A stretch of 64,000 nt of DNA from the NCBI RefSeq assembly GCF_026230175.1, contig NZ_CP104208.1, positions 2,356,001 through 2,420,000 of the forward strand, given 5' to 3'. The stretch is from Desulfovibrio mangrovi (GTDB taxonomy: Bacteria; Desulfobacterota; Desulfovibrionia; Desulfovibrionales; Desulfovibrionaceae). Numbering within the stretch: the stretch's first letter is position 1; every line of letters begins with the position of its first letter. The notes below the pieces were generated by a model, which did no database searches, was not told the DNA's origin, and saw nothing but the letters and a program-made list of their open reading frames with translations. The position numbers and the translations under genes are program-made. Of the stretch, positions 1 through 64,000 are shown in pieces.

Positions 1-576
1 TTACGTAAAACCGTGGACAATTCCGTGTCCATGCTGGGCAGGGACGGCGGCTTCCTGAACACGCCCTCCGTCCGCATTCCCATGCCGGACTCGCTCCGGA
101 CCGCAGAACAGGCGGCACGCGCTCTGGGGCAAAACCAGCTGGCCGACGAGTTCATAGCCACCATGAACCACGCTGCGGAACAGGCCACCAAGGAAACGGC
201 CTCCATCTTCTTCAATGCCATCTCTACCATGAGCTTTGAAGATGCCCGGGCCATTCTCAACGGGCCTGACGATGCGGCAACGGCCTTCTTCCGCAAGACA
301 AGCACCGGCGACCTCACTACGCGTATCCGCCCCATCGTGGAGAAAGCCACCGAAGCCACCAACGTAACCGCCTCATACAAAAAGTTCACGGGAACCGTTT
401 CCCAGCTCAACCCTCTGCTCCGGACCGGCTCCGCCGACCTTGACGGCTACGTCACCGACAAGACCGTCGACGGCATCTTCACCATCATGGCACAGGAGGA
501 AGCCGAGATCAGAGCGAATCCCGCAGCCCGGACAAGCGACATTCTGAAAAAGGTTTTCGGTAGCGTCGCAAGGTAA
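1..576 (+). CDS. DUF4197 family protein, 5' end outside the window
   Basis: The frame is open from base 1, so the start lies upstream and 191 residues are visible. The C-terminal sequence (alternating helices, FNAISTMSFEDARAIL, FFRKTSTGDL, KTVDGIFTIMAQEE) matches DUF4197, a family of exported proteins of unknown function that normally carry an N-terminal signal peptide; that peptide would lie in the missing part. An internal GTG at 13 could be mistaken for a start, but family similarity begins before it. No function can be assigned. Confidence 0.85.
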   Translation, partial: LRKTVDNSVSMLGRDGGFLNTPSVRIPMPDSLRTAEQAARALGQNQLADEFIATMNHAAEQATKETASIFFNAISTMSFEDARAILNGPDDAATAFFRKTSTGDLTTRIRPIVEKATEATNVTASYKKFTGTVSQLNPLLRTGSADLDGYVTDKTVDGIFTIMAQEEAEIRANPAARTSDILKKVFGSVAR

Positions 577-628
577 GCAGGCCCCGTGCCGCCCCGGTCC
601 GACGCCCTTAAATGTAGCAATGGAAATC

Positions 629-648
629 AACCTACATTTCTGTAGGTT
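629..648. repeat. perfect 8-bp inverted repeat downstream of the DUF4197 gene
   Basis: Arms AACCTACA (629-636) and TGTAGGTT (641-648) flank a TTTC loop. There is no clear U-tract after it, so it is either a weak terminator for the DUF4197 transcript or a protein-binding palindrome upstream of the chemoreceptor gene. A TTGACA at 662-667 follows, but no good -10 hexamer sits at the right distance. Confidence 0.4.
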
Positions 649-749
649 ATACCCCATTTTATTGACACGACACCTAACCTCATACAAAGTCTGCACTTCA
701 CATGCGGAATTTTGCAGGGGGCTGCATTGCACAGGCAGGATGGTGGCAT

Positions 750-3479
750 ATGACGCTGAAAAAACAGCTACTCGTCAGTTTTCTTTCGGTAATGGTCATT
801 GGCATGACAGGCGTTGCAGCCATCATGTGGAGTATGGGGTCCGGCGGCATGTCCGACCTCGGCGAAACCAGTTCCAAGGCGCTCAGGCTGCGCGCTCAGG
901 ACCAGCTGGCCACATTACGCGGGGTCAAGTCCGTGCAGGTTCACGACCTGCTGGACAACATGGCCGACCAGCTGGCCACCTTCAGCCGAGGACGCACAGT
1001 CATTGATGCCTCGCTCGCCTTTGCCTACGACATGGAAATCGTCCGTCACGAATCCAACACCCCGCCGGAAGCCATTGAAGGCATGCGCAAGGAGCTTGCG
1101 AAGTTCCTTTCCGGCAGCGCCTTTCTGGATCAGCCGGATTTTGCCACCTATGCTGCCATCGCCTCCGGTTATGCCCAGGCAAAACCGATGCAGTACGTTC
1201 CCGCAGACCCCAATGCCGTGGTCCTGTGGAAGCATTTCCTGCAGGCGAAACCAGCCCCGTCCAGCCGGGCCGACATCGTTGAGCCGGAAGACCTCATAGT
1301 CGGCTACACAGACAACCACCTGCTGTACCACCCCGTCTTCAGGGATTACGCAACGCGCTTCGGCTATCGCGACATCTACCTCATCCGCCCCGAAACCGGA
1401 CAGGTTCTGTATTCCGTCAACAAGGCTCCGGACTTCGCCACCAGCCTGCTTAACGGGCCATTCAAATCCTCTGGCCTTGCCAAGGCATACCGGCAGGCGG
1501 AAGAGGCAGGCAAAAAGGGCCAGCAGGGCGTCATCATCCAGACGGACTTTGCCCCCTATGAACCGACGGGCAACGCCCCTACGGCCTTCATGGCTACCCC
1601 CGTCTTCGACGGCGGCCAATACATTGCCACCCTTGCCTTTGCCCTGCCCGTGAAGAAACTAAACGACATGCTGCTGAACAGCGGCAAGTTCGACACCTTC
1701 GGCCTCGGGGAGAGCGGAGAGACCTATCTGGTAGGCCCGGACGGCAAACGCCGCACATCCTCCCGCTTCACGGACAACGATCTGGATGTGCTGGTTGAGC
1801 GCATCGACTCCGAGCCGGTCAAAGCCGCCCTCAACGGAGAAACCGGCGAAGGCTACACCACGGACTACCGCGGAGTGCCCACCCTTGCCGCATGGCAGCC
1901 CATTGAGATGCTCGGTGGCCGCTGGGCCCTTGTCGCCCAGATGGATACGGCCGAGGCCATGAAGGCCAGCGCGGAAGTGGAATCCATGGCGGATGCAACC
2001 CGCACGCAGATGGTCATGGCAGGCGGTCTGGCCTTTGCCGTGTTCATTCTTGTGGGCACCCTCATCGCCTACACCATCGTCGGCCGCATTGTCGGGCCGG
2101 TGACCCGTCTCGGAGCCTACGCCAAGGCAGTTGCCGACGGTGACTTCAAGGCCACCATCGACGGCACCTTCCCCATGGAACTGGACCTGCTCAAGGTTTC
2201 CATCCAGCACATGGTGCACGAACTGAAGGCCAAACTCGGCTTTGCACAGGGCATTCTTGATGCGATTTCAGACAGTTTCCCCTGCATGACCCTCAATACG
2301 GACAAGCGCATTACATTCATCGGAAACCGCCTGATGGAAGTAGCCGGCAAAAGCGGCAAGGCTGCCGATTACCACGGCCAGACCGTGGGCCGCTTCTTCT
2401 TCAACGATGACAACAGGAGAACCCGCTCCGATGAAGCGCTGGACTCCCGCAGCAAGACCGAAGGCGAAATGACCGTAACAGCTGGAGGCAGGGAATCCAT
2501 TCTTCACGTGAATGCCACCCCCATATTCGATCTGGACAATCAGCAAATCGGCGCCTTTACCCTCTACTTCGACCTGACGACCATCCGTGCGCAGGAAGCG
2601 GAAATCCGCGCCAAAAACGAAAAAATTGCTTCCGTGGCCCAGCAGGCCATTGCCATTGCCGAGCACGTGGCCACGTCTGCCGGAGAGCTTTCCCGGCAGG
2701 TGGAGAATGCAGCCGACGGTGCGGACAGACAGTCAGCCCGCTCCTCCGAAACTGCAACGGCCATGGAGCAGATGAACGCCACCTCAATGGAAATGGCACA
2801 CAATGCCGCCAGCGCCGCAGGGAATGCAGACCTTGCCCGCAAGCAGGCTCACGATGGTCAGACAGAGGTGGACAGCCTCATCAAGTCCATTGCCGTCATG
2901 CGCGAGCAGGCGCAGGAGCTGAAGGGCTTCATGGACCAGCTGGGAGCCCAGACCGCCGATGTGGGCAACGTCATCAATGTCATTCAGGATATCGCGGACC
3001 AGACCAACCTGCTTGCCCTGAACGCCGCCATTGAAGCCGCCCGTGCCGGAGAAGCCGGCAGAGGCTTTGCCGTTGTTGCAGACGAAGTCCGCAAACTTGC
3101 GGAAAAAACCATGCAGGCCACCGGCGAAGTGGGCAAAGCCATTTCCGCCATACAGGAAGGAGCCACCCAGTCCATTGCAGGTGTGGGCAGGGCAGCCAAG
3201 GCCGTGGAAACTTCAACGGAACAGGCCACAAACTCCGGCAGAACACTGCATGAGATTGTTTCCGCCGTGAACAACACGGCCGACCAGGTGCAGGCCATCG
3301 CAGCTGCGGCTGAAGAACAGTCCGCCACCAGCGAGGCTGTGAAGCGTGCGGTGGAGGATGTGACGGATATTGCCGCAAGCACGGCAGAAGGCATGAACGA
3401 GGCCAAGGAAGCCATTCAGGAACTGGCGGAAAAGGCAGAAGAGCTGCAGCAGCTCATCCGCATCATGCGTTCAGAATAG
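750..3479 (+). CDS. methyl-accepting chemotaxis protein with periplasmic sensor, HAMP and PAS domains
   Basis: A 909-residue membrane chemoreceptor. ATG 750 was chosen because AGGA (737-740) precedes it at good spacing; an upstream in-frame ATG at 702 has none. Order: TM1 about residues 7-27, periplasmic double-Cache-like sensor to about 420, TM2 about 421-445, HAMP, PAS about 497-615, then the methyl-accepting coiled coil. The signalling hairpin is canonical ([35 protein letters not shown]). No CheR-binding pentapeptide is seen at the C-terminus. It should control CheA, with ligand sensing both outside (Cache) and inside (PAS, possibly redox). The ligand is unknown. It is monocistronic, followed by a terminator. 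Confidence 0.95.
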
Positions 3480-3516
3480 TACGCCCGACATCGCAGACTC
3501 TGGCTTAAAAACGAAT

Positions 3517-3552
3517 CGCCCCGCCTTCTTTACCGAAGGCGGGGCGTTTTTT
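3517..3552 (+). terminator. rho-independent terminator of the chemoreceptor gene
   Basis: A 12-bp perfect stem (CGCCCCGCCTTC at 3517-3528, GAAGGCGGGGCG at 3535-3546) with a 6-nt loop is followed by six T residues. Confidence 0.92.
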
Positions 3553-3589
3553 ACTTCTCTGCGTTAACCGGCCAGCCGGAAAACAGCAG

Positions 3590-4375
3590 CTAGGTGGCAA
3601 TCTTGAACTTGCTGTCCACAACCAGTCCCGGCTTCACCTGCTGCGAGGTGGCCTTCTTCTGGGCCAACATTTTCACCAGCTTGTCGCGAAACTGCTTTGC
3701 CACGGCAAGGTGCGGGTTGATCTTCAGACACAGTTCAAGATGCTGCAGGCATTCCTTGAGCTTGCGCATATCCCAGAGGGTTCTGGCAATATTGAAATGC
3801 AGGTGCTCATCTTTGCCGTAATATTTCTCCACCGAGGCATAACATTCAAGGGCGGCTTCAGGCTGACCTTCCTTGCGCAGTTCCACGGCCACACGGTTAA
3901 GAAGCTTTTTCTGCTTCTCGCACATGGGCACGTTGTGCGCCACGAGGAAATCAATGACGGTCTCAGCCTTGGCGCGCTGGTTTGTGGCGAGGTAAACCAG
4001 CACCAGAGGCAGGTAGGCCTTGATGAGCTCTTTGACGTTCTGGGGATATCCCTGCAGATCGCCCCGCGCCGCAAAGGTGGTCATGGCATCCTGAAAAAAC
4101 AGCTCGGGTTCCGGCCAGTATTGCTCCAGAAATTTGGGGCGCTCAATCTTCTTGTTCATCCGCATGTTGGCAGGAGCCGGATAACCGGCGACCAGCGGAG
4201 AAATCTCTACAGCCCCGCCGTCCAGTGTACGCACTGCCCACAAAATCTGCCGCTGGTTAACGGACGATTTACTCTGGTGAGTTGTGGATTTGCCTGCACT
4301 AGAAAAAAAACCTGCCGGCCTGAAGCCTTTGAGCAGGGTGGCAAGAGTACTCTCCTGTACCTGATCCTCAGTCAT
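3590..4375 (-). CDS. TPR-like repeat protein of unknown role
   Basis: A 261-residue soluble protein. The C-terminal half looks like tetratricopeptide helices (GQPEAALECYASVEKYYGKD, then HLHFNIARTLWDMRKLKECL and LELCLKINPHLAVAKQFRDK). The N-terminal 80 residues are low in known motifs. The start is supported by a strong GGAGG just upstream of ATG 4375. No signal peptide or TM segment is visible. It probably acts as a protein-interaction scaffold; the partner is unknown. It lies downstream of the radical SAM gene but is separated from it by a terminator, so it is probably transcribed alone. Confidence 0.75.
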   Translation of the reverse strand: MTEDQVQESTLATLLKGFRPAGFFSSAGKSTTHQSKSSVNQRQILWAVRTLDGGAVEISPLVAGYPAPANMRMNKKIERPKFLEQYWPEPELFFQDAMTTFAARGDLQGYPQNVKELIKAYLPLVLVYLATNQRAKAETVIDFLVAHNVPMCEKQKKLLNRVAVELRKEGQPEAALECYASVEKYYGKDEHLHFNIARTLWDMRKLKECLQHLELCLKINPHLAVAKQFRDKLVKMLAQKKATSQQVKPGLVVDSKFKIAT

Positions 4376-4443
4376 CTCTCCTCCCGACGAGACCGAATGC
4401 GTGGAAGGCTCTGCACACCGCCTTCTTGCACATCATGTTCATG

Positions 4444-4471
4444 AAAAAGCACCGCATGTCCCCCGCGGTGC
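4444..4471 (-). terminator. terminator of the radical SAM gene
   Basis: On the minus strand a 7-bp stem (arms 4465-4471 and 4449-4455, GCACCGC with GCGGTGC) with a 9-nt loop is followed by five U residues (4448-4444). Confidence 0.75.
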
Positions 4472-4600
4472 ATTGTATTTCTGGCTCTTTTTGCGCCCAA
4501 GGTCAACAGGCGCAGGCGGCAGACCGGGCGCCCGGAGCGCTCCTTTGCGGCAAGCCTATTCAATGGCTTGGGATTTATTTTGTAAACGGAACCGGCACGA

Positions 4601-5635
4601 TCAGAGAAGACAGAAGAAGGGGGCGTTCCACCACTGCACCTTGTCAGTGGTGAGGCCGGATGCAGCGTACAACGACTTGCATTCCCCCTTATACCCCCAG
4701 AATTCCCCCCTGACGGACTGAGGAGCCATGAGCAGCTTAGGTGCCCGCTTCAAGGCGTCCACCCTGCGCAGGATATACGGGACAAGCGCCCGCCCGCGCA
4801 CCATGGACCCGAAAGCGGGATGCATCGGCCCTGCCAGAATCTGATCCGTCACTCCCACATCGTGGGCAATGCCCATCCGGATAACGCGGATGCCATGCTT
4901 CCATGTCTGGCGCAGGGCCTCCGCGCAGGCATCAACGGCTGCCCCCAAAGACCATGGCGTATATTCGCCACGCTCGTACAAGCGGGCCAGGCCTGTTCCC
5001 TTGAATACAACACAAGGGTACAGCCGCATGAAGGCCGGTTCCAGCGAGCAGGCCAGAGCCACATCGTCACGGAACATGGCGGTCGTGTGACCGGGCAGAC
5101 CGGGCAACAGCTGGATACCCAACGTCATGCCTGCGTCCTGCACGATGCGGCAGCCCTCAATGGCAACGTCCTTGGCATAGCCCCGCAGGCTTTTCGATAA
5201 TACGGCATCGTCAAAGGTCTGTATGCCCAGTTCCACGGTGTCCAGCCCCAGAGCCTTGAGCCGTTCCAGCAAAGGCAGGCTGACGGCATCCGGCCTTGTG
5301 GAGCAACGCACGCCGCAGACCATCCCCTGCTCCCTGTACCGTGCGGCCAACAGCAGAAAACGCTCAATCCACTGCTCCGGCAGCGCCGTGAACGTCCCCC
5401 CGTAAAAGCCGAGTTCTACGGGACTTCCGCCACCTGCAAAACGTTTCTCGAGGTCCCGCTCAAACTGCTCGAACACAATGCCGAGCCCCTGTTCTGCATG
5501 CCCAGTCTGGGCCTGCTGGGCGCAATAAAGACACCGGTTCGGACAACCGGCAAAGGGCGTGAATACGGGCAGGATGCGCGGAGAGACATCGTGCGGAAGC
5601 GGTGGGGAAAAAATCATTCCACTGGAGATTGCCAT
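4601..5635 (-). CDS. radical SAM protein, Elp3/MiaB/NifB-type
   Basis: A 344-residue radical SAM enzyme. The [4Fe-4S]-binding triad is seen in FAGCPNRCLYCAQQ (CX3CX2C near residue 31). The rest of the barrel follows the Elp3/NifB SMART family: GFYGGTFTALP, the TVELGIQTFDD strand and GIQLLPGLPG. It lacks an acetyltransferase domain and a radical SAM C-terminal cysteine cluster, so it is not Elp3 itself; it resembles the short oxygen-sensitive TIGR01211/YhcC-like branch. The substrate is unknown. The start is uncertain: ATG 5635 and ATG 5617 both lack a good ribosome-binding site. It is divergent from the HIT gene. Confidence 0.85.
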   Translation of the reverse strand: MAISSGMIFSPPLPHDVSPRILPVFTPFAGCPNRCLYCAQQAQTGHAEQGLGIVFEQFERDLEKRFAGGGSPVELGFYGGTFTALPEQWIERFLLLAARYREQGMVCGVRCSTRPDAVSLPLLERLKALGLDTVELGIQTFDDAVLSKSLRGYAKDVAIEGCRIVQDAGMTLGIQLLPGLPGHTTAMFRDDVALACSLEPAFMRLYPCVVFKGTGLARLYERGEYTPWSLGAAVDACAEALRQTWKHGIRVIRMGIAHDVGVTDQILAGPMHPAFGSMVRGRALVPYILRRVDALKRAPKLLMAPQSVRGEFWGYKGECKSLYAASGLTTDKVQWWNAPFFCLL

Positions 5636-5947
5636 ATCGTATTAAACCACTATCATAGATGTAAAGACATCAGCATGTTACGTCATGGAACAGCACCCTC
5701 TATGCAAAGAGGCAACTACACCCGACAGCAACCGTGCGCACTTCAAGAATATTCCTGACGCACACTCTTCATAACACAGATTGCAAAGTAGGTGAATGGA
5801 TACCGTAACCCTAAAGAATGATACAAAAAAAACTTGAATAACAGCACAAAGTTGTGTATATAAACAGCATATGATCCGTAATGGCGCGCAGAAAGGTCAT
5901 TTTTCCTGTAACAAGCCACAAATCTTGGAAAAGTCTAGAATTTGGGA
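5636..5947. other. intergenic region between divergent radical SAM and HIT genes
   Basis: 312 bp without a convincing gene. The right half is AT-rich and carries the promoter for the HIT gene (5834-5862). The left part should hold the radical SAM promoter but no hexamer pair stands out. Nothing else is recognised. Confidence 0.6.
5834..5862 (+). promoter_or_regulatory. sigma-70 promoter for the HIT-ihfA genes
   Basis: TTGAAT (5834-5839), a 17-bp spacer and TATATA (5857-5862). The predicted start site near 5869 leaves about 80 nt of 5' leader. Confidence 0.7.
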
Positions 5948-6376
5948 ATGAATCTCAACAGAAAAGACGACTGCATATTCTGCAGCATCGCTCAGGGTAT
6001 TTCTCCCTGTGCAGAAGTGTATTCGGATGACCTGGTCATGGCCTTTCTGGACATCGCTCCAGTCCAGAAGGGACACACCCTCGTCATCCCCAAGGCCCAT
6101 TACAACGACATTTTCGAAGTTCCGCCGGAACTGGGGGCAGCGCTGATACGAGCCCAGAAGGCAGTGGGCAGCGCCATACTGGAAGCAACCAAGGCCGAAG
6201 GCCTGAACATATATATGAATAACCTTGCTGCAGCAGGACAGGTCGTATTCCATGCCCACTGGCATCTTATACCTCGTTTTTCTCACGACACCCTGCGCCT
6301 GTGGCCGCAGCATGCGTATTCAAATGCCGACGAGATGCTTGAACTGGCATCCAACATCAGAAAGCGTTTCGCTTAA
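5948..6376 (+). CDS. HIT family nucleotide-binding hydrolase
   Basis: A 142-residue histidine-triad protein. The catalytic triad is visible in FHAHWHLIPRF near the C-terminus, and the N-terminal CIFCS is the paired-cysteine zinc site of Hint-type proteins. The family hydrolyses nucleoside phosphoramidates or dinucleoside polyphosphates through a histidine-nucleotide intermediate; the physiological substrate is unknown. ATG 5948 is used; a TTG at 5942 sits 8 bp after GGAAAAG and is an alternative start two codons longer. It lies 33 bp upstream of the IHF-like gene and probably shares its transcript. Confidence 0.92.
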   Translation: MNLNRKDDCIFCSIAQGISPCAEVYSDDLVMAFLDIAPVQKGHTLVIPKAHYNDIFEVPPELGAALIRAQKAVGSAILEATKAEGLNIYMNNLAAAGQVVFHAHWHLIPRFSHDTLRLWPQHAYSNADEMLELASNIRKRFA

Positions 6377-6409
6377 CCGTGTTTTCACCGGATAACCGGG
6401 AGGGAAATT

Positions 6410-6703
6410 ATGAATAGCAAGACTTTGACCAAAGCCGACATCGTGGATTCCATCTACGAACAGACCGACCGCAACCGTGCGGAAGTGAAGAACATTGTCG
6501 AATCCCTGCTCGACATCATGAAGGGCTCCATCAAAAAGGACCATGCCCTTCTCATCAGCGGTTTCGGCAAATTCGAAGCCTATGACAAGAAAGCCCGCAA
6601 GGGACGCAACCCGCAGACTGACGAAACCATCACCCTGCCCCCCCGCAAGGTTGTGGTCTTCCGCCTGTCCCGCAAGTTCCGTTCCGAACTGAACGAAGAT
6701 TAA
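6410..6703 (+). CDS. ihfA: integration host factor alpha-like DNA-bending protein
   Basis: A 97-residue HU/IHF-superfamily protein. It shows the N-terminal helices (LTKADIVDSIYEQTDRNR) and the beta-arm region with GFGKFEAYDKKARKGRNPQT, the arm-tip proline context and the closing RLSRKFRSELN helix. Length and the GRNPQT motif fit IHF-alpha better than HU. It would bend DNA as a hetero- or homodimer and assist sigma-54 promoters such as pspA in this window. A strong GGGAGGG precedes ATG 6410. It ends at a strong terminator. Confidence 0.88.
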   Translation: MNSKTLTKADIVDSIYEQTDRNRAEVKNIVESLLDIMKGSIKKDHALLISGFGKFEAYDKKARKGRNPQTDETITLPPRKVVVFRLSRKFRSELNED

Positions 6704-6792
6704 TCCGGCAAGCACGGGATAACGGGGCTTCCATCAGGCCCCCAAATGCTCCCGCCTTTTTCCGGTCGGAACAGTCAAAAGGCATAGCAGTC

Positions 6793-6820
6793 AAAAGGCT
6801 CCGCATCTGCGGAGCCTTTT
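6793..6820 (+). terminator. terminator after ihfA
   Basis: An 8-bp core stem (GGCTCCGC 6797-6804, GCGGAGCC 6809-6816) with an ATCT loop is flanked by four A residues on the left and four T residues on the right, so it could work in both directions. Confidence 0.88.
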
Positions 6821-7357
6821 ACGTTTTCAGATCTGTAACCCAGCAAACCTTCTGGCTTATTTTTCCCCTGCAAAACCCATCAGTGCGCATTTCCACACTC
6901 ACCCCGCCTGCCCACCTATGCAAACACCTGCACCAGACTGAGTCACACAACACAATATTGCAACAGCACACCAATTTGTGCACGTATCATCATTAATAAT
7001 CATTTTTTTGATTATATCTGCATACAATCCTGAAAACCGCCCATTCTGCACAGTTCCGCAAAATCAGCACCCACCCGAGAATCCGCACTGTGCGCCATTA
7101 CAATCCTCTCTGCGGACACCTTCCCCACGGCCAAACAAGAGTGCCACCACATGCATATGCGTCAACCATCAAAATCATGGAAGCATTAGCGTCATTCAAT
7201 TAAAATTCGCTCTTTTTACGGCAAAATCATTCTTTTTGCTTGTCGAATAAAGCCGGACCATGCTTATACTGGAACAAATTGGAGCGTTACACCGAGGTAC
7301 GCAGGTGGTCCGCAAGGGGTGCGTCCCTCGCCAACACATACTTTGAAGGAGAGCCCT
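6821..7357. other. long AT-rich intergenic region upstream of ald
   Basis: More than 500 bp without a convincing gene; a 90-codon open frame at 6978-7250 has no ribosome-binding site or family similarity. It includes an inverted repeat TAATCA (6997-7002) / TGATTA (7009-7014) around six T residues, and a TATACT (7265-7270) that could be the ald -10 with a poorly spaced TTGTCG (7240-7245). The size and AT content suggest a regulated promoter region for alanine dehydrogenase. Confidence 0.5.
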
Positions 7358-8464
7358 ATGATTATCGGTGTCCCGAAAGAAATTAAGACTCTTGAAAACC
7401 GTGTTGCCGCCACTCCCGGCGCTGTAGCATCTCTTGTCCGCCGTGGTCACACCGTTCTGGTTGAGCAGAATGCCGGTGTCGGCAGCGGCTGCACCGATGA
7501 GGAATACACTGCCGCAGGTGCCCAGCTGGTAGACGCTGCGACCGCGTGGTCCGCAGAAATGGTCTACAAGGTCAAGGAACCCATTGCTCCCGAATACAAG
7601 TATCTGCGCTCCGACCTCATTCTCTTCACCTACCTGCACCTCGCTGCAGACAAGCCTCAGACCGACGCCCTGCTTGCAGGCGGCACCACCGGTATCGCAT
7701 ATGAAACCGTCCAGCTGCCCAACGGTGCCCTGCCCCTGCTGACCCCCATGTCCGAAGTGGCAGGCCGCATGGCCACGCAGGAAGGTGCAAAGTTCCTTGA
7801 AAAGCCCATGGGCGGCCGCGGCGTTCTGCTCGGCGGCGTACCCGGTGTTCCTCCGGCAGAAGTCGTTGTCCTCGGCGGCGGCGTAGTCGGCCTTAACGCT
7901 GCAAAGATGGCCATGGGCCTCGGCGCCAGTGTAACCCTGCTGGACATCAACCACGGTCGACTGCAGTACATCGACGACGTGTTCGGCGGCCGCATCAAGA
8001 CCATCACCTCCACCGAACCCAACATCCGTGAATGGGTGAAGAAGGCAGACCTCGTCATCGGCGCAGTGCTGATTCCCGGTGCCAAGGCTCCCCACCTCGT
8101 CACCCGCGACATGCTCTCCACCATGAAGGAAGGCTCGGTCATCGTCGACGTTGCCGTTGACCAGGGCGGCTGCGTGGAAACCATCAAGCCCACCACCCAT
8201 GACCACCCCACCTACGTGGTGGACGGCGTGGTGCATTACGCCGTTGCCAACATGCCCGGCGCAGTTCCGCGCACTTCCACCTTTGCGCTGTGCAACCAGA
8301 CTCTGCCCTACGCCATCGCACTGGCCGACAAGGGCATCGATGCGCTGCGTCAGGACCGCGCCCTTGCGCTCGGCCTCAACACCTACAAGGGCAAGCTCAC
8401 CTGCCCCGCAGTGGGCGAAGCCTTCGGCATGCCCTCCATCACCCCCGAGCAGGCTCTGGCCTAA
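7358..8464 (+). CDS. ald: alanine dehydrogenase
   Basis: A 368-residue NAD-dependent L-alanine dehydrogenase (EC 1.4.1.1), interconverting alanine with pyruvate and ammonium. The N-terminus [17 protein letters not shown] and the substrate-site residues Lys (MVYKVKEP) and His (TYLHLAAD) are canonical. The NAD-binding glycine stretch is [18 protein letters not shown]. Full length for the family. ATG 7358 follows GAAGGAG (7345-7351). In sulfate reducers the enzyme serves alanine catabolism or nitrogen assimilation. It is monocistronic with a very strong terminator. Confidence 0.97.
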
Positions 8465-8489
8465 CCTCGACCCCACAGTATCCAACAAC

Positions 8490-8520
8490 AAGGGAGGCCG
8501 CATATGCGGCCTCCCTTTTA
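8490..8520 (+). terminator. terminator of ald
   Basis: A perfect palindrome centred on CATATG with 12-bp arms (GGGAGGCCGC with GCGGCCTCCC) is followed by TTTT (8516-8519). Confidence 0.9.
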
Positions 8521-8636
8521 TATTGACACCTGCCGTCTGCCCGAAAAGACATAGTCTACAGAACAGCAGAGTGATATCCGATTGTCACTTCCTCAGGTGC
8601 AGCCCGCCCGACGTGCCGACAGCACCGCCCGCCAGC

Positions 8637-9089
8637 TCACCTGCCATCGCCGCTTCCAGCAAAGGCGACAGCTTCCACCGGCATGGGAAAGACCAGATCG
8701 TATGCCCAGTTATACAGGTAGGCATAGGCAAGATAGAAAGTAACCAGCCCCACTTCAGCCATGAGCGCTTCCATGAAGTTCATGTCCAGCATGACCATGG
8801 CAAAGGGAATGGCCACGAAAAACAGGCCCAATTCAAAAACTACCGCATGAAATGCCCGCAACCACATGCCACGCGGCTGCAAAGGCCTTCCCGCACGAAG
8901 AAGGGCAATATCGAAACACCAATTGTACAAGGCGTTCCACCCCATGGCGATAAGGCACATGCCCACGGCGAAGGCCGCGGTCTGATCCATGTCTTTTTCA
9001 AGCAAAGCCGAAGCTACCGGGGTAACCAGTACAAGCGCTATGATTTCGAACAATATGGCATGACGCAATCTATCCAATCCTGAACGCAT
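8637..9089 (-). CDS. PACE-family multidrug efflux transporter
   Basis: A 150-residue four-helix membrane protein made of two tandem bacterial-transmembrane-pair repeats. Family motifs are present in both: RHAILFE and FHAVVFE in the first and third helices, GWNALYNWCFD and YAYLYNWAYD in the second and fourth. PACE (AceI-type) proteins export biocides and short-chain diamines using the proton gradient. ATG 9089 is chosen for AAGGAA upstream and because the hydrophobic helix starts right after it; a 35-codon upstream extension is not family-like. It is divergent from a LysR regulator, the usual arrangement for PACE genes. Confidence 0.88.
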   Translation of the reverse strand: MRSGLDRLRHAILFEIIALVLVTPVASALLEKDMDQTAAFAVGMCLIAMGWNALYNWCFDIALLRAGRPLQPRGMWLRAFHAVVFELGLFFVAIPFAMVMLDMNFMEALMAEVGLVTFYLAYAYLYNWAYDLVFPMPVEAVAFAGSGDGR

Positions 9090-9130
9090 ATTCGTTTCCT
9101 TATCGAGAGAGTAATCTTGAAGCCGGGTAT

Positions 9131-9145
9131 TACAGGACGACTGTA
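9131..9145. promoter_or_regulatory. palindrome in the PACE/LysR divergent promoter, candidate LysR site
   Basis: TACAG (9131-9135), 5 bp and CTGTA (9141-9145) form an inverted repeat in the 103-bp region between the divergent genes, where LysR regulators usually bind. The assignment rests on position and symmetry only. Confidence 0.4.
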
Positions 9146-9192
9146 GATAGAAAAAGTTGCTTTCCATCTCATAATCAGATAGATCGCCCACC

Positions 9193-10077
9193 ATGCGATA
9201 CAGCCTTGATCAACTTGAAACACTTGTCACGGTCGTCGAATGCGGGTCTTTTTCTGCAGCCTCACGACGACTTGGACGTGCCCAATCCGCCGTCAGCACC
9301 GCCATTGCAAATCTTGAAATTGACCTTGGCGTGACCATTTTCGACCGTTCAGGACACAAACCCGCACTCACCCCGCAGGGTGAATCCATCGTGCAGGAAG
9401 CCCGCAACACCATTGAAGCCTGCGACCGCCTCGGCAAGCTGGCCGGACGTCTGGCAGAGGGAGTAGAAAGCCGCGTCACGCTGGCCGCTGACGATCTCAT
9501 CCCTGAAGACGTGGCAACGGCCGTGCTGGGCCACTTCGGCAACCACTGGCCGGATGTAGAGCTGGAAGTGCTCATGGGCGCGCTGGGCGATGTGGGGGAA
9601 ATGGTAAGCACAGGCCGCGCTGATCTTGGCTATGTGGTTCCGCTGCATGCGCTGCCGGTCACAGCACCGGCCCGCTTTGTGGGCAACGTACGCTTTCTTC
9701 CCGTGGCGGCCCCGTCGCATCCGCTTGCGGGAAGGGGCAGCCTGACCAAGGAGGAAGTCTCCCGCCACAGGCAGATCATTGTTTCAAGCCGCAGTGGAGA
9801 ACGCGTGCTGGATGAACGTGTGGCGTTGCGCCCATGGTGGTGCGACGGCAACTCCGCCATTCAGACGCTGGTCCGCAACGGAACGGGCTGGGCCTTTCTG
9901 CCCGAACACGCGATGCGGGAGGATCTGGAGGACAGGCGGCTCGTACCGCTCGATTTTGCATTCCACCCCAAGCCGCACTCCGTGCCCGCCTATATCATGT
10001 GGACCACAGCCCGCCATCTGGGCCCCGCAGCCCGCTGGTTGTGCGACTCGTTTGCGCAGGCCCTCTCCTCACGATGA
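9193..10077 (+). CDS. LysR-family transcriptional regulator
   Basis: A 294-residue LysR regulator. The winged-helix domain occupies residues 1-65 (LDQLETLVTVVECGSFSAAS, then RRLGRAQSAVSTAIANLE), followed by the linker helix and a substrate-binding effector domain from about residue 90. It starts 103 bp from, and divergent to, the PACE transporter gene, so it probably controls that gene and itself. No strong ribosome-binding site precedes ATG 9193. The inducer is unknown. Full length for the family. Confidence 0.93.
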   Translation: MRYSLDQLETLVTVVECGSFSAASRRLGRAQSAVSTAIANLEIDLGVTIFDRSGHKPALTPQGESIVQEARNTIEACDRLGKLAGRLAEGVESRVTLAADDLIPEDVATAVLGHFGNHWPDVELEVLMGALGDVGEMVSTGRADLGYVVPLHALPVTAPARFVGNVRFLPVAAPSHPLAGRGSLTKEEVSRHRQIIVSSRSGERVLDERVALRPWWCDGNSAIQTLVRNGTGWAFLPEHAMREDLEDRRLVPLDFAFHPKPHSVPAYIMWTTARHLGPAARWLCDSFAQALSSR

Positions 10078-10455
10078 CCGCAGGAGCAAATGCCGGGCTA
10101 CAGGGATCAGGTTCAGATAGTCATACCCTGACAGCATCTCTGAAGAGAAGCTCAGGAACTTTCGAGCGAGAGAATTCCCTGCACATAACCTCATTCCACG
10201 ACGCCCCATGCGCATGCATTTTTGAACAAGGATTGCTGTAAAAATGCGCTGTTCGCGATACCAAAAGCATCATTTTCCGACCGCTCCAGCGCTGCGGAAT
10301 CACGTTGCCGACAGGGGATTTGATTTGCGTTTACACCACTTTTCTGGCAATAATCGATCGATTTGATCAAGTGTGGGTTTTCTCATTAACAACGGTTCTC
10401 ACATAATCCGAACACAATATGGAACCTGTGCAGACCGTTCAGAGGAGGTATTACC
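10078..10455. other. intergenic region upstream of the amino-acid importer
   Basis: 378 bp with no convincing gene. The right third (10320-10420) is AT-rich and should carry the importer promoter; a CATAAT at 10402-10407 and a TTGATC at 10363-10368 exist but are not paired at good spacing. GGATCAGGTTCAGA near 10105 resembles part of a reversed thiamine-box but is not accepted as one. The last bases hold the strong AGAGGAGGT site of the binding-protein gene. Confidence 0.5.
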
Positions 10456-11190
10456 GTGAAACGTTTTCTTGCTGTTCTGACCGTTCTTATCTCTCTGGCC
10501 ATGGTTTCCACCGCTTTTGCGGGCAAGCTGGTCGTTGCTCACGACACCAACTTCAAGCCTTTCGAATACAAGGAAGGCAACGAGTATGTCGGCTTTGACA
10601 TCGACCTGTGGAAGGAAATCGCCAAGCGCCTCAATCTGGACTATGAATTCCAGCCCATGGATTTCAACGGCATCATCCCCGGCCTGCAGGCCGGCACCAT
10701 TGACGCCGCCGTTGCCGGTATCACCATCAAGCCCGAACGTCAGGAAGTTGTGGATTTCTCCGACGGCTACTATGACTCCGGTCTTTCCCTGCTCGTAAAG
10801 TCCGACAGCACTGCAAAGGACATCAACGACCTGAAGAGCGCCATCATTTCCACCAAGCTGGCCACCTCCAGCGTGGACTTCGCCTACACCTTCGCCAAGA
10901 AGGAAAACGTGAAGCTCTACCCCAACAACGACGGCATGTTCATGGAACTGATGACCGGCGGTGCTGACGCCGTTATCTTCGACATGCCCGTTGTCATGGA
11001 CTTCGCCAAGAAGTACGAAGGCCAGGTAAAGGTTGTTGGCCCCATCTATCAGGGTCAGGCCTACGGCATCGGCTTCCCCAAGGGTTCCAAGCTGGTTCCC
11101 CAGGTCAACAAGGCGCTGGCCGACATGAAGGCCGACGGCACCTACGAAACCCTGTACGTTAAGTGGTTCGGCTACAAGCCCGCCAAGTAG
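10456..11190 (+). CDS. polar amino-acid ABC transporter, periplasmic binding protein (GlnH-like)
   Basis: A 244-residue family-3 solute-binding protein. A classical signal peptide ends at AFA-GK (residue 22). The mature domain starts KLVVAHDTNFKPFEYKEG and contains GFDIDLWKEIAKRL, the family signature. It captures a polar amino acid, probably glutamine or glutamate by overall similarity, and delivers it to the permease encoded next. It starts with GTG 10456 behind a very strong AGAGGAGGT. A GC-rich stem-loop after the gene may keep its message more abundant than that of the membrane parts. Confidence 0.93.
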   Translation: MKRFLAVLTVLISLAMVSTAFAGKLVVAHDTNFKPFEYKEGNEYVGFDIDLWKEIAKRLNLDYEFQPMDFNGIIPGLQAGTIDAAVAGITIKPERQEVVDFSDGYYDSGLSLLVKSDSTAKDINDLKSAIISTKLATSSVDFAYTFAKKENVKLYPNNDGMFMELMTGGADAVIFDMPVVMDFAKKYEGQVKVVGPIYQGQAYGIGFPKGSKLVPQVNKALADMKADGTYETLYVKWFGYKPAK

Positions 11191-11223
11191 CGTATCCTTA
11201 GATATTCGTTCCGACTATTCCGT

Positions 11224-11249
11224 GCGCGGGGGCAGGCTTGCTCCCGCGC
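11224..11249 (+). other. intercistronic stem-loop between binding protein and permease
   Basis: GCGCGGG (11224-11230) pairs with CCCGCGC (11243-11249), with a further internal GCA/TGC pairing. No U-tract follows, so it is not a full terminator; a role in mRNA stabilisation or partial attenuation is inferred. Confidence 0.6.
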
Positions 11250-11305
11250 TCGTTCTCCGCAGCGCGCTTTTCCTGCTCCATTTTCTGTAATAAAGGCATA
11301 CTTTC

Positions 11306-11977
11306 ATGGCGTTTCAATTCAAAAGCGAAGTCATGTGGGAGACGCTGCCCCTGCTCACAGAGGGCATTGAGCTCACCATATATCTGACCGTCGTGGGCCT
11401 GATCTTCGGGTTCATCATCGGTGTTACCAGCGGACTTGCGCGCATATCGCGCAATCCTTTTCTCCGTAGCGTTTCCCTCGTCTATATCGAAATCATTCGA
11501 GGAACACCCATGGTTGTCCAGGCGCTGTTCCTCTATTTCGGCGTCCCGCTCGCAGCGGGCATCCGCATCGCCCCCGTCACGGCGGGCATCATCACCATCG
11601 CGGTCAACTCCGGCGCGTATATCGCGGAAATCGTCCGTGGCGCCATTCAGTCCATCGACGTGGGACAGAGCGAAGCCGGCCGTTCCATCGGCCTGACCCG
11701 CATGCAGACCATGCTCTACATCATCTGGCCGCAGGCGTTCAAACGCATGATTCCGCCGCTCGGCAACCAGTTCATCATCAGCCTGAAGGACACCTCCCTG
11801 CTCACCGTCATCGGCGTGGCCGAACTGACCCGTCAGGGACAGGAAATCGTGGCCGTGAACTTTCGCTCCTTCGAGGTCTATCTCACCATCGCCGTGGTCT
11901 ACCTGTGCATGACCCTGTCCATTGCCAAGGTCCTGCGCATGTATGAGCGCAAACTGTCCAACCGCAGCCGCAGATAG
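11306..11977 (+). CDS. polar amino-acid ABC transporter permease (GlnP-like)
   Basis: A 223-residue HisM/GlnP-type inner-membrane permease with about five TM helices. The EAA loop that docks on the ATPase is visible in [20 protein letters not shown] followed by [15 protein letters not shown]. It forms a homodimer with the GlnQ-like ATPase and takes substrate from the upstream binding protein. ATG 11306 has only a weak ribosome-binding site. It is separated from the ATPase gene by 11 bp, so translation is probably coupled. Confidence 0.94.
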
Positions 11978-11988
11978 GGAGAAAGACC

Positions 11989-12744
11989 ATGACAGCTACC
12001 AAGAATGGCACGCCCATGATCGAAATCCGCGGCCTGCACAAGAAATTCGGCGATGTTGAAGTCATCAAGGGCATCGACCTTTCCATCCGACAGGGCGAAG
12101 TGGTCGTTATCCTCGGCCCCTCAGGGTCCGGAAAATCCACGGTGCTGCGCTGCATCAACAGGCTGGAGGAACTGTCCTCCGGCACCGTCATCGTAGACGG
12201 CTACGATCTTTACGACGCCAAGACCGACATCAACTACGTGCGCTCCGAGGCGGGCATGGTGTTCCAGCAGTTCAACCTGTTCCCCCACCTTTCCGTGCTG
12301 CAGAACGTGACCATCGGCCTGACCAAGGTGCGCAAGAAATCCAAGGCGGAGGCAGAGTCCATCGCCCTGAAGCTGCTGGAAAAGGTAGGCCTGCCCGACA
12401 AGGCAAACAGCTACCCCGACCAGCTTTCCGGCGGCCAGAAGCAGCGTGTGGCCATTGCCCGCTCTCTGGCCATGTCGCCCAAGGTGATTCTCTTCGACGA
12501 ACCCACTTCCGCCCTCGACCCCGAACTGGTCGGCGAAGTGCTCGACGTCATGAAGAAGCTGGCCAACGAAGGTATGACCATGGTGGTGGTGACCCACGAA
12601 ATGGGCTTTGCCCGCGAAGTGGCCGACCGCGTCATCTTCATTGATCAGGGCGTCATTCAGGAAGAAGGTTCCCCGGACGATTTCTTCTCCGCCCCCAAGA
12701 ACCCGCGCCTGCGCGACTTCCTCGGCAAGGTTGTGGGCCATTAG
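11989..12744 (+). CDS. polar amino-acid ABC transporter ATP-binding protein (GlnQ-like)
   Basis: A 251-residue ABC ATPase. Walker A is GPSGSGKST (residues 43-51), the signature is LSGGQKQR, Walker B is VILFDEP and the switch histidine is in [10 protein letters not shown]. The [19 protein letters not shown]-loop is typical of GlnQ/HisP. It powers the importer with the two preceding genes. GGGAGAAAG precedes ATG 11989. The operon ends at the terminator 25 bp downstream. Confidence 0.96.
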
Positions 12745-12769
12745 CTCCCTTGTTCACCTGAGAATGCAT

Positions 12770-12806
12770 AAGGCCGTATCCTGCACGATACGGCCTTTTC
12801 TTTTTT
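12770..12806 (+). terminator. terminator of the amino-acid importer operon
   Basis: An 11-bp stem (AAGGCCGTATC 12770-12780, GATACGGCCTT 12787-12797) with a 6-nt loop is followed by a T-rich run. Confidence 0.92.
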
Positions 12807-12810
12807 CACG

Positions 12811-12838
12811 TTGACACCAACTAGACGACTGGTCTAAT
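12811..12838 (+). promoter_or_regulatory. tetR promoter with embedded TetR-type operator
   Basis: TTGACA (12811-12816), a 16-bp spacer and TCTAAT (12833-12838). The palindrome TAGAC-N5-GTCTA (12822-12836) covers the spacer and -10. The same palindrome recurs at 13482-13496 before the next gene. The predicted start site, about 12845, is only some 4 nt from the tetR ATG. Confidence 0.8.
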
Positions 12839-12848
12839 AGCCATCCCC

Positions 12849-13430
12849 ATGAGCGAAGAAACACGGCAGAGAATCATAGAAGCAGGCGCAGACCTCATCA
12901 ACCGGCAAGGCTTCAACGGCACCGGACTGAAAGAGATTCTGGACGCTGCGGGCGTGCCCAAGGGCTCGTTCTACCACTATTTCAAAAGCAAGGAAGCCTT
13001 CGGCCTTGCCGTGGTGGATTACTTCGCTGCCAGATTCGGGAACATGTTCAGAGAGGTGGTTGCCGACACCAGCCTCAGCCCCCTGAGCCGCTTGAACACA
13101 ATTCTCGCCATCGTGGAAGAACGTTTCGAAAAGCAGGAATGCAGACAGGGCTGCCCCATCGGCAATCTTGCGCAGGAAATGGGCGGTCTCTCCGATCAGT
13201 TTCAGGTGCATCTGCGTCAGGTCATAGACCGCATGGCTGCCGCTTTCGGCGATCTCATCCGTCAGGGACAGGAACAGGGAGAGGTGCGCCCCGATCTTGA
13301 CCCGGTTGAGACGGCCTACTTCATCGTATCCAGTTGGCATGGCGCGCTCATCCGCATGAAGGTAACCCGCTCACTTGAGCCGCTCAAATTGTGCCACCGT
13401 TTTTTTGACGACCTGCTCCGCATCAGATGA
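12849..13430 (+). CDS. TetR-family regulator
   Basis: A 193-residue repressor. The N-terminal helix-turn-helix reads RQRIIEAGADLINRQGFNGT, then LKEILDAAGVPKGSFYHYF with KSKEAF, which is canonical. The C-terminal ligand domain, with conserved CRQGCPIGNLAQEM, resembles the NemR/electrophile-sensing branch; the two cysteines could be redox sensors, which is inferred. No ribosome-binding site precedes ATG 12849 and the promoter predicts an almost leaderless mRNA. Matching operators at its own promoter and at the downstream gene indicate autorepression and control of that gene. It has its own terminator. Confidence 0.93.
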   Translation: MSEETRQRIIEAGADLINRQGFNGTGLKEILDAAGVPKGSFYHYFKSKEAFGLAVVDYFAARFGNMFREVVADTSLSPLSRLNTILAIVEERFEKQECRQGCPIGNLAQEMGGLSDQFQVHLRQVIDRMAAAFGDLIRQGQEQGEVRPDLDPVETAYFIVSSWHGALIRMKVTRSLEPLKLCHRFFDDLLRIR

Positions 13431-13434
13431 CCAC

Positions 13435-13468
13435 ACCGCATGGCCGTTTTAAAGCCATGCGGTTTTTT
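13435..13468 (+). terminator. terminator of tetR
   Basis: A 10-bp stem (ACCGCATGGC 13435-13444, GCCATGCGGT 13454-13463) with a 9-nt loop is followed by six T residues (13463-13468). Confidence 0.9.
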
Positions 13469-13469
13469 C

Positions 13470-13498
13470 TTGTCCACCCACTAGACGACCAGTCTACT
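13470..13498 (+). promoter_or_regulatory. second TetR operator and promoter for the CMD-like gene
   Basis: TTGTCC (13470-13475), a 17-bp spacer and TCTACT (13493-13498), with the palindrome TAGAC-N5-GTCTA at 13482-13496. It shares ACTAGACGAC with the tetR promoter at the same place relative to the -35 and -10, so the same repressor should bind both. Confidence 0.78.
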
Positions 13499-13514
13499 AT
13501 AAAGGAGTCAGCAC

Positions 13515-14060
13515 ATGTACAAGATCGCGTATGTCACCCCAGCCCAGGCCGAAACCGCTCCCGAATCCGTTCGCAAGGTATACGATGCATTCAAAGGCAA
13601 GGAGATTCCGGAACCTCTGCAACTGCTTTCCGCCAGCCCCGGCCTGCTCACCAACAAGTTCGAAAACATTCATTACTACATGTCCCACGAAACACTGAGC
13701 TTTCCGATGCTGGCCGCCATTCGGTACGCCGTGGCCCGAAGCTACAGCTACGAGTGCTGCACCGACTTCAACGATGACCTGCTCAAACGTTGCGGCATGA
13801 CGCCTTCGGACATTGAGACCCTGTATGCCTATGCTGAAGGCAGCCGCACAGAGACCATGGACAGCGGTCTGGAGGACAGGGAACAGAAACTTGTCCGTTT
13901 CGTTATCAGTGCCGTACAGGATCCTAAATCGGTAACCGAAGATCAGATCGCCGCCCTCCGTACTGAAGGCTGGTCCGACAAGGATATCTTCGACGCCCTC
14001 TGTCACGGAGCCAACATGGTTTCCGCCTCCATCATAGACTCGGCATTCCGCACCCGATAA
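13515..14060 (+). CDS. carboxymuconolactone decarboxylase / AhpD-like protein
   Basis: A 181-residue all-helical protein of the AhpD-like superfamily. The core helix pair is seen in MLAAIRYAVARSYSYECCTD and FDALCHGANMVSASII. The canonical CxxC-x3-H redox motif is not conserved: there are adjacent cysteines (YECCTDFN) with Asn where the family often has His. A peroxidase or thiol role is therefore uncertain. AAGGAG precedes ATG 13515. The TetR-type operator overlapping its promoter suggests induction by an electrophile or oxidant, in parallel with known NemR-type systems; this is inference. Confidence 0.8.
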   Translation: MYKIAYVTPAQAETAPESVRKVYDAFKGKEIPEPLQLLSASPGLLTNKFENIHYYMSHETLSFPMLAAIRYAVARSYSYECCTDFNDDLLKRCGMTPSDIETLYAYAEGSRTETMDSGLEDREQKLVRFVISAVQDPKSVTEDQIAALRTEGWSDKDIFDALCHGANMVSASIIDSAFRTR

Positions 14061-14366
14061 TGCCCAGCGGGCGGCAACGCCCCCCCTTGCCTCCCAAACG
14101 TTGCCGCCCGCCACACCACTCACTATTCCGCACCAAAACACCCACCTGAAACACTACCACTTGCAAAGACAACAGTGAGCCGCTTGCCCATTCGTATAAA
14201 ACTGCGTAGGTCTGCTTAAAAACCACCTTGATAAGGCTGGTCAGAAAAACAGGAGTTGTGCATAATGTGGTCGGACCACTCCATGGCCCGCGGGAAGACA
14301 CCCGTGAAAACGTGACAGGCGTTCATACGGGCAGGGCGGAGGGGTCCATAACGGGGGGAAATAATC
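14061..14366. other. intergenic region upstream of the GntR gene, with hairpin and operator
   Basis: 306 bp without a gene. The left part carries a 13-bp stem (GCGGGCGGCAACG 14067-14079, CGTTGCCGCCCGC 14099-14111), probably a terminator of the CMD-like gene although no U-tract follows. The right part carries the GntR promoter and operator (14238-14279). Confidence 0.65.
14238..14279 (+). promoter_or_regulatory. promoter and FadR-type GntR operator before the gntR gene
   Basis: TGGTCA (14238-14243), 17 bp and CATAAT (14261-14266) form a moderate promoter. Directly after the -10 lies GTGGTC-G-GACCAC (14267-14279), a perfect 13-bp palindrome of the TGGTNNNACCA class bound by FadR/PdhR/LldR regulators. 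Its place over the start site implies repression by the adjacent gene product. Confidence 0.75.
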
Positions 14367-15077
14367 ATGCATCGCATGCAGACTCAATCTGAAGAAATGC
14401 AGCAGACAAAGATTTACGAACAGGTAGTGGCCCGCATACGTGACCTCATTGATTCCGGCCAGATACGACCGGGCGACAAGCTACCCTCAGAACGCAATCT
14501 GGCAGAGATTTTCAAGGTATCCAGAAGCTCCCTGCGCGAGGCAATTCGCGCCCTGCAGGAAAGCGGGGTACTGGAAAGCCGCAGGGGAGACGGCACCTAC
14601 GTCTCGCTGCCCCCCGGCAGCGACCTTCTTGCGCCGTTTGCGGAAGTAATGACCCAGCAGCGGGTTCGGCTGTGGCAGCTGTTCCAATTCCGGCTTGCCA
14701 TTGAGCCGCAGATTGCCCGCCTCGCCGCGCAGGAACGGACAGAAGGACATCTTGAGGCCCTGCGTCACGTGCTGGAACTGCAGGAAAAGGAACTCGGCAA
14801 CGGAGAAAAGACCGGATATGCCGATCTGCATTTCCATCAGCTCATCGCCATGGCCACCGGCAACCCGCTTTTTGTGGATGTGGTAACCCGTGCCGAATCC
14901 AAGCTGGCGGAGACCCGCAATGAGCCGTTGCAGAGCGAAGAGCGCCAGAAAGCCTCGCTCCAGTCGCACAGAGACATATTTACGACAATTATGCAGCGTG
15001 ACGCTGATGCGGCCGAAGAGGCCATGCGCACCCACCTGCTGCTGGTAAGCAAACTGATATTCAGCGAAGCAAAATGA
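14367..15077 (+). CDS. FadR-subfamily GntR regulator of hydroxy-acid use
   Basis: A 236-residue regulator. The winged helix is seen in YEQVVARIRDLIDSGQIRPG, LPSERNLAEIFKVSRSSLRE and the wing RRGDGTYVS, residues about 10-80. A helical FCD ligand domain follows (ARLAAQER, HFHQLIAMATGNPLF with metal-binding histidines). LldR and PdhR in this subfamily respond to lactate, glycolate or pyruvate. GGGGGGA precedes ATG 14367. The next gene encodes an FMN hydroxy-acid dehydrogenase 114 bp downstream, which fits a lactate- or glycolate-responsive repressor. Confidence 0.93.
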   Translation: MHRMQTQSEEMQQTKIYEQVVARIRDLIDSGQIRPGDKLPSERNLAEIFKVSRSSLREAIRALQESGVLESRRGDGTYVSLPPGSDLLAPFAEVMTQQRVRLWQLFQFRLAIEPQIARLAAQERTEGHLEALRHVLELQEKELGNGEKTGYADLHFHQLIAMATGNPLFVDVVTRAESKLAETRNEPLQSEERQKASLQSHRDIFTTIMQRDADAAEEAMRTHLLLVSKLIFSEAK

Positions 15078-15191
15078 CCGGAACCACGCACCCGATGCGT
15101 TCTTCCGGTGAAGCGATAACACAATCGGCCTGCGGGCCGCATAACGCTGTCCGCTGATCGGACAGTGTGCATTCATCAGGAGATGACCAAC

Positions 15192-16214
15192 ATGAAAGAA
15201 GTACGCGCCAACGCTCGGGAGCTCATGAAGGGCTACTGCCGCGTCTGTCCCGTCTGCAACGGCAAGGCCTGCGCCGGAGAAGTGCCCGGCATGGGCGGTC
15301 TTGGCACCGGCTCCTCCTTCGTAGCCAACGTGGAAGCGCTGACGGACTACAAGCTGCGCATGCGTCTCATCCATTCCGTATCCAACCCGGACCCCTCCAC
15401 GGAGATTCTGGGTATGCCCCTTTCCATTCCCGTACTGGCAGCGCCCATCGGCGGCGTTTCCTTCAACATGGGCGGCAAGGTGACAGAAGAGGACTATATC
15501 ACTTCCAAGCTGAAGGCCTGCGTGGCCAACGGCATTGTAGGCTGTACCGGTGACGGCGTTCCCCCCTTCATCCATGAATCCGGCTTCAATGCCATCAAGG
15601 CCGTGGACGGCAAGGGCATTCCCTTCATCAAGCCGTGGGAAGACGCCGAACTCTTCGCCAAGCTGGACAAGGCCGCAGAAACCGGCTGTTCTGTCTTCGG
15701 CATGGACATTGACGCCGCCGGCCTCATCACCCTTGCCAAGATGGGACGCCCCGTTTCGCCCAAGTCTCCGGCAAAGCTCAAGGAAATCATCAACCATGTG
15801 CCCGGCAAGTTCATCCTCAAGGGCATCATGTGCGTAGATGACGCCAAGGCCGCAGTGGATACCGGTGCAGCCGCCATCGTGGTTTCCAACCACGGCGGTC
15901 GCGTGCTCGACCAGACTCCTGGCACCGCGCATGTGCTCTTCGACATCGCCGAAGCCGTGGGCAAGGACATCACCATTCTCGTGGACGGCGGCATCCGCTC
16001 CGGTGCCGACGTGCTGAAGATGATCGCACTGGGTGCGGACGCCGTGATGATCGGCCGTCCCTTCTCCATCGCGACCGTAGGTGGCCTTGAGCAAGGCGCG
16101 GGCAAGTACATCCAGCAGATTCAGAGCGAGCTTGTTTCCGCCATGGTGCTCACCGGCTGCAAGAGCCTTGCGGACATCACCCCCGAGATTCTGACAGACG
16201 TACTAGGCCAGTAG
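15192..16214 (+). CDS. FMN-dependent alpha-hydroxy-acid dehydrogenase with N-terminal cysteine cluster
   Basis: A 340-residue TIM-barrel flavoenzyme of the lactate dehydrogenase/glycolate oxidase family. The catalytic His-Arg motif is SNHGGRVLDQTPGT, and FMN-binding VDGGIRSGADVLKM and GADAVMIGRP follow. It oxidises a 2-hydroxy acid, perhaps L-lactate. Unlike LldD it begins with a cysteine-rich stretch, YCRVCPVCNGKACAGEVPG, typical of a branch found in anaerobes. ATG 15192 follows AGGAGA; ATG 15183 is an alternative. A small stem-loop (15147-15165) separates it from gntR. Its stop codon lies inside the first unit of the 43-bp tandem array. Confidence 0.9.
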   Translation: MKEVRANARELMKGYCRVCPVCNGKACAGEVPGMGGLGTGSSFVANVEALTDYKLRMRLIHSVSNPDPSTEILGMPLSIPVLAAPIGGVSFNMGGKVTEEDYITSKLKACVANGIVGCTGDGVPPFIHESGFNAIKAVDGKGIPFIKPWEDAELFAKLDKAAETGCSVFGMDIDAAGLITLAKMGRPVSPKSPAKLKEIINHVPGKFILKGIMCVDDAKAAVDTGAAAIVVSNHGGRVLDQTPGTAHVLFDIAEAVGKDITILVDGGIRSGADVLKMIALGADAVMIGRPFSIATVGGLEQGAGKYIQQIQSELVSAMVLTGCKSLADITPEILTDVLGQ

Positions 16215-16440
16215 GCCAAGTGCGACGCATATTCGATCAGGCGTACTTGGCCAGTAGGCCGAGTACGACACAAATTCGATCAGACGTGATTGGCCAATAG
16301 GACAAGTACGACGTAAATTCGACCAGACGTGGTTGGCCAGCAGGCCAACCACGGCGTAAACCCGATCTGACGTGCTTGGCCAGTAGGCCAATTACAGTGT
16401 AAGCCTGATCAGGCGTGCTTGCCCAGTAGGCCAGCACCCC
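16206..16440 (+). repeat. 43-bp tandem repeat array forming hairpins, in the 3' UTR
   Basis: Five full 43-bp units start at 16206, 16249, 16292, 16335 and 16378; a sixth, partial unit starts at 16421. Each begins GGCCAGTAGGCC or a near copy and ends in CTT, ATT or GTT. Each unit junction folds into a hairpin with an AGTA-type loop: for example CGTGGTTGGCC (16328-16338) with GGCCAACCACG (16343-16353), and CGTACTTGGCC (16242-16252) with GGCCGAGTACG (16257-16267). Stem bases change in pairs between units. The array starts inside the last codons of the hydroxy-acid dehydrogenase gene and ends before a terminator, so it is probably transcribed. Function unknown. Confidence 0.9.
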
Positions 16441-16461
16441 AACACACTACGCAACAATGAA

Positions 16462-16488
16462 GAAGGCCGCCCCATTCGGGCGGCCTTC
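16462..16488 (+). terminator. hairpin terminator after the repeat array
   Basis: An 11-bp perfect stem (GAAGGCCGCCC 16462-16472, GGGCGGCCTTC 16478-16488) with a 5-nt loop. The T-tract is weak, so termination strength is uncertain. Confidence 0.7.
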
Positions 16489-16581
16489 ACTGTTCTCATC
16501 TCAAAGAAATCCTGCCGTTCGCCGCATACGCGCCCCACAAGGACGCCAAGCATACCCTCGTTGCCAAACGGCCAGCCCCGC

Positions 16582-16887
16582 TTACGCGTGGGCAATCAGC
16601 TGCATCTGCTGCTCTTCGGCATACACGTCGTCAGCGCGTATCACCTGCAAACGAAACTTGGTAACTCCGGGGGTGCAACGGGGGCACCCATGGGTCAGGA
16701 TCATGCATGAGGAGTCCAGTTCCGCGCGGACGATATCCACGCCCTCCAGGATTTCCGAGGTACGCCCCTTGTTCCACAGGACAGGACGACCGCAGTGTTT
16801 GCATTCTACATACATCAGGTCCGGATCGAATCCGGAGACATCGGGGTGAAAATGGAATCTGTGCAGTTCATTGATCGGCTGATGCAT
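16582..16887 (-). CDS. small zinc-ribbon-like protein of unknown function
   Basis: A 101-residue protein with two CxxC knuckles, VECKHCGRP and GCPRCTPG, spaced about 38 residues apart, which suggests a zinc ribbon. The N-terminal part is His-rich (ELHRFHFHPDVSG). ATG 16887 is chosen because AAAGGAGG lies just upstream; an upstream ATG at 16917 has none. It is not recognised as a named family. It follows fetB on the same strand by 67 bp and may be the last gene of that operon, which would hint at metal handling; this is only positional. Confidence 0.7.
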   Translation of the reverse strand: MHQPINELHRFHFHPDVSGFDPDLMYVECKHCGRPVLWNKGRTSEILEGVDIVRAELDSSCMILTHGCPRCTPGVTKFRLQVIRADDVYAEEQQMQLIAHA

Positions 16888-16954
16888 GGCACACCTCCTT
16901 TCCGGACTGGCGTACACGTTACCCTTGCGGGATTTGCCATCCCCCCCTGCAACA

Positions 16955-17740
16955 TCAACTTCGTAACAGAAGGTTCATGGCGGGGCCGAAACAACGCCTT
17001 CTCACCAGATGGAGCACTATCAGCGCCGAAAGGGCTGTTGCAGCGACTATCATGATCATAACCACTATCTGGTAGCGCACTGCGTCCGCCGGGTCTGCCC
17101 CGGCCAAAATCTGCCCTGTCATCATTCCGGGAATGGACACGATGCCCACACCCATCATTGAATTGATCGACGGGATCATGCCCGCCTTAAGGGCGTTTCG
17201 GAACATTTCCTTGCTGGCTTCACGGAAGTCCGCACCGAGACACAACATCATCTCGACCTGATCCTTCCTGCTCCGCAGTTCCGAAAAAAACCGTTCAAGA
17301 CCGATTGCCAAAGCGTTCATGGAATTGCCCGCCACCATTCCCCCGATGGGAATGAAGTATTGGGGGGTCCACCACGGTTTCGCACCGATGATCACACCGG
17401 TCACAATGAAGGTTATGAGGGTATAGCTTACCATTACTGATACCATGGTAGGTGCGTAATAGTCTATGCTCTTTTCTTTCACCCGCCCTTTTATAATGCG
17501 GACGGAAAACCAGGTCATGACAAGATACACGGCCATGACAAGCAGCGCATTATGCAAATTGAATATGATCTTGAGCAGATACCCCATGGCGAACAACTGG
17601 GCAAAGGTGCGGAAGGTACCTATGGCAAGGTCCTTCTGCAACCGCAGTTCGTAAACCACCGAGGCCCCGCCCGCTATGGCGACCAGCACCAGTGCCATGC
17701 CCAGCTGCCACAGGGAAATCTGGATATAGCCCCCGTTCAT
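16955..17740 (-). CDS. fetB: FetB-type ABC permease (UPF0014/YbbM)
   Basis: A 261-residue membrane protein with about seven TM helices. The family core PIGGMVAGNSMNALAIGLER and GVGIVSIPGMMTGQILAG is clear. In E. coli FetAB exports iron and raises resistance to oxidative stress. The start codon overlaps the end of the ATPase gene by 4 bp, so the two are translationally coupled. Confidence 0.92.
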   Translation of the reverse strand: MNGGYIQISLWQLGMALVLVAIAGGASVVYELRLQKDLAIGTFRTFAQLFAMGYLLKIIFNLHNALLVMAVYLVMTWFSVRIIKGRVKEKSIDYYAPTMVSVMVSYTLITFIVTGVIIGAKPWWTPQYFIPIGGMVAGNSMNALAIGLERFFSELRSRKDQVEMMLCLGADFREASKEMFRNALKAGMIPSINSMMGVGIVSIPGMMTGQILAGADPADAVRYQIVVMIMIVAATALSALIVLHLVRRRCFGPAMNLLLRS

Positions 17741-18417
17741 GCCGTCACCTCCGCCGCAAGATCACAGAAGGCAAGCCGCCCCTCACGCACCATGACGCCG
17801 GTATGCGCCACCTGCGGACGGTAATCCGAATGCGTCACCATGATGATGGTCATGCCTTCCCTGTTGAGTGTTTCCGTCAACTCCTCCACAATCCGCCTGC
17901 TCTCGCGGTCAAGGGCACTGGTCGGCTCATCCATGAGCAGCAGCTCCGGCCTGAGAAGCAGAGAGCGGATAATGCACAGCCGCTGCTTCTGCCCTACGGA
18001 AAGCGCCGTAGCGGCATCGTCCAGCCTCACGCCGTCGAGCGCCACCCGCTGCAACCAGCTGTTCAGTTCCTCGTCGGCAGGCACCGGTTCCTCCTTGTTC
18101 ACGGCAAAGGAGTATGGCAACAGCAGGTTTTCCCGCACGGAGCCTTCCATGACCACCGGCGTCTGCTGTATATAGCCGATACGCCGCCTGAGCCGGGGCG
18201 GTTCGTAGTCCGCCAACGGCTGCCCCGCAAAACGGATGGATCCGGAATCCGGCTCCTCCAGCCGCGCCGCCAGTCTGAGCAGCGTGGACTTGCCGGAACC
18301 CGAAGGACCGGCGACCAGTACAAGTGCTCCCCGGGGCACGGCAAGCCTGACATCATGCAGTCCCTTGCCCCCCGGCCAAGTATATGAGACGGTATCGAAA
18401 TCGATTATTGTTTCCAT
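17737..18417 (-). CDS. fetA: FetA-type ABC ATPase
   Basis: A 226-residue ABC ATPase. Walker A is GPSGSGKST (residues 37-45), the signature is LSVGQKQR (Val for the usual second Gly position), Walker B is LLLMDEP, and the switch histidine is in MVTHSDYRP. It pairs with the overlapping FetB permease as a putative iron exporter. No ribosome-binding site precedes ATG 18417, and the promoter places the transcription start at or next to that ATG, so the mRNA is probably leaderless. Confidence 0.92.
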   Translation of the reverse strand: METIIDFDTVSYTWPGGKGLHDVRLAVPRGALVLVAGPSGSGKSTLLRLAARLEEPDSGSIRFAGQPLADYEPPRLRRRIGYIQQTPVVMEGSVRENLLLPYSFAVNKEEPVPADEELNSWLQRVALDGVRLDDAATALSVGQKQRLCIIRSLLLRPELLLMDEPTSALDRESRRIVEELTETLNREGMTIIMVTHSDYRPQVAHTGVMVREGRLAFCDLAAEVTA

Positions 18418-18423
18418 AATTAC

Positions 18424-18452
18424 ATTATATGCATGTACCGCCTCGCTGTCAT
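18424..18452 (-). promoter_or_regulatory. fetA promoter
   Basis: Minus-strand ATGACA (18452-18447), a 17-bp spacer and a perfect TATAAT (18429-18424). The start site falls about 7 bp on, at the A of the fetA ATG. Its -35 overlaps that of mutL on the other strand. Confidence 0.8.
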
Positions 18453-18475
18453 GACGATTCGCAGGCGATTATAAC
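18446..18475 (+). promoter_or_regulatory. mutL promoter
   Basis: CTGTCA (18446-18451), an 18-bp spacer and TATAAC (18470-18475). The predicted start is about 18482, 3 nt before the mutL ATG. The -35 shares the palindromic TGTCATGACG with the divergent fetA promoter. Confidence 0.6.
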
Positions 18476-18484
18476 GAATATACC

Positions 18485-20674
18485 ATGACTACAGCCCATA
18501 CCACGTCCGCTGCTCCCGCTCCTTCCGAACGCCGCCAGATCAGGGCGCTGCCTCCTGAACTGAAGAACCAGATTGCCGCTGGCGAGGTGGTTGAACGCCC
18601 CGCCTCCGTCATCAAGGAGCTGGTCGAGAACAGCATGGACGCCGGCGCCACGCACATCGACGTAACCATCGAAGACGGCGGCCAGACCCTGATCATGGTC
18701 CGCGACAACGGCTCCGGCATTCCGCAGGATGAACTGGAACTGGCCGTCACCCGCCACGCCACCAGCAAGGTCTACAATCTGGATGAGTTGATGCGCATTG
18801 GCAGCTACGGCTTCCGCGGCGAGGCCCTGCCCTCCATTGCCTCGGTCTCCAGCTTCCGCATCACCTCCGCTCCGGACTCTGGCACCGCCGGTGTTCCTTC
18901 CGACGCCTACCAGATTTCGGTACTGCACGGCGTGGTGCAGGAACAGGGACCAGCAGCCCTGCACCGCGGCACGCTGGTGGAAATTCGCAACCTCTTCGGC
19001 AACGTGCCCGCGCGCCTCAAGTTCCTCAAAACCCAGAGCACGGAAGCCAAGCGATGTCAGGACCTGCTGGCCCGCCTTGCCCTTGCGCGACCGGACGTAG
19101 GGATCACCTTTTCCATCGGCAAACGCGAAGTCTGGCGTTTCCCTGCCAATCAGACGTTGCGCGACCGCCTTGCCGTGCTGTGGCCCCCCGCTATCACTGA
19201 CGAAATGCTGGCCTTCGACCACATCCGGCAGGGCTACAGGGCATATGGTCTGACAGGGCACCCCCAGAAGGCCCAGCCCCGCCCCGACCGCATGCTGTTC
19301 TGGGTGAACGGCCGCGCCGTGAATGACAGGCTCATGATGCGCGCCACCCGCGACGCATACAAAGGCCGCCTGCTCAGCAAGGAATATCCGCAGGTGGCCC
19401 TGTTCCTCGAACTTGATCCCGAATGGGTGGATGCCAACGTGCACCCCGCCAAGAACGAGGTCCGTTTCCGGGACGAAAACGCCGTGTACATGGCCGTGCG
19501 CCGCGCCGTGGAACAAGCGCTGGAAAGCCTGACCACACTGGAGCAGGTGGAGGCAGGACAGGATCCCTTCACATCCGCAGCGCCGAAGGACATGGGCACG
19601 CCCCGTGCGGACTCCGGCAGGCCCGCTCCCGCGACCAAACCATTAGGCTTCTGGGGCAGCATGGATGACCGTTCCGTCATGCCGCAACGCCATCACGCGC
19701 CCGTCCCCGCGCCCACCTCTGCGGACACCGGCTTTGTCCAGACGCCCGGCGTGCGCAGGGACATGGCCCCGGCCGCCATGCCGGTTCATGAACCTGATGC
19801 CTTCTCTGCAGTTCCGCAGCCCCCCCGGGGGACGACTGCCGCGATGCCCCGCAATACGGATGAGGCCGAAGCCACTCCCACGCCGGACACCACAGGTGCC
19901 TTCAGGACGACCGAGCCTGCGCCCCCTGCCCCGTCCGCGTACGCGCCCTCAACGGTGACGCAAGAACCAGCCGCGACTTCCGTTGAAATTGAAACAGGCT
20001 TGCAGGCTACCAGCGCTTTCATGGCGCAGGCAGCACAGGACGCCATGCCTGAAGAGACCACCAGCGACAGCACAGAGACTTTCGGCACGGACAATTTCAG
20101 CGAAGGCGATACCGCCGTACGCATCGGCGACCTGACCTACATGGGCCAGATCGGCGATACATACCTCGTGGTACGTCAGGGGCGTGACAAACTGGTGCTG
20201 CTGGACCAGCACGCCGTGCACGAACGCATCCTGTACCAGCGCATCATGCGTGATGCCTCGCAGGGGCTTTCGCAACTGCTGGCCATTCCCATGAGCCTGC
20301 CTCTGCATGCGACGGAATCCACACGATTGCAGGAACTGTGGACGGAGCTTGGTGAAATGGGTTTTTCGCTGCAGACGGAAGGCAGCGGCTCGCTGCGGGT
20401 CAAGGGCATACCAGCCTCTCTCAGCCAATCCGAAGCCCGCGATTTTCTACGCGAGATTCTCTCAGGCCAAGTTCAGTCCATGGAAGACATGTGGGCTCTC
20501 ATGGCCTGCAAGAGCGCCATCAAGGCACGTCAGAAGCTGACGCCGGACGAAGCAGCCGGACTCATTGCCCAGTGGCTCAAAACGCCGGACCGCACCTATT
20601 GCCCGCACGGCAGACCAGCCGTAGTGCAATTTGATATCGACGCCTTGGAAAAACTGTTCAAGCGCAAGGGATAG
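18485..20674 (+). CDS. mutL: DNA mismatch repair protein MutL
   Basis: A 729-residue MutL. The GHKL ATPase motifs are intact: QIAAGEVVERPASVIKELVE, DNGSGI, TRHATSK and GFRGEALPSI. A Pro/Thr/Ala-rich linker spans about residues 360-540 and is longer than usual. The C-terminal dimerisation/endonuclease domain has DQHAVHERILYQ (574-585), ACKSAIKA and CPHGRP. In endonuclease-type MutL the first motif is DQHAX2EX4E; here the last Glu is Gln585, so nicking activity is open to question. No ribosome-binding site precedes ATG 18485. It would link MutS mismatch recognition to strand incision. Confidence 0.96.
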   Translation: MTTAHTTSAAPAPSERRQIRALPPELKNQIAAGEVVERPASVIKELVENSMDAGATHIDVTIEDGGQTLIMVRDNGSGIPQDELELAVTRHATSKVYNLDELMRIGSYGFRGEALPSIASVSSFRITSAPDSGTAGVPSDAYQISVLHGVVQEQGPAALHRGTLVEIRNLFGNVPARLKFLKTQSTEAKRCQDLLARLALARPDVGITFSIGKREVWRFPANQTLRDRLAVLWPPAITDEMLAFDHIRQGYRAYGLTGHPQKAQPRPDRMLFWVNGRAVNDRLMMRATRDAYKGRLLSKEYPQVALFLELDPEWVDANVHPAKNEVRFRDENAVYMAVRRAVEQALESLTTLEQVEAGQDPFTSAAPKDMGTPRADSGRPAPATKPLGFWGSMDDRSVMPQRHHAPVPAPTSADTGFVQTPGVRRDMAPAAMPVHEPDAFSAVPQPPRGTTAAMPRNTDEAEATPTPDTTGAFRTTEPAPPAPSAYAPSTVTQEPAATSVEIETGLQATSAFMAQAAQDAMPEETTSDSTETFGTDNFSEGDTAVRIGDLTYMGQIGDTYLVVRQGRDKLVLLDQHAVHERILYQRIMRDASQGLSQLLAIPMSLPLHATESTRLQELWTELGEMGFSLQTEGSGSLRVKGIPASLSQSEARDFLREILSGQVQSMEDMWALMACKSAIKARQKLTPDEAAGLIAQWLKTPDRTYCPHGRPAVVQFDIDALEKLFKRKG

Positions 20675-20805
20675 GCTCTTCCGCCGCCCGCGTTAGATTA
20701 TCAACGTAATCAGGCCCGGACGATTGGCGAACAGACCCTCTTGTGCTAGTGTGTCAATGCAACCCGCGCATAATGCGGCACTCTTAGCGCAGCAACGAGG
20801 CATTC

Positions 20806-22278
20806 ATGCAGTCCGATACGCAAGGCTCATCACTCCCAACCCCGCGAGCAGCCGTCTCCCACAGCATTCTGACTGTTGAAGACGATCCGGTCGTCCGCGA
20901 CTCCATCGCCTATTGGCTGGAAGACGCCGGATTCAGCGTGCTGCAGACCGACAACGGGCTTACGGGCTTGCAGATTTTCCGCGATGAAAAGCCGGATGTG
21001 GTATTGCTGGACCTCGGCATTCCCGGCATTGAAGGCAACAAGCTGCTTGAGATGATCACGGGCGAATCGCCCAACACCCCAGTCATCATCGTTTCAGGCC
21101 GTGCCGAGATAGACGATGCCATTGCCGCCTTCAAGGCAGGGGCGTGGGACTACATCACCAAGCCCATCGTCAACATGGACATGTTGGAAAAGACGGTGCG
21201 CAACTGTCTGGAACTGAAGTCCCTGAAAGAACGCGTGACCATTGCGGAAAGCCGCTACTACAATCTGGTGCAGAGTCTGCCGGTTGTGGTCTTTGCCCTG
21301 AACGGCAAGCTGGAACTCGAGTTCATGAACACAACCAGCACATCGGTTCTCGGCTATCCGCCGGAGATTGCCCTTTCCGAACCGGGCTGGCTGCTGGCCA
21401 ACGTGCACGATTCGGAACGTCACGCCGTGGCGAATGCCTTTGTCAACGCCTTCGCCAACCCCAACACCCCGTTCTTTCTGGAATTTCAGTTCAAGCACAA
21501 GAACGGCTATCCCGTGCAGGTACAGGCCAAGTCCATCAACATCATCCCCCCAAACGATACGACGGGATCCACCGGCCGTATGGAAGGCGTGCTTTCTGAC
21601 GTGACCGAGCGTGCCTTTCTGGACAAGATGCTGGTGCAGCGCGCCAAGCTGAACACGCTTGGTGCCATGGCCGATGAAATCGCCCACGAATTCCGCAACC
21701 CCATTTTCGCCCTTGGCGGCTTTGCGCGGCGCCTGCAAACCAAACATCCCGACATTACCGAAACAGAAATCATCCTGCAGGAAGCGACACGTCTTGAGCA
21801 ACTGCTCGACAGGGTGAAGGAGTACCTCAAGCCCGTCACAGTGAATGTGGCGGAATGCTCCCTGAACGGGATTCTGCAATTCTGCGCCGAGATCATGCGC
21901 CCCAAGCTGGCGCGGGATCGCATCGTGCCGCAGATGGACCTGTGCACAGATCTTTCGCCGCTGCTTTCCGACCACGATCTGCTCACCCAGATAGGCATAA
22001 ACCTCATCACAAACGCGGCGCTGCAGATGGCGGCAGGTGAAACCATCACCCTGCGCAGCTTCGAAACTCCGGGCCAGCAGCATCTAACCGTCTGTGCACC
22101 GCTGCACACCAACATCTCACTGGACCGCGAACAGATGCTCATGCCCTTTGAAGAAGCAGGTCCCTCCCGCGGCATTGCCGTTGCCTACCGTCTTGCCAAG
22201 GATGTGGGCGGCCTGCTCGGCGTGGAGCAGGAAAACGGTGTGCTCACCCTGAAGCTCAGCCTGCCCCTGCAGCAATAG
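20806..22278 (+). CDS. response regulator-PAS-histidine kinase hybrid
   Basis: A 490-residue soluble protein. The N-terminal receiver (about 20-125) has the acidic pair EDD (25-27), phospho-acceptor Asp69 (LLDLGIPG) and Lys119. A PAS domain follows (about 145-270). The dimerisation domain has His294 in EIAHEFRNPIF. The ATP-binding domain has the N-box (INLITNAA, Asn403), but no recognisable DxGxG box, and the G2 loop is degenerate (SRGIAVAYRLAKD). Kinase activity is therefore doubtful. It has no TM segment, so signals would arrive by phosphotransfer or through PAS. It is monocistronic with a terminator. Confidence 0.9.
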   Translation: MQSDTQGSSLPTPRAAVSHSILTVEDDPVVRDSIAYWLEDAGFSVLQTDNGLTGLQIFRDEKPDVVLLDLGIPGIEGNKLLEMITGESPNTPVIIVSGRAEIDDAIAAFKAGAWDYITKPIVNMDMLEKTVRNCLELKSLKERVTIAESRYYNLVQSLPVVVFALNGKLELEFMNTTSTSVLGYPPEIALSEPGWLLANVHDSERHAVANAFVNAFANPNTPFFLEFQFKHKNGYPVQVQAKSINIIPPNDTTGSTGRMEGVLSDVTERAFLDKMLVQRAKLNTLGAMADEIAHEFRNPIFALGGFARRLQTKHPDITETEIILQEATRLEQLLDRVKEYLKPVTVNVAECSLNGILQFCAEIMRPKLARDRIVPQMDLCTDLSPLLSDHDLLTQIGINLITNAALQMAAGETITLRSFETPGQQHLTVCAPLHTNISLDREQMLMPFEEAGPSRGIAVAYRLAKDVGGLLGVEQENGVLTLKLSLPLQQ

Positions 22279-22298
22279 CCCGACTCTTTCCCGACTAA

Positions 22299-22333
22299 AA
22301 AAGGCCGTTCAGATGAACGGCCTTTCGTTTTTT
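22299..22333 (+). terminator. shared terminator between the hybrid kinase and hldD
   Basis: A 10-bp stem (AAGGCCGTTC 22301-22310, GAACGGCCTT 22315-22324) with an AGAT loop has A residues on the left and T residues on the right, suitable for both convergent genes. Confidence 0.88.
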
Positions 22334-22355
22334 CGACAGATGGCAGCCTGCGGAC

Positions 22356-23327
22356 CTACAGGTAGGGGTCCGCCTGCGCCAGATAGTTCTGCACGTAGTC
22401 GCGGGCGCCGTCTTCAAGGCTGCGGAAGACGACGGGACATCCGGCATCCTTCAGACGCTGCATGGGCGCTTCGGTGAAATACTGGTACTTGCCGCGCAGT
22501 TCCTCGGGCATCTCGATATACTCGATGACCGGTTCCTTGCCCATGGCGATGAACACGGAACGTGCAAGATCGTTCCACTCGCGGGCCGAACCGGTGCCCA
22601 CGTTGAACAGCCCGTTGGCCTGCGGATTCTGCAACAGCCACCACATGGCGTCCACGCAGTCCTTAACGTACACGAAGTCGCGTTTCTGGCCGCCGTCCGT
22701 GTAATCAGGATGGTAGGACTTGAAGAGCTTCATCTTGCCGGTCTCGCCGATCTGCGAGAAAGACTTGCAGACCACGCTCATCATGTTGCCCTTGTGGTAT
22801 TCGTTCGGGCCGTACACGTTGAAGAACTTGAGGCTGGCAATCTGATCCAGCAGGCCTTCGCGGTGCGCCCAGAGATCGAAAAGCTGCTTGGAGTAGCCGT
22901 ACATGTTCAGGGGCTTGAGACGCAGCATGGATTCCACGGAATCTTCAAAGCCCAGAGCGCCGTCGCCATAGGTGGCCGCGGAACTGGCATTGATGAAACG
23001 CGCACCGTGGTCAAGCGCGTAGGTGCACATGGCCTTGGTGTAACGCAGGTTGTTGTCCATCAGGAAATCAGCGTCGCGTTCCGTGGTGGAGGAACAAGCG
23101 CCCATGTGGATAATGGCGGTCACATCCCAAGGCAGTTCGTCGTGCAGCACCATATCAAGAAAGGCATCGCGGTGAATGTAATCCACGTACGTGCGGTTGA
23201 CGAGGTTCTTCCACTTTTCCGTGCAGGCGAGATTGTCCACCACCACGATATCGGTAATGCCCATCTCGTTGAGCTTCCAGACCATGGCGCTGCCGATGAA
23301 ACCCGCGCCTCCGGTTACGATATACAT
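22356..23327 (-). CDS. hldD: ADP-L-glycero-D-manno-heptose 6-epimerase
   Basis: A 323-residue short-chain dehydrogenase-type epimerase that makes the L,D-heptose of the lipopolysaccharide core. The NADP site is YIVTGGAGFIGSAMVWKL; the catalytic YxxxK is YGYSK; HMGACSSTTE and FFNVYGPNEYHKGNMMS are HldD hallmarks. ATG 23327 sits behind AAGGAG; a GTG two codons upstream has no room for a ribosome-binding site. It is the last gene of a minus-strand run with the YkgJ, kinase and phosphatase genes. Confidence 0.96.
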   Translation of the reverse strand: MYIVTGGAGFIGSAMVWKLNEMGITDIVVVDNLACTEKWKNLVNRTYVDYIHRDAFLDMVLHDELPWDVTAIIHMGACSSTTERDADFLMDNNLRYTKAMCTYALDHGARFINASSAATYGDGALGFEDSVESMLRLKPLNMYGYSKQLFDLWAHREGLLDQIASLKFFNVYGPNEYHKGNMMSVVCKSFSQIGETGKMKLFKSYHPDYTDGGQKRDFVYVKDCVDAMWWLLQNPQANGLFNVGTGSAREWNDLARSVFIAMGKEPVIEYIEMPEELRGKYQYFTEAPMQRLKDAGCPVVFRSLEDGARDYVQNYLAQADPYL

Positions 23328-23395
23328 AGTCACTCCTTGTACGAGGCTCCCTGTTCAAACACAGCGGGGCCCCTCATGGGATAGAGGGCAGTCAG

Positions 23396-24073
23396 CTAAG
23401 CTGCTGCGGAAGCGTTTTCGCGTTCCACAACCGGACCTTCTTCGGTGACGGTCACCTTGAGACCGAACATGTGGGCGGTGTCCGCCAACGTGCGGCCGAA
23501 ATAGAATTCCAACTCTTCGGCAGGAATGCCCGCCTTTTCGCAGACCACAGCACGGAAGGCCATGTCGAAGCGCACGGCTTCCGCAAAGGCTTCGCGGGCA
23601 GCGGGATCGGCATCAAAGGCGGCCGAATGGCGTTCAAGCTGCGCATAGCCACACTTTTCCTCGTGCACACGGATAAGCTCGGCCACGCCGGACTCATCGC
23701 CCACGACATCCATCCGGGTGATGCGATCCTTGTCGTACATGGCGGAAATCTCTTCGGGATTCCAGCAATCCAGTGCACGGCATTCCACAGGACGATCATT
23801 ATAAATGAAACACAGGTGATCAACGATGTTAAGGAAGCGGCAGGTCCACGTATTGGTATCGCGGCCGCGCAGCTTCACGATCTCCTGCTCCAAGGGCATG
23901 AGTTCGCCGGATATCTGATCGCGCACCAGTTCGCCACGACGAAAGGTCATAAGATCCTTACGACCGAAGGCGCCCTTTTCCAGACGCGAAAGGTCCTCGC
24001 GGTGCAGGGCGGGACCGCCCTTGGCGCAGCAGGTGCCGCAACGTGTGCATTCTCTCTGTATGGTGTGACCCAT
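23396..24073 (-). CDS. YkgJ-family cysteine-cluster protein
   Basis: A 225-residue soluble protein with an N-terminal CTRCGTCC cluster and later conserved cysteines (TCRFLNIVDHLCFIY, VECRALDCWNPEE), the pattern of the YkgJ family, thought to bind Zn or Fe-S. The function is unproven. ATG 24073 is preceded by AAAGGAGA; the open frame extends 59 codons further upstream into the kinase gene but without family similarity. It lies 115 bp downstream of the kinase gene and 68 bp upstream of hldD. Confidence 0.85.
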   Translation of the reverse strand: MGHTIQRECTRCGTCCAKGGPALHREDLSRLEKGAFGRKDLMTFRRGELVRDQISGELMPLEQEIVKLRGRDTNTWTCRFLNIVDHLCFIYNDRPVECRALDCWNPEEISAMYDKDRITRMDVVGDESGVAELIRVHEEKCGYAQLERHSAAFDADPAAREAFAEAVRFDMAFRAVVCEKAGIPAEELEFYFGRTLADTAHMFGLKVTVTEEGPVVERENASAAA

Positions 24074-24188
24074 GACGGTCTCCTTTCTTCTCTGACCCGT
24101 CTGCAGACAGCGGACGGAATACCCCGCGCCATTCCGCAGACCAAAAAACAACGGCAGGCGGAAGAAACACGGGCGGAATACGTAGGGG

Positions 24189-25649
24189 TTACGCCGCGGT
24201 GCGTACGGCCCGCGCGCCGAAACGGCAAGTATTGTCCTGCCACCCCACAAAACCCATAGTTGTACTTACGAACCATGCCGCCATATACGACTTCCGGTCA
24301 CACGTCCAGAGCGAGTCGCGGACGGGATCGTACACAGCCCCCTCTCCGCCGCCGATAATGGAGGCGCGCTCGGGCGTCTCGCTGCGGAACACGGAAGCGA
24401 CGCAATACCCGCCGAGCATGGGGGGCTCTTCCATAATGGTCGCCAGTTCGTCCACCGTGGGCAGCCGCCAGTCAGCATGACCCGCAAAGGCCGTTTCATT
24501 CAGCCATGCCACGTAATCGTTGGCCTCGGGCCACGTCAGGGGATAATCGCTGCCCAGCTTCTGCCACATGCGGCCCGTGGCGGCATCCAGCACCGTGCCG
24601 TCGCCCTTATCCAGGAGCTGACCGGGCACCTGCGAAGGACGTCCCATGCAGCGCGGACGCCACAGCTCATCCAGATCGAAGCGCTGCCGAGCATCCGGCA
24701 CGCCGCATTTACAATAGGCTTCGCGCAGCCCTCCTTTGGGCACGCAGGGAGCCGAAACAATGCCTTCGTCCTCCAGCAGACTGCACACACTACGGACTCT
24801 GGCCCGCCAGCGGTCTCGCAGACGCACCAGTTCCACCGCCATGGCCCGAGCGTTGGGGAAGCGGTCGGCCGGGTCAGACGCCGTGGCGCGAACAAAAAAG
24901 GCGTCCCACGCCTCATCCAGATCTTCGCTGTAGGAGCTGGCCGGGGGAATGTGCCCTCCCGTTTCCGCAAGAAGCTCGTCGTCATTGGGCAACACGCCCG
25001 TCAGCATGCGATAGAGCATGATGCCCACGGGAAAGAGGTCCGCCCTGCCATCCACGTTGTCAGGATCACGCTCCTGTTCCGGCGGGGCGTAATATGGCGA
25101 GCCCACCTTCACGCCCCCCGGCTCCATGCCGGGAGTCTCGCCCCGCAAACGCGAAAGGCCGAAGTCGATGAGCTTCACCTCGTCATGCCCTGTAATCATA
25201 ATATTGAAGGGCTTCACATCGCGGTGCACCACGCCCGCATGATGCATGCGGTCCAGCGCGTCCAAAGTCTGCAGGGCATAGGACACGGCCCGCTCAAGGG
25301 GCAGCCTGCGTGTGGGAGCCTCCACCCTGTAGCTCTCGCCGATGAGCATGCCGAGGTTGAGGCAATAATATTCCATCACGAAAAACGGGCGTTCTTCGCC
25401 CGCCACCCGCGCCACATCGTAATCCCACACCGAGGCGATGTTCGGATGGTCCATCGCGGCCATCATGCCCGCTTCCTTCTCGAATTTGGCGGCCAGCGTC
25501 TCCAGTCCCACCAGATCTTCAAGCACATCAGCCGGACGCAGCAGCTTGAGCGCCGCAATGCGCCCCGTCACCGGCTGCGCAACCTTGTATACAGCGCCCA
25601 TGCCGCCCCTGCCGAGCAGCCCGCGCACTTCATAACGACCAATTTTCAT
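24189..25649 (-). CDS. eukaryotic-type Ser/Thr kinase fused to a DUF1566 domain
   Basis: A 486-residue protein. The kinase domain (1-280) is complete: GRGGMG (13-18), Lys35, HRDVKPFN with Asp144 and DFG with Asp162. A short cysteine-bearing segment (YCKCGVPDARQRF, then RPRCMG) links to a C-terminal Lcl/DUF1566 domain (about 345-486: DAATGRMWQKLGSDYPLTW, HADWRLPTVDELATI). There is no TM segment, unlike PASTA kinases. Substrates are unknown. ATG 25649 is used although a TTG two codons upstream is possible. It starts 21 bp after the metallophosphatase gene, so a kinase and a phosphatase are co-transcribed. Confidence 0.93.
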   Translation of the reverse strand: MKIGRYEVRGLLGRGGMGAVYKVAQPVTGRIAALKLLRPADVLEDLVGLETLAAKFEKEAGMMAAMDHPNIASVWDYDVARVAGEERPFFVMEYYCLNLGMLIGESYRVEAPTRRLPLERAVSYALQTLDALDRMHHAGVVHRDVKPFNIMITGHDEVKLIDFGLSRLRGETPGMEPGGVKVGSPYYAPPEQERDPDNVDGRADLFPVGIMLYRMLTGVLPNDDELLAETGGHIPPASSYSEDLDEAWDAFFVRATASDPADRFPNARAMAVELVRLRDRWRARVRSVCSLLEDEGIVSAPCVPKGGLREAYCKCGVPDARQRFDLDELWRPRCMGRPSQVPGQLLDKGDGTVLDAATGRMWQKLGSDYPLTWPEANDYVAWLNETAFAGHADWRLPTVDELATIMEEPPMLGGYCVASVFRSETPERASIIGGGEGAVYDPVRDSLWTCDRKSYMAAWFVSTTMGFVGWQDNTCRFGARAVRTAA

Positions 25650-25670
25650 GATCAATCCGATAGTTGAAAA

Positions 25671-26402
25671 TCAGAGCAAACGCTCGGCGTACCGGAACGG
25701 CATGCCGACTTCCTTGAATTTGCGTACCGTGGTTTGCACGTCGTATTCCACAAAACGCACCTGCAGTTCCCACGTTTCCGTATCCCAGAGCACGTATTTC
25801 GCCCTGCGGTCACCGTCGCGGGGTTGCCCCACCGCGCCGATGTTGATGAGGTAGCGCTTGCTGCGGTCCAGATAATGCACCCCTTCCGCCAGCGGACCGC
25901 GTATGATGCGCCCGGCCTTCATCTCCACAAGCTCAAGCTCGTGGGTGTGCCCGATAAAGGCAAGGGGTTCCGCAAAGGCGTCGAAAAGCTCGGCAACCTG
26001 CTTCGTCCCCTGCTCATACAGGTACTTGAGCGCCGAATCCGGCGGCAGACCGTGCACGAAGAGAGCCCCGTGCCGCGACAGCGACATGGGAAAGCCGGCT
26101 ATGTATTCCACGACTTCCTCGCTGACCAGCTCGCAGGTGCGCTGCAGGGCTTCCCGGGACTGGGGGTTGAACCAGTTGCGACACTTGGAACGCGTCACAC
26201 CAAGCTCGTGGTTGCCCATGACGGAAAGCACCCCCAGTTCGCGTACCAGCCGCACGCAGGCTTCAGGGTCCGGGCCATAGCCCAGATTGTCGCCAAGTGA
26301 AATGATCTCCGCCGGTGGCGGCACCTGCTGTTTCATGTCGGCAAGCACGCTTTGAAAGGCTTCCAGATTGCCGTGAATATCCGAGAGTACTGCTATTTGC
26401 AT
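25671..26402 (-). CDS. calcineurin-like metallophosphoesterase
   Basis: A 243-residue dinuclear-metal phosphoesterase. All motifs are in order: LSDIHGNLEA, GDNLGYGPDP, MGNHELG, FVHGLPP and GHTHELE. It belongs to the YfcE/Calcineurin-like 2 group, which includes protein phosphatases and phosphodiesterases. Position directly before the Ser/Thr kinase gene makes protein dephosphorylation a reasonable guess, not shown by sequence. No clear ribosome-binding site precedes ATG 26402. It is divergent from gnd. Confidence 0.9.
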   Translation of the reverse strand: MQIAVLSDIHGNLEAFQSVLADMKQQVPPPAEIISLGDNLGYGPDPEACVRLVRELGVLSVMGNHELGVTRSKCRNWFNPQSREALQRTCELVSEEVVEYIAGFPMSLSRHGALFVHGLPPDSALKYLYEQGTKQVAELFDAFAEPLAFIGHTHELELVEMKAGRIIRGPLAEGVHYLDRSKRYLINIGAVGQPRDGDRRAKYVLWDTETWELQVRFVEYDVQTTVRKFKEVGMPFRYAERLL

Positions 26403-26590
26403 GGATGCAAGGTAACAAGAAAAAGGCCGCAGGCAAATGCCGTATTTCACCCACACCAGGACGACCGCACAAGCCGAGCCCTCCCTCACCCCAAACAGCA
26501 AGCAGCTCATGCTGGGGCGGTGTAAAGATGCGGGAAAAGAAGCATTGCAATACCCCGTTTTCTGACGACGCCCTAATAATACGCAGCGCG

Positions 26591-26619
26591 TTGCCACGTC
26601 CATCCGGCTGTTGTACCAT
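26591..26619 (+). promoter_or_regulatory. promoter of gnd-zwf
   Basis: TTGCCA (26591-26596), a 17-bp spacer and TACCAT (26614-26619) preceded directly by TG. The predicted leader to ATG 26679 is about 53 nt. Confidence 0.55.
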
Positions 26620-26678
26620 GCAGTGTGGCTCCAGCCCTTCACGGAGCATGGAACGCAGATAAACACAGGGAGATTCCC

Positions 26679-27578
26679 ATGCAGATTGCCATGATCGGAC
26701 TCGGAAGAATGGGCATGAACATGACCCGCCGTCTGCTTAAGGACGGACATGACGTGGTGGTGTGGAACCGTTCTGCCGACAAAGTACAGCAGATAGTGGC
26801 GGAAGGAGCTCGCGGAGCAGAGCATCTGGAAGACCTGAATCATATGCTCGCACCGCGCCGTACAGTCTGGTGCATGCTGCCTGCGGGCGATGTGACCCGC
26901 CAGACGCTGAAAACGCTGGGCGGCATACTCTCCCCTGATGACCTTGTGGTAGAAGGCGGTAATTCCTACTGGCGGGATGATGCCGCCAACGCAGCCCTGT
27001 TGGCCGAAAAAGGCATAGGCTATGTTGATGCAGGGGTTTCCGGCGGCATATGGGGACTTGAGATAGGCTACTGTACCATGGTCGGCGGGGCGCAGGAACA
27101 TGTTGCCCTGCTCACGCCCGCGCTGGATTCGCTGGCTCCGGAGCAGGGCTGGAAGCATGTGGGCCCCGTAGGTTCCGGCCACTTCGTCAAGATGGTACAC
27201 AACGGCATAGAATACGCCCTGATGGAAGCCTATGGTGAAGGGTTTGACCTGATGCGCAACGGCCCCTTTGAAAGTTTGGATCTGCAAGGCATTGCCGCCC
27301 TGTGGAACAGGGGCAGCGTAGTACGTTCGTGGCTGCTGGAACTGCTGGACAGCGCCCTGAGCAAGAACCCTGACCTTTCCGGTCTCAAGGGCTATGTAGA
27401 AGATTCCGGCGAAGGCCGCTGGACCGTGCTGGAAACCGTGCACCACGGCGTAGCTGCCCCCGTGCTCGCGCAAGCCCTTTACCAGCGATTTGCCTCCCGT
27501 CAGGACAACGCCTTTTCCAACCGCGTTCTGGCGGCTCTGCGCAACGAATTCGGCGGGCACGCCGTGAAGAAGGACTAG
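26679..27578 (+). CDS. gnd: 6-phosphogluconate dehydrogenase, short decarboxylating type
   Basis: A 299-residue enzyme of the short (YqeC/GndA-like) branch, about 170 residues shorter than the classical enzyme. The dinucleotide site is MIGLGRMGMNM; the substrate residues lie in VVEGGNSYWRDD and VSGGIWGLEIGYCTM; the catalytic Lys is in GHFVKMVHNGIEYA. It converts 6-phosphogluconate to ribulose 5-phosphate. AGGGAGA precedes ATG 26679. Zwf follows 5 bp later, giving the oxidative pentose-phosphate steps, but no 6-phosphogluconolactonase gene is present nearby. Confidence 0.95.
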   Translation: MQIAMIGLGRMGMNMTRRLLKDGHDVVVWNRSADKVQQIVAEGARGAEHLEDLNHMLAPRRTVWCMLPAGDVTRQTLKTLGGILSPDDLVVEGGNSYWRDDAANAALLAEKGIGYVDAGVSGGIWGLEIGYCTMVGGAQEHVALLTPALDSLAPEQGWKHVGPVGSGHFVKMVHNGIEYALMEAYGEGFDLMRNGPFESLDLQGIAALWNRGSVVRSWLLELLDSALSKNPDLSGLKGYVEDSGEGRWTVLETVHHGVAAPVLAQALYQRFASRQDNAFSNRVLAALRNEFGGHAVKKD

Positions 27579-27583
27579 CCCTC

Positions 27584-29149
27584 ATGGATCTGGAATACGC
27601 TCTCAGCCAGACCAATGTCTGCGCCGAACAACAGGCAGAAGACTGTGGCATCATTGTCTTTGGTGCCTCCGGCGACCTTGTGCACCGAAAACTCATTCCG
27701 GCCCTGTATGGACTGATGCGCCGCCGCCTGCTGCCCCCGCGTTTTTACATTCTGGGTTTTGCCCGTTCGGACATCTCAGAAGAGACTTTCCGCGAACGCA
27801 TGCGCAAAGCCATTATCGACGCTCATGGGGAACAGCCGCCGGACATGCTTAACGGCTTTCTGGCCATGTGCCGCTACTCCGCAGGCGACTATAACGATCC
27901 CGCAGCCTATAACAGGCTTGCAGGCCGCTGCTCCGTCTGCGACAAGGATTTTGATTCTTCGGGCAACCGCCTGTTCTACCTTGCGCTGCCTCCCGAACTG
28001 CATCCGGTTGTCGTCGAACGTCTGGCTGAGACAGGAATGACAGCAGAAGGTCCGGATCGCAACCCTTGGGCCCGCGTGGTCTTTGAAAAACCCTTCGGCC
28101 ACGACCTGCAATCCGCCATCGCGTTGGATAACCGCCTTGCCCGCGTGATTGCCTCGCACCAGATTTTCCGCATGGATCACTATCTGGGCAAGGAAACCGT
28201 GCAATCCGTGCTCATGTTCCGCTTTGCCAATGCCATATTCGAACCACTGTGGAACAGAAGCTATATCGACCATGTGCAGATCTCCACGCTGGAATCCATC
28301 GGCGTTGAGCATCGCGGCGGTTACTATGATCAGGCAGGCTGCCTGCGCGACATGTTCCAGAACCACATGTTGCAGATGCTGGCCATAACCGCGATGGAGC
28401 CGCCCATCTCCTTTTATGCGGACAGGGTGCGGGAAGAAAGGACCAAACTGCTGCGCTCCATACGCCCGTGGTCCATGGATGATCTCGGCAGCTGGATCGT
28501 ACGCGGTCAGTATGCTGCGTCTCCGGCAAGTTCCTCTTCACTGCCGGACTACAACAGCGAGCACGGCGTGCGCCCTGATTCCACTACGGAAACCTATGTG
28601 GCTGCCAAACTACTTATCGATAACTGGCGATGGCAGGGCGTGCCCTTCTACCTGCGTTCCGGCAAGGGCCTGCAGCGCAAATCGTCGGAAATTGCAGTCA
28701 CCTTCAAGCGTGTGCCCTATTCCATGTTCGGCATGACCTCCAAGGCGCAGATGCCTGCCAACGTGCTCATTCTGAAAATACAGCCCGATGAAGGCATCGA
28801 CCTGACAATCCAGACCAAACAGCCCGGCCCCAAATCCTGCATGTCTTCCATGGCGCTTTCCTTCAAATATCAGGAAGTGTTCGGCATCACGCCCCCAAAC
28901 GCCTATGAACGCCTGCTGCTGGACTGCATGCAGGGCGACCGCACCCTGTTCTGGTCACGAGAAGGCGTAGAGGCGGCATGGCAGCTCATTGATCCTGTGC
29001 TTGCCGCGTGGCGTGAGAAACCGCACCTATGCCCCCTGCACCGTTACCCCGTAGGCAGCTGGGGGCCGGAAGCGGCAGACGAACTTGTCCGCAAAGAAGG
29101 CAGACGCTGGCGCAGGCCGCCTGAAATGGCGGGTACGCATGAGTTATGA
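27584..29149 (+). CDS. zwf: glucose-6-phosphate 1-dehydrogenase
   Basis: A 521-residue enzyme oxidising glucose 6-phosphate to the lactone with NAD(P). The nucleotide motif is FGASGDLVHRKLIPALY; the active-site stretch is FRMDHYLGKETVQ with the conserved His and Lys; EKPFGHDL is also present. Full length. It begins 5 bp after gnd, so the two are translated together. An SD-like AAGGAG sits just after its stop codon with no gene behind it. Confidence 0.96.
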   Translation: MDLEYALSQTNVCAEQQAEDCGIIVFGASGDLVHRKLIPALYGLMRRRLLPPRFYILGFARSDISEETFRERMRKAIIDAHGEQPPDMLNGFLAMCRYSAGDYNDPAAYNRLAGRCSVCDKDFDSSGNRLFYLALPPELHPVVVERLAETGMTAEGPDRNPWARVVFEKPFGHDLQSAIALDNRLARVIASHQIFRMDHYLGKETVQSVLMFRFANAIFEPLWNRSYIDHVQISTLESIGVEHRGGYYDQAGCLRDMFQNHMLQMLAITAMEPPISFYADRVREERTKLLRSIRPWSMDDLGSWIVRGQYAASPASSSSLPDYNSEHGVRPDSTTETYVAAKLLIDNWRWQGVPFYLRSGKGLQRKSSEIAVTFKRVPYSMFGMTSKAQMPANVLILKIQPDEGIDLTIQTKQPGPKSCMSSMALSFKYQEVFGITPPNAYERLLLDCMQGDRTLFWSREGVEAAWQLIDPVLAAWREKPHLCPLHRYPVGSWGPEAADELVRKEGRRWRRPPEMAGTHEL

Positions 29150-29299
29150 AAGGAGCGGAAGTCTCCAACGATTCATCACTCTAGCCAATTGCCTTTCGGT
29201 CCAAATTCGTCTATCGCTAACAACTCTGGAGTCGCGGCCCCGAAACCATAATGCTTTTCTCAGCAAACCAAGACCGGACGCATCCGGCATGAATACACA

Positions 29300-29956
29300 A
29301 TGCGCAAGGCTTCCATAGGACTTACCCCCGAGGGCGTACCCTCGCTTGCCCTGACCGGCCTCGCCACGCTCGCCTTCGGCATGCTTGGCTGGTGGCCCCT
29401 TACCATCGTGTTTCTCGTCCTGTTCTGGTTCTGCCTCCACTTCTTCCGCGATCCCGAGCGCGTGGTTCCTACCGATTCCGGTCTGGCGATCAGCCCCGCT
29501 GACGGCAAGGTCATCAAGATCCAGCCCATGCCCGACCCCTTCACCGGCGAACCCCGCCAGTGCATCTGCATTTTCATGAACGTGTTCAGCGTGCATGTGA
29601 ACCGTTCCCCCGTGAGTGCCACGGTCGCCGGTATCAAGTATCACCCCGGCAAGTACCTGAACGCCGCATGGGACAAGGCCAGCACCGACAACGAACGTTG
29701 CGCCTACAACCTGCAGGACACCGAAGGCCGCCACTGGACCATGGTGCAGATCGCCGGTCTCATCGCCCGCCGCATTGTATGCCGTGTGGATGAAGGTGAT
29801 TCCCTGAACCGCGGAGAGCGCTTCGGCATGATCAAATTCGGCTCACGGGTTGACCTTTACATGCCGGACGACTATGTTCCCTCTGTAAGCATCGGCGAAC
29901 AGGTCTTCGCCGGCCAGACCGTTCTGGCACATCGTCCGAACGAGAACGGCAACTAA
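29300..29956 (+). CDS. psd: phosphatidylserine decarboxylase proenzyme
   Basis: A 218-residue archaeal/short-type phosphatidylserine decarboxylase. An N-terminal membrane segment ([20 protein letters not shown]) precedes FFRDPER and SPADGKV. Self-cleavage should occur at Gly-Ser in KFGSRVDLY, creating the pyruvoyl group. It makes phosphatidylethanolamine from phosphatidylserine at the inner membrane. It is followed 36 bp later by pssA, which supplies its substrate. No strong ribosome-binding site is seen before ATG 29300. Confidence 0.94.
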
Positions 29957-29992
29957 ACGTAGCAACTACACACTGATACATTGGCAAAAGGC

Positions 29993-30757
29993 ATGAGCGA
30001 ACAGCGCAAAACTCCCCGCAAGGGTGTCTACATCCTCCCCAATCTCTTCACCACGGCAAGCCTGTTTTCAGGCTTCATGGGGTTGATTTGGGCGGCTGCG
30101 GGCAATTTTGAGATGTGCGCCATGGCCATTCTGTTCTCCGCCCTCATGGACGGTCTGGACGGAAAGGTCGCCCGCCTGACCAATACTGCCAGTGAATTCG
30201 GTGTGCAGTACGACTCTCTGGCCGACTGCTGCGCATTCTGCCTGATTCCCGCCTTCATGGTCTATCAGTGGCATCTGCACGCATTCGGCCGCCTCGGCAT
30301 TGCCGTGGCGTTCCTCTTTGCCGCTTGCGGTGCCTTGCGGCTTGCGCGGTTCAACGTATCCACCGCCGTAACGCCCAAAAAGTTTTTCATCGGCCTGCCT
30401 ACCCCCGCCGGGGGCTGCACGCTGGCCACCATGGTGTTTTTCGCACCCTACCTGCCTGAGAGCATGATGCGCTTCTTCCCTGCGCTTGTTCTCGGCACCA
30501 CGTTCGTATCGGCTTTCCTCATGGTCAGCCGTATCCGATACGCTTCCTTCAAGGAATACGGGTTCCTCAAGGCCCATCCGTTCAGCTCGATGGTTTCTGC
30601 CATCCTCCTCTTCGTGCTCATTATTAGTGAGCCGAAGCTGCTGGGATTCCTGGTGTTTGCGGGCTACATTATTTCCGGCCCCATTTACACCTTCCTATTC
30701 CTATCCCGGCGCTCTTCCAAGCTACTAGGTGACCTAAGCACCGGTCACAGCGAGTAG
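29993..30757 (+). CDS. pssA: CDP-diacylglycerol-serine O-phosphatidyltransferase
   Basis: A 254-residue integral membrane enzyme of the CDP-alcohol phosphatidyltransferase family. The catalytic motif DG-x2-AR-x8-G-x3-D-x3-D is seen in DGLDGKVARLTNTASEFG followed by VQYDSLAD. About seven TM helices. It makes phosphatidylserine for the neighbouring Psd. ATG 29993 is used; an in-frame TTG at 29981 would add four residues, and neither has a good ribosome-binding site. The psd-pssA pair next to leu genes is an arrangement seen in several phyla. Confidence 0.94.
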   Translation: MSEQRKTPRKGVYILPNLFTTASLFSGFMGLIWAAAGNFEMCAMAILFSALMDGLDGKVARLTNTASEFGVQYDSLADCCAFCLIPAFMVYQWHLHAFGRLGIAVAFLFAACGALRLARFNVSTAVTPKKFFIGLPTPAGGCTLATMVFFAPYLPESMMRFFPALVLGTTFVSAFLMVSRIRYASFKEYGFLKAHPFSSMVSAILLFVLIISEPKLLGFLVFAGYIISGPIYTFLFLSRRSSKLLGDLSTGHSE

Positions 30758-30790
30758 TCGCTCTCTACTTCCCCATTTACCAATTTTGTG

Positions 30791-30796
30791 TATACT
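30791..30796 (+). promoter_or_regulatory. -10 element of the leu operon leader
   Basis: TATACT, preceded by GTG. No good -35 lies 17 bp upstream, so the site could need an activator. A start near 30803 would give a leader of about 250 nt before leuA. Confidence 0.45.
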
Positions 30797-30870
30797 CCGT
30801 CGGCCCCTAAGCTAACGGAGCACAGACAGAACGCGGAACAGGTCCGCACAAGGCCATAGGAGCAGACCTC

Positions 30871-30957
30871 ATGGCACACGCAGTCGTAACTATCGATTTC
30901 AGACAACTGCATCATCTGTCGTTCGTCAGACAGTTCGCCAACCTGCGACTATCCTGA
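30871..30957 (+). CDS. candidate leucine leader peptide before leuA
   Basis: A 28-codon frame starting at ATG 30871 with a good AGGAG at 30857-30861 and TGA stop at 30955. The peptide has four leucines (three CTG and one CTA) and three valines plus one isoleucine, so it is enriched in branched-chain residues; LHHL and NLRL hold the leucines. Hairpins follow: TCCGGC/GCCGGA around GCAA (30961-30976) directly after the stop, and the GC-rich palindrome GCGGCGCGCGCCGC (31020-31033) followed by TTT, 18 bp before leuA. This looks like a transcription-attenuation leader, but the second hairpin has a poor U-tract and the peptide is not a known family. Confidence 0.55.
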   Translation: MAHAVVTIDFRQLHHLSFVRQFANLRLS

Positions 30958-31051
30958 GCATCCGGCGCAAGCCGGACACAAGGATTGTCAATGATTCCGA
31001 ACAACAACGAACAACAGACGCGGCGCGCGCCGCTTTAAAAGGAGCATAATC

Positions 31052-32575
31052 ATGTCTGACAAGGTTTTCATTTTCGATACCACCCTGCGTGATGGCGAGC
31101 AGTCCCCCGGTGCAACCATGAACATGCGCGAGAAGATCCGTCTCGCACGCCAGTTGGAAATCCTTGGCGTAGACATCATGGAAGCCGGTTTCCCCGCAGC
31201 CAGCCAGGGCGATTTTGAAGCCGTCAAGGCCATTGCCGAGACCATCAAGGACGTACAGGTTGCCGGCCTGTGCCGCGCCATCCAGCCGGATATCGACCGC
31301 TGCTGGGAGGCCATCAAGGGCGCAGCGGATCCCCGCATTCACACCTTTATCGCCACCAGCCCCGTGCACATGCAGTACAAGCTGCGCAAATCCCCGGAGC
31401 AGGTGATCGAAATGGCCCGTGAGGCCGTGAAGTATGCAGCGCGCTACACCTCCAACGTTGAATTCTCCGCCGAAGACGCTTCGCGCTCCGACTGGGACTT
31501 CCTCGCCCGTGTGGTAGAGACCGCCATTGACGCCGGTGCAACCACCATCAACATTCCTGACACCGTGGGCTATGCCCAGCCGCAGGAATTCGGTGAAATG
31601 GTCGCCTATGTCATGGAAAAGGCCTCAAACAGCCACAAGGCCATCTTCAGCGTGCACTGCCACAACGACCTCGGTCTGGCCGTAGCCAACACGCTCTCCG
31701 CACTCAAGGCAGGTGCGCGTCAGGCGGAAGTGACCATCAGCGGCATCGGCGAACGCGCAGGCAACGCCGCGCTGGAAGAAGTGATCATGGCCATGCGCAC
31801 GCGCTCCGGCTACTACCAGTTGGAAAACCGCATCAAGACCGAGCAGCTCTTCCCCACCTGCCGCCTGCTCTCCATGATCATCGGCCAGCCCATCCCGCCC
31901 TACAAGGCCATTGTGGGTCCCAACGCCTTTGCCCATGAATCCGGTATCCATCAGGACGGCATGCTCAAGAACCGCGAAACCTACGAAATCATGACCCCCG
32001 AATCCGTGGGCCGTCTCAAGACCGACATCGTGCTCGGCAAGCACTCCGGCCGCAACGCCATCAAGGGCAAGGTCGAGGAACTGGGCTACAAGCTCGATGA
32101 CGAACAGATTCAGGTGGTCTTCGAAGCCATCAAGGGCCTCGCCGACAAGAAGGAAAAGGTGTATGACGAAGATGTGGAAGCCCTCATCCTCGAAGAGGTC
32201 TTCCGCATTCCGGACAAGTTCCGTCTCAAGCACCTGTCCGTACAGGCCAGCGACGTGGGCGTGCCGCCCTCTTCCGCCGTGGTCATGGAAGTGAACGGCG
32301 AAGAAAAGCAGCACACCACCTTCGGCGTGGGCCCCATTGATGCGGTGTTCAACGCCATTGCACAGATTGTGGGCCGTAACCCCCAGCTCAAGCGCTACAC
32401 CGTAAACGCCATTACCGGCGGCAGCGATGCGCAGGGTGAAGTTACCGTACGCCTCGAAGAAAACGGCATGGAAACCGTGGGACGCGGTTCCGCTCCAGAT
32501 ATTATCGTAGCCAGCGCGCGTGCATACCTGAACGCGCTCAACCGTCTGGCCAAGAAGGAACAGGAGGACAAATAG
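31052..32575 (+). CDS. leuA: 2-isopropylmalate synthase
   Basis: A 507-residue enzyme condensing acetyl-CoA with 2-oxoisovalerate, first step of leucine synthesis. The catalytic TIM barrel begins FDTTLRDGEQSPGATM and has the metal-binding HCHNDLGLA. The C-terminal regulatory LeuA dimer domain (leucine feedback) is present from about residue 390 (VGPIDAVFNAIAQIVGRNPQ). AAAAGGAG precedes ATG 31052. First gene of leuACDB. Confidence 0.97.
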   Translation: MSDKVFIFDTTLRDGEQSPGATMNMREKIRLARQLEILGVDIMEAGFPAASQGDFEAVKAIAETIKDVQVAGLCRAIQPDIDRCWEAIKGAADPRIHTFIATSPVHMQYKLRKSPEQVIEMAREAVKYAARYTSNVEFSAEDASRSDWDFLARVVETAIDAGATTINIPDTVGYAQPQEFGEMVAYVMEKASNSHKAIFSVHCHNDLGLAVANTLSALKAGARQAEVTISGIGERAGNAALEEVIMAMRTRSGYYQLENRIKTEQLFPTCRLLSMIIGQPIPPYKAIVGPNAFAHESGIHQDGMLKNRETYEIMTPESVGRLKTDIVLGKHSGRNAIKGKVEELGYKLDDEQIQVVFEAIKGLADKKEKVYDEDVEALILEEVFRIPDKFRLKHLSVQASDVGVPPSSAVVMEVNGEEKQHTTFGVGPIDAVFNAIAQIVGRNPQLKRYTVNAITGGSDAQGEVTVRLEENGMETVGRGSAPDIIVASARAYLNALNRLAKKEQEDK

Positions 32576-32576
32576 G

Positions 32577-33833
32577 ATGGCTCATACCCTCGCGCAGAAG
32601 ATTCTGCAGAAGCACACCGACCAGCAGATCACCGAGGCGGGACAGATCGTCCAGTGCAACGTCTCGCTGGCGCTGGCCAACGACATCACAGCACCGCTGG
32701 CCATCAAGTCCTTCCGCGCCATGGGCGCAAAGAAGGTGTTTGACAAGGACCGCGTAGCACTCGTCATGGACCACTTCACCCCGCAGAAGGATATTGAATC
32801 CGCCATTCAGGTAAAGGGTGTACGCGAGTTCGCTGAAGAACAGAACATTACCCACTACTACGAAGGCGGCGACTGCGGCGTGGAACACGCCCTGCTGCCC
32901 GAACTGGGCCTTGTCGGCCCCGGCGATATCGTGGTGGGCGCGGATTCCCACACCTGCACCTACGGCGGCCTCGGCGCGTTTGCGACCGGCCTCGGCTCCA
33001 CCGACGTAGCCGGTGCCATGGCGCTGGGCAGCACCTGGTTCAAGGTGCCCCCGACCATCAAGGTGGAATACAACGGCACCTTGCCCGCCCATGTGGGCGC
33101 CAAGGACCTTATCCTCAAGCTCATCGGTGAGATCGGCGTTGCCGGTGCCCTGTACAAGGCCCTCGAATTCGGCGGACCCGTTGTGGACGCCCTCGACGTG
33201 GAAGGCCGCATGTGCATCGCCAACATGGCCATTGAAGCAGGCGGCAAGTGCGGCCTGTTCCCCGTAGACGAAAAGACCATCGCCTACACTGCGGCTCGCG
33301 GACGCAAGGACAGCCCCATGACCGCCGATGCCGGTGCCGTGTATGAACGCATCGTCAGCTTTGACGTATCCGGCATGTCGCCGCAGATCGCCTGCCCGCA
33401 CCTGCCCGAAAACGTGAAGCCCGTGGAAGAAGTGAAGAACGTGCGTCTCAACCAGGTTGTGGTCGGTTCCTGCACCAACGGCCGCATCAGCGACCTGCGT
33501 GAAGCCGCAGCCATACTCAAGGGTCGCAAGGTTGCCAAGCACGTACGCACCATCATCCTGCCCGCCACCCCCGGCATCTGGAAGCAGGCGCTGAAGGAAG
33601 GCCTTATCGAGATCTTCATGGATGCAGGCTGCATCGTCGGTCCCGCCACCTGCGGTCCCTGCCTTGGCGGCCACATGGGCATTCTGGCGGACGGTGAAGT
33701 GGCCATTGCCACCACCAACAGAAACTTCAAGGGCCGCATGGGCAGCCTTGAGTCGGAAGTGTACCTCTCCAGCCCCTGCGTTGCTGCGGCATCCGCCATT
33801 GCCGGCGAAATCGCCGACCCGCGCAAGCTGTAG
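32577..33833 (+). CDS. leuC: 3-isopropylmalate dehydratase large subunit
   Basis: A 418-residue aconitase-family subunit of the short (HACN/type 2) branch. [4Fe-4S] ligands are seen in VGSCTNGR and GPATCGPCLGGH; VGADSHTCTYGG and DHFTPQ are also conserved. It isomerises 2- to 3-isopropylmalate with LeuD. It starts one base after the leuA stop with CAGGAGGA inside the leuA end, so it is translationally coupled. Confidence 0.97.
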   Translation: MAHTLAQKILQKHTDQQITEAGQIVQCNVSLALANDITAPLAIKSFRAMGAKKVFDKDRVALVMDHFTPQKDIESAIQVKGVREFAEEQNITHYYEGGDCGVEHALLPELGLVGPGDIVVGADSHTCTYGGLGAFATGLGSTDVAGAMALGSTWFKVPPTIKVEYNGTLPAHVGAKDLILKLIGEIGVAGALYKALEFGGPVVDALDVEGRMCIANMAIEAGGKCGLFPVDEKTIAYTAARGRKDSPMTADAGAVYERIVSFDVSGMSPQIACPHLPENVKPVEEVKNVRLNQVVVGSCTNGRISDLREAAAILKGRKVAKHVRTIILPATPGIWKQALKEGLIEIFMDAGCIVGPATCGPCLGGHMGILADGEVAIATTNRNFKGRMGSLESEVYLSSPCVAAASAIAGEIADPRKL

Positions 33834-33842
33834 GAGAGACAG

Positions 33843-33865
33843 AGGGGATCATCCCCCTGCACCCC
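33843..33865. repeat. short palindromic repeat between leuC and leuD
   Basis: 23 bp that match 21 of 23 positions at 34485-34507. The core is the palindrome GGGGAT-C-ATCCCC (33844-33856) followed by CTGCACCCC. It looks like a short copy of a genomic REP-type element. Confidence 0.6.
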
Positions 33866-33937
33866 GCATAAGCGATGTACATCCGGTGTTCTGCTCCGGC
33901 GCTTCCGGCAACAGGACCGATAAGAGGAGTTTATATC

Positions 33938-34432
33938 ATGAGTTATCAGGGTACTGCCCATAAAGTCGGCGATCATATCGATACCGACGCCATCATCCCC
34001 GCCCGCTTCCTCGTCACCACCGACGTGAAGGAGCTGGGGGCCAACTGCATGGAAGGCCTCGAAGCTGGCTGGATCAAGCGCGTCAAAGAAGGCGACATCA
34101 TGGTCGGCGGCGAAAACTTCGGCTGCGGCTCCTCCCGAGAGCACGCCCCGCTCTCCATTCTGGGCGCAGGCATCCCCGTGGTTGTGGCGCACTCCTTCGC
34201 ACGCATCTTCTACCGCAACAGCTTCAACATGGGCCTGCTGCTCATTGAAGTGGGCGATGACATCAACAAGATCAACGACCGCGACGAAATCAGCATCGAC
34301 GTGGAAAAAGGCGTCATCACCAACAAGACCACCGGCACGGAAATCACCTATCCTCCGCTGCCCGAGTTCATGCGCGAGTTCCTCACCAAGGGCGGCCTCA
34401 TCCCCTACGTGAAGGAAAAACTGGGCGCTTAG
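33938..34432 (+). CDS. leuD: 3-isopropylmalate dehydratase small subunit
   Basis: A 164-residue swivelling-domain subunit. The hallmarks are [29 protein letters not shown] and [14 protein letters not shown]. It completes the LeuCD enzyme. ATG 33938 follows AAGAGGAG; the frame extends 21 codons upstream without similarity. It is separated from leuC by 104 bp with a small palindromic repeat. Confidence 0.97.
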
Positions 34433-34481
34433 GTTGATGCAGAATCTGTTTTGAGTGTTTTTCGTTTTTTGTCTTCGATGA

Positions 34482-34593
34482 GCAGGGGGATAATCCCCCT
34501 GCACCCCTGACAGCGGGATACGCCGTACCTGCGTTGGCAAACGCGGCCTGCTGTAAAGACCCGTCCGCGGGTCAAGGGGGGCGTTCCCCCCTT
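34482..34593. repeat. REP-like palindromic element between leuD and leuB
   Basis: The 246-bp leuD-leuB gap contains two G/C-run hairpins: GCAGGGGGA (34482-34490) with TCCCCCTGC (34494-34502), and AAGGGGGG (34574-34581) with CCCCCCTT (34586-34593), followed by GGGCAGAGCCC-type symmetry near 34605. No gene is present. The left hairpin repeats the leuC-leuD element. It is probably a dispersed intergenic repeat that may affect mRNA stability within the operon. Confidence 0.7.
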
Positions 34594-34678
34594 GCGGGTG
34601 CAGGGCAGAGCCCGCCCGCCGGAGGCAAAAAAACATTCCTCAACAAAAATACAAAATTTCCCATTACGGAAGAAAGCC

Positions 34679-35752
34679 ATGAATATGAAGATATGCCTGA
34701 TGCCGGGCGACGGCATAGGCCCAGAAATAGTGGAACAGGCGGTAGCGGTTCTGGACAAGGTAGCTGCCAAATTCGGTCACACGGTTGAATACACCGAGGC
34801 GCTGATCGGCGGCGTGGCCATTGACGCCACGGGCAATCCGCTGCCTGACGAAACCGTTGCCAAGTGCAAGGCTGCAGACGCAGTCCTGCTGGGTGCCGTG
34901 GGCGGTCCCAAGTGGGACAACCTGCCCGGCAACCAGCGTCCCGAGAAGGGCCTTCTGGGCATCCGCAAGGCACTGGGCCTGTTTGCCAACCTGCGCCCCG
35001 CCAAGCTGTTCCCCGAACTTTCCAAGGCTTGCTTCCTGCGTCCGGACATCGTGAAGGACGGCATTGACGTGATGGTCGTGCGCGAACTGACCGGCGGCAT
35101 CTACTTCGGCCAGCCCGTGGGCCGTGAGATGCGCGACGGCAAGATGACCGCGTTCAACACCATGGTCTATGACGAGGAAGAAGTGCGCCGCATCGCGCGT
35201 CTGGCCTTTGACGCGGCCATGAAGCGCGAAAAGCGTCTGTGCTCCGTGGACAAGGCCAACGTGCTGGAAGTTTCCCGCCTGTGGCGCGAAGTGGTGGAAG
35301 AAGTGGCCAAGGAATACCCCGAGGTCGAACTTTCCCACATGTACGTGGACAACGCGGCCATGCAGCTGGTGCGCAACCCCAACCAGTTTGACGTGATCGT
35401 CACCGGCAACCTGTTCGGTGACATCCTGTCCGACGAGGCCGCCGTCATCACCGGCTCCATCGGCATGCTGCCTTCCGCTTCCCTGGGTGCAAGCGGCCCC
35501 GGCCTGTACGAGCCCATCCACGGCTCCGCCCCCGACATCGCAGGGCAGAACAAGGCCAACCCGCTGGCGACCATTCTCTCCGTCGCCATGATGCTGCGCT
35601 ATGCGTTCAACCTCGCCAAGGAAGCGGAAACCATCGAGAACGCCGTACAACGCGTACTGCAGGAAGGTTACCGCACCGGCGACATCATGGAAGAAGGCAA
35701 GAATCTTGTAGGCTGCAACACCATGGGCAACCTCGTTACCGAGCGCATCTAG
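34679..35752 (+). CDS. leuB: 3-isopropylmalate dehydrogenase
   Basis: A 357-residue NAD-dependent oxidative decarboxylase, third step of leucine synthesis. Seen: [29 protein letters not shown], the substrate-binding [10 protein letters not shown], and the family signature [23 protein letters not shown] 34679 follows GGAAGAAAG; a second ATG two codons later is possible. It is the last leu gene and ends at a strong terminator. Confidence 0.97.
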
Positions 35753-35785
35753 CCCGCACCAGCTTCCTTTCAAAGACTGATTCAG

Positions 35786-35815
35786 GAAACGCCGCCCCGT
35801 ATGGGGCGGCGTTTC
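35786..35815 (+). terminator. terminator of the leu operon
   Basis: A 13-bp perfect stem (GAAACGCCGCCCC 35786-35798, GGGGCGGCGTTTC 35803-35815) with a GTAT loop ends in TTTC. Confidence 0.9.
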
Positions 35816-35912
35816 TTCACACCTGCTGCATCCGCTAACGGCTTGGCGTTTTTGCAATTATAGGCTAACCTTCCGCTGATTTGGCATCATGCCTACTGGC
35901 GGAGAAAATAAT

Positions 35913-36536
35913 ATGATCAAAAAAGACAGTTACCCTATGCAGTGCTACAGACATGCTGTTGCTTGCCTCACCCTCCTTGCCGCCCTGCTCACGCTTGGCG
36001 GATGCATGGGGGGCAATTCCAACGGCGTAGTGGCAGATGACGATTCAGCCACGTTCACCGTTCAGGGCACTACGGCTGTCATGCGGGGCATGATAGACAG
36101 GAGCACGGCCAGCGCCATCATAGAATTGATGACCGAGAACGATCAGGTTCGCACCATCTCAATGCAGCGGGTGACCAGTTCCGCCGGCTATCGCGAACTG
36201 CGCGATGCGGCACGCCTGCTGCGCGATTACCGCCTGACCACCCACGTGCCCGCAGACGGCTATATCAGTCAGGATGCTCTGGACTTTTACATCGGCGGCT
36301 GGAAACGCACAGCTGCTCAGGGGGCCACGATAGCTGTCGGCTCATGGTTCGACGGCGACAACTACGGAGTCGACCTGCCGCGGCACAACAGCCTGCACTA
36401 CGGCTACCTGACCTGGTTCAGGGAAAACGGCTTACCGGAAGATTTCTACTGGTTCTCGCTGAATGCGGCCCCCAAAGGCAACGAGCGACCGCTGACTCGA
36501 GAAGAAATGGTACGCTATCGGGTTGTAACCGAATAA
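35913..36536 (+). CDS. lipoprotein with degenerate ClpP/crotonase-like domain
   Basis: A 207-residue protein with an N-terminal hydrophobic segment and lipobox TLGGC (Cys31), so lipid-anchored in the envelope. The body follows the layout of COG3904-type periplasmic proteins of the ClpP/crotonase fold: a first strand-helix (MRGMIDRSTASAIIELMTEN), VRTISMQRV, RELRDAARLLRDYRLTTHVP, and GGWKRTAAQGATIAVG. The serine-containing motif expected before the last helix is replaced by YISQDAL, so it is probably not a peptidase. ATG 35913 has GGAG upstream; ATG 35889 would add eight residues. Confidence 0.65.
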   Translation: MIKKDSYPMQCYRHAVACLTLLAALLTLGGCMGGNSNGVVADDDSATFTVQGTTAVMRGMIDRSTASAIIELMTENDQVRTISMQRVTSSAGYRELRDAARLLRDYRLTTHVPADGYISQDALDFYIGGWKRTAAQGATIAVGSWFDGDNYGVDLPRHNSLHYGYLTWFRENGLPEDFYWFSLNAAPKGNERPLTREEMVRYRVVTE

Positions 36537-36652
36537 ACCAGCAAGCGGTCAAACATCTGCTGCGGGAACAGAAACGCCCAGTTCCTCCGGCACATGCCAG
36601 ATACGCAATAGACACACCACGATGCTTACGGTCCGGGAGGGGATGATCGGAC

Positions 36653-37480
36653 ATGGCGAAAAAGCGGATGGAACAAATCAAGACAGCATTGCCGGGCATT
36701 GCCGCAATCAGCATAGCACTCATACTGCTCATGGCATGCATGACGCTTGCTCCACGGAACGCTCCTGCTAAAGTACGGCCTTTGCACATCGTCATGACAG
36801 AGTGGGCACCCTACACGTCCAGCTACATACCGGACAAGGGAGCGCTGGCGGAAATGACCGAAATAGCCTTCAAACTGCAAGGCTACGAGGTGCGCTTCAG
36901 CATTGTTCCCTGGCAACGGGCGCTGGACATGATGGAGCGGCAGGAGGCAGACGCCCTGCTGGCCGTGTATACTTCCAAACGAAACGAATCCCGCTATTAT
37001 CTGAGCGATCCTCTGCTGGCCGTGGACTCGGTGTTCGTCCGCCTCAAGGATATGGAAATCCCATACCGGAAGCTGGACGACCTCACCGCATGGCGAATAG
37101 GCGTGGCGAAGGACACTTCCTATGCCGCCACGCTGAAGAAGCAGGGACCGTTCATTGTGGAAGAAGCGCCGCACGAATTACTGAATTACCGCAAGCTGGT
37201 CACGGGTCGTATTGAACTCATGCTTGATACGCGGGAAACCATTGAACGCATGATGGACAACATGCCCGAATCAGAACGGCAACCCATTGTGTACATGGAA
37301 CCGCCGTACCACACCAAGACCCTGCACCTTGCCTTTCACCCCACCGATGAGGGCAAGATGCTGAACAGACAGTTCAACGCAGGCTTGCAGAAGGTACGTG
37401 ACAAAGGGGTTCATGCCGCCATTCTGGAAAAGCACCATATTGCACGGTCGACGGGAAAGGCCAGGTCCAGACTGGATTAA
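36653..37480 (+). CDS. periplasmic family-3 solute-binding-like protein
   Basis: A 275-residue exported protein: an N-terminal hydrophobic segment (IAAISIALILLMACM) then a bacterial extracellular solute-binding family 3 fold (LHIVMTEWAPYTSSYIPDKG, VRFSIVPWQRALDMMERQEA, WRIGVAKDTSY). There are no permease or ATPase genes nearby, so it may be an orphan sensor-type binding protein. It starts 116 bp after the lipoprotein gene. The start is not certain; GGGAGGGG lies somewhat far upstream of ATG 36653. Confidence 0.82.
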   Translation: MAKKRMEQIKTALPGIAAISIALILLMACMTLAPRNAPAKVRPLHIVMTEWAPYTSSYIPDKGALAEMTEIAFKLQGYEVRFSIVPWQRALDMMERQEADALLAVYTSKRNESRYYLSDPLLAVDSVFVRLKDMEIPYRKLDDLTAWRIGVAKDTSYAATLKKQGPFIVEEAPHELLNYRKLVTGRIELMLDTRETIERMMDNMPESERQPIVYMEPPYHTKTLHLAFHPTDEGKMLNRQFNAGLQKVRDKGVHAAILEKHHIARSTGKARSRLD

Positions 37481-37584
37481 CCTCAGACAATCAGGCTCCC
37501 CCTGCCCGGACAAACATGGGGACCGCCAGCTTCCCGGAAAACGCAGCTGACGACAGCCTGCCCTGAAGCAACTTGACTGAAACT

Positions 37585-37611
37585 AAAAAAGGGCTCCAGA
37601 CGGAGCCCTTT
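37585..37611. terminator. bidirectional terminator between the binding protein and pspC
   Basis: A 7-bp stem (GGGCTCC 37591-37597, GGAGCCC 37602-37608) with AGAC loop, six A residues on the left and three T residues on the right. It serves the minus-strand psp operon well. Confidence 0.8.
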
Positions 37612-37619
37612 CTGTATTC

Positions 37620-38150
37620 CTAAGCACGGTCATTAAACCGCCTTTCCCAGTTGAATTCCTTGCTGGTGACCACATCCTCCATGCGGCGGATGCGTTTTTC
37701 AATGCGGTCGAACTTGTCTCGCAGACGTGACACCGCCTCGGAACGCGAGCCGACATACGCGGAATAGAAATCCTTCTCCGCGGCATCCTGTGGCATGTAG
37801 ACGGGCTCCGGCTTCACAATGAGGCCCAGCAGCACATAGATTATCGCCACGGGCCAGAATGCGGTGAAAATGGCGGCAAAGATAAAGGCCAGACGAACAT
37901 AGCGAACCCGCACATCAAAGTAACGGGCCAAGCCCTTGCACACCCCCATGACCTTTCCGTCGCGGGCGCGGTACAGAGGCTTGCGTCCTTCGTACTGATA
38001 CCAGCCTCCGTCGCCCCCGTCGTGATAGCCTCCGCCATGACGGAAGCCGTTACCGCCGGAACCACCGCAGAAACGGTCATTGCAGCCCCGGTCACGACCT
38101 TGAGGCCCATGTCCGAAATCCGAACGGTTACCGTACATATGTCTACCCAT
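37620..38150 (-). CDS. pspC: PspC-domain membrane protein
   Basis: A 176-residue protein. The PspC domain (LYRARDGKVMGVCKGLARYF, then TM helix YVRLAFIFAAIFTAFWPVAI) is in the middle. The first 55 residues form a Gly/His/Arg/Asn-rich, low-complexity tail that is unusual, and the C-terminus is a short coiled coil (EAVSRLRDKFDRIEKRIRRM). PspC with PspB relays membrane stress to PspA. The start overlaps the pspB end by 8 bp, and AAGGAACGG precedes it. Confidence 0.88.
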   Translation of the reverse strand: MGRHMYGNRSDFGHGPQGRDRGCNDRFCGGSGGNGFRHGGGYHDGGDGGWYQYEGRKPLYRARDGKVMGVCKGLARYFDVRVRYVRLAFIFAAIFTAFWPVAIIYVLLGLIVKPEPVYMPQDAAEKDFYSAYVGSRSEAVSRLRDKFDRIEKRIRRMEDVVTSKEFNWERRFNDRA

Positions 38151-38385
38151 CCTTCCGTTCCTTTTCCATCAGCAGGGATTCCAGCACCTCGATGCGTTCC
38201 TCCATGCGGGCAAGGGAGCGATACATTTCCTGAATCATACGGGCTTCATCCATGGCCTGCGGTTCGCTCTCGGGTTTACGGCGCTCACGAAGCAGCTTGA
38301 ACACGAGGAACACGCACAGCGTGGGGATGATGAGCCAAAAAAGAAAGAAAGGACCGTGAGGCATGCCAGCTCCGAATGTGTGCAT
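38143..38385 (-). CDS. pspB: PspB-like membrane protein
   Basis: An 80-residue protein with one N-terminal TM helix (FFLFWLIIPTLCVFLVFKLL) and a cytoplasmic coiled coil (MYRSLARMEERIEVLESLLM), the PspB architecture. GGAAGG precedes ATG 38385. It lies between pspA and pspC and overlaps pspC. Confidence 0.85.
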   Translation of the reverse strand: MHTFGAGMPHGPFFLFWLIIPTLCVFLVFKLLRERRKPESEPQAMDEARMIQEMYRSLARMEERIEVLESLLMEKERKDG

Positions 38386-38448
38386 TAGTTACCTTCCAGA
38401 TATCGCCACTGTCTGTTGTGTACCCCACCTGTGCAGTGCGGACAAGCG

Positions 38449-39129
38449 CTAGCTGTTTTCACGGGTTCCTTTGCCAAGACGTTCCTTCATGGCTGCAAGC
38501 TCGCGTTCCACCTGCTCGGATCCTTCCAGTTCGCCGAAACGGGCCTCAAGCGAACCGTCGCGCAGGGGAAAACCGGCCACATCCGCTTCGGCTTCCATGC
38601 GTTCCACGCGATGCTCCAGTTCCTCAAAGCGACGTACAGCATCGTAACCGTCTGCCCGCGTGGCATCCATACGCGCCTGCTTGCGCACAACGGCGTGTGC
38701 CTGACGCTGCACCAGCAGTCCCTGCTTTTCCTTGGTGGCCTTGAGCTTGGATTCCAGCACGCCCAGATCTTCCTGCGCCTGCGCCACAAGGGCTTCGCAT
38801 CCGGCAAGTTCCCGATCCAGTGCTTCAACCTTGTCCATCTCACGATGCTTCTCGATAAGCGCTTCACGGGCCAAATCTTCACGTCCCTTGGCAATGGCCA
38901 GTTCAGCACGCTGTTCCCACTTCTCCACGGCTTCCAGCACGTAGTCACGTTCGCGACGGATACGCTTGCACTCGGCCATGGTTCCGGCACAGTTGGCCTT
39001 CAATTCAACAAGCGTCTCTTCCATCTCGCGGATCATCATGCGGATCATCTTTTCGGGATTCTCCGCCTTATCCAGCATGGCGTTGACGTTGGAAGCGATA
39101 ATATCCTGAAAACGGGTGAAAATGCCCAT
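38449..39129 (-). CDS. pspA: phage shock protein A
   Basis: A 226-residue coiled-coil ESCRT-III-like protein. The N-terminus MGIFTRFQDIIASNVNAMLD and the EKMIRMMIREMEETLVELKA helix are canonical. It binds stressed inner membrane and, when free, inhibits the activator PspF. AGGAGG precedes ATG 39129; the frame runs further upstream but without PspA similarity. It is transcribed from a sigma-54 promoter (39170-39185) and heads pspABC. Confidence 0.95.
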   Translation of the reverse strand: MGIFTRFQDIIASNVNAMLDKAENPEKMIRMMIREMEETLVELKANCAGTMAECKRIRRERDYVLEAVEKWEQRAELAIAKGREDLAREALIEKHREMDKVEALDRELAGCEALVAQAQEDLGVLESKLKATKEKQGLLVQRQAHAVVRKQARMDATRADGYDAVRRFEELEHRVERMEAEADVAGFPLRDGSLEARFGELEGSEQVERELAAMKERLGKGTRENS

Positions 39130-39169
39130 AACGGCCTCCTGTTTGGTGTGATCTGACACCTTGTGAAAG

Positions 39170-39185
39170 GCAGTTTCCATGCCAA
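39170..39185 (-). promoter_or_regulatory. sigma-54 promoter of pspABC
   Basis: On the minus strand TTGGCATG (39185-39178), 4 bp and CTGC (39173-39170); the GG and GC dinucleotides are separated by exactly 10 bp. This fits TGGCAYG-N4-TTGC with one change. A start near 39159 leaves about 30 nt to the pspA ATG. Confidence 0.75.
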
Positions 39186-39249
39186 AGCAGACAAAATGGA
39201 CAACCAATTGAATTAACGTGACAATTCGCTTCGCTCCGCAATTCGACGC

Positions 39250-39297
39250 ATGGCACAAAAAGATTATCATATGGCATTATTTACCAATATATGGCAC
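39250..39297. promoter_or_regulatory. phased ATGGCA repeats, candidate PspF-binding upstream sites
   Basis: ATGGCAC (39250-39256), ATGGCAT (39271-39277) and ATGGCAC (39291-39297) recur every 20-21 bp, two helical turns. They lie about 90-140 bp upstream of the pspA start, where the E. coli PspF sites lie, and the last copy covers the pspF start codon. Confidence 0.5.
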
Positions 39298-40358
39298 AAC
39301 AAACCATGACAACGCGCAACACATCGCCTGCTCTCACCGAAGCCCTGGGCAGTTCAGACGCCTTTCTTTCCTTTCAGGAGGACCTGTCGCGGGCAGCTGC
39401 CGTCGAACGCCCCATTCTCATCATCGGGGAACGCGGCACCGGCAAGGAACTGGCCGCCGCCCGGCTGCACTACCTCTCTTCCCGCTGGCAGAAGCCCATG
39501 ATCACGGTCAACTGCGCATCGCTGACGGAATCGCTGCTGGAGTCGGAGCTCTTCGGCCACGAAGCGGGTGCCTTCACAGGAGCCGCCGGTCGCAGAACGG
39601 GCCGTTTCGAGCAGGCAGACGGAGGCACACTCTTCCTTGACGAAATCGGTGCCATGCCGCTGCGCATGCAGGAAGCCATTTTACGTGTCGTGGAATACGG
39701 CACCATGCAGCGGGTCGGCGGCTCCCGTCCCCTACAGGTAGATGTGCGCATCATCGCCGCCACCAATGCAGACCTGCCCGCCATGGCGGCAAAGGGCACC
39801 TTCAAACCCGACCTGCTGGACCGCCTGAGCTTTGAGGTTCTCACCCTGCCGCCGCTACGGGAACGCGGAGAGGACATCCTGCTCCTTGCCGAGCGCTTTG
39901 CCGCATCCATGATCGTGGAAATGGGACTCCCCGGCCTGCCCGAGCTTTCCGATGCATTCATCGCAGCCCTGTACCGGCACCCATGGCCGGGCAACGTGCG
40001 CGAACTCAAGAACACCGTTGAACGGGCAGTCTTCCGGCAGGGAACGCAACTGGGCGAGCTTCCCCTCTCTCCGTTCGCCTCCCCCTATACACCGCATGTG
40101 CCCCACCCCACTACAGCAGCAGAACCCTGCAGGGAAATTTCGGACGCCACCGCCACAATGCAGGCTGCTACGGACCAGCCGCCCGATCTGTCCCGCCCCC
40201 TGCAGTCTGTGCTGGAAGAAATCGAAATGCGCTATCTTGCCGAAGCGTTGCAGCGGGCAAAACATAACCAACGGCATGCCGCAGCCCTGATGGGGCTTCG
40301 GTATCATCAATTTCGCGGGTTGTACCGCAAGCACAAGCAGGCTATAGAAGGCACATGA
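39291..40358 (+). CDS. pspF: PspF-like sigma-54-dependent activator
   Basis: A 355-residue AAA+ enhancer-binding protein with no N-terminal regulatory domain, as in PspF. Walker A is GERGTGKE, the sigma-54-contacting loop is GAFTGA, Walker B is GGTLFLDEIG and the arginine-finger region is RPLQVDVRIIAATN. The C-terminal Fis-type helix-turn-helix ends the protein (NQRHAAALMGLRYHQFRGLY). A Pro-rich linker (about 265-310) is longer than in E. coli. It is divergent from pspA. No ribosome-binding site is visible before ATG 39291; ATG 39306 is possible. Confidence 0.93.
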   Translation: MAQQTMTTRNTSPALTEALGSSDAFLSFQEDLSRAAAVERPILIIGERGTGKELAAARLHYLSSRWQKPMITVNCASLTESLLESELFGHEAGAFTGAAGRRTGRFEQADGGTLFLDEIGAMPLRMQEAILRVVEYGTMQRVGGSRPLQVDVRIIAATNADLPAMAAKGTFKPDLLDRLSFEVLTLPPLRERGEDILLLAERFAASMIVEMGLPGLPELSDAFIAALYRHPWPGNVRELKNTVERAVFRQGTQLGELPLSPFASPYTPHVPHPTTAAEPCREISDATATMQAATDQPPDLSRPLQSVLEEIEMRYLAEALQRAKHNQRHAAALMGLRYHQFRGLYRKHKQAIEGT

Positions 40359-40468
40359 TGTCCCGTGATGTTTTCAAACATCCATACGTAAGGACGTGAT
40401 CCCGACATTCCGGCCCCACTCCCCCGCAACGACTTTTCAGCCGCCCTCCGCACCATTTCGAGGACCAT

Positions 40469-42415
40469 ATGACCAGCCCGAAACGTAACGTATACCTCAA
40501 GACCATCCCCATTCCGGAAGCCGTAGAAAAAGCCCGCGCCGCTCTGGACCGGGACCAGCTGATGCGTCCCGTATCCATCCCCGTGCATGAAGCGGCAGGC
40601 AGAGTTCTCTCCGAAGCCGTTTTCGCCCGCTTTTCCTCACCCACCTTCCACAGCGCGGCCATGGACGGGTATGCGGTTAACGCAAAAGCCACGTTCGGCG
40701 CGCGCGAAGGTTCACCGCTGGTGCTGACGGAAGGCAGGGACTGCATTGCAGTGAACACGGGCAACCCGCTGCCGGAAGGGTGCGATGCGGTCATCATGAT
40801 CGAGAACGTCACCCGCGCAGGCGAGGCGGCCATTTCCATCGAAGCCCCGGCCTTTCCATGGCAGCATGTGCGCCGTATCGGGGAAGACATTGTGGCAACC
40901 GAACTGCTCTTTCCGCAGAACCACCGCATTTCTCCCTATGACATAGGCGCGCTGCTCAGTGCGGGTATCTGGGACGTTTCGGTATGGGAGCCGGTCCGCA
41001 TCGCCATCATCCCCACAGGTGACGAAGTACTGGACTTCACCACGCGCCCCACCCCCAAAGCCGGACAGGTTGTGGAAAGCAACTCGCAGGTGCTGGCCGC
41101 CCTGGCCAGACAGCTCGGCTGCGAGGTGCAGCGCATTCCCCCCGTGGCCGACAAGCGGGAGGCCCTGCAGAACGCCGTGAACGAATGCCTTGCATCGGCC
41201 GCGCACATCGTCATCATCTGCGCCGGTTCTTCGGCGGGTTCCAAGGACTTTACCCGTTCCACCATCGAATCCTGCGGCGAGGTGCTGGTCCATGGCATTT
41301 CCGCCATGCCCGGCAAGCCTTCTCTGCTGGGAACATGCAAGGGCAAGCTGGTGGCGGGAGCCCCGGGCTACCCGGTCAGCGCCATTGTCTGCTTTGAGGA
41401 ACTGATTGCCCCCATCATCAGTTGGCTCGGCCGCGCGGAGCACACGGCACGCAGAACCGTTCCGGTGGAGTTGACGCGCAAGGCCCCCTCCAAGCTGGGT
41501 GTGGAAGAATTTTTGCGACTGTCCGTGGGCAAGGTGGGAGACAAGTATGTCGCCACCCCGCTGGCCCGTGGCGCAGGCTGCATCACCACCGTTTCCAAGG
41601 CGCAGGCCCTTACCCGCATTCCCGTCCAGTCTGAAGGGCTGGAACAGGGCGGCACAGTGCGCGCCGAACTCATGGTGCCGGAGAATGAACTGAACAGCAT
41701 TCTCGTATGCGTGGGCAGCCACGACAACACGCTGGACATTCTGGCCGACGAACTCATGGGCTTTACTCCGCCCATCCGTCTCACTTCCAGCCACGTGGGT
41801 TCCATGGGCGGCATACTCGCCACCAAAAGCGGCTCATGCCATTTTGCCGGAGCCCATCTCTTCGATCCGGATTCCGGCGATTACAATTTCCCCTTCCTTG
41901 AACGCTACCTGCCCAACGCCGATGTCACCCTCGTGAACCTTGCCATCCGGCATCAGGGATTCATGGTTCCCAAGGGCAACCCCAAGGGCATCCGCTCCAT
42001 TCACGACCTTGCGGACGGCTCTATCCGGTTCATGAACAGGCAACGCGGGGCAGGCACCCGCATCCTGTTTGACCACCACCTTCGTGAAGCGGAAATCAAC
42101 CCCGCGCAGGTTACCGGCTACGACAAAGAAGAGTTCACGCACATGGCTGTCGCCGTAAACGTGCTCACCGGCGCAACGGACACGGGACTCGGCATCTACG
42201 CGGCGGCCAAGGCGCTTGATCTGGATTTTGTGCCGTTGGCCCGAGAGCGGTACGACCTGATCATTCCCAACCATTTCATGGAAACCGCAGGCGTGCAGGC
42301 CGTTCTGCGCCTGTTGGCATCGCCCACCTTCCACGCCCGCATCGAGGCGCTGGGAGGCTACGAAACGACCCTGACGGGCCAGATCATGAAACCCGGAACC
42401 GGACTGGGAGAATAA
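40469..42415 (+). CDS. MoeA fused to a PBP-like (LysR-substrate-like) domain
   Basis: A 648-residue two-domain protein. Residues 1-420 are MoeA: SAAMDGYAV, VNTGNPLPEGCDAVIMIEN, IPTGDEV, AGSSAGSKDF, HGISAMPGKPSLLG and GAPGYPVSAIVCFEEL. Residues about 425-648 are a periplasmic-binding-protein-like domain (PF12727 type: SHDNTLDILADEL, SHVGSMGGILA, RQRGAGTRILFDHHLREA). MoeA inserts molybdate (or tungstate) into molybdopterin; the second domain probably binds the oxyanion or a cofactor intermediate. This fusion is typical of archaea and sulfate reducers. GAGGA precedes ATG 40469. Confidence 0.93.
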   Translation: MTSPKRNVYLKTIPIPEAVEKARAALDRDQLMRPVSIPVHEAAGRVLSEAVFARFSSPTFHSAAMDGYAVNAKATFGAREGSPLVLTEGRDCIAVNTGNPLPEGCDAVIMIENVTRAGEAAISIEAPAFPWQHVRRIGEDIVATELLFPQNHRISPYDIGALLSAGIWDVSVWEPVRIAIIPTGDEVLDFTTRPTPKAGQVVESNSQVLAALARQLGCEVQRIPPVADKREALQNAVNECLASAAHIVIICAGSSAGSKDFTRSTIESCGEVLVHGISAMPGKPSLLGTCKGKLVAGAPGYPVSAIVCFEELIAPIISWLGRAEHTARRTVPVELTRKAPSKLGVEEFLRLSVGKVGDKYVATPLARGAGCITTVSKAQALTRIPVQSEGLEQGGTVRAELMVPENELNSILVCVGSHDNTLDILADELMGFTPPIRLTSSHVGSMGGILATKSGSCHFAGAHLFDPDSGDYNFPFLERYLPNADVTLVNLAIRHQGFMVPKGNPKGIRSIHDLADGSIRFMNRQRGAGTRILFDHHLREAEINPAQVTGYDKEEFTHMAVAVNVLTGATDTGLGIYAAAKALDLDFVPLARERYDLIIPNHFMETAGVQAVLRLLASPTFHARIEALGGYETTLTGQIMKPGTGLGE

Positions 42416-42417
42416 CC

Positions 42418-42873
42418 ATGCGCATCATCAGTACGGCATTCGAAGACGGCGGCCTCATCCCCTCACAGCACACCTGCGACGGCGAGAATATCTCGCCTCC
42501 GCTGGAATGGAAGGATGTGCCGAAGGAAGCCAAGTTCATGGCGCTCATCTGCGATGATCCCGATGCCCCCGGCGGCGTATGGGACCACTGGCTGTTGTTC
42601 AACCTGCCTGCTGCCCATGAGGGGCTGGATGCAGGCATTTCCCGCGAGTTCGACCCGTTCCCCGGCGTTGCCCACGGCCTGAACAGCTGGAAGCACACCT
42701 GCTATGACGGCCCCTGCCCCCCTTCCGGCACGCATCGCTACTACTTCAAACTCTACGCGCTGGACAGCCGCATCAATCTCAAACCCGGCGCAACCAAGGG
42801 CGATATTCTGCGCGCCATGGACGGACACATTCTCGCCCAGTGCCACATCATGGGCCGTTACGCACGCAAATAA
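42418..42873 (+). CDS. PEBP-like protein (YbhB/YbcL, Raf-kinase-inhibitor family)
   Basis: A 151-residue cytosolic phosphatidylethanolamine-binding-like protein. The anion pocket motif is CDDPDAPGGVWDHWLLFNLP, followed by GPCPPSGTHRYYFKLYALD. It has no signal peptide. Bacterial function is unknown. It starts two bases after the MoeA fusion stop with GGGAGAA before ATG, so it is co-translated with it. Confidence 0.94.
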   Translation: MRIISTAFEDGGLIPSQHTCDGENISPPLEWKDVPKEAKFMALICDDPDAPGGVWDHWLLFNLPAAHEGLDAGISREFDPFPGVAHGLNSWKHTCYDGPCPPSGTHRYYFKLYALDSRINLKPGATKGDILRAMDGHILAQCHIMGRYARK

Positions 42874-43044
42874 CCGGTTCGCGACAATCCGTGCAGATTA
42901 TCACCACCGCCTGCCGCACTTTGGAACACGACTTGCTTGATTTCTGAAGGGCTCCAAAGGCGGAAAAATTTACTCACAGGCTCCCGTAACCGGTTCCGCC
43001 ATGGTGCTTTCTCGTTGAGAACCCTTGTTATTTCAGAGGGTGTG

Positions 43045-43073
43045 TTGACAGGAAATTGGGGCTCCCCTAGGAT
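43045..43073 (+). promoter_or_regulatory. promoter of the regulator-neuB glycan operon
   Basis: TTGACA (43045-43050), a 17-bp spacer and TAGGAT (43068-43073). It starts the plus-strand half of the glycan locus. Confidence 0.7.
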
Positions 43074-43114
43074 CGGTTACCAACCTACTAAACGTTTTCA
43101 AAAAGAGACCGACA

Positions 43115-43729
43115 GTGTTCTTCATAGGGAAAGAATTCATAAAACCGACCAAGAAGCTGCGCATGCTGGCCATTCTGCAGGCGCTGTCCGAAAACAGCCG
43201 CCTGAGCCAGAGCCGCCTCGGCAAATTCAGCCACACCAGCAGCGCCATGGTGCATCAATATCTTTCCGATATGCAGAAAACCGGACAGCTGGTATTTCAA
43301 CCGGTGGACAAGAAGAGCTTCATGTACAGCCTGACCGAGAAAGGTTCTTCTGACCGACGCGACATGATGGAAGAGTACTGCACTGAAATGGTGCAGGCCT
43401 ATGCCTCCATCAAGAGACTCATAAAGAGAAGATTGGAACCACTTACGGAAAGAGGACTCAAGCGGGTTGCCCTTTTCGGGGCTGCGGAAACCTGCGAGCT
43501 GGTGCTCACCGCTCTTGAGGGCTCCGGTTTCGAGATTGCAGGCATTCTGGACAATGCGCCCCAGAAGCAGGGCAAGACGTTTCGCAATCACACCATCCTC
43601 GCCCCTGCCGCTCTCGCAGACCTTGATGTGGAAGCAATTGTCATCACGTCATTCGCCCAGCAGGACGACATTTTCAACCAGCTCGTGTCCATGCCGTCTG
43701 CAGCCGACAGGGAGATAATCAGACTATGA
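43115..43729 (+). CDS. winged-helix regulator with C-terminal Rossmann-like domain
   Basis: A 204-residue protein. Residues 10-75 form a MarR-like winged helix (KKLRMLAILQALSENSRLSQ, HTSSAMVHQYLSDMQKTGQL). After a helical linker, residues about 105-200 form a nucleotide- or sugar-nucleotide-binding Rossmann half (LKRVALFGAAETCELVLTAL, AGILDNAPQKQGKTF, DLDVEAIVITSFAQQDDI), similar to the domain that precedes PglD-type acyltransferases. It probably senses a sugar nucleotide and controls glycan synthesis. GTG 43115 is the likely start; the ATG 43163 would remove part of the first helix. Its end overlaps neuB by 4 bp. Confidence 0.8.
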   Translation: MFFIGKEFIKPTKKLRMLAILQALSENSRLSQSRLGKFSHTSSAMVHQYLSDMQKTGQLVFQPVDKKSFMYSLTEKGSSDRRDMMEEYCTEMVQAYASIKRLIKRRLEPLTERGLKRVALFGAAETCELVLTALEGSGFEIAGILDNAPQKQGKTFRNHTILAPAALADLDVEAIVITSFAQQDDIFNQLVSMPSAADREIIRL

Positions 43730-44802
43730 AAACCGCACACCACATCCGGCTTCGTTCCGGGCGGATCATAGGGGATGGCCACCCCTGCTTCATCGTTGCC
43801 GAAGTAGGCAACAATCATCAGGGCGACATCTCCCTTGCCCGCCAGATGGTGGAAGAGGCCGCCCGCGCAGGTGCGGACGCCATCAAATTTCAGAAGCGCG
43901 ACAACGCCGCCCTGCTTACCGCAGAAGGGCTCAACGCCCCCTATACCGGCCCCAACAGCTTCGGCCCCACCTACGGCGAACACCGCGACGCGCTTGAACT
44001 TTCCATAAAAGAAATGGCGGAACTCAAGGCCTTTTCGGAATCACTCGGGCTGGTCTTCTTCGCCTCCGCATGGGACATGAACAGCCTTGAGGCCATGAAC
44101 AGCCTCAATCCCGAGTTGATCAAGATCTGCTCCGCAGACCTTGTCAACACTCCCTATCTGCGCCGTTGCGGCGAAATGGGGCAGCCCATCATCATTTCCA
44201 CGGGCATGAGCGATTACTGGCAGATCGACAAGGCAGTGGCTGAACTGCGCCGCTATCACAACGACATTGTCATTCTGCATTGCAATTCATCCTACCCCTG
44301 CCCCGAAGAGCAGATCTGCCTGCCTGTCATGCATGACATCCGCGCACGGTACGGCCTGCCCACGGGCTACTCCGGCCATGAGCGCGGCCTTGCCCCCACG
44401 CTGGCAGCCGTGGCGCTGGGCGCAGTGATGGTGGAACGACACTTCACGCTGGACAAGACCATGCGCGGCACGGACCATCAGGTCTCCCTGGAACCTGCGG
44501 AACTGGCCATGCTCGTCCGCATGACCCGCGAGATTGAAAGCTCCCTCAAGGGAGTGGAAAAGAAGATATACCCCGGCGAAGCCGCTGCCGCACTCAAGCT
44601 GCGCAAATCCATCGTTGCCGCCCGGGACATTGCTGCAGGCACGGTCATCACCGCCGCAGATCTCATGGTCAAGAGTCCCGGCAGCGGTCTTTCTCCCGAC
44701 AACTGGGACGACGTCATCGGCAATACCCTGACCCGGGACGCCAGGTGCGACGAGCAGATCCTGCCGGAGATGCTGGCCATTCCCGTCAACGGCGCCGCCT
44801 AG
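43726..44802 (+). CDS. neuB: NeuB-family sialic/nonulosonic acid synthase
   Basis: A 358-residue enzyme condensing phosphoenolpyruvate with a hexosamine derivative to a nine-carbon acid. The TIM barrel has FIVAEVGNNHQGD, DAIKFQKRD, GYSGHERGL and MVERHFTLDKTMRGTDHQVS. The C-terminal antifreeze-like SAF domain (about 290-355: RKSIVAARDIAAGTVI, SPGSGLSPD) is complete. The exact acid (neuraminic, legionaminic or pseudaminic) cannot be told from sequence alone. The start overlaps the regulator stop (ATGA). A cytidylyltransferase for the product is at the far end of the window. Confidence 0.93.
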   Translation: MKTAHHIRLRSGRIIGDGHPCFIVAEVGNNHQGDISLARQMVEEAARAGADAIKFQKRDNAALLTAEGLNAPYTGPNSFGPTYGEHRDALELSIKEMAELKAFSESLGLVFFASAWDMNSLEAMNSLNPELIKICSADLVNTPYLRRCGEMGQPIIISTGMSDYWQIDKAVAELRRYHNDIVILHCNSSYPCPEEQICLPVMHDIRARYGLPTGYSGHERGLAPTLAAVALGAVMVERHFTLDKTMRGTDHQVSLEPAELAMLVRMTREIESSLKGVEKKIYPGEAAAALKLRKSIVAARDIAAGTVITAADLMVKSPGSGLSPDNWDDVIGNTLTRDARCDEQILPEMLAIPVNGAA

Positions 44803-44814
44803 CCGGAGCATGGC

Positions 44815-45990
44815 ATGCGCATAGTCCACTTTGCCGTCACGCCGCTCGCAGGGGCTCCCCTGCGGATCGTACAGGCGATCAACGCCCATACGGAGCATTC
44901 TGCCCGGCTGGTGGACCTGTGCCGCTACGGCACCGAAGACTTCGGTCAGGACGTCGTCTTCAGCGAAACGCCCGAACTGGTCATGGAGCTTGTGGAACAG
45001 GCGGACATCATCCACTTCCACAACTATCTTGATCTGGACAACACCCAGTTCGCCCCCATTGATTTCAGGAAATTGCAGCGCAAGGGCAAGCTCTTCATCC
45101 GGCATTTCCACAGCCATCCGGAACTGGTGGCCTCCCGCATGGGCATTACCGCGCAGGAACTGCTTGCGCAGGACATTCCCGCCCTTGTCATCGCCCAGTT
45201 TCAGGAACGCTTCTACCCCAAGGCCTACATCGTTCCTAACTTCATTCCGGAAGACGATCCTCTCTACATGCCTGCGCCGACTCCGGTCCGGCATGATGTC
45301 TTCTTCAGCCCCACCAACTTCAAAGGGGCATGGGACTGCCGTTGGAACACCAAGGCCGCCCCGCAGACCCAAAACGCCATCATGGCGGCCTGCAAGCAAG
45401 CCGGAGCATCGTGGGTGCTAGTGCACAAAACCCCGCTGTACCGCACGCTTGCCCTGAAGCAGGCATCGCGCATCGTGGTGGACGACCTGACCACCGGCAG
45501 CTACCACCTGACGGGACTGGAAGCCCTGAGCCAGGGCAAGCCGGTACTCGCCTATCTGGACGAACGCACCAGCAGCATCATGCAGCATTTTTCCGGCACC
45601 GCTGAGAACCCGTTCATCAACATCAAGCTGGAAGACGCACTGCCCGTGCTGAACTACCTGCTTTCCTCCCCTGACGAGGCCGCAGAGATCGGCGCAGCTT
45701 CCCGCGAATTCATGCAGACCCGCTGGCGTTCCGGCGAGATGGTGCAGCGCATCAGCGAGGCGTACGCCATGCTGGCACATGACCCGACGTCACTCACCCG
45801 CCAGCCGGAACTTGCCCTTGGGTGCAGCACTCGCAGGTTCTTTGCGCTGACCCTGCCCGACATCATACACACCAGCCGCAAGGCACGTGACAAGGCCCAG
45901 ATCCGTCCCCAGACCCAGCCCCTGCATCTCATGGATGAAACGAATGATGGCATGGGCGAATCCAACTCTCCGGACAAGCAGGTAGCCTGA
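44815..45990 (+). CDS. glycosyltransferase, GT-B type
   Basis: A 391-residue protein. N-terminal [20 protein letters not shown] and [10 protein letters not shown], and C-terminal [20 protein letters not shown], resemble the family 4/1 GT-B fold, with donor-site Glu in [10 protein letters not shown]. The GxGG-type N-terminal loop is PLAGAP. The C-terminal 60 residues are polar and variable. It starts 12 bp after neuB and ends 2 bp before the UXS gene, in one operon. Donor and acceptor are unknown. Confidence 0.78.
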
Positions 45991-45992
45991 AC

Positions 45993-46949
45993 ATGACCAG
46001 AAAACGTATTCTCGTAACCGGCGGAGCGGGCTTTCTGGGTTCGCACCTTTGTGAACGACTGCTCGCGGCAGGTCACGACGTGCTGTGCGTGGACAATTTC
46101 TTCACCGGCAACAAGCCCAACATCGTCCATCTGTTGCAAGACCCGTATTTCGAGGTGCTGCGCCACGACGTGACCTTTCCGCTCTATGTGGAAGTGGACG
46201 AAATCTACAATCTCGCCTGTCCCGCCTCGCCGGTGCACTACCAGTACGACCCCGTGCAGACCGTCAAGACCTCGGTGCACGGCGCCATCAACATGCTGGG
46301 ACTGGCAAAACGCACGGGCGCACGCATCTTTCAGGCCTCCACCTCCGAGGTATATGGCGACCCCACGGTGCATCCCCAGCCGGAATCCTACTGGGGCAAC
46401 GTGAACCCCATCGGCCCCCGCGCCTGCTATGACGAAGGCAAACGCTGCGCCGAGACGCTGCTTTTCGACTATCACCGCCAGTACGGCCTTGATATCAAGG
46501 TAGCCCGCATCTTCAATACCTACGGGCCGCGCATGCATCCCGACGACGGGCGCGTTGTCTCGAATTTCATCGTGCAGGCGCTGCAAGGCAAGGATCTGAC
46601 CGTCTACGGCGACGGCAGCCAGACCCGCTCGTTCTGCTATGTGGACGACATGGTGGAAGGCTTCATCCGCCTTATGGACGACACTCCGAACGGATTCACC
46701 GGACCGATCAATCTGGGCAACCCGCGCGAATTTACCATTCTTGAGCTGGCGGAGAAGATCATAGACAGAACCGGCAGCAGCTCGAAGGTACAATTCAAGC
46801 CCCTGCCGGTGAACGACCCCATGCAGCGCAAACCCGACATTGCGCTGGCACAGGAAAAGCTGGAATGGGAACCGGCCGTGCAACTGGATGAAGGGTTGGA
46901 CAAAACGATTTCCTATTTCGAGAACCTGCTGGCCAACAAGCTGCCGTAA
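45993..46949 (+). CDS. uxs: UDP-glucuronate decarboxylase (UDP-xylose synthase)
   Basis: A 318-residue extended SDR enzyme. The NAD site is [27 protein letters not shown] and [20 protein letters not shown], with [10 protein letters not shown], are UXS hallmarks; the catalytic YxxxK is YDEGKR, and [18 protein letters not shown] is present. It converts UDP-glucuronate to UDP-xylose. It is the last plus-strand gene; gmd converges from the right 45 bp away with no clear terminator between. Confidence 0.93.
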
Positions 46950-46994
46950 CGGCAGAGGGGCCGCAGTCCGCAGAGAGGCGGGCAGGTCGCACGC

Positions 46995-47993
46995 CTATGA
47001 TTCAGGCATGCCGGGGGCTCCCTCTTCCCCTGCGAGCATCGCCTGCTCGTGCCGCACCATCTCCCTGACCACGTCAGGCATGAACATGGTGGCCTTCCAC
47101 CCCAGTTCCTCGTGCGCCACGCGCGGGTCGCCGACACTGCTCGCAATATCGGAAGGACGGAACAACGCGGGATCGGTATGCACATGGTCCTGCCAGTCCA
47201 ACCCCACACAGGCAAAGGCTTCACGCACGAAATCCCGCAGGCTGGACTGCACGCCCGTGGCGATCACATAATCGCGGGGCTCCGGCTGCTGCATCATGCG
47301 CCACATGGCCTCCACATATTCCTCCGCCCATCCCCAGTCCCGCTGCACATCAATATTGCCGAGATGTAGGGTTTCTCCGCTGCCCGCAGCGATGCGGCAG
47401 GCAGCCGCAACGATCTTTCTGGTCACAAAGCGGGGGCTGCGCAGCGGCGATTCGTGGTTGAACAACACGCCGGAACAGGCATGGAGCCCGTACGCTTCGC
47501 GGTAGTTAGCCACTTCCCAGAAGGCTGTGGCCTTGGCCACAGCATAAGGGCTGCGGGGGGCAAAAGGCGTACCGATGACCGCGGGAACACCTCCCACATC
47601 GCCAAAGCTCTCGCTGGAAGCGGCGTTGTAAAGCCGTCCCCTGCTGCCGAAGAAACGCATCGACTCAAGCAGGTTCAGCGTGCCGATGACATTGCTGGTC
47701 ATGGTTTCCAGCGGCTGTTCGAAGGAGAGACTCACGGAACTTTGCCCCGCAAGATTGTAGACTTCATCCGGCTGCACCAGCTTGAGCACATGCAGCACGC
47801 TGTGCAGTTCGGTGATGGACATGGAATGGATGGTCACGTTCCCACGCACGCCCAGCCGTTCCAGCCGCCAGAAATTGGTTGTCTCGCGGTCGCGCGAAGT
47901 GCCGTGCACCTCATAGCCCTTGGCCAGAAGACTTTTTGCGAGATAGGCCCCGTCCTGTCCGCTGATGCCGGTAATAAGCGCACGCTTGGTCAT
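46995..47993 (-). CDS. gmd: GDP-mannose 4,6-dehydratase
   Basis: A 332-residue SDR dehydratase. The N-terminal GISGQDGAYLAKSLLAKGY and HGTSRDRETTNFWRLERLG are Gmd-like; NLAGQSSVSLSFEQP, SSESFGD, the catalytic YAVAK and GVLFNHESPLRSPRFVTRKI follow. It makes GDP-4-keto-6-deoxymannose, precursor of GDP-rhamnose, -fucose or -perosamine; a following reductase is not in the window. It is the last gene of the minus-strand block and overlaps the upstream glycosyltransferase by 4 bp. Confidence 0.95.
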   Translation of the reverse strand: MTKRALITGISGQDGAYLAKSLLAKGYEVHGTSRDRETTNFWRLERLGVRGNVTIHSMSITELHSVLHVLKLVQPDEVYNLAGQSSVSLSFEQPLETMTSNVIGTLNLLESMRFFGSRGRLYNAASSESFGDVGGVPAVIGTPFAPRSPYAVAKATAFWEVANYREAYGLHACSGVLFNHESPLRSPRFVTRKIVAAACRIAAGSGETLHLGNIDVQRDWGWAEEYVEAMWRMMQQPEPRDYVIATGVQSSLRDFVREAFACVGLDWQDHVHTDPALFRPSDIASSVGDPRVAHEELGWKATMFMPDVVREMVRHEQAMLAGEEGAPGMPES

Positions 47994-49177
47994 GACCGCC
48001 TCCGTTCCTGCAGGTTCTTCGCCACCAGAGGCAGATAGATGTCCCGGAACACGGGATACAACGCCTCCCAGTCGTAGGTCCGCACACTGTTCCGGCCGTT
48101 GGCCGACATGGCGCTGCGTAATCCCGCATCCGTAAGCAGGGTGCAGGTCCTTGCCGCCAGCGCCTCGGGAGTATCCTCCACGAAATAATCGGTGCCGTGT
48201 TCAAGGGTCAGACCTTCCGCGCCGATGGAGGTCGTCACCACGGGCAAGCCGCAGGCTGCCGCCTCAATGATCTTGGCCTTGATGCCCGAACCGAAACGGA
48301 TGGGCGCAAGCGCCACCTTTTCCCGCCGGTAGCAGGGTCGCAGATCGTCCACCCATCCGGGAACCTCTATCCCGTCACCGGCCAGCGCCTGCAATTCCGG
48401 CGGCGGGCTGCCGCCCAGCAGGGTCAGCGTGGCTTCCGGAATCCGGCCTTTCACGAGGGGCCAGACATCCTGCGCCAGATACAGGGCGGCGTCCACATTG
48501 GGGTTGTGGCGGTAGTCTCCGCAGAATACCACGCCATACGGCCGGTCTTCCAGCACATTGTCCAGCGGTGCGTTGAGCCATGCCACATCCTGCCCCGTGG
48601 GAATGACCGTGATATCCAATTCCGGCAGTTCGGTGAGAAGAGTTTCCCTGTCCGCCTCGGTCACCGCGATGACGGCATCCGCCCTGCGACAGGTCTCAAG
48701 TTCCTGACGCCGCTCGCGCTCCCAAGTTTCACGTGCTGCGGCATCCGCACCCTGCACGGAAAAGCGCCGTTCCTCGCGCTTGTACTCCACGTCCATTTCG
48801 TCGAGCACCACGGGAATGCCCAGCGTATCCCACATACCCTCAAGACAGATGTGCATCCAGAACCGTTCAAGGTGGATGATGTCGAAACGTTCCTCGCCCA
48901 GCAGCACACGAACCCTGTCGGGCAGCTTGGGGGAAAACCTGTCGGAGCCCTCGTGCGGGTAATTGAAATGAACGGCTTCCACCCGTGCCCCCAGCGCTTC
49001 AAGCGCGGCAACGTCTTCCGGCTTGTCGAAGATGGGCATGAAATAGGTGGCTACGACCACGTCAAAATCCCTGCATAGCATTTTGACAAAGAAATACAGA
49101 CGGGTAACGCCACTTGAAGCGAACCGCTTGGGCAGGTTCTGTGAAATGAACAGAAGGGACGGTTTGCCTGATGCCAT
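47990..49177 (-). CDS. glycosyltransferase, GT4 family
   Basis: A 395-residue GT-B enzyme. N-terminal SLLFISQNLPKRFASSGVTR, FDIIHLERFWMH and C-terminal APIRFGSGIKAKIIEAAACG followed by LPVVTTSIGAEGL, including the donor-binding Glu, are typical of family 4. It has a good match of length. The stop overlaps the gmd start by 4 bp. Donor and acceptor are unknown. Confidence 0.9.
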   Translation of the reverse strand: MASGKPSLLFISQNLPKRFASSGVTRLYFFVKMLCRDFDVVVATYFMPIFDKPEDVAALEALGARVEAVHFNYPHEGSDRFSPKLPDRVRVLLGEERFDIIHLERFWMHICLEGMWDTLGIPVVLDEMDVEYKREERRFSVQGADAAARETWERERRQELETCRRADAVIAVTEADRETLLTELPELDITVIPTGQDVAWLNAPLDNVLEDRPYGVVFCGDYRHNPNVDAALYLAQDVWPLVKGRIPEATLTLLGGSPPPELQALAGDGIEVPGWVDDLRPCYRREKVALAPIRFGSGIKAKIIEAAACGLPVVTTSIGAEGLTLEHGTDYFVEDTPEALAARTCTLLTDAGLRSAMSANGRNSVRTYDWEALYPVFRDIYLPLVAKNLQERRRS

Positions 49178-49179
49178 GG

Positions 49180-50166
49180 CTACTCCCCGCGCGAAGCGAT
49201 GTATTGTCCGTAGACAGCGGCATAACGTGCCAGAAACGCGTCCCTGTCATCCGGGTGCAGCGCCTGACTGGCCACGGCCTGTTCCTGCACGGCGGCGTGA
49301 TTCCGCGCGAGGGTTCCGGCCTTGTCCCAGTTACGCACGAAATGCAGCATGAGCTTGGCAAAACCTTTTTCCGCTTCCTCCGCATGCATGCGCTCCCTGT
49401 ACCGGCTGAACAGAATCTGGTTTTCCACCAGCAGCCGGGGGAGGAACCCACGCCACGCCCGCAGGGTTTTGCAGTCGTCATGCCAGCGGAAGAAGGCCAG
49501 CGTCTCTTCCAGCTTTTCCCAACGGCACCCGGAATGAATCAGATGATGCCACAGGTCCACGTCCATGAAATAATCAAGAGCAAGGTCGAACCGGAAATCC
49601 GCCATGGCGCTGCGCCGGAAGAACACTTCCGGTGTGACCAGCAGCCATTCCACCCCGCCCGTAAACGGCGAGACCTTTTCCGCCGCATTGACGAATGAAC
49701 GTTGCGGGGCACCGGCCAGCGGGGCATCGTCCGATGTCATCTGCAGGCAGTTGCCGAGCACGACATCAGGAGAAGTGCCGCCCTCTGCTACGCCCGCCAT
49801 AAAACGTTCCACCGCACTGGCAAACGCGCCCGGCGCAAACCAGTCGTCCGCATTCAACCAGACCACAACATCGCCCGAAATGCGGTCCAACGTCTTGTTC
49901 AGGGCGTCTGACTGGCCCTTGTCCGGTTCGCTGACCCAGTCCAATTCAATACTGAGACAACCGCCGCCCAGAGTTCCTTCCGCCACTTCCCGCCGTAGGC
50001 GTTCCAGAATGCCCAGCGTGCCGTCCGTGGAACCCGCATCCCTGAGCACGGACTGGATACGGAAATTCCCCTGCTGCCCGAGGACGCTGCGCAGCGATTT
50101 CTCCAGATACCGTGCGCCATTGAGGCAGGGCGTGATGACGGAAACAGTCAACGGACGGTTGCTCAT
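49180..50166 (-). CDS. glycosyltransferase family 2
   Basis: A 328-residue GT-A enzyme. VSVITPCLNGARYLEKSL, DAGSTDGTLGIL and the DxD region VVWLNADDWFAPGAF are visible; WVSEPDKGQSDALNKTLD is the family-2 helix. A C-terminal helical extension (FRWHDDCKTLRAWRG) follows. It overlaps the radical SAM gene by 4 bp (ATGA) and is followed by the GT4 gene 2 bp later. Confidence 0.93.
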   Translation of the reverse strand: MSNRPLTVSVITPCLNGARYLEKSLRSVLGQQGNFRIQSVLRDAGSTDGTLGILERLRREVAEGTLGGGCLSIELDWVSEPDKGQSDALNKTLDRISGDVVVWLNADDWFAPGAFASAVERFMAGVAEGGTSPDVVLGNCLQMTSDDAPLAGAPQRSFVNAAEKVSPFTGGVEWLLVTPEVFFRRSAMADFRFDLALDYFMDVDLWHHLIHSGCRWEKLEETLAFFRWHDDCKTLRAWRGFLPRLLVENQILFSRYRERMHAEEAEKGFAKLMLHFVRNWDKAGTLARNHAAVQEQAVASQALHPDDRDAFLARYAAVYGQYIASRGE

Positions 50167-51122
50167 GCGCCTTCCCCTGCGGCCTGCGCTTCCAGCGAAA
50201 GAAGGCGCAACGAATTTTCAAAATGACAGGAGAGCATGCAGCGTCTGCACCCGGCAAGTTCCCTGCGTGCGCTGTCAAAGGCTGCCGAACGCCACAGAGT
50301 GGTCAAATCCGCTTCCCGCAGTGACCCAATTGTTCTGTCCATGCCCCAGCAGGTGACAAGATTCAACGACTCGTCCACGCAAATTTCACGCTGCGGACCG
50401 ATGCACTTTTCCAGCCCCAGCCAGCCGCCGTCGCGCACAAAGGCGGCCATGCTACGCAAATATTCCGGCGAATTGGTAACGGGTGCCCCTTGCTCCTTCA
50501 TCGCTATCAGCCGTTCGGCGGCCGCTTCCAGCGTCTGCCAGTCCGGCAGCAGGGAATCGTCCGCGTTGGCCAGATGCACATCGTCCGCGTAGAGCTGGAA
50601 GGATACAAGCAGACCATGTCTGTTGGCGAACGCCACAAGAGAATCCAGCGAATGCACGTTGCGGGCGGACACGGTGACGGAAATGCCCATGGGCATCAGC
50701 TTCAGGGCCGCCGCAGCCACAAGATGCTGCATGGAACGCGACAGCGGAATGCCGCGAATGACCTGATACAGGTCGGCATCCAGCGTATCCAGCGACACGC
50801 TCAGGCTCCCCAGTCCTGCGTCTGCAAGACTGCGCAGGCGGGTTTCCGTCAGCAGCACGCCGTTGGTGATCAGCGCCGGATACATGCCCAACGCCTTTAC
50901 ACGCCGGATGATGTCTTCAAGATCGTCGCGCAGCAGCGGTTCACCGCCGGAAAAACCGACAGCGGCGCAACCCAGCTCCGCAGCCTGCTCAACAAAGTGC
51001 AGCAATTCCGCCAACGCGGGCTCCGCTGCAGTTCTATCCTCGCGCCACGCACGACAATAGGAACAGCGCGAATTGCACCGCCCCGTCACGTTCACCATGG
51101 CCCTGTTCGGTACTGTGTTCAT
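50163..51122 (-). CDS. radical SAM protein in the glycan operon
   Basis: A 319-residue radical SAM enzyme. NVTGRCNSRCSYCRAW gives the CX3CX2C cluster; GFSGGEPLLRDDLEDII and SLDTLDADLYQVIRG follow. The C-terminus has CIGPQREICVDE and CRRCMLSCHF, a shortened SPASM-like region that may hold a second cluster. Substrate unknown; it may modify a sugar or an envelope peptide. ATG 51122 gives an ATGA overlap with the fusion gene upstream; an ATG at 51149 is less likely. Confidence 0.87.
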   Translation of the reverse strand: MNTVPNRAMVNVTGRCNSRCSYCRAWREDRTAAEPALAELLHFVEQAAELGCAAVGFSGGEPLLRDDLEDIIRRVKALGMYPALITNGVLLTETRLRSLADAGLGSLSVSLDTLDADLYQVIRGIPLSRSMQHLVAAAALKLMPMGISVTVSARNVHSLDSLVAFANRHGLLVSFQLYADDVHLANADDSLLPDWQTLEAAAERLIAMKEQGAPVTNSPEYLRSMAAFVRDGGWLGLEKCIGPQREICVDESLNLVTCWGMDRTIGSLREADLTTLWRSAAFDSARRELAGCRRCMLSCHFENSLRLLSLEAQAAGEGA

Positions 51123-53026
51123 CGTTTTCTCAACCAGAGACTGCTGCATCCCTCAACCCACGGATTGGCCGGGTCCCGCTGTGTGAAGGCAGGCACATCG
51201 CGCGAAACCCGTTCCGTGAACATCTGTGCGAGGTAGCTGTTGAACAACATGATTTCATATCGCCCGTTGTTTTGCAGGAAGGCCCTGAGCATGTAGCATT
51301 CGTTCCAGAACCGTCCCCCCATGACCCATGAACGGGGGTACTCGAAGGGGTAGAAAATGTCGTGAAAATGCACGATCACCCCGGCGGACAACACGGGCAG
51401 GACATTGAACAGCAGGTGGTTCAGATCGCTGCCCACCTTGCTGACATGGCTGGAATCCACGAACAGCACATCACCCGCCTCCAGCGTGCGGAACACGTCC
51501 AGATCCACCTGCTGCACGGGCTGGCGCAGCACGGTCGCGTTCTGTTCGTCCCCTGCGCGAAGCAAGGAATCCAGTCGCTCGGGATACGGGTCGATGAACG
51601 TCATCTGCAGACCGCCGTCCAGAAACAGGTCGTTGATGTCCAGAATGGCGGCAGAAGAATGGCCCGAGCCCACCTCGATCAGCCGTGAGGGACGGAACTT
51701 GCGGAGCATGCCATAGAGCGACCATGCATCCCCGTAGCCGAAAAAGCCGTTGGAAAGTCCGTAGCGCAGCCTGCCCGCCTCTTCACAGAAGGGAAACTCG
51801 TCTCGGTATGCCAGCATCTCCTCCCACAGGGCGAGCTGGGTGTCCGTCCGCAGGTCCACGTCGGTGATGTCCGCCGGGCCGAATACAGTTTCCTGCCGCG
51901 CGGCAATGTCCTCAAGGTCGGGAACGGGGCTGTAGTAATGGCCGGACGGAAAGGCGTTGCAGTCGTAGCGGCCCATATCGCTGAGCAGATCTCGGTACAC
52001 GGCCAGCGTGTCCGCAGCGGTCTTTTCCCATGAGAAGGTGGTAACTGCCTCAAGCCCCCTGCGCGTTCTTTCCGATGCGTGCCCCTCATCCAGCACGGCG
52101 GGAAACACCGTGGCCAGCTCTTCTGCCTGCGCGGGATCGAAGAAGAACGGCACATCCCCCGCGACCTCGCGGGAAGAAGGAATGTCCGATGCAATGACGG
52201 GGCACCCGCAGGCCATGGCTTCCAGCAGCGGGATGCCGAAACCTTCGCCGTAGGAAGGGTACACAAAACCGGCTGCGGCGTTGTAATAACGGCACAGTTC
52301 CTCGTCCGAAACCATACCCTTCGCCTTCACCCTGTCCTGCAGCCCAAGCGCGGTCACAAGCTGCGTCTCCTTGTCGGAAAGCGGCTTGCCCACCACATAC
52401 AGGTCAGCCTCCCCATTATGCTTCCACTGCGCAAAGCCCCTGAGCAGGCCGTCGAAATTCTTGTAATGATTGCGGTCGCCCACATACAGGAAGAAGGGGT
52501 TTCCGCCCGCAACGTCCGTCAGTTCCTCCGCAGCAAGGCGGCGGAACAGGGGATTGTAGCTCAGGTGCACCACACAGACCTTGGCCGGATCGATATCAAG
52601 AATATCCAGCACGTCCTGCCGCGTGTTTTCCGAAATGGCTATGACCCTGTCCGCATCGAGAATGGCGTTTTTGCGACGCTCGCGCAGGGCATCGTCCCAC
52701 GGGTCGCAGAACAGGTTGCTGAACCGCTCGGGCACCATGTCGTACAACGAAACCACTCTGGGGCCAGCCCACTCGCGGGGAGGCGTGAAATAGGTACTAT
52801 GCCAGATGGCGCTGCGCGAGCTGCGAAGCAGCGGGTCGCATTCGCCATACTGGTAGGCAATGAACGGATGCCTGGGCAGCGGCTGCATGCTCGTACCATC
52901 CGTGAGGATGGTCACCCGCAGGTTCCTGTCCCGTTCGCACATGCGCGGCAGGGTTTCGTTAAATACCCGCGAGATGCCGCCCTTGGCCTGCACCTGATAA
53001 ATGAATCCTTCTATGACAAGCTGCAT
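51119..53026 (-). CDS. glycosyltransferase GT4 fused to a class I methyltransferase
   Basis: A 635-residue protein. Residues 1-370 are a GT4 enzyme (GGISRVFNETLPRM, PFFLYVGDRNHYKNFDGLLR, YPSYGEGFGIPLLEAMACGC then PVIASDIPSSREVAG). Residues about 440-630 are a Methyltransf_24-type SAM methyltransferase (RPSRLIEVGSGHSSAAIL, MTFIDPYPERLDSLL, GDVLFVDSSHVSKVGSDLNH, VIVHFHDIFYPFEYP). It could add and then O-methylate a sugar, capping the glycan. It overlaps the next gene by 4 bp. Confidence 0.92.
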   Translation of the reverse strand: MQLVIEGFIYQVQAKGGISRVFNETLPRMCERDRNLRVTILTDGTSMQPLPRHPFIAYQYGECDPLLRSSRSAIWHSTYFTPPREWAGPRVVSLYDMVPERFSNLFCDPWDDALRERRKNAILDADRVIAISENTRQDVLDILDIDPAKVCVVHLSYNPLFRRLAAEELTDVAGGNPFFLYVGDRNHYKNFDGLLRGFAQWKHNGEADLYVVGKPLSDKETQLVTALGLQDRVKAKGMVSDEELCRYYNAAAGFVYPSYGEGFGIPLLEAMACGCPVIASDIPSSREVAGDVPFFFDPAQAEELATVFPAVLDEGHASERTRRGLEAVTTFSWEKTAADTLAVYRDLLSDMGRYDCNAFPSGHYYSPVPDLEDIAARQETVFGPADITDVDLRTDTQLALWEEMLAYRDEFPFCEEAGRLRYGLSNGFFGYGDAWSLYGMLRKFRPSRLIEVGSGHSSAAILDINDLFLDGGLQMTFIDPYPERLDSLLRAGDEQNATVLRQPVQQVDLDVFRTLEAGDVLFVDSSHVSKVGSDLNHLLFNVLPVLSAGVIVHFHDIFYPFEYPRSWVMGGRFWNECYMLRAFLQNNGRYEIMLFNSYLAQMFTERVSRDVPAFTQRDPANPWVEGCSSLWLRKR

Positions 53027-53037
53027 ACGTGATCCGA

Positions 53038-54078
53038 TTAGAGCGGCAGCCCGAGGGCGTCCGCAAGGTATTGCCGCGAAAACGCCCGCTTGGCGTCAAT
53101 GCTCTGGTAGGCTGCGGCATAGTCGAAGTTTCCGTTCAGCACGGCGGCAAGGTCGTCGTTCTCACCCGCAATGCTGTGCGCAAGACCCGCGTCATCCAGA
53201 AGCGTGCCGACTTTGTTGCGTCTGTAGTCCGTCATGTACATGCAGAACGGCTTGCGGTGCAGAATGGAGTAGATCATGCCGTGGAACATGGTGGTAACCA
53301 CGCAGTCGCTCTGCATGAAATAGCCGAGCCACTCGAAAGGCGTGACGATGTCGCGGTTCACGTCACACCACTCACGGTAATACCCCAGCGCCACGGTCTT
53401 TTTGCCGGTCTTGCGGGCATGGGCTCGAATGCTCTCGATCATGGGCGGCGTGAAGAAACCGTAGACGAGGATATAGTCCTTCTCCTCCGGCAAGACCGCC
53501 TGCGCGGAAAGGTCCGTCAGAAACGTGGGATCAAGCACGATAGGAGCCGCCGTGCCGGTAATGCCCTGCACCACGCGCGAGGCATTGGCGTCGCGCACCG
53601 AGATGGACGAGAACCGCCGCAACCCATCGCTTACAGACTCAGGGATGACATCGCCCGCGTTCACGGTACCGAAACTCGGCGCATAGGAAACAAGCCTCCG
53701 CGCCTGCACGCCGTGCGAAAAATACACGGGATCAAAACCGATGAGCTCGGTGGAATAGTTCCAGACCTCATCGCTGCCCACAACCACCGCATCAAAGGTG
53801 TGGCGGGCAAGGTCTTCCTGCGAACGCAGGCGCGGCGTCATGTTCAGCAGGGCATGCGCTTCTTCGAACAACGCCATCTTGCGCATGTTGCGTGCGGTAA
53901 GCTCGGCGTTGTTGGGCAGAATGAAGCACTGGCGTTCGCGTTCCTCGAAGCCGGGATTCTTGTAGTTCACCACCTGCACGTCCAGCCCCTGCGAGCGCAA
54001 GTAAGAGTACAACGAATACACCTGACAGAATGCGCCGTAGTTTATGCCGTCGTGAAACGTCAAAATACCCGTGGTCAT
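53038..54078 (-). CDS. polysaccharide pyruvyl transferase
   Basis: A 346-residue CsaB/PssM-type pyruvyl transferase. N-terminal ILTFHDGINYGAFCQVYSLY, VVVGSDEVWNYS and the later SDCVVTTMFHGMIYSILH are family hallmarks. It adds a pyruvyl ketal from phosphoenolpyruvate to a sugar, giving negative charge. ATG 54078 follows AAGGTAGG; the frame runs 73 codons further upstream but overlaps another gene. It lies 13 bp after the F420-beta-like gene, a pairing often found in exopolysaccharide loci. Confidence 0.93.
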   Translation of the reverse strand: MTTGILTFHDGINYGAFCQVYSLYSYLRSQGLDVQVVNYKNPGFEERERQCFILPNNAELTARNMRKMALFEEAHALLNMTPRLRSQEDLARHTFDAVVVGSDEVWNYSTELIGFDPVYFSHGVQARRLVSYAPSFGTVNAGDVIPESVSDGLRRFSSISVRDANASRVVQGITGTAAPIVLDPTFLTDLSAQAVLPEEKDYILVYGFFTPPMIESIRAHARKTGKKTVALGYYREWCDVNRDIVTPFEWLGYFMQSDCVVTTMFHGMIYSILHRKPFCMYMTDYRRNKVGTLLDDAGLAHSIAGENDDLAAVLNGNFDYAAAYQSIDAKRAFSRQYLADALGLPL

Positions 54079-54091
54079 GCAATGCCTACCT

Positions 54092-55444
54092 TCAGCCGTT
54101 CTGTTTCTTCTGCGCGAGCACGCCCTGAATGGCCTCTTCCACCCGCGCGCGCACATCGTGGGCATGCCTGTGCTCGGCATATACCGCAGTGGTGGCCAGC
54201 CTGAGGCTGTCGCGCAGCTCCATCCATTCATTTTCCCCTGCATCATCCCGCCGCTGCGGTGTCTGACGCAGCACGGGCGGTTCCATTCCCGACTCACGCA
54301 TGAGATGCAGCCGGTGCCGCAGATCGCGGCGCTTGATCAGCTCCACGCCTTCCATGCGCTTGCGCACGGGCTCCGCCGCAACATTCTCAAGAAAAATATC
54401 TCCACGCTCCCGCCCCATGGAAAGCAGACGCGCCGCCGCCGCCGAGCGCACCATCACGAAATTTGCCCCTGCGTTGCCGTGGCAATGGGGTTCGTCCACC
54501 GCATCCGCAAAACTCACGTCGGCCAACTCAGCTGTTATGTCGTCGCAGAAATTGCAACCGGCCACTTTGAAGCAATCATGCCCCCACAGCCAGCCCATGC
54601 CTTCCGTCTGGTAGATTCGGCCCTGCCTGAGGTTGTCTCCCGCTCCCGAACGGCATTCGAAACGGTGGTCGAGCTGATGCCGTTGCGGGTCCTTCACGCG
54701 GAAGCGCACCCTGTCCGCCGAGCCGGCATCCAGCCCGCAACGAACACAGAGGTACTCCGCAAAATAACGGCTGCGGGCCTGCCCGCAGGTGAGCCCCACA
54801 GTCATGACAAGCCGTTCCGCAAGAACGGGAATGCGTTGTGCAGCCAGCCGGAAGCCACGAATGACACAGGGAAGCCCCACCAGCGCGTATCGTCCTTCCG
54901 TGGCGGCCAGTTCCGCCAGCACATCGGCGGCATGCACGGGGTAGTATGCGGAGCGCGAGGCCGCCCGCAACGCCTGCGGCGAATCAAGCAGCGCAAAACG
55001 GAAAAATGTGTCCGGCCCCTCTGCGGGAACCACGCAGACCACACGGTCGGCAAGCCCCTGCTCCAGCACCTGTTCCAGAAACCATGTGGTCAGGCCGCCG
55101 CCCGCACCGTTTTCCCTGTGCCCGTGCACGAGCGAATACCCGGCATGAAGGGCCAGATAACGGCCCAGCACCTCGTCTGCAGATGATCGTGATGAAGGGA
55201 ACAGTCTGCCACTCATATCGGTGGAATCCTCGTTCCCCTCGCACAGCGGGCAGACGGAAAGGCAGGTGCCGCACTGCACGCAGGCATCAGAATCACGCAC
55301 CGGAGCGGGAATGCCGGACTCGTGCCACGCCATGCGCAACGCCCCCGTTCCGGTCACGGCCATGCAGGCTCCGGCACAGGTGCCGCAACCGACGCAGCGC
55401 CCCTGCATGACTATGCGTTCATAGACCGTTTCCATCACACTCAT
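54092..55444 (-). CDS. F420-hydrogenase beta-subunit-like ferredoxin protein
   Basis: A 450-residue soluble protein with two N-terminal [4Fe-4S] motifs, CVGCGTCAGAC and CVQCGTCLSVCPLC, then FrhB N- and C-terminal domains (NGAGGGLTTWFLEQVLEQGL, YALVGLPCVIRGFRLAAQ, VGLTCGQARS, GCNFCDDITAELADVSFADA). Members outside methanogens lie in polysaccharide loci next to pyruvyl transferases, with unknown redox role. ATG 55444 is used; ATG 55435 is possible. Its C-terminal 60 residues are polar and variable. Confidence 0.9.
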   Translation of the reverse strand: MSVMETVYERIVMQGRCVGCGTCAGACMAVTGTGALRMAWHESGIPAPVRDSDACVQCGTCLSVCPLCEGNEDSTDMSGRLFPSSRSSADEVLGRYLALHAGYSLVHGHRENGAGGGLTTWFLEQVLEQGLADRVVCVVPAEGPDTFFRFALLDSPQALRAASRSAYYPVHAADVLAELAATEGRYALVGLPCVIRGFRLAAQRIPVLAERLVMTVGLTCGQARSRYFAEYLCVRCGLDAGSADRVRFRVKDPQRHQLDHRFECRSGAGDNLRQGRIYQTEGMGWLWGHDCFKVAGCNFCDDITAELADVSFADAVDEPHCHGNAGANFVMVRSAAAARLLSMGRERGDIFLENVAAEPVRKRMEGVELIKRRDLRHRLHLMRESGMEPPVLRQTPQRRDDAGENEWMELRDSLRLATTAVYAEHRHAHDVRARVEEAIQGVLAQKKQNG

Positions 55445-55455
55445 CGCTGTTCCGC

Positions 55456-56319
55456 CTACTTCACCGCTTCAATGAAGGCCACGGCCCGTGCGGCTGCGGC
55501 GTTGTCCGCACCATACTCTTCGGCGACATGAATGTTGAAATATTCCACATGGGCGCTCTGCTCAAGGCTGCTGACGTTCCAGCCGTCCTGCGTGTAACCG
55601 TAGATGGATACCTTGACCGACGAGCACCCCTTGAAGGCGCGGACAAGGTCTTGCAGCAGGGCCGCGTCGAACTGCTCGGCAAACACGGAACCGCTGCGCC
55701 ATTCGATAAGCTGATGCACGCCGTACACCACGGAAACGAGGAGCTTGCCGCCGGGACGCAGAATGCGCACCAGTTCGCCCACGGCCTGTTCGGCTTCCAG
55801 CCCGACCGTTCCCGCTTCATGCCCCTTGGTGTAAAGCCGGTTGTCCATACCCACATGACCGAGGGTGGAAATGGAAATGACCTCGTCAAACCAGTCGTCG
55901 CGGAACGGCATGTTACGCAGGTCGCCGTATTGGTAGGAAATCTTCCTGTTCCAGAAGCAGTTGTCCTCGGGAGCGAGGGTGAAGATGGTGAAGTCCTTGC
56001 CCTCGATTTCAGGACGTCCGATGATCTCCGGATAATTGAAGCAGGACCCCGCATCGAGCAGGCGGCCTTCGCCACGGGAAAGGCGCGACAGCACCCACGG
56101 ATATTCCACCACGCGTTCGTCATAGCCGTGCCCGAACCCCTCGGGCAAGGTGGCTTCGCACGCAAAGAGCGACATCACGTCGGCATCGCCGAGGCTCTGC
56201 TCCACAAAGGCAAAGCGGCTGGCGAGATACCCGCGCGACCACGGCCTTCTGCCGTTCTGTTCATACAGGGCAATTTCATCTGCCCGCCGTTCCGGTATCA
56301 GTATCTGCGGTTCAAGCAT
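55456..56319 (-). CDS. SAM-dependent methyltransferase-like protein
   Basis: A 287-residue class I methyltransferase-like protein. LLDAGSCFNYPEI is a weak form of motif I, IFTLAPEDNCF motif II, ISYQYGDLRNMPFRDDWFDE then VISISTLGHVG motifs III-IV, and LVRILRPGGKLLVSVVYG the post-motif. The acceptor is unknown, probably a sugar. ATG 56319 follows GGAGAG and overlaps the radical SAM stop by 8 bp; a GTG at 56328 would add three residues. Confidence 0.87.
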   Translation of the reverse strand: MLEPQILIPERRADEIALYEQNGRRPWSRGYLASRFAFVEQSLGDADVMSLFACEATLPEGFGHGYDERVVEYPWVLSRLSRGEGRLLDAGSCFNYPEIIGRPEIEGKDFTIFTLAPEDNCFWNRKISYQYGDLRNMPFRDDWFDEVISISTLGHVGMDNRLYTKGHEAGTVGLEAEQAVGELVRILRPGGKLLVSVVYGVHQLIEWRSGSVFAEQFDAALLQDLVRAFKGCSSVKVSIYGYTQDGWNVSSLEQSAHVEYFNIHVAEEYGADNAAAARAVAFIEAVK

Positions 56320-57361
56320 TCCGGCCACTCTCCGTACTAAGAAAATTTGTCATGCCGCCGTTGCTCCATGTGCCGCTGGCCTCATCGTATTCCCCCAGTT
56401 CCAGAATACGGTCATACACCTTTCGATAGCTTTCCGGCAGCGGCTGCAGCGGTTCGGTCTTCTTCCAGCATGCGGGGGCGATGTCCGTTACCACATGATC
56501 AGCCATGCATTCCCGGCAGGCGAGCAAGTCATGCCATTCCCCCGCCATGATCTTTCTGCGCAAACGCGTGGCCTTGGGGCCTTCCCAGCTGTGAGAAATG
56601 GAATTCGTGTTCAAATCTCCGGTGACAAGCGTTCCTTCCGCATCCAGACAGCAAAGCACGGTGGTTCCGTCCCACAGCACGTCCACACGCTCGAACGGCT
56701 TGTCGCAGAGGCGCTTGTCCACTTCGTCTGACGCATGGAAAAGATCCTTGGTCAGGTTTTCCGCCTCGATCATGCGGTGGATGAACCACGGCTGCACCTG
56801 AAAATTCCTGTGCCTGCCGAATTCATTGTAGAAATCCTCTTCCGTTTCGCCCTCGTTATACTTCGTGGGCATCATCTGGGGACGGATGAGCAGGTCAGGC
56901 GCTGCAGCTATGGCATCGTGAATATTCCTGCGCACGGTCTCGAAATCTCCGCCGGAACGGATGATCTTGTACACCTCCGGACGCAGGGTATCGATGGTGA
57001 CCATGATCTCCTTCATGCCCGCATCCTGCAGACGGCGGGCCATGTCGCCCGTGAGCATCATGCCGTTGGTGCTCAGGCGCGGATGCATGCCGAATTTGGC
57101 AAGCAGCGCAACACCTTCCACGATATGCGGCCAGAGCAAGGGCTCACCGAAGAAATGCAGGGAAGCAATGCCGTGTCCGTTGTCCGCAGCGTCTTCGGCG
57201 ATTCTGGTGAACAGCCCGAAATCCATCATCCCTTTCTTCCGCTTCAGGCGGGGATAGGAACACATGGGGCAACGCAGGTTGCAGACGCCGCACACCTCAA
57301 TGGCCAAGGTGGCTTGTTCCGGCCACTTCAATTCTCTTTTCAACTGGCTACTCATGGTCAT
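56312..57361 (-). CDS. radical SAM/SPASM protein in the glycan operon
   Basis: A 349-residue radical SAM protein. EVCGVCNLRCPMCSYPR carries CX3CX2C; LHFFGEPLLWPHIVEG and TIDTLRPEVYKIIRSG follow. The C-terminal SPASM-like region has VLCCLDAEGTLVTGDLNTNS, then LLACRECMAD and a final Cys, enough for an auxiliary cluster. Substrate unknown; related proteins act on sugars in antibiotic and surface-glycan pathways. ATG 57361 or 57355 may be the start. It overlaps the acyltransferase gene end by up to 14 bp. Confidence 0.89.
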   Translation of the reverse strand: MTMSSQLKRELKWPEQATLAIEVCGVCNLRCPMCSYPRLKRKKGMMDFGLFTRIAEDAADNGHGIASLHFFGEPLLWPHIVEGVALLAKFGMHPRLSTNGMMLTGDMARRLQDAGMKEIMVTIDTLRPEVYKIIRSGGDFETVRRNIHDAIAAAPDLLIRPQMMPTKYNEGETEEDFYNEFGRHRNFQVQPWFIHRMIEAENLTKDLFHASDEVDKRLCDKPFERVDVLWDGTTVLCCLDAEGTLVTGDLNTNSISHSWEGPKATRLRRKIMAGEWHDLLACRECMADHVVTDIAPACWKKTEPLQPLPESYRKVYDRILELGEYDEASGTWSNGGMTNFLSTESGRNA

Positions 57362-58028
57362 ACCCGTTCTTTCCCGGCACGGCCTTCACCATTTTGGCAG
57401 GATTACCGGCCACGATGGTAAAGGGAGCAACGTCGTTCACCACAACGGAACCGGCGGCCACGATGGCGCCTTCTCCTATGGTGACTCCGCGCATGATGGT
57501 GGAATTGAATCCGATCCAGACGCGTGGCCCTATGACAATAGGGGCCGAGGAAGCCCCAGGGCGGGGACCGGATTCTGTTCCCATGACGATCCGCCAATCC
57601 CGCACCCGTTCATCGGGATCGACAGGATGGCCGATGGTGTCGAATATCTGCACTCCGTGCGAAATGAGGGTCAGGCTCCCGATGGTTACGCTGCTTTCGG
57701 AACTGATGATCGTATCATCGCCGACATACACCTCGTCGCCGATTTCGATTCGGCCTCCCCGACCGCCGCAACGCAGCAGCCCGCGCAGATACACCCGGTC
57801 GCCCAGCGTGATGTCCTCGCGGGCCCCCAGATTGGTGCACCACGCGTTGGGGCCGAGGAAGCAATCCCTGCCCATGACGCACTTACCGTCAAAAGCTCCC
57901 CAGACCTCGCCTATCCTTGCCTGCTCAAGATATCCCAGCAGCTTTCCGGCAAGACGGGCCAGTAGGGAGGGCTTGGGGCGAGCATAGATATTCCCCTTCG
58001 CATAGGCGTGACGCTTGTTTACCGGCAT
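57348..58028 (-). CDS. left-handed beta-helix acyltransferase
   Basis: A 226-residue hexapeptide-repeat protein. Repeats such as ITLGDRVYLRG, IEIGDEVYVGDD, VTIGSLTLISHGVQIFD and IVIGPRVWIGFNSTIMRGVT, then IGEGAIVAAGSVVVNDVAPF are clear, and GNPAKMVK closes the domain. The catalytic His is in DTIGHPVDP. It would O- or N-acetylate a sugar. Stop and start overlap the neighbouring genes. Confidence 0.9.
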   Translation of the reverse strand: MPVNKRHAYAKGNIYARPKPSLLARLAGKLLGYLEQARIGEVWGAFDGKCVMGRDCFLGPNAWCTNLGAREDITLGDRVYLRGLLRCGGRGGRIEIGDEVYVGDDTIISSESSVTIGSLTLISHGVQIFDTIGHPVDPDERVRDWRIVMGTESGPRPGASSAPIVIGPRVWIGFNSTIMRGVTIGEGAIVAAGSVVVNDVAPFTIVAGNPAKMVKAVPGKNGYDHE

Positions 58029-59773
58029 TCGACCTCCGCGGCCTGCAGTCCGGCGGATGCAGGATATGCATCTGCGGCATCAAGCCCGACATAGTCATAA
58101 TTCAGAAGGTGCCGGCGCTTGCGGGCAACCTGAATCCGTATCATCTCGACGAGCTTTTCATCCATGGGAGAATAGCGCTCAAGCAACGCCACCGCATCGC
58201 GCAGGTACTTCTCGTCGTCATAATCCGCATAGACCCTCACGTCCGGCAGAATGCGGCATTCAACCCGCGACAGCATCATGTAAATGTACGTGTAGACCTT
58301 GGCGCGCTCCATCTGTTCCGGCGTCAGCCGCCCGAGCGTGTGGATGTTCCGCAGGGTTTCGAAATACGCTTCCTGAGTCTGCGGTTCATGAGTGAAACCA
58401 AGCCCCGAGTACATGGCTTCGCCCGCGAGCACGCAGGGAATGCCGAAACTGGAATACTCGATTCCTGCGGTACCATAGACGGTGAGCACCGCATCCACGA
58501 TGCCCGGCAGTGCCCGGCTGCCCCATTCGTTGCGGTAGAACTGCACGTGCGGGCAATGCCCCGCCCACTTTTCGTAAACGTCCTTGCTGGTCACCTTGAC
58601 GGGATTGACGACATCCGAGGGATGCGCCTTCACCAGCCAGTTGACGGAGTTCACGTCCGCGATGGCCTGCACGGTCTTTTCAATCCAGACGTAGTTGTCC
58701 CTGAACAAACGCCAGCCGTTGGCGAACACGCCGTCGTTGAGCATGTTGCCCATGACCACCACAATCGGCTTGGCAGGATCCCAGCCGAACCTCTCGCACA
58801 GGGATTCGCGAGTCTCTCCGGCATTCACGGCGTAAGCTATGCTGGCATCGGGAATATCGTTCCGCCGCACGTTGCCGGAGAACCTGTCGGCCATGAATTC
58901 AGCACCGAGCTGCACAGCGTGTTCCCGGTAATTTTGCCAGACATGCTCAAAAATGGTCCTGCCATACCTGTGGTTGGCGCGGTAAAAATCCTCAGGTCCG
59001 GTTATCCTGAAGATGCTGAAACTCGTCGGCCCGCCAGTGCGGCAATACACGGTGGAACTATTGGCAACAGCAGCCTGACAGACGATACCTTCCGGCGCGT
59101 ACTGCCGCTCGGCCTGCACGACAACAGGAAAACGGCCCCCCGAGAACAATCTGGAGAGAAACTCAAGATAGCCGATGCCTGTGGCGAGCATGGCGAAAAA
59201 CAGCACCGTATACGAATCCACCGTGGCCAAACCGTGCCCGCGCAGATACCAGTCGTACACGCACTTGCCGACATAGACGCCCTGCATGGTCTCCTCCAGC
59301 AGGTCATCCACGCCACGGTTGGCGGCAATCATACGGAATGCGCCGAAGCCCGCCCTCAGTCGCCCGCGAAGAGAAATATCGCGATCACTCAGATAAAGGA
59401 ATTCATGGATGCCGTAGGCGCGGAACATCGCCTCAATTTCGTCGTTGGGTTCATGGAGCAAACCGACACCGCCGAGGCCGTGCTCACGCATGTGGTAGCT
59501 GCCGATGACCAGATTGGTCATGAGGTAGGCCTTATGGGGATTGAGCCCTTCAATCAGCACCTTCTGCTGCGAATCGCTTCCCGGCAGATCGCCTATGCCC
59601 CACGCCGAAGCGTTGACCTTGCCAAAGTCACGCAACGCCTGCGAAACGGGCCGCTGCACGGCCTGACGGCGCTGCCGCCTCTCCGCAGCCATCTTGAACG
59701 GCAGACGGCCCAACCACAGCAGGAACAGCAATCCCGCCCTGAAGAATCCGCCCATACGTTTTTGCTCTTTCAT
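58019..59773 (-). CDS. large glycan-biosynthesis protein, GT-B-like
   Basis: A 584-residue soluble protein with an N-terminal hydrophobic stretch (FFRAGLLFLLWLGRLPF). The C-terminal half resembles capsule/CDP-glycerol-type GT-B proteins: PIVVVMGNMLNDG, VNWLVKAHPSDV, GTAGIEYSSFGIPCVLAGEA then MYSGLGFT. Family membership is not certain. ATG 59773 is chosen because GGAGG lies 9 bp upstream; an in-frame TTG at 59791 overlaps that site. It ends 10 bp inside the acyltransferase gene. Confidence 0.72.
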   Translation of the reverse strand: MKEQKRMGGFFRAGLLFLLWLGRLPFKMAAERRQRRQAVQRPVSQALRDFGKVNASAWGIGDLPGSDSQQKVLIEGLNPHKAYLMTNLVIGSYHMREHGLGGVGLLHEPNDEIEAMFRAYGIHEFLYLSDRDISLRGRLRAGFGAFRMIAANRGVDDLLEETMQGVYVGKCVYDWYLRGHGLATVDSYTVLFFAMLATGIGYLEFLSRLFSGGRFPVVVQAERQYAPEGIVCQAAVANSSTVYCRTGGPTSFSIFRITGPEDFYRANHRYGRTIFEHVWQNYREHAVQLGAEFMADRFSGNVRRNDIPDASIAYAVNAGETRESLCERFGWDPAKPIVVVMGNMLNDGVFANGWRLFRDNYVWIEKTVQAIADVNSVNWLVKAHPSDVVNPVKVTSKDVYEKWAGHCPHVQFYRNEWGSRALPGIVDAVLTVYGTAGIEYSSFGIPCVLAGEAMYSGLGFTHEPQTQEAYFETLRNIHTLGRLTPEQMERAKVYTYIYMMLSRVECRILPDVRVYADYDDEKYLRDAVALLERYSPMDEKLVEMIRIQVARKRRHLLNYDYVGLDAADAYPASAGLQAAEVECR

Positions 59774-59885
59774 TTCCGTTCCCTCCGTCAACCTATGCGT
59801 GGCAATCGGGTCGGCTGGCGGCGTGTCGCCGCAATCAATCGTTCACTAAATTATCAATTCCGTACAAACAAAACTGCCCGCAAAG

Positions 59886-60695
59886 CTACTTCTCACCGCA
59901 ACCGGGGCAATTCCAGGCACGCGCCTTGAGCGTCAGCCTCTTGGAATAGTCCAGCAGGGCGGCAAATCTGTCATGCGAATGCAGGCCCACTTCCCGCGCA
60001 TGATGGCTGCGCACGCTGTACAGCGTCTTGGGGATGTGCAGAAAACGCGCCCCGCCCATGGCAAACCGCAGATAACATTCATGGTCGTCGGCCATGGCGC
60101 TCTCGTCATAGTAACCGAACCGTTCATGCAGCGAACGGCGGTACAGCGTGGAAACACCGCACAGATACCAGTCGCCGAAGCTTCTGGAAAACTCGTATTC
60201 CGGCAACCGGAATTCACGCATGATGCGCCCCGCATCGTCCACGATGAACATGTCCGAATAAACGAAGTCCGCACTGCCTTCATGCAGGGGAGCCGCCAGC
60301 GTGGAGAGCATCTGCGGATGACACAGGTCGTCGGAGACCACAAAGGAACAGAAGTCGCCTGTCGCCATGCGGAAACCGCGATTGTAGGTAGCCGTGGAGC
60401 CCATGTTACGCTCGTTGACCACAAAGGTTATGGCGCGGCCTTCGCGCTCGTAACGCTTGTGCCATGTCCGCTCCAGTTCACCCGTGGCCTCGTTGTAACG
60501 CGAGGCATAGGAAACCTCCTGCGCGTCCACATTGGCCAGCCAGCCGCGAATCACGTCCTGCGAGCCATCCGTCGAGCAGTCGTCCACGATGATGATCTCA
60601 AGCTTTCCGTAGTCCTGAAAGTAGATGGAATCGAGACACGCCTCTATGTACGGGGCGTGATTATAGCTTGGGACAACGATTGATATGGTTTCCAT
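59886..60695 (-). CDS. glycosyltransferase family 2
   Basis: A 269-residue GT-A enzyme. ISIVVPSYNHAPYIEACLDS, IIIVDDCSTDGSQDVI, the DxD-type FCSFVVSDDLCHPQML and the catalytic-base area (AMADDHECYLRFAMGG) are visible. The final CPGCGEK has two cysteines and may bind zinc. No strong ribosome-binding site precedes ATG 60695. It is followed by a 112-bp gap with an AT-rich stretch before the next gene. Confidence 0.93.
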   Translation of the reverse strand: METISIVVPSYNHAPYIEACLDSIYFQDYGKLEIIIVDDCSTDGSQDVIRGWLANVDAQEVSYASRYNEATGELERTWHKRYEREGRAITFVVNERNMGSTATYNRGFRMATGDFCSFVVSDDLCHPQMLSTLAAPLHEGSADFVYSDMFIVDDAGRIMREFRLPEYEFSRSFGDWYLCGVSTLYRRSLHERFGYYDESAMADDHECYLRFAMGGARFLHIPKTLYSVRSHHAREVGLHSHDRFAALLDYSKRLTLKARAWNCPGCGEK

Positions 60696-60813
60696 ATGAA
60701 GCCCGATGAAAATGTCCTTCTGAAGAGCCGCTGGCAGAACACATGCTCAACAGCCCGTTTTGCACACGGCGGTCCTGCTACATTATGACGTCACGTTCCG
60801 CATCTGCGGCAAC

Positions 60814-62130
60814 TCAGATCGCAAAGACGTATACGGAGCCCGTAATCCCATCCGAAATATACAGCACGTCTTCTCCGTCCCGTTTTCCCGTAGCCATGGA
60901 GAGGGCGGAAACACCCAACACTCCCAGTTCCTTTTCAAGGGAATAGGAAAAGAGCAGCTCCCCTTCAGCATCCAGCTTGATCACGGTATTGCCGGACAGA
61001 AGAAAACGGTGGGTACCGACGGCAACAAAACCCCGCACAATGGGATAGGACAGGCCGTGCCCCGAAGGCAGCCTTTTGCGGGTTGCCGCCTCAATCCTTG
61101 CCGCCTTCGCGTGCGGCCATGCGAAGAAGTACAGCTCTCCGCCAGCACGAAATACACGCGCAGGGGCCACATCTCCCGCCGGTTCATGCAGGCGCAGTGT
61201 ACACGCCGCCTGCCCGATGCGCAGTTCCGCCCATACGCTTCCGCCGGTCTTTTCGGCGGCAAACACCAGATAATGACGATCTCCAGCTGCGCAGCCATAA
61301 CGTATCCTGCCCTGAAGCTCTTTCAGAACATCATACGAGGAAAAATCCACGGCCCGCTCAATACGGTCATCCTTTCCCAGACAGACCAGACGGTTGTTGC
61401 CATAATCACAGATCCACACTCCGTCCTGTCCGTCGGAATAAATGCAGAGCGGCTTATTGATGCCGCAATCCAGAGGAGCAAGCTCCGCGCCGGTTGCCGT
61501 GTAACGGCGCACCACATTCTTCCCGCTGTCCGCAAGATACAGCGTCCCGCAGGAGGGGCGGCAGGCTACCGACATGGGAACTCCCCCCACGGCAGACCCG
61601 AGGGTTGCCACATGCCTGAAACGGTACCGCGACAACCGCTCCCGAACTGCCGCCAGTACAGGTTCGCCGGAGACGGAAACGCATGCAGCCTCGACAGTGC
61701 CGTCATCAGGGGCATGGCACAACAGTTCGCTTACGGCATAGTCCGCAGTGCGCACGTCTCCCGATTCCAAGGCATCCTGCAGCATGGCAAGGTGAGCAGT
61801 CCGCATGGCCCTGGGCATGTTCACATGCATATCCGACTGCACAGCGGCCATGCGCCTCTTCATTCCGGCGCTCAGAACTTCCAGATCCATCCCGGCTTGA
61901 AGGCGGCTTCCGGCAAGCACGTGCAGAAACTCGGCATCATCTTCGAGCCTGTCGGCCAATTGCCGCAACCCGTTGCGATACCGCTGCGAGAGTCCATCGG
62001 GGTGCGAGCCCGTCGCATCTTTGACAGCCTGCGGCAGAAAATGCCCATCACCGTCGCCAGGGCAAACCGGCAATGGTAGGGTTACAGACCTTACGTGGTC
62101 ATCTGCTCTCTCGGATACATATTCAGGCAT
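60814..62130 (-). CDS. beta-propeller (NHL-like) protein in the glycan locus
   Basis: A 438-residue soluble protein. An N-terminal helical region (residues 30-160, ADRLEDDAEFLHVLAGSRLQ, ESGDVRTADYAVSELLCHAP) is followed by six or so propeller blades (GTLYLADSGKNVVRRYTATG, DGVWICDYGNNRLVCLGKDD, GELYFFAWPHAKAARIEAAT, DVLYISDGITGSVYVFAI). NHL-like propellers bind proteins or glycans. No enzyme motif is recognised and the role in this locus is unknown. AAGG lies upstream of ATG 62130. Confidence 0.75.
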   Translation of the reverse strand: MPEYVSERADDHVRSVTLPLPVCPGDGDGHFLPQAVKDATGSHPDGLSQRYRNGLRQLADRLEDDAEFLHVLAGSRLQAGMDLEVLSAGMKRRMAAVQSDMHVNMPRAMRTAHLAMLQDALESGDVRTADYAVSELLCHAPDDGTVEAACVSVSGEPVLAAVRERLSRYRFRHVATLGSAVGGVPMSVACRPSCGTLYLADSGKNVVRRYTATGAELAPLDCGINKPLCIYSDGQDGVWICDYGNNRLVCLGKDDRIERAVDFSSYDVLKELQGRIRYGCAAGDRHYLVFAAEKTGGSVWAELRIGQAACTLRLHEPAGDVAPARVFRAGGELYFFAWPHAKAARIEAATRKRLPSGHGLSYPIVRGFVAVGTHRFLLSGNTVIKLDAEGELLFSYSLEKELGVLGVSALSMATGKRDGEDVLYISDGITGSVYVFAI

Positions 62131-62185
62131 GACGCTTTTTCGCCTTCATAGCGGACTTCTCAAAAAATTGTTTAGCAACCAAGTG

Positions 62186-62214
62186 ATCAAAACATATCGA
62201 AACATACGGGTCAA
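62186..62214 (-). promoter_or_regulatory. possible internal promoter before the propeller gene
   Basis: Minus-strand TTGACC (62214-62209), a 17-bp spacer and TTTGAT (62191-62186), inside the AT-richer 219-bp gap between two glycan genes. The gap holds no other recognised feature. Confidence 0.35.
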
Positions 62215-62349
62215 GGCGGTCCGGCAAAACACCATATCTAGCTACTGAATATTTCAAAGGAAAACCGCAGTTCCGGTAACGGGACAAACGGCAGGGAAGA
62301 ACGACCCGACCTGCGTAACGCGGCGGAAAGCGATCTGTGCTGATCAGGA

Positions 62350-63768
62350 TCAGCCACAGTTGTCCCCTTCGGACATGCTCCTGAAAACCAGCATGTCGAA
62401 CCCGGTGGCAATGCGCAGCGCCCTCTCCGAAGGCAGCACCCAGCCGAAACATGTTCCCTGAGCCAGTTCACTGTCGTATGTCTCATAGGAACATGCAGGA
62501 AGAATACCAATGCAGCTCAACGGAGCATACACATCGGGGAAGAATTGACGGCCGGATATATGCTCCCCCGTCGTCATCGTCAGTTTGCGGCCGGACCCTT
62601 TTTCCGTCCGCCACAGCACCCCTTCGCCGGGATACTCCAGACGAAGGTCGTAGCCGCCCTGCTCCCCTGCTTCGTTCAGGAACCAGAAGGCAAAGGCATC
62701 GGCCCCGCCCGTCCTGCCCGCCCGGTCAGTCCAGTCGGCACAATCAAACTGAAAGAATCTGCCCCCTTCCATGAAGCCTTCCACAACACCGCTTCCGCCG
62801 TCCCGCACCGCGCAGTCTCCTACGGGCACCAGATGCAGGCGGGCGTTGCCCATGTGGTTGCCCGCATGCAGACAGCACCTCCCGTCCGGCAGCCGGAACA
62901 ACCGGAACGGAATGCTGTCGCCGCCCTTGCGGACACATGCACCGACCAGTTCGGTTCCCGTGGGGAACCGGGAAGGAGTTTCCTGCTGCAACACAGCCTC
63001 AGAAGAGACCACCAGCCGCGCCTGCTGTTCCGACTCGTATAGCCACAGACAGACGGGATCATCGGAATCGTCCCCGTTTCCTTCATACGGCAGATAGGCG
63101 ACTGTTCTGTCGGTAACGGGACTGCGCCGGTACAGAAGGGCATTTCCGCTGCCATCCCCTTCTGCGGCAACGCCCTTTGCCGCCCAGTCAAAGGGGAATG
63201 GGCGGGTCACGAACCTGCCTGCCCACATTGAAGACAAGCGCTCCAGCAAACCCGCCTCTTCCAGAACGGCCTCCCCCCTGCCGCCGGACTCGAACAGGTT
63301 CACCACGCCCGCATCGGCAATAGTGTAATACCCTTCGAGCTGGCAGGGGTTGTCGCGCACGGCGGTCACCGTAACCATGGCGGAACGGCCTGATGCTTCA
63401 TACTCGCGCAGGGCGGCGGCCATATCATCACCCGAGACGAACGGACAACGGAAGTCCGCCACCATGACGGGGGCATCCGGACGACCGGTCATTTCCTGCA
63501 CGGCCTCCAACGCGGTGCGGGTTCCCAAGGGCAGGAAGCGGGAAACCTCTCTGGCACTATCCACATCCCGCACAATGCGGCGTATTCTGCCGTCTTCGGT
63601 CGGCCATATGCCTTCCAGCGCTTCCGGATCATCCGTAACCGCCACCACCTGCTCCACACCCAGCACGCGCAGGGCCGCCTCCAGACGTGCGGCCAAAATG
63701 GCCCGACCGACATCACTGCACCACAAGGCCTTCTGACTGCCCATGAACAACGGGAGCACGAGGATCAT
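62350..63768 (-). CDS. degenerate cytidylyltransferase-like domain with unknown C-terminal domain
   Basis: A 472-residue protein. Residues 1-225 follow the NeuA/KdsB nucleotidyltransferase fold (VVAVTDDPEALEGIW, RTALEAVQEM, APVMVADFRCPFVSGDDMAA, AMVTVTAVRDNPCQLEGYYT), but the usual N-terminal PARGGSKGIPGKN-type CTP loop is replaced by LPLFMGSQKALWCS, so activity is doubtful. Residues about 235-472 match nothing recognised; they are rich in beta-strand and Gly. GAGG precedes ATG 63768, and its start overlaps the cytidylyltransferase stop by 4 bp. Confidence 0.68.
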   Translation of the reverse strand: MILVLPLFMGSQKALWCSDVGRAILAARLEAALRVLGVEQVVAVTDDPEALEGIWPTEDGRIRRIVRDVDSAREVSRFLPLGTRTALEAVQEMTGRPDAPVMVADFRCPFVSGDDMAAALREYEASGRSAMVTVTAVRDNPCQLEGYYTIADAGVVNLFESGGRGEAVLEEAGLLERLSSMWAGRFVTRPFPFDWAAKGVAAEGDGSGNALLYRRSPVTDRTVAYLPYEGNGDDSDDPVCLWLYESEQQARLVVSSEAVLQQETPSRFPTGTELVGACVRKGGDSIPFRLFRLPDGRCCLHAGNHMGNARLHLVPVGDCAVRDGGSGVVEGFMEGGRFFQFDCADWTDRAGRTGGADAFAFWFLNEAGEQGGYDLRLEYPGEGVLWRTEKGSGRKLTMTTGEHISGRQFFPDVYAPLSCIGILPACSYETYDSELAQGTCFGWVLPSERALRIATGFDMLVFRSMSEGDNCG

Positions 63769-64000
63769 GCGACCTCCTGATCAAACTGAAAATCAAACAA
63801 CCCGTTGGCAATCACGTGTTCGGCAAGGCGGAAATCGTTGATGGTGTCTATGTCGATAAGGGAGACAGGATCGTTGACGACCTTGAAATAGGGATTGTCC
63901 GCAGAGGTGCGGTTGCGGCCGGAAAACAGCCCGTACTTTCTGAAATAGCTCCGCTGAGCGTCCTCCGCACCTGCCCCGGAACGGGCGGTACACACGGGAT
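63765..64000 (-). CDS. C-terminus of a CMP-sugar synthetase (NeuA-like), 5' end outside the window
   Basis: 78 visible codons, open to the window edge. NPYFKVVNDPVSLIDIDTIN followed by DFRLAEHVI is the closing part of CMP-nonulosonate cytidylyltransferases, where IDID and the final helix are conserved. With NeuB in the same locus it would activate the nonulosonic acid as its CMP derivative. The stop overlaps the next start (ATGA). The remaining N-terminal part with the CTP loop lies beyond the window. Confidence 0.78.
   Translation of the reverse strand, partial: PVCTARSGAGAEDAQRSYFRKYGLFSGRNRTSADNPYFKVVNDPVSLIDIDTINDFRLAEHVIANGLFDFQFDQEVA

Follow-up and report, generated by a model that had tools for sequence, protein, structure and literature searches.

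Enterobacterial REPs are dispersed elements that occur in many copies, and template switching at imperfect palindromes yields paired changes without selection. RNase R and the stem-loops of REPs are treated in PMC2777011, and in E. coli lacZ reporters quasipalindrome template switching was observed to make imperfect palindromes more perfect (PMC7202029). Tandem repeats that overlap a stop codon are known from a survey of Yersinia pestis, where this was the case for 10 of 88 VNTRs (PMC3689786). The passages of that survey on such loci describe low diversity at some of the stop-codon VNTRs and suggest possible selection, which leans towards a function.

The locus presented here lies in a 64,000-nt stretch of Desulfovibrio mangrovi DNA (the window) and consists of a 43-bp tandem array at the 3' end of a dehydrogenase gene. 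As in the stop-codon VNTRs, the stop codon is found inside the array, so that a change in copy number need not alter the protein end. Unlike in those VNTRs, as they are described in the passages above, the units are diverged (81% matches) and palindromic. With the quasipalindrome reporters the locus shares an imperfect inverted repeat that would have become more perfect, a change for which selection is unneeded; in contrast to the reporters, the template switch is here proposed from sequence. Like REP/BIME elements, the array places palindromic units that could hinder exonucleases behind a gene, whereas it occupies one locus and appears to derive from the gene end.

Tandem Repeats Finder reported a single array in the window, at 16195-16433, with a period of 43, 5.6 copies, 81% matches, no indels and a score of 247. 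A repeat search of the window, in which the spacing of 43 was seen four times, agreed with this result. When set in register with the gene end, the array fills 16188-16402 with five complete 43-bp units and runs on to 16433 with 31 bases of one more. Past this position the unit sequence is lost, with 2 of the next 12 bases agreeing with the unit. The features are as follows.

15192-16214, plus strand: open reading frame of the FMN-dependent alpha-hydroxy-acid dehydrogenase gene (Pfam FMN_dh, E 1e-65)
16188-16230, plus strand: unit 1, 27 coding bases including the stop codon and 16 downstream bases
16199-16209 / 16214-16224, plus strand: stem of unit 1, 10 of 11 pairs
16231-16273, plus strand: unit 2, stem with 11 of 11 pairs, one of them G-U
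16274-16316, plus strand: unit 3, weak stem with 9 of 11 pairs, -5.4 kcal/mol
16317-16359, plus strand: unit 4, stem with 11 of 11 Watson-Crick pairs, carrying two compensated pairs
16360-16402, plus strand: unit 5, stem with 9 of 11 pairs
16403-16433, plus strand: partial unit 6, 31 of 43 bases
16462-16488, no strand assigned: G+C-rich hairpin past the array, with a core common to the three nearest congeners

Unit 1 starts within the dehydrogenase gene and contributes, in its first 27 bases, the final eight codons and the TAG; this stop codon (16212-16214) is located at the hairpin loop and the first base of the 3' arm. Five full units and a partial sixth, with the stop codon in unit 1, had been proposed in a preliminary description of the locus, and this layout was confirmed by Tandem Repeats Finder, the spacing and the gene register. 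The 11-bp stems had been described as mostly paired, which holds for units 1-5 (10, 11, 9, 11 and 9 pairs) and fails for unit 6, which has 6 pairs in this register and folds as a shorter, shifted hairpin. The array is made of head-to-tail copies of a unit longer than ~10 bp, as in a minisatellite, and contains the stop codon of the gene. Such a repeat is far from what chance would give: in a 400-kb sample of the 3.95-Mb chromosome, taken together with the window, the other tandem repeats reported have periods of 9-24. A repeated peptide, already thought unlikely, was rejected, as 43 is not a multiple of three and frame-0 read-through hits further stops. By eye, nothing clear was seen of a codon-position bias in the distal units. 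The literature searches covered open-licence papers and were aimed at subjects other than the dehydrogenase gene; no paper found in them was recognised as being about the array.

The dehydrogenase gene is present in all nine congeners (71-93% identity), and 50 of the 59 genomes searched, own included, match it at E 0.001, some of these being weak matches to other proteins. The 14 NCBIfam models listed for the dehydrogenase all stayed below their own cut-offs. The 400-500 nt after the dehydrogenase stop were read in each of the nine congeners, and the array was found in none of them, giving five extra units here and none there. The three nearest relatives, G006, G003 and G004, whose dehydrogenases have 93, 90 and 86% protein identity, carry the core of the closing hairpin starting 25, 35 and 25 nt past the stop, respectively, compared with 248 nt in the window. 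Subtracting five units (215 nt) from the latter leaves 33 nt, i.e. the spacer equals 33 + 5 × 43. Because the congeners lack the array and the hairpin-core spacing fits 33 nt plus five units, the simplest history of the array is that the end of this gene expanded in tandem within the lineage. The congeners share the protein end that unit 1 encodes. Partial unit 6 and the spacer are most likely the remains of the gene end as it was before the expansion, with unit 1 now serving as the coding end.

A genus-wide DNA search with 16212-16450 gave only weak matches in congeners (best E 0.11), two of which were the gene ends of G003 and G009 (19-20 bases, 95%, E 0.11 and 0.41); unit 5 agrees with the end of the G003 gene in 17 of 18 bases. 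Tandem Repeats Finder was also applied to 110 homologous loci (L002-L111, score at least 40), each covering 90 bases before to at most 700 after the stop, two of them with less than 250 bases of flank and some present twice from different collections. Only the window's own locus carried a 43-bp array, and 11 others held unrelated repeats with periods of 7-21. Past the stop of the orthologous gene in G007 (L009), an unrelated 18-bp repeat of 2.2 copies was observed at ~164-203 nt.

Searches for further copies were made in the genome and beyond. A DNA search of the own genome with the array region at E 0.001 returned one match, the array itself. When up to 3 mismatches were allowed, the 16-bp core matched 55 times, compared with 54 for a reversed control pattern; the six matches with 0-2 mismatches were all within the array, and those listed outside it all had 3 mismatches. 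A covariance model built from units 1-5 was run against 288 family genomes at E 0.001 and found five units here and one stretch elsewhere, under strict filters (22 candidates scored per listed genome) with which weak copies could be missed and unit 6 went unreported. The other stretch, in G017 (E 3.4e-4 per genome, 288 genomes searched), was rejected as a second array, being a lone palindrome with no array in the 160 bases shown around the match. With these filters no second array was found in the own genome or the 287 other family genomes. Phage and plasmid records gave no match at E 0.01, so an origin from either was discarded, as was a known RNA family, with 0 Rfam matches in the window at gathering score. 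Searching the unit in this genome and its relatives, as had been advised, hence led to one locus in the genome and to 0 of 9 congeners, and the comparison with congeners backs the earlier suggestion of a minisatellite.

The units have diverged considerably. Neighbouring units differ by 19-23% among units 1-5, while units 5 and 6, compared over 31 bases, differ by 16%; the range over all pairs of units 1-5 is 19-35%, greatest between the farthest. Divergence correlates with separation, with r = 0.95 for units 1-5, a value that 2 of 120 permutations attained, namely the actual order and its mirror image, and r = 0.81 for six units (2 of 720 permutations). At fourfold-degenerate sites, the dehydrogenase gene differs from that of G006 by 34% (181 sites). 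The similarity of unit divergence to this value, together with the distance gradient, indicates an old array without recent homogenisation, which would be about as old as the split from G006 if the units change at a similar rate. The diverged units, in the one genome of the species compared, speak against a repeat that is very unstable today, and the description of the minisatellite as recombination-prone appears doubtful.

We think it likely that the array is a lineage-specific, near-neutral minisatellite, which was seeded at a palindromic stop codon and arose when the 3' end of the host gene was duplicated in tandem. The ancestral gene end would have read GGCC AGTA GGCC, a short palindrome that places the stop codon at its loop. 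During replication the nascent strand may have folded at this site, and slippage or template switching may have copied the neighbouring arm to give a longer palindrome. Later slippage would have repeated a 43-base segment, moving the old terminator hairpin five units away from the stop codon and preserving the protein end, with unit 1 still encoding this end and the stop. The array would then have decayed by point mutation with little homogenisation. If transcribed, as is presumed, it would form a 3' UTR of ~250 nt folding into hairpins, probably with slight effect on the life of the mRNA.

The present palindrome spans the stop, with the codons for VLGQ and their neighbours as 5' arm and most of the stop as loop. 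The 3' arm in unit 1 is non-coding except for the last base of the stop. Its outer bases complement the coding arm. They break off where the partial last unit ends, with 2 of 12 bases in agreement there, and the three nearest congeners lack them behind their stop codons. Such a pattern would be expected if a polymerase folded back at the short palindrome, copied the nearby arm and slipped later to add units; a fold-back template switch may have been the initial step. The hairpin is not a general ancestral feature, as the folds of the stop region differ among the congeners: no conserved stop-codon hairpin was found in the nine, whose 52-nt folds have z of -2.1 to +1.5, compared with -2.4 for the own gene (mononucleotide shuffles). 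G003 forms a hairpin that is shorter and carries AGTA in its loop, and the other congeners have no common shape by eye. The locus offers a clean natural example of a gene whose 3' end was duplicated into a long structured 3' region with the protein end intact, and the array-free state is visible in close relatives.

The first alternative, which we regard as unlikely, is that the array is a selected RNA element, whose hairpins, lined up in the 3' UTR, would either bind a protein or make 3'-to-5' decay of the dehydrogenase mRNA slower. In units 1-5, 50 of the 55 stem cells are paired, compared with 46.6 ± 1.3 when stem substitutions were permuted within units (P 0.015); this simple permutation excluded unit 6, the worst paired. 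Under the same permutation of units 1-5, the occurrence of at least one doubly changed pair had P 0.15. Unit 4 has two pairs doubly changed relative to the commonest pair, and the replacement of A-T and C-G in unit 2 by G-C and G-C in unit 4 was as first described, with the reservation that the second pair position is broken in units 3 and 5. Template switching is another, selection-free way in which unit 4 could have become fully paired. Neutral simulation of units 1-5 on a neighbour-joining tree gave P 0.06-0.08 for pairing, and a tree-based null matched for stem divergence gave P 0.09-0.11. With all six units, the observed value was reached by 246 of 500 shuffles for percentage paired, 106 of 500 for doubly changed pairs, 167 of 500 for further pair types and 122 of 500 for the covariation score.

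Two further comparisons bear on the stems. RNAalifold on the six aligned units, another check that had been recommended, omitted the most variable pair; it kept one doubly changed pair of ten and returned a covariation term of +0.53. Sliding the stem partner abolishes pairing, as expected of any palindrome. Differences from the consensus amount to 12/110 in stems, 2/20 in loops and 15/85 in linkers, with no significant difference between stems and linkers (Fisher P 0.21). Covariation support for structure, drawn from only six related units, is weak and not convincing, and the selection on structure read from the pairing pattern in the preliminary description is not borne out by the tree-based null (P 0.06-0.11), the shuffles for covariation score or the stem-linker comparison. 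The locus also illustrates that paired changes in palindromic repeats can mimic RNA selection where a null corrected for the kinship of the units lends it little support.

Folding energies were then considered for the same alternative. A region of 311 nt folds at -144.3 kcal/mol, with z -10 and none of 100 shuffles as low, which speaks for an RNA element. This is not by itself evidence of selection, because the fold includes the closing hairpin and inter-unit pairing and the shuffles destroy palindromes. Five of the six single plus-strand hairpins were matched by 0-3 of 200 shuffles, and unit 3 by 11 of 200. Summed over the single hairpins, the energy is -83.6 kcal/mol for the plus and -77.1 for the minus strand. 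The best fold of the region mixes units rather than forming six separate hairpins, and the minus strand folds similarly to the plus, indicating that DNA palindromy explains the hairpins. The absence of the array from all nine congeners and the probable terminator hairpin already present at the 3' end also argue against selected RNA. A role in protecting the mRNA is possible.

Some observations count against the near-neutral part of the minisatellite reading. Pairing exceeds the simple permutation (P 0.015), stems differ less than linkers (not significantly), and plus-strand folding is slightly stronger. Non-Watson-Crick cells lean to G-U over A-C (4 vs 1), i.e. to pairing in plus-strand RNA, with five cells being too few to weigh. 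Furthermore, five old units still fold, and a useless array might have been lost. In a combined history, which we hold to be improbable, the stop-codon palindrome would have seeded a hairpin array by fold-back template switching, and the array would then have been kept as it stabilises the dehydrogenase mRNA. If true, a protein-coding end would have been turned into a new RNA stability element.

It is very improbable that the units serve a protein as palindromic sites on the DNA, recurring every 43 bp, or about four helical turns, and so presented on one helix face. The perfect or near-perfect dyads at constant spacing would suit such sites. The array is, however, located between converging genes, and the only promoter-like site in 14000-17000 by a simple scan is at 14238-14266. 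Moreover, the core and its control match the genome almost equally often (55 vs 54), those listed outside the array all having 3 mismatches, and the gene end already explains the unit. A mobile or dispersed repeat of REP/BIME or MIRU type inserted at the gene end, as its palindromic units and extragenic position might suggest, is hardly credible, given a single locus instead of many copies scattered over the genome, only a lone palindrome besides the five units in 288 family genomes (strict filters), no phage or plasmid match at E 0.01, and a unit that holds the gene's own conserved codons.

The hairpin at 16462-16488 had been taken to end the transcript. A simple terminator scan flagged it on the minus strand only, although in each of the three nearest congeners the gene is likewise trailed by a hairpin sharing this core. 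It lies between converging genes and is probably a terminator.

Directly upstream of the dehydrogenase gene and on the same strand, 14367-15077 encodes a GntR-family regulator with an FCD domain, likely a local regulator of hydroxy-acid use; its best NCBIfam matches, NanR and LldR, are both below cut-off. At 16955-18417 on the minus strand, a UPF0014 permease and an ABC ATPase form a pair that resembles the FetAB iron exporter and scores below the NCBIfam cut-offs for FetB and FetA. The next open reading frame past the array is on the opposite strand (16582-16917, minus), and the 102 aa of 16585-16890 (minus) have no Pfam or NCBIfam match at E 0.001. This ~102-aa minus-strand protein (16582-16890) has the cysteine pairs CKHCG and CPRC, and DNA like 16582-16890 was seen by eye at the same place after the dehydrogenase gene in the three nearest congeners.
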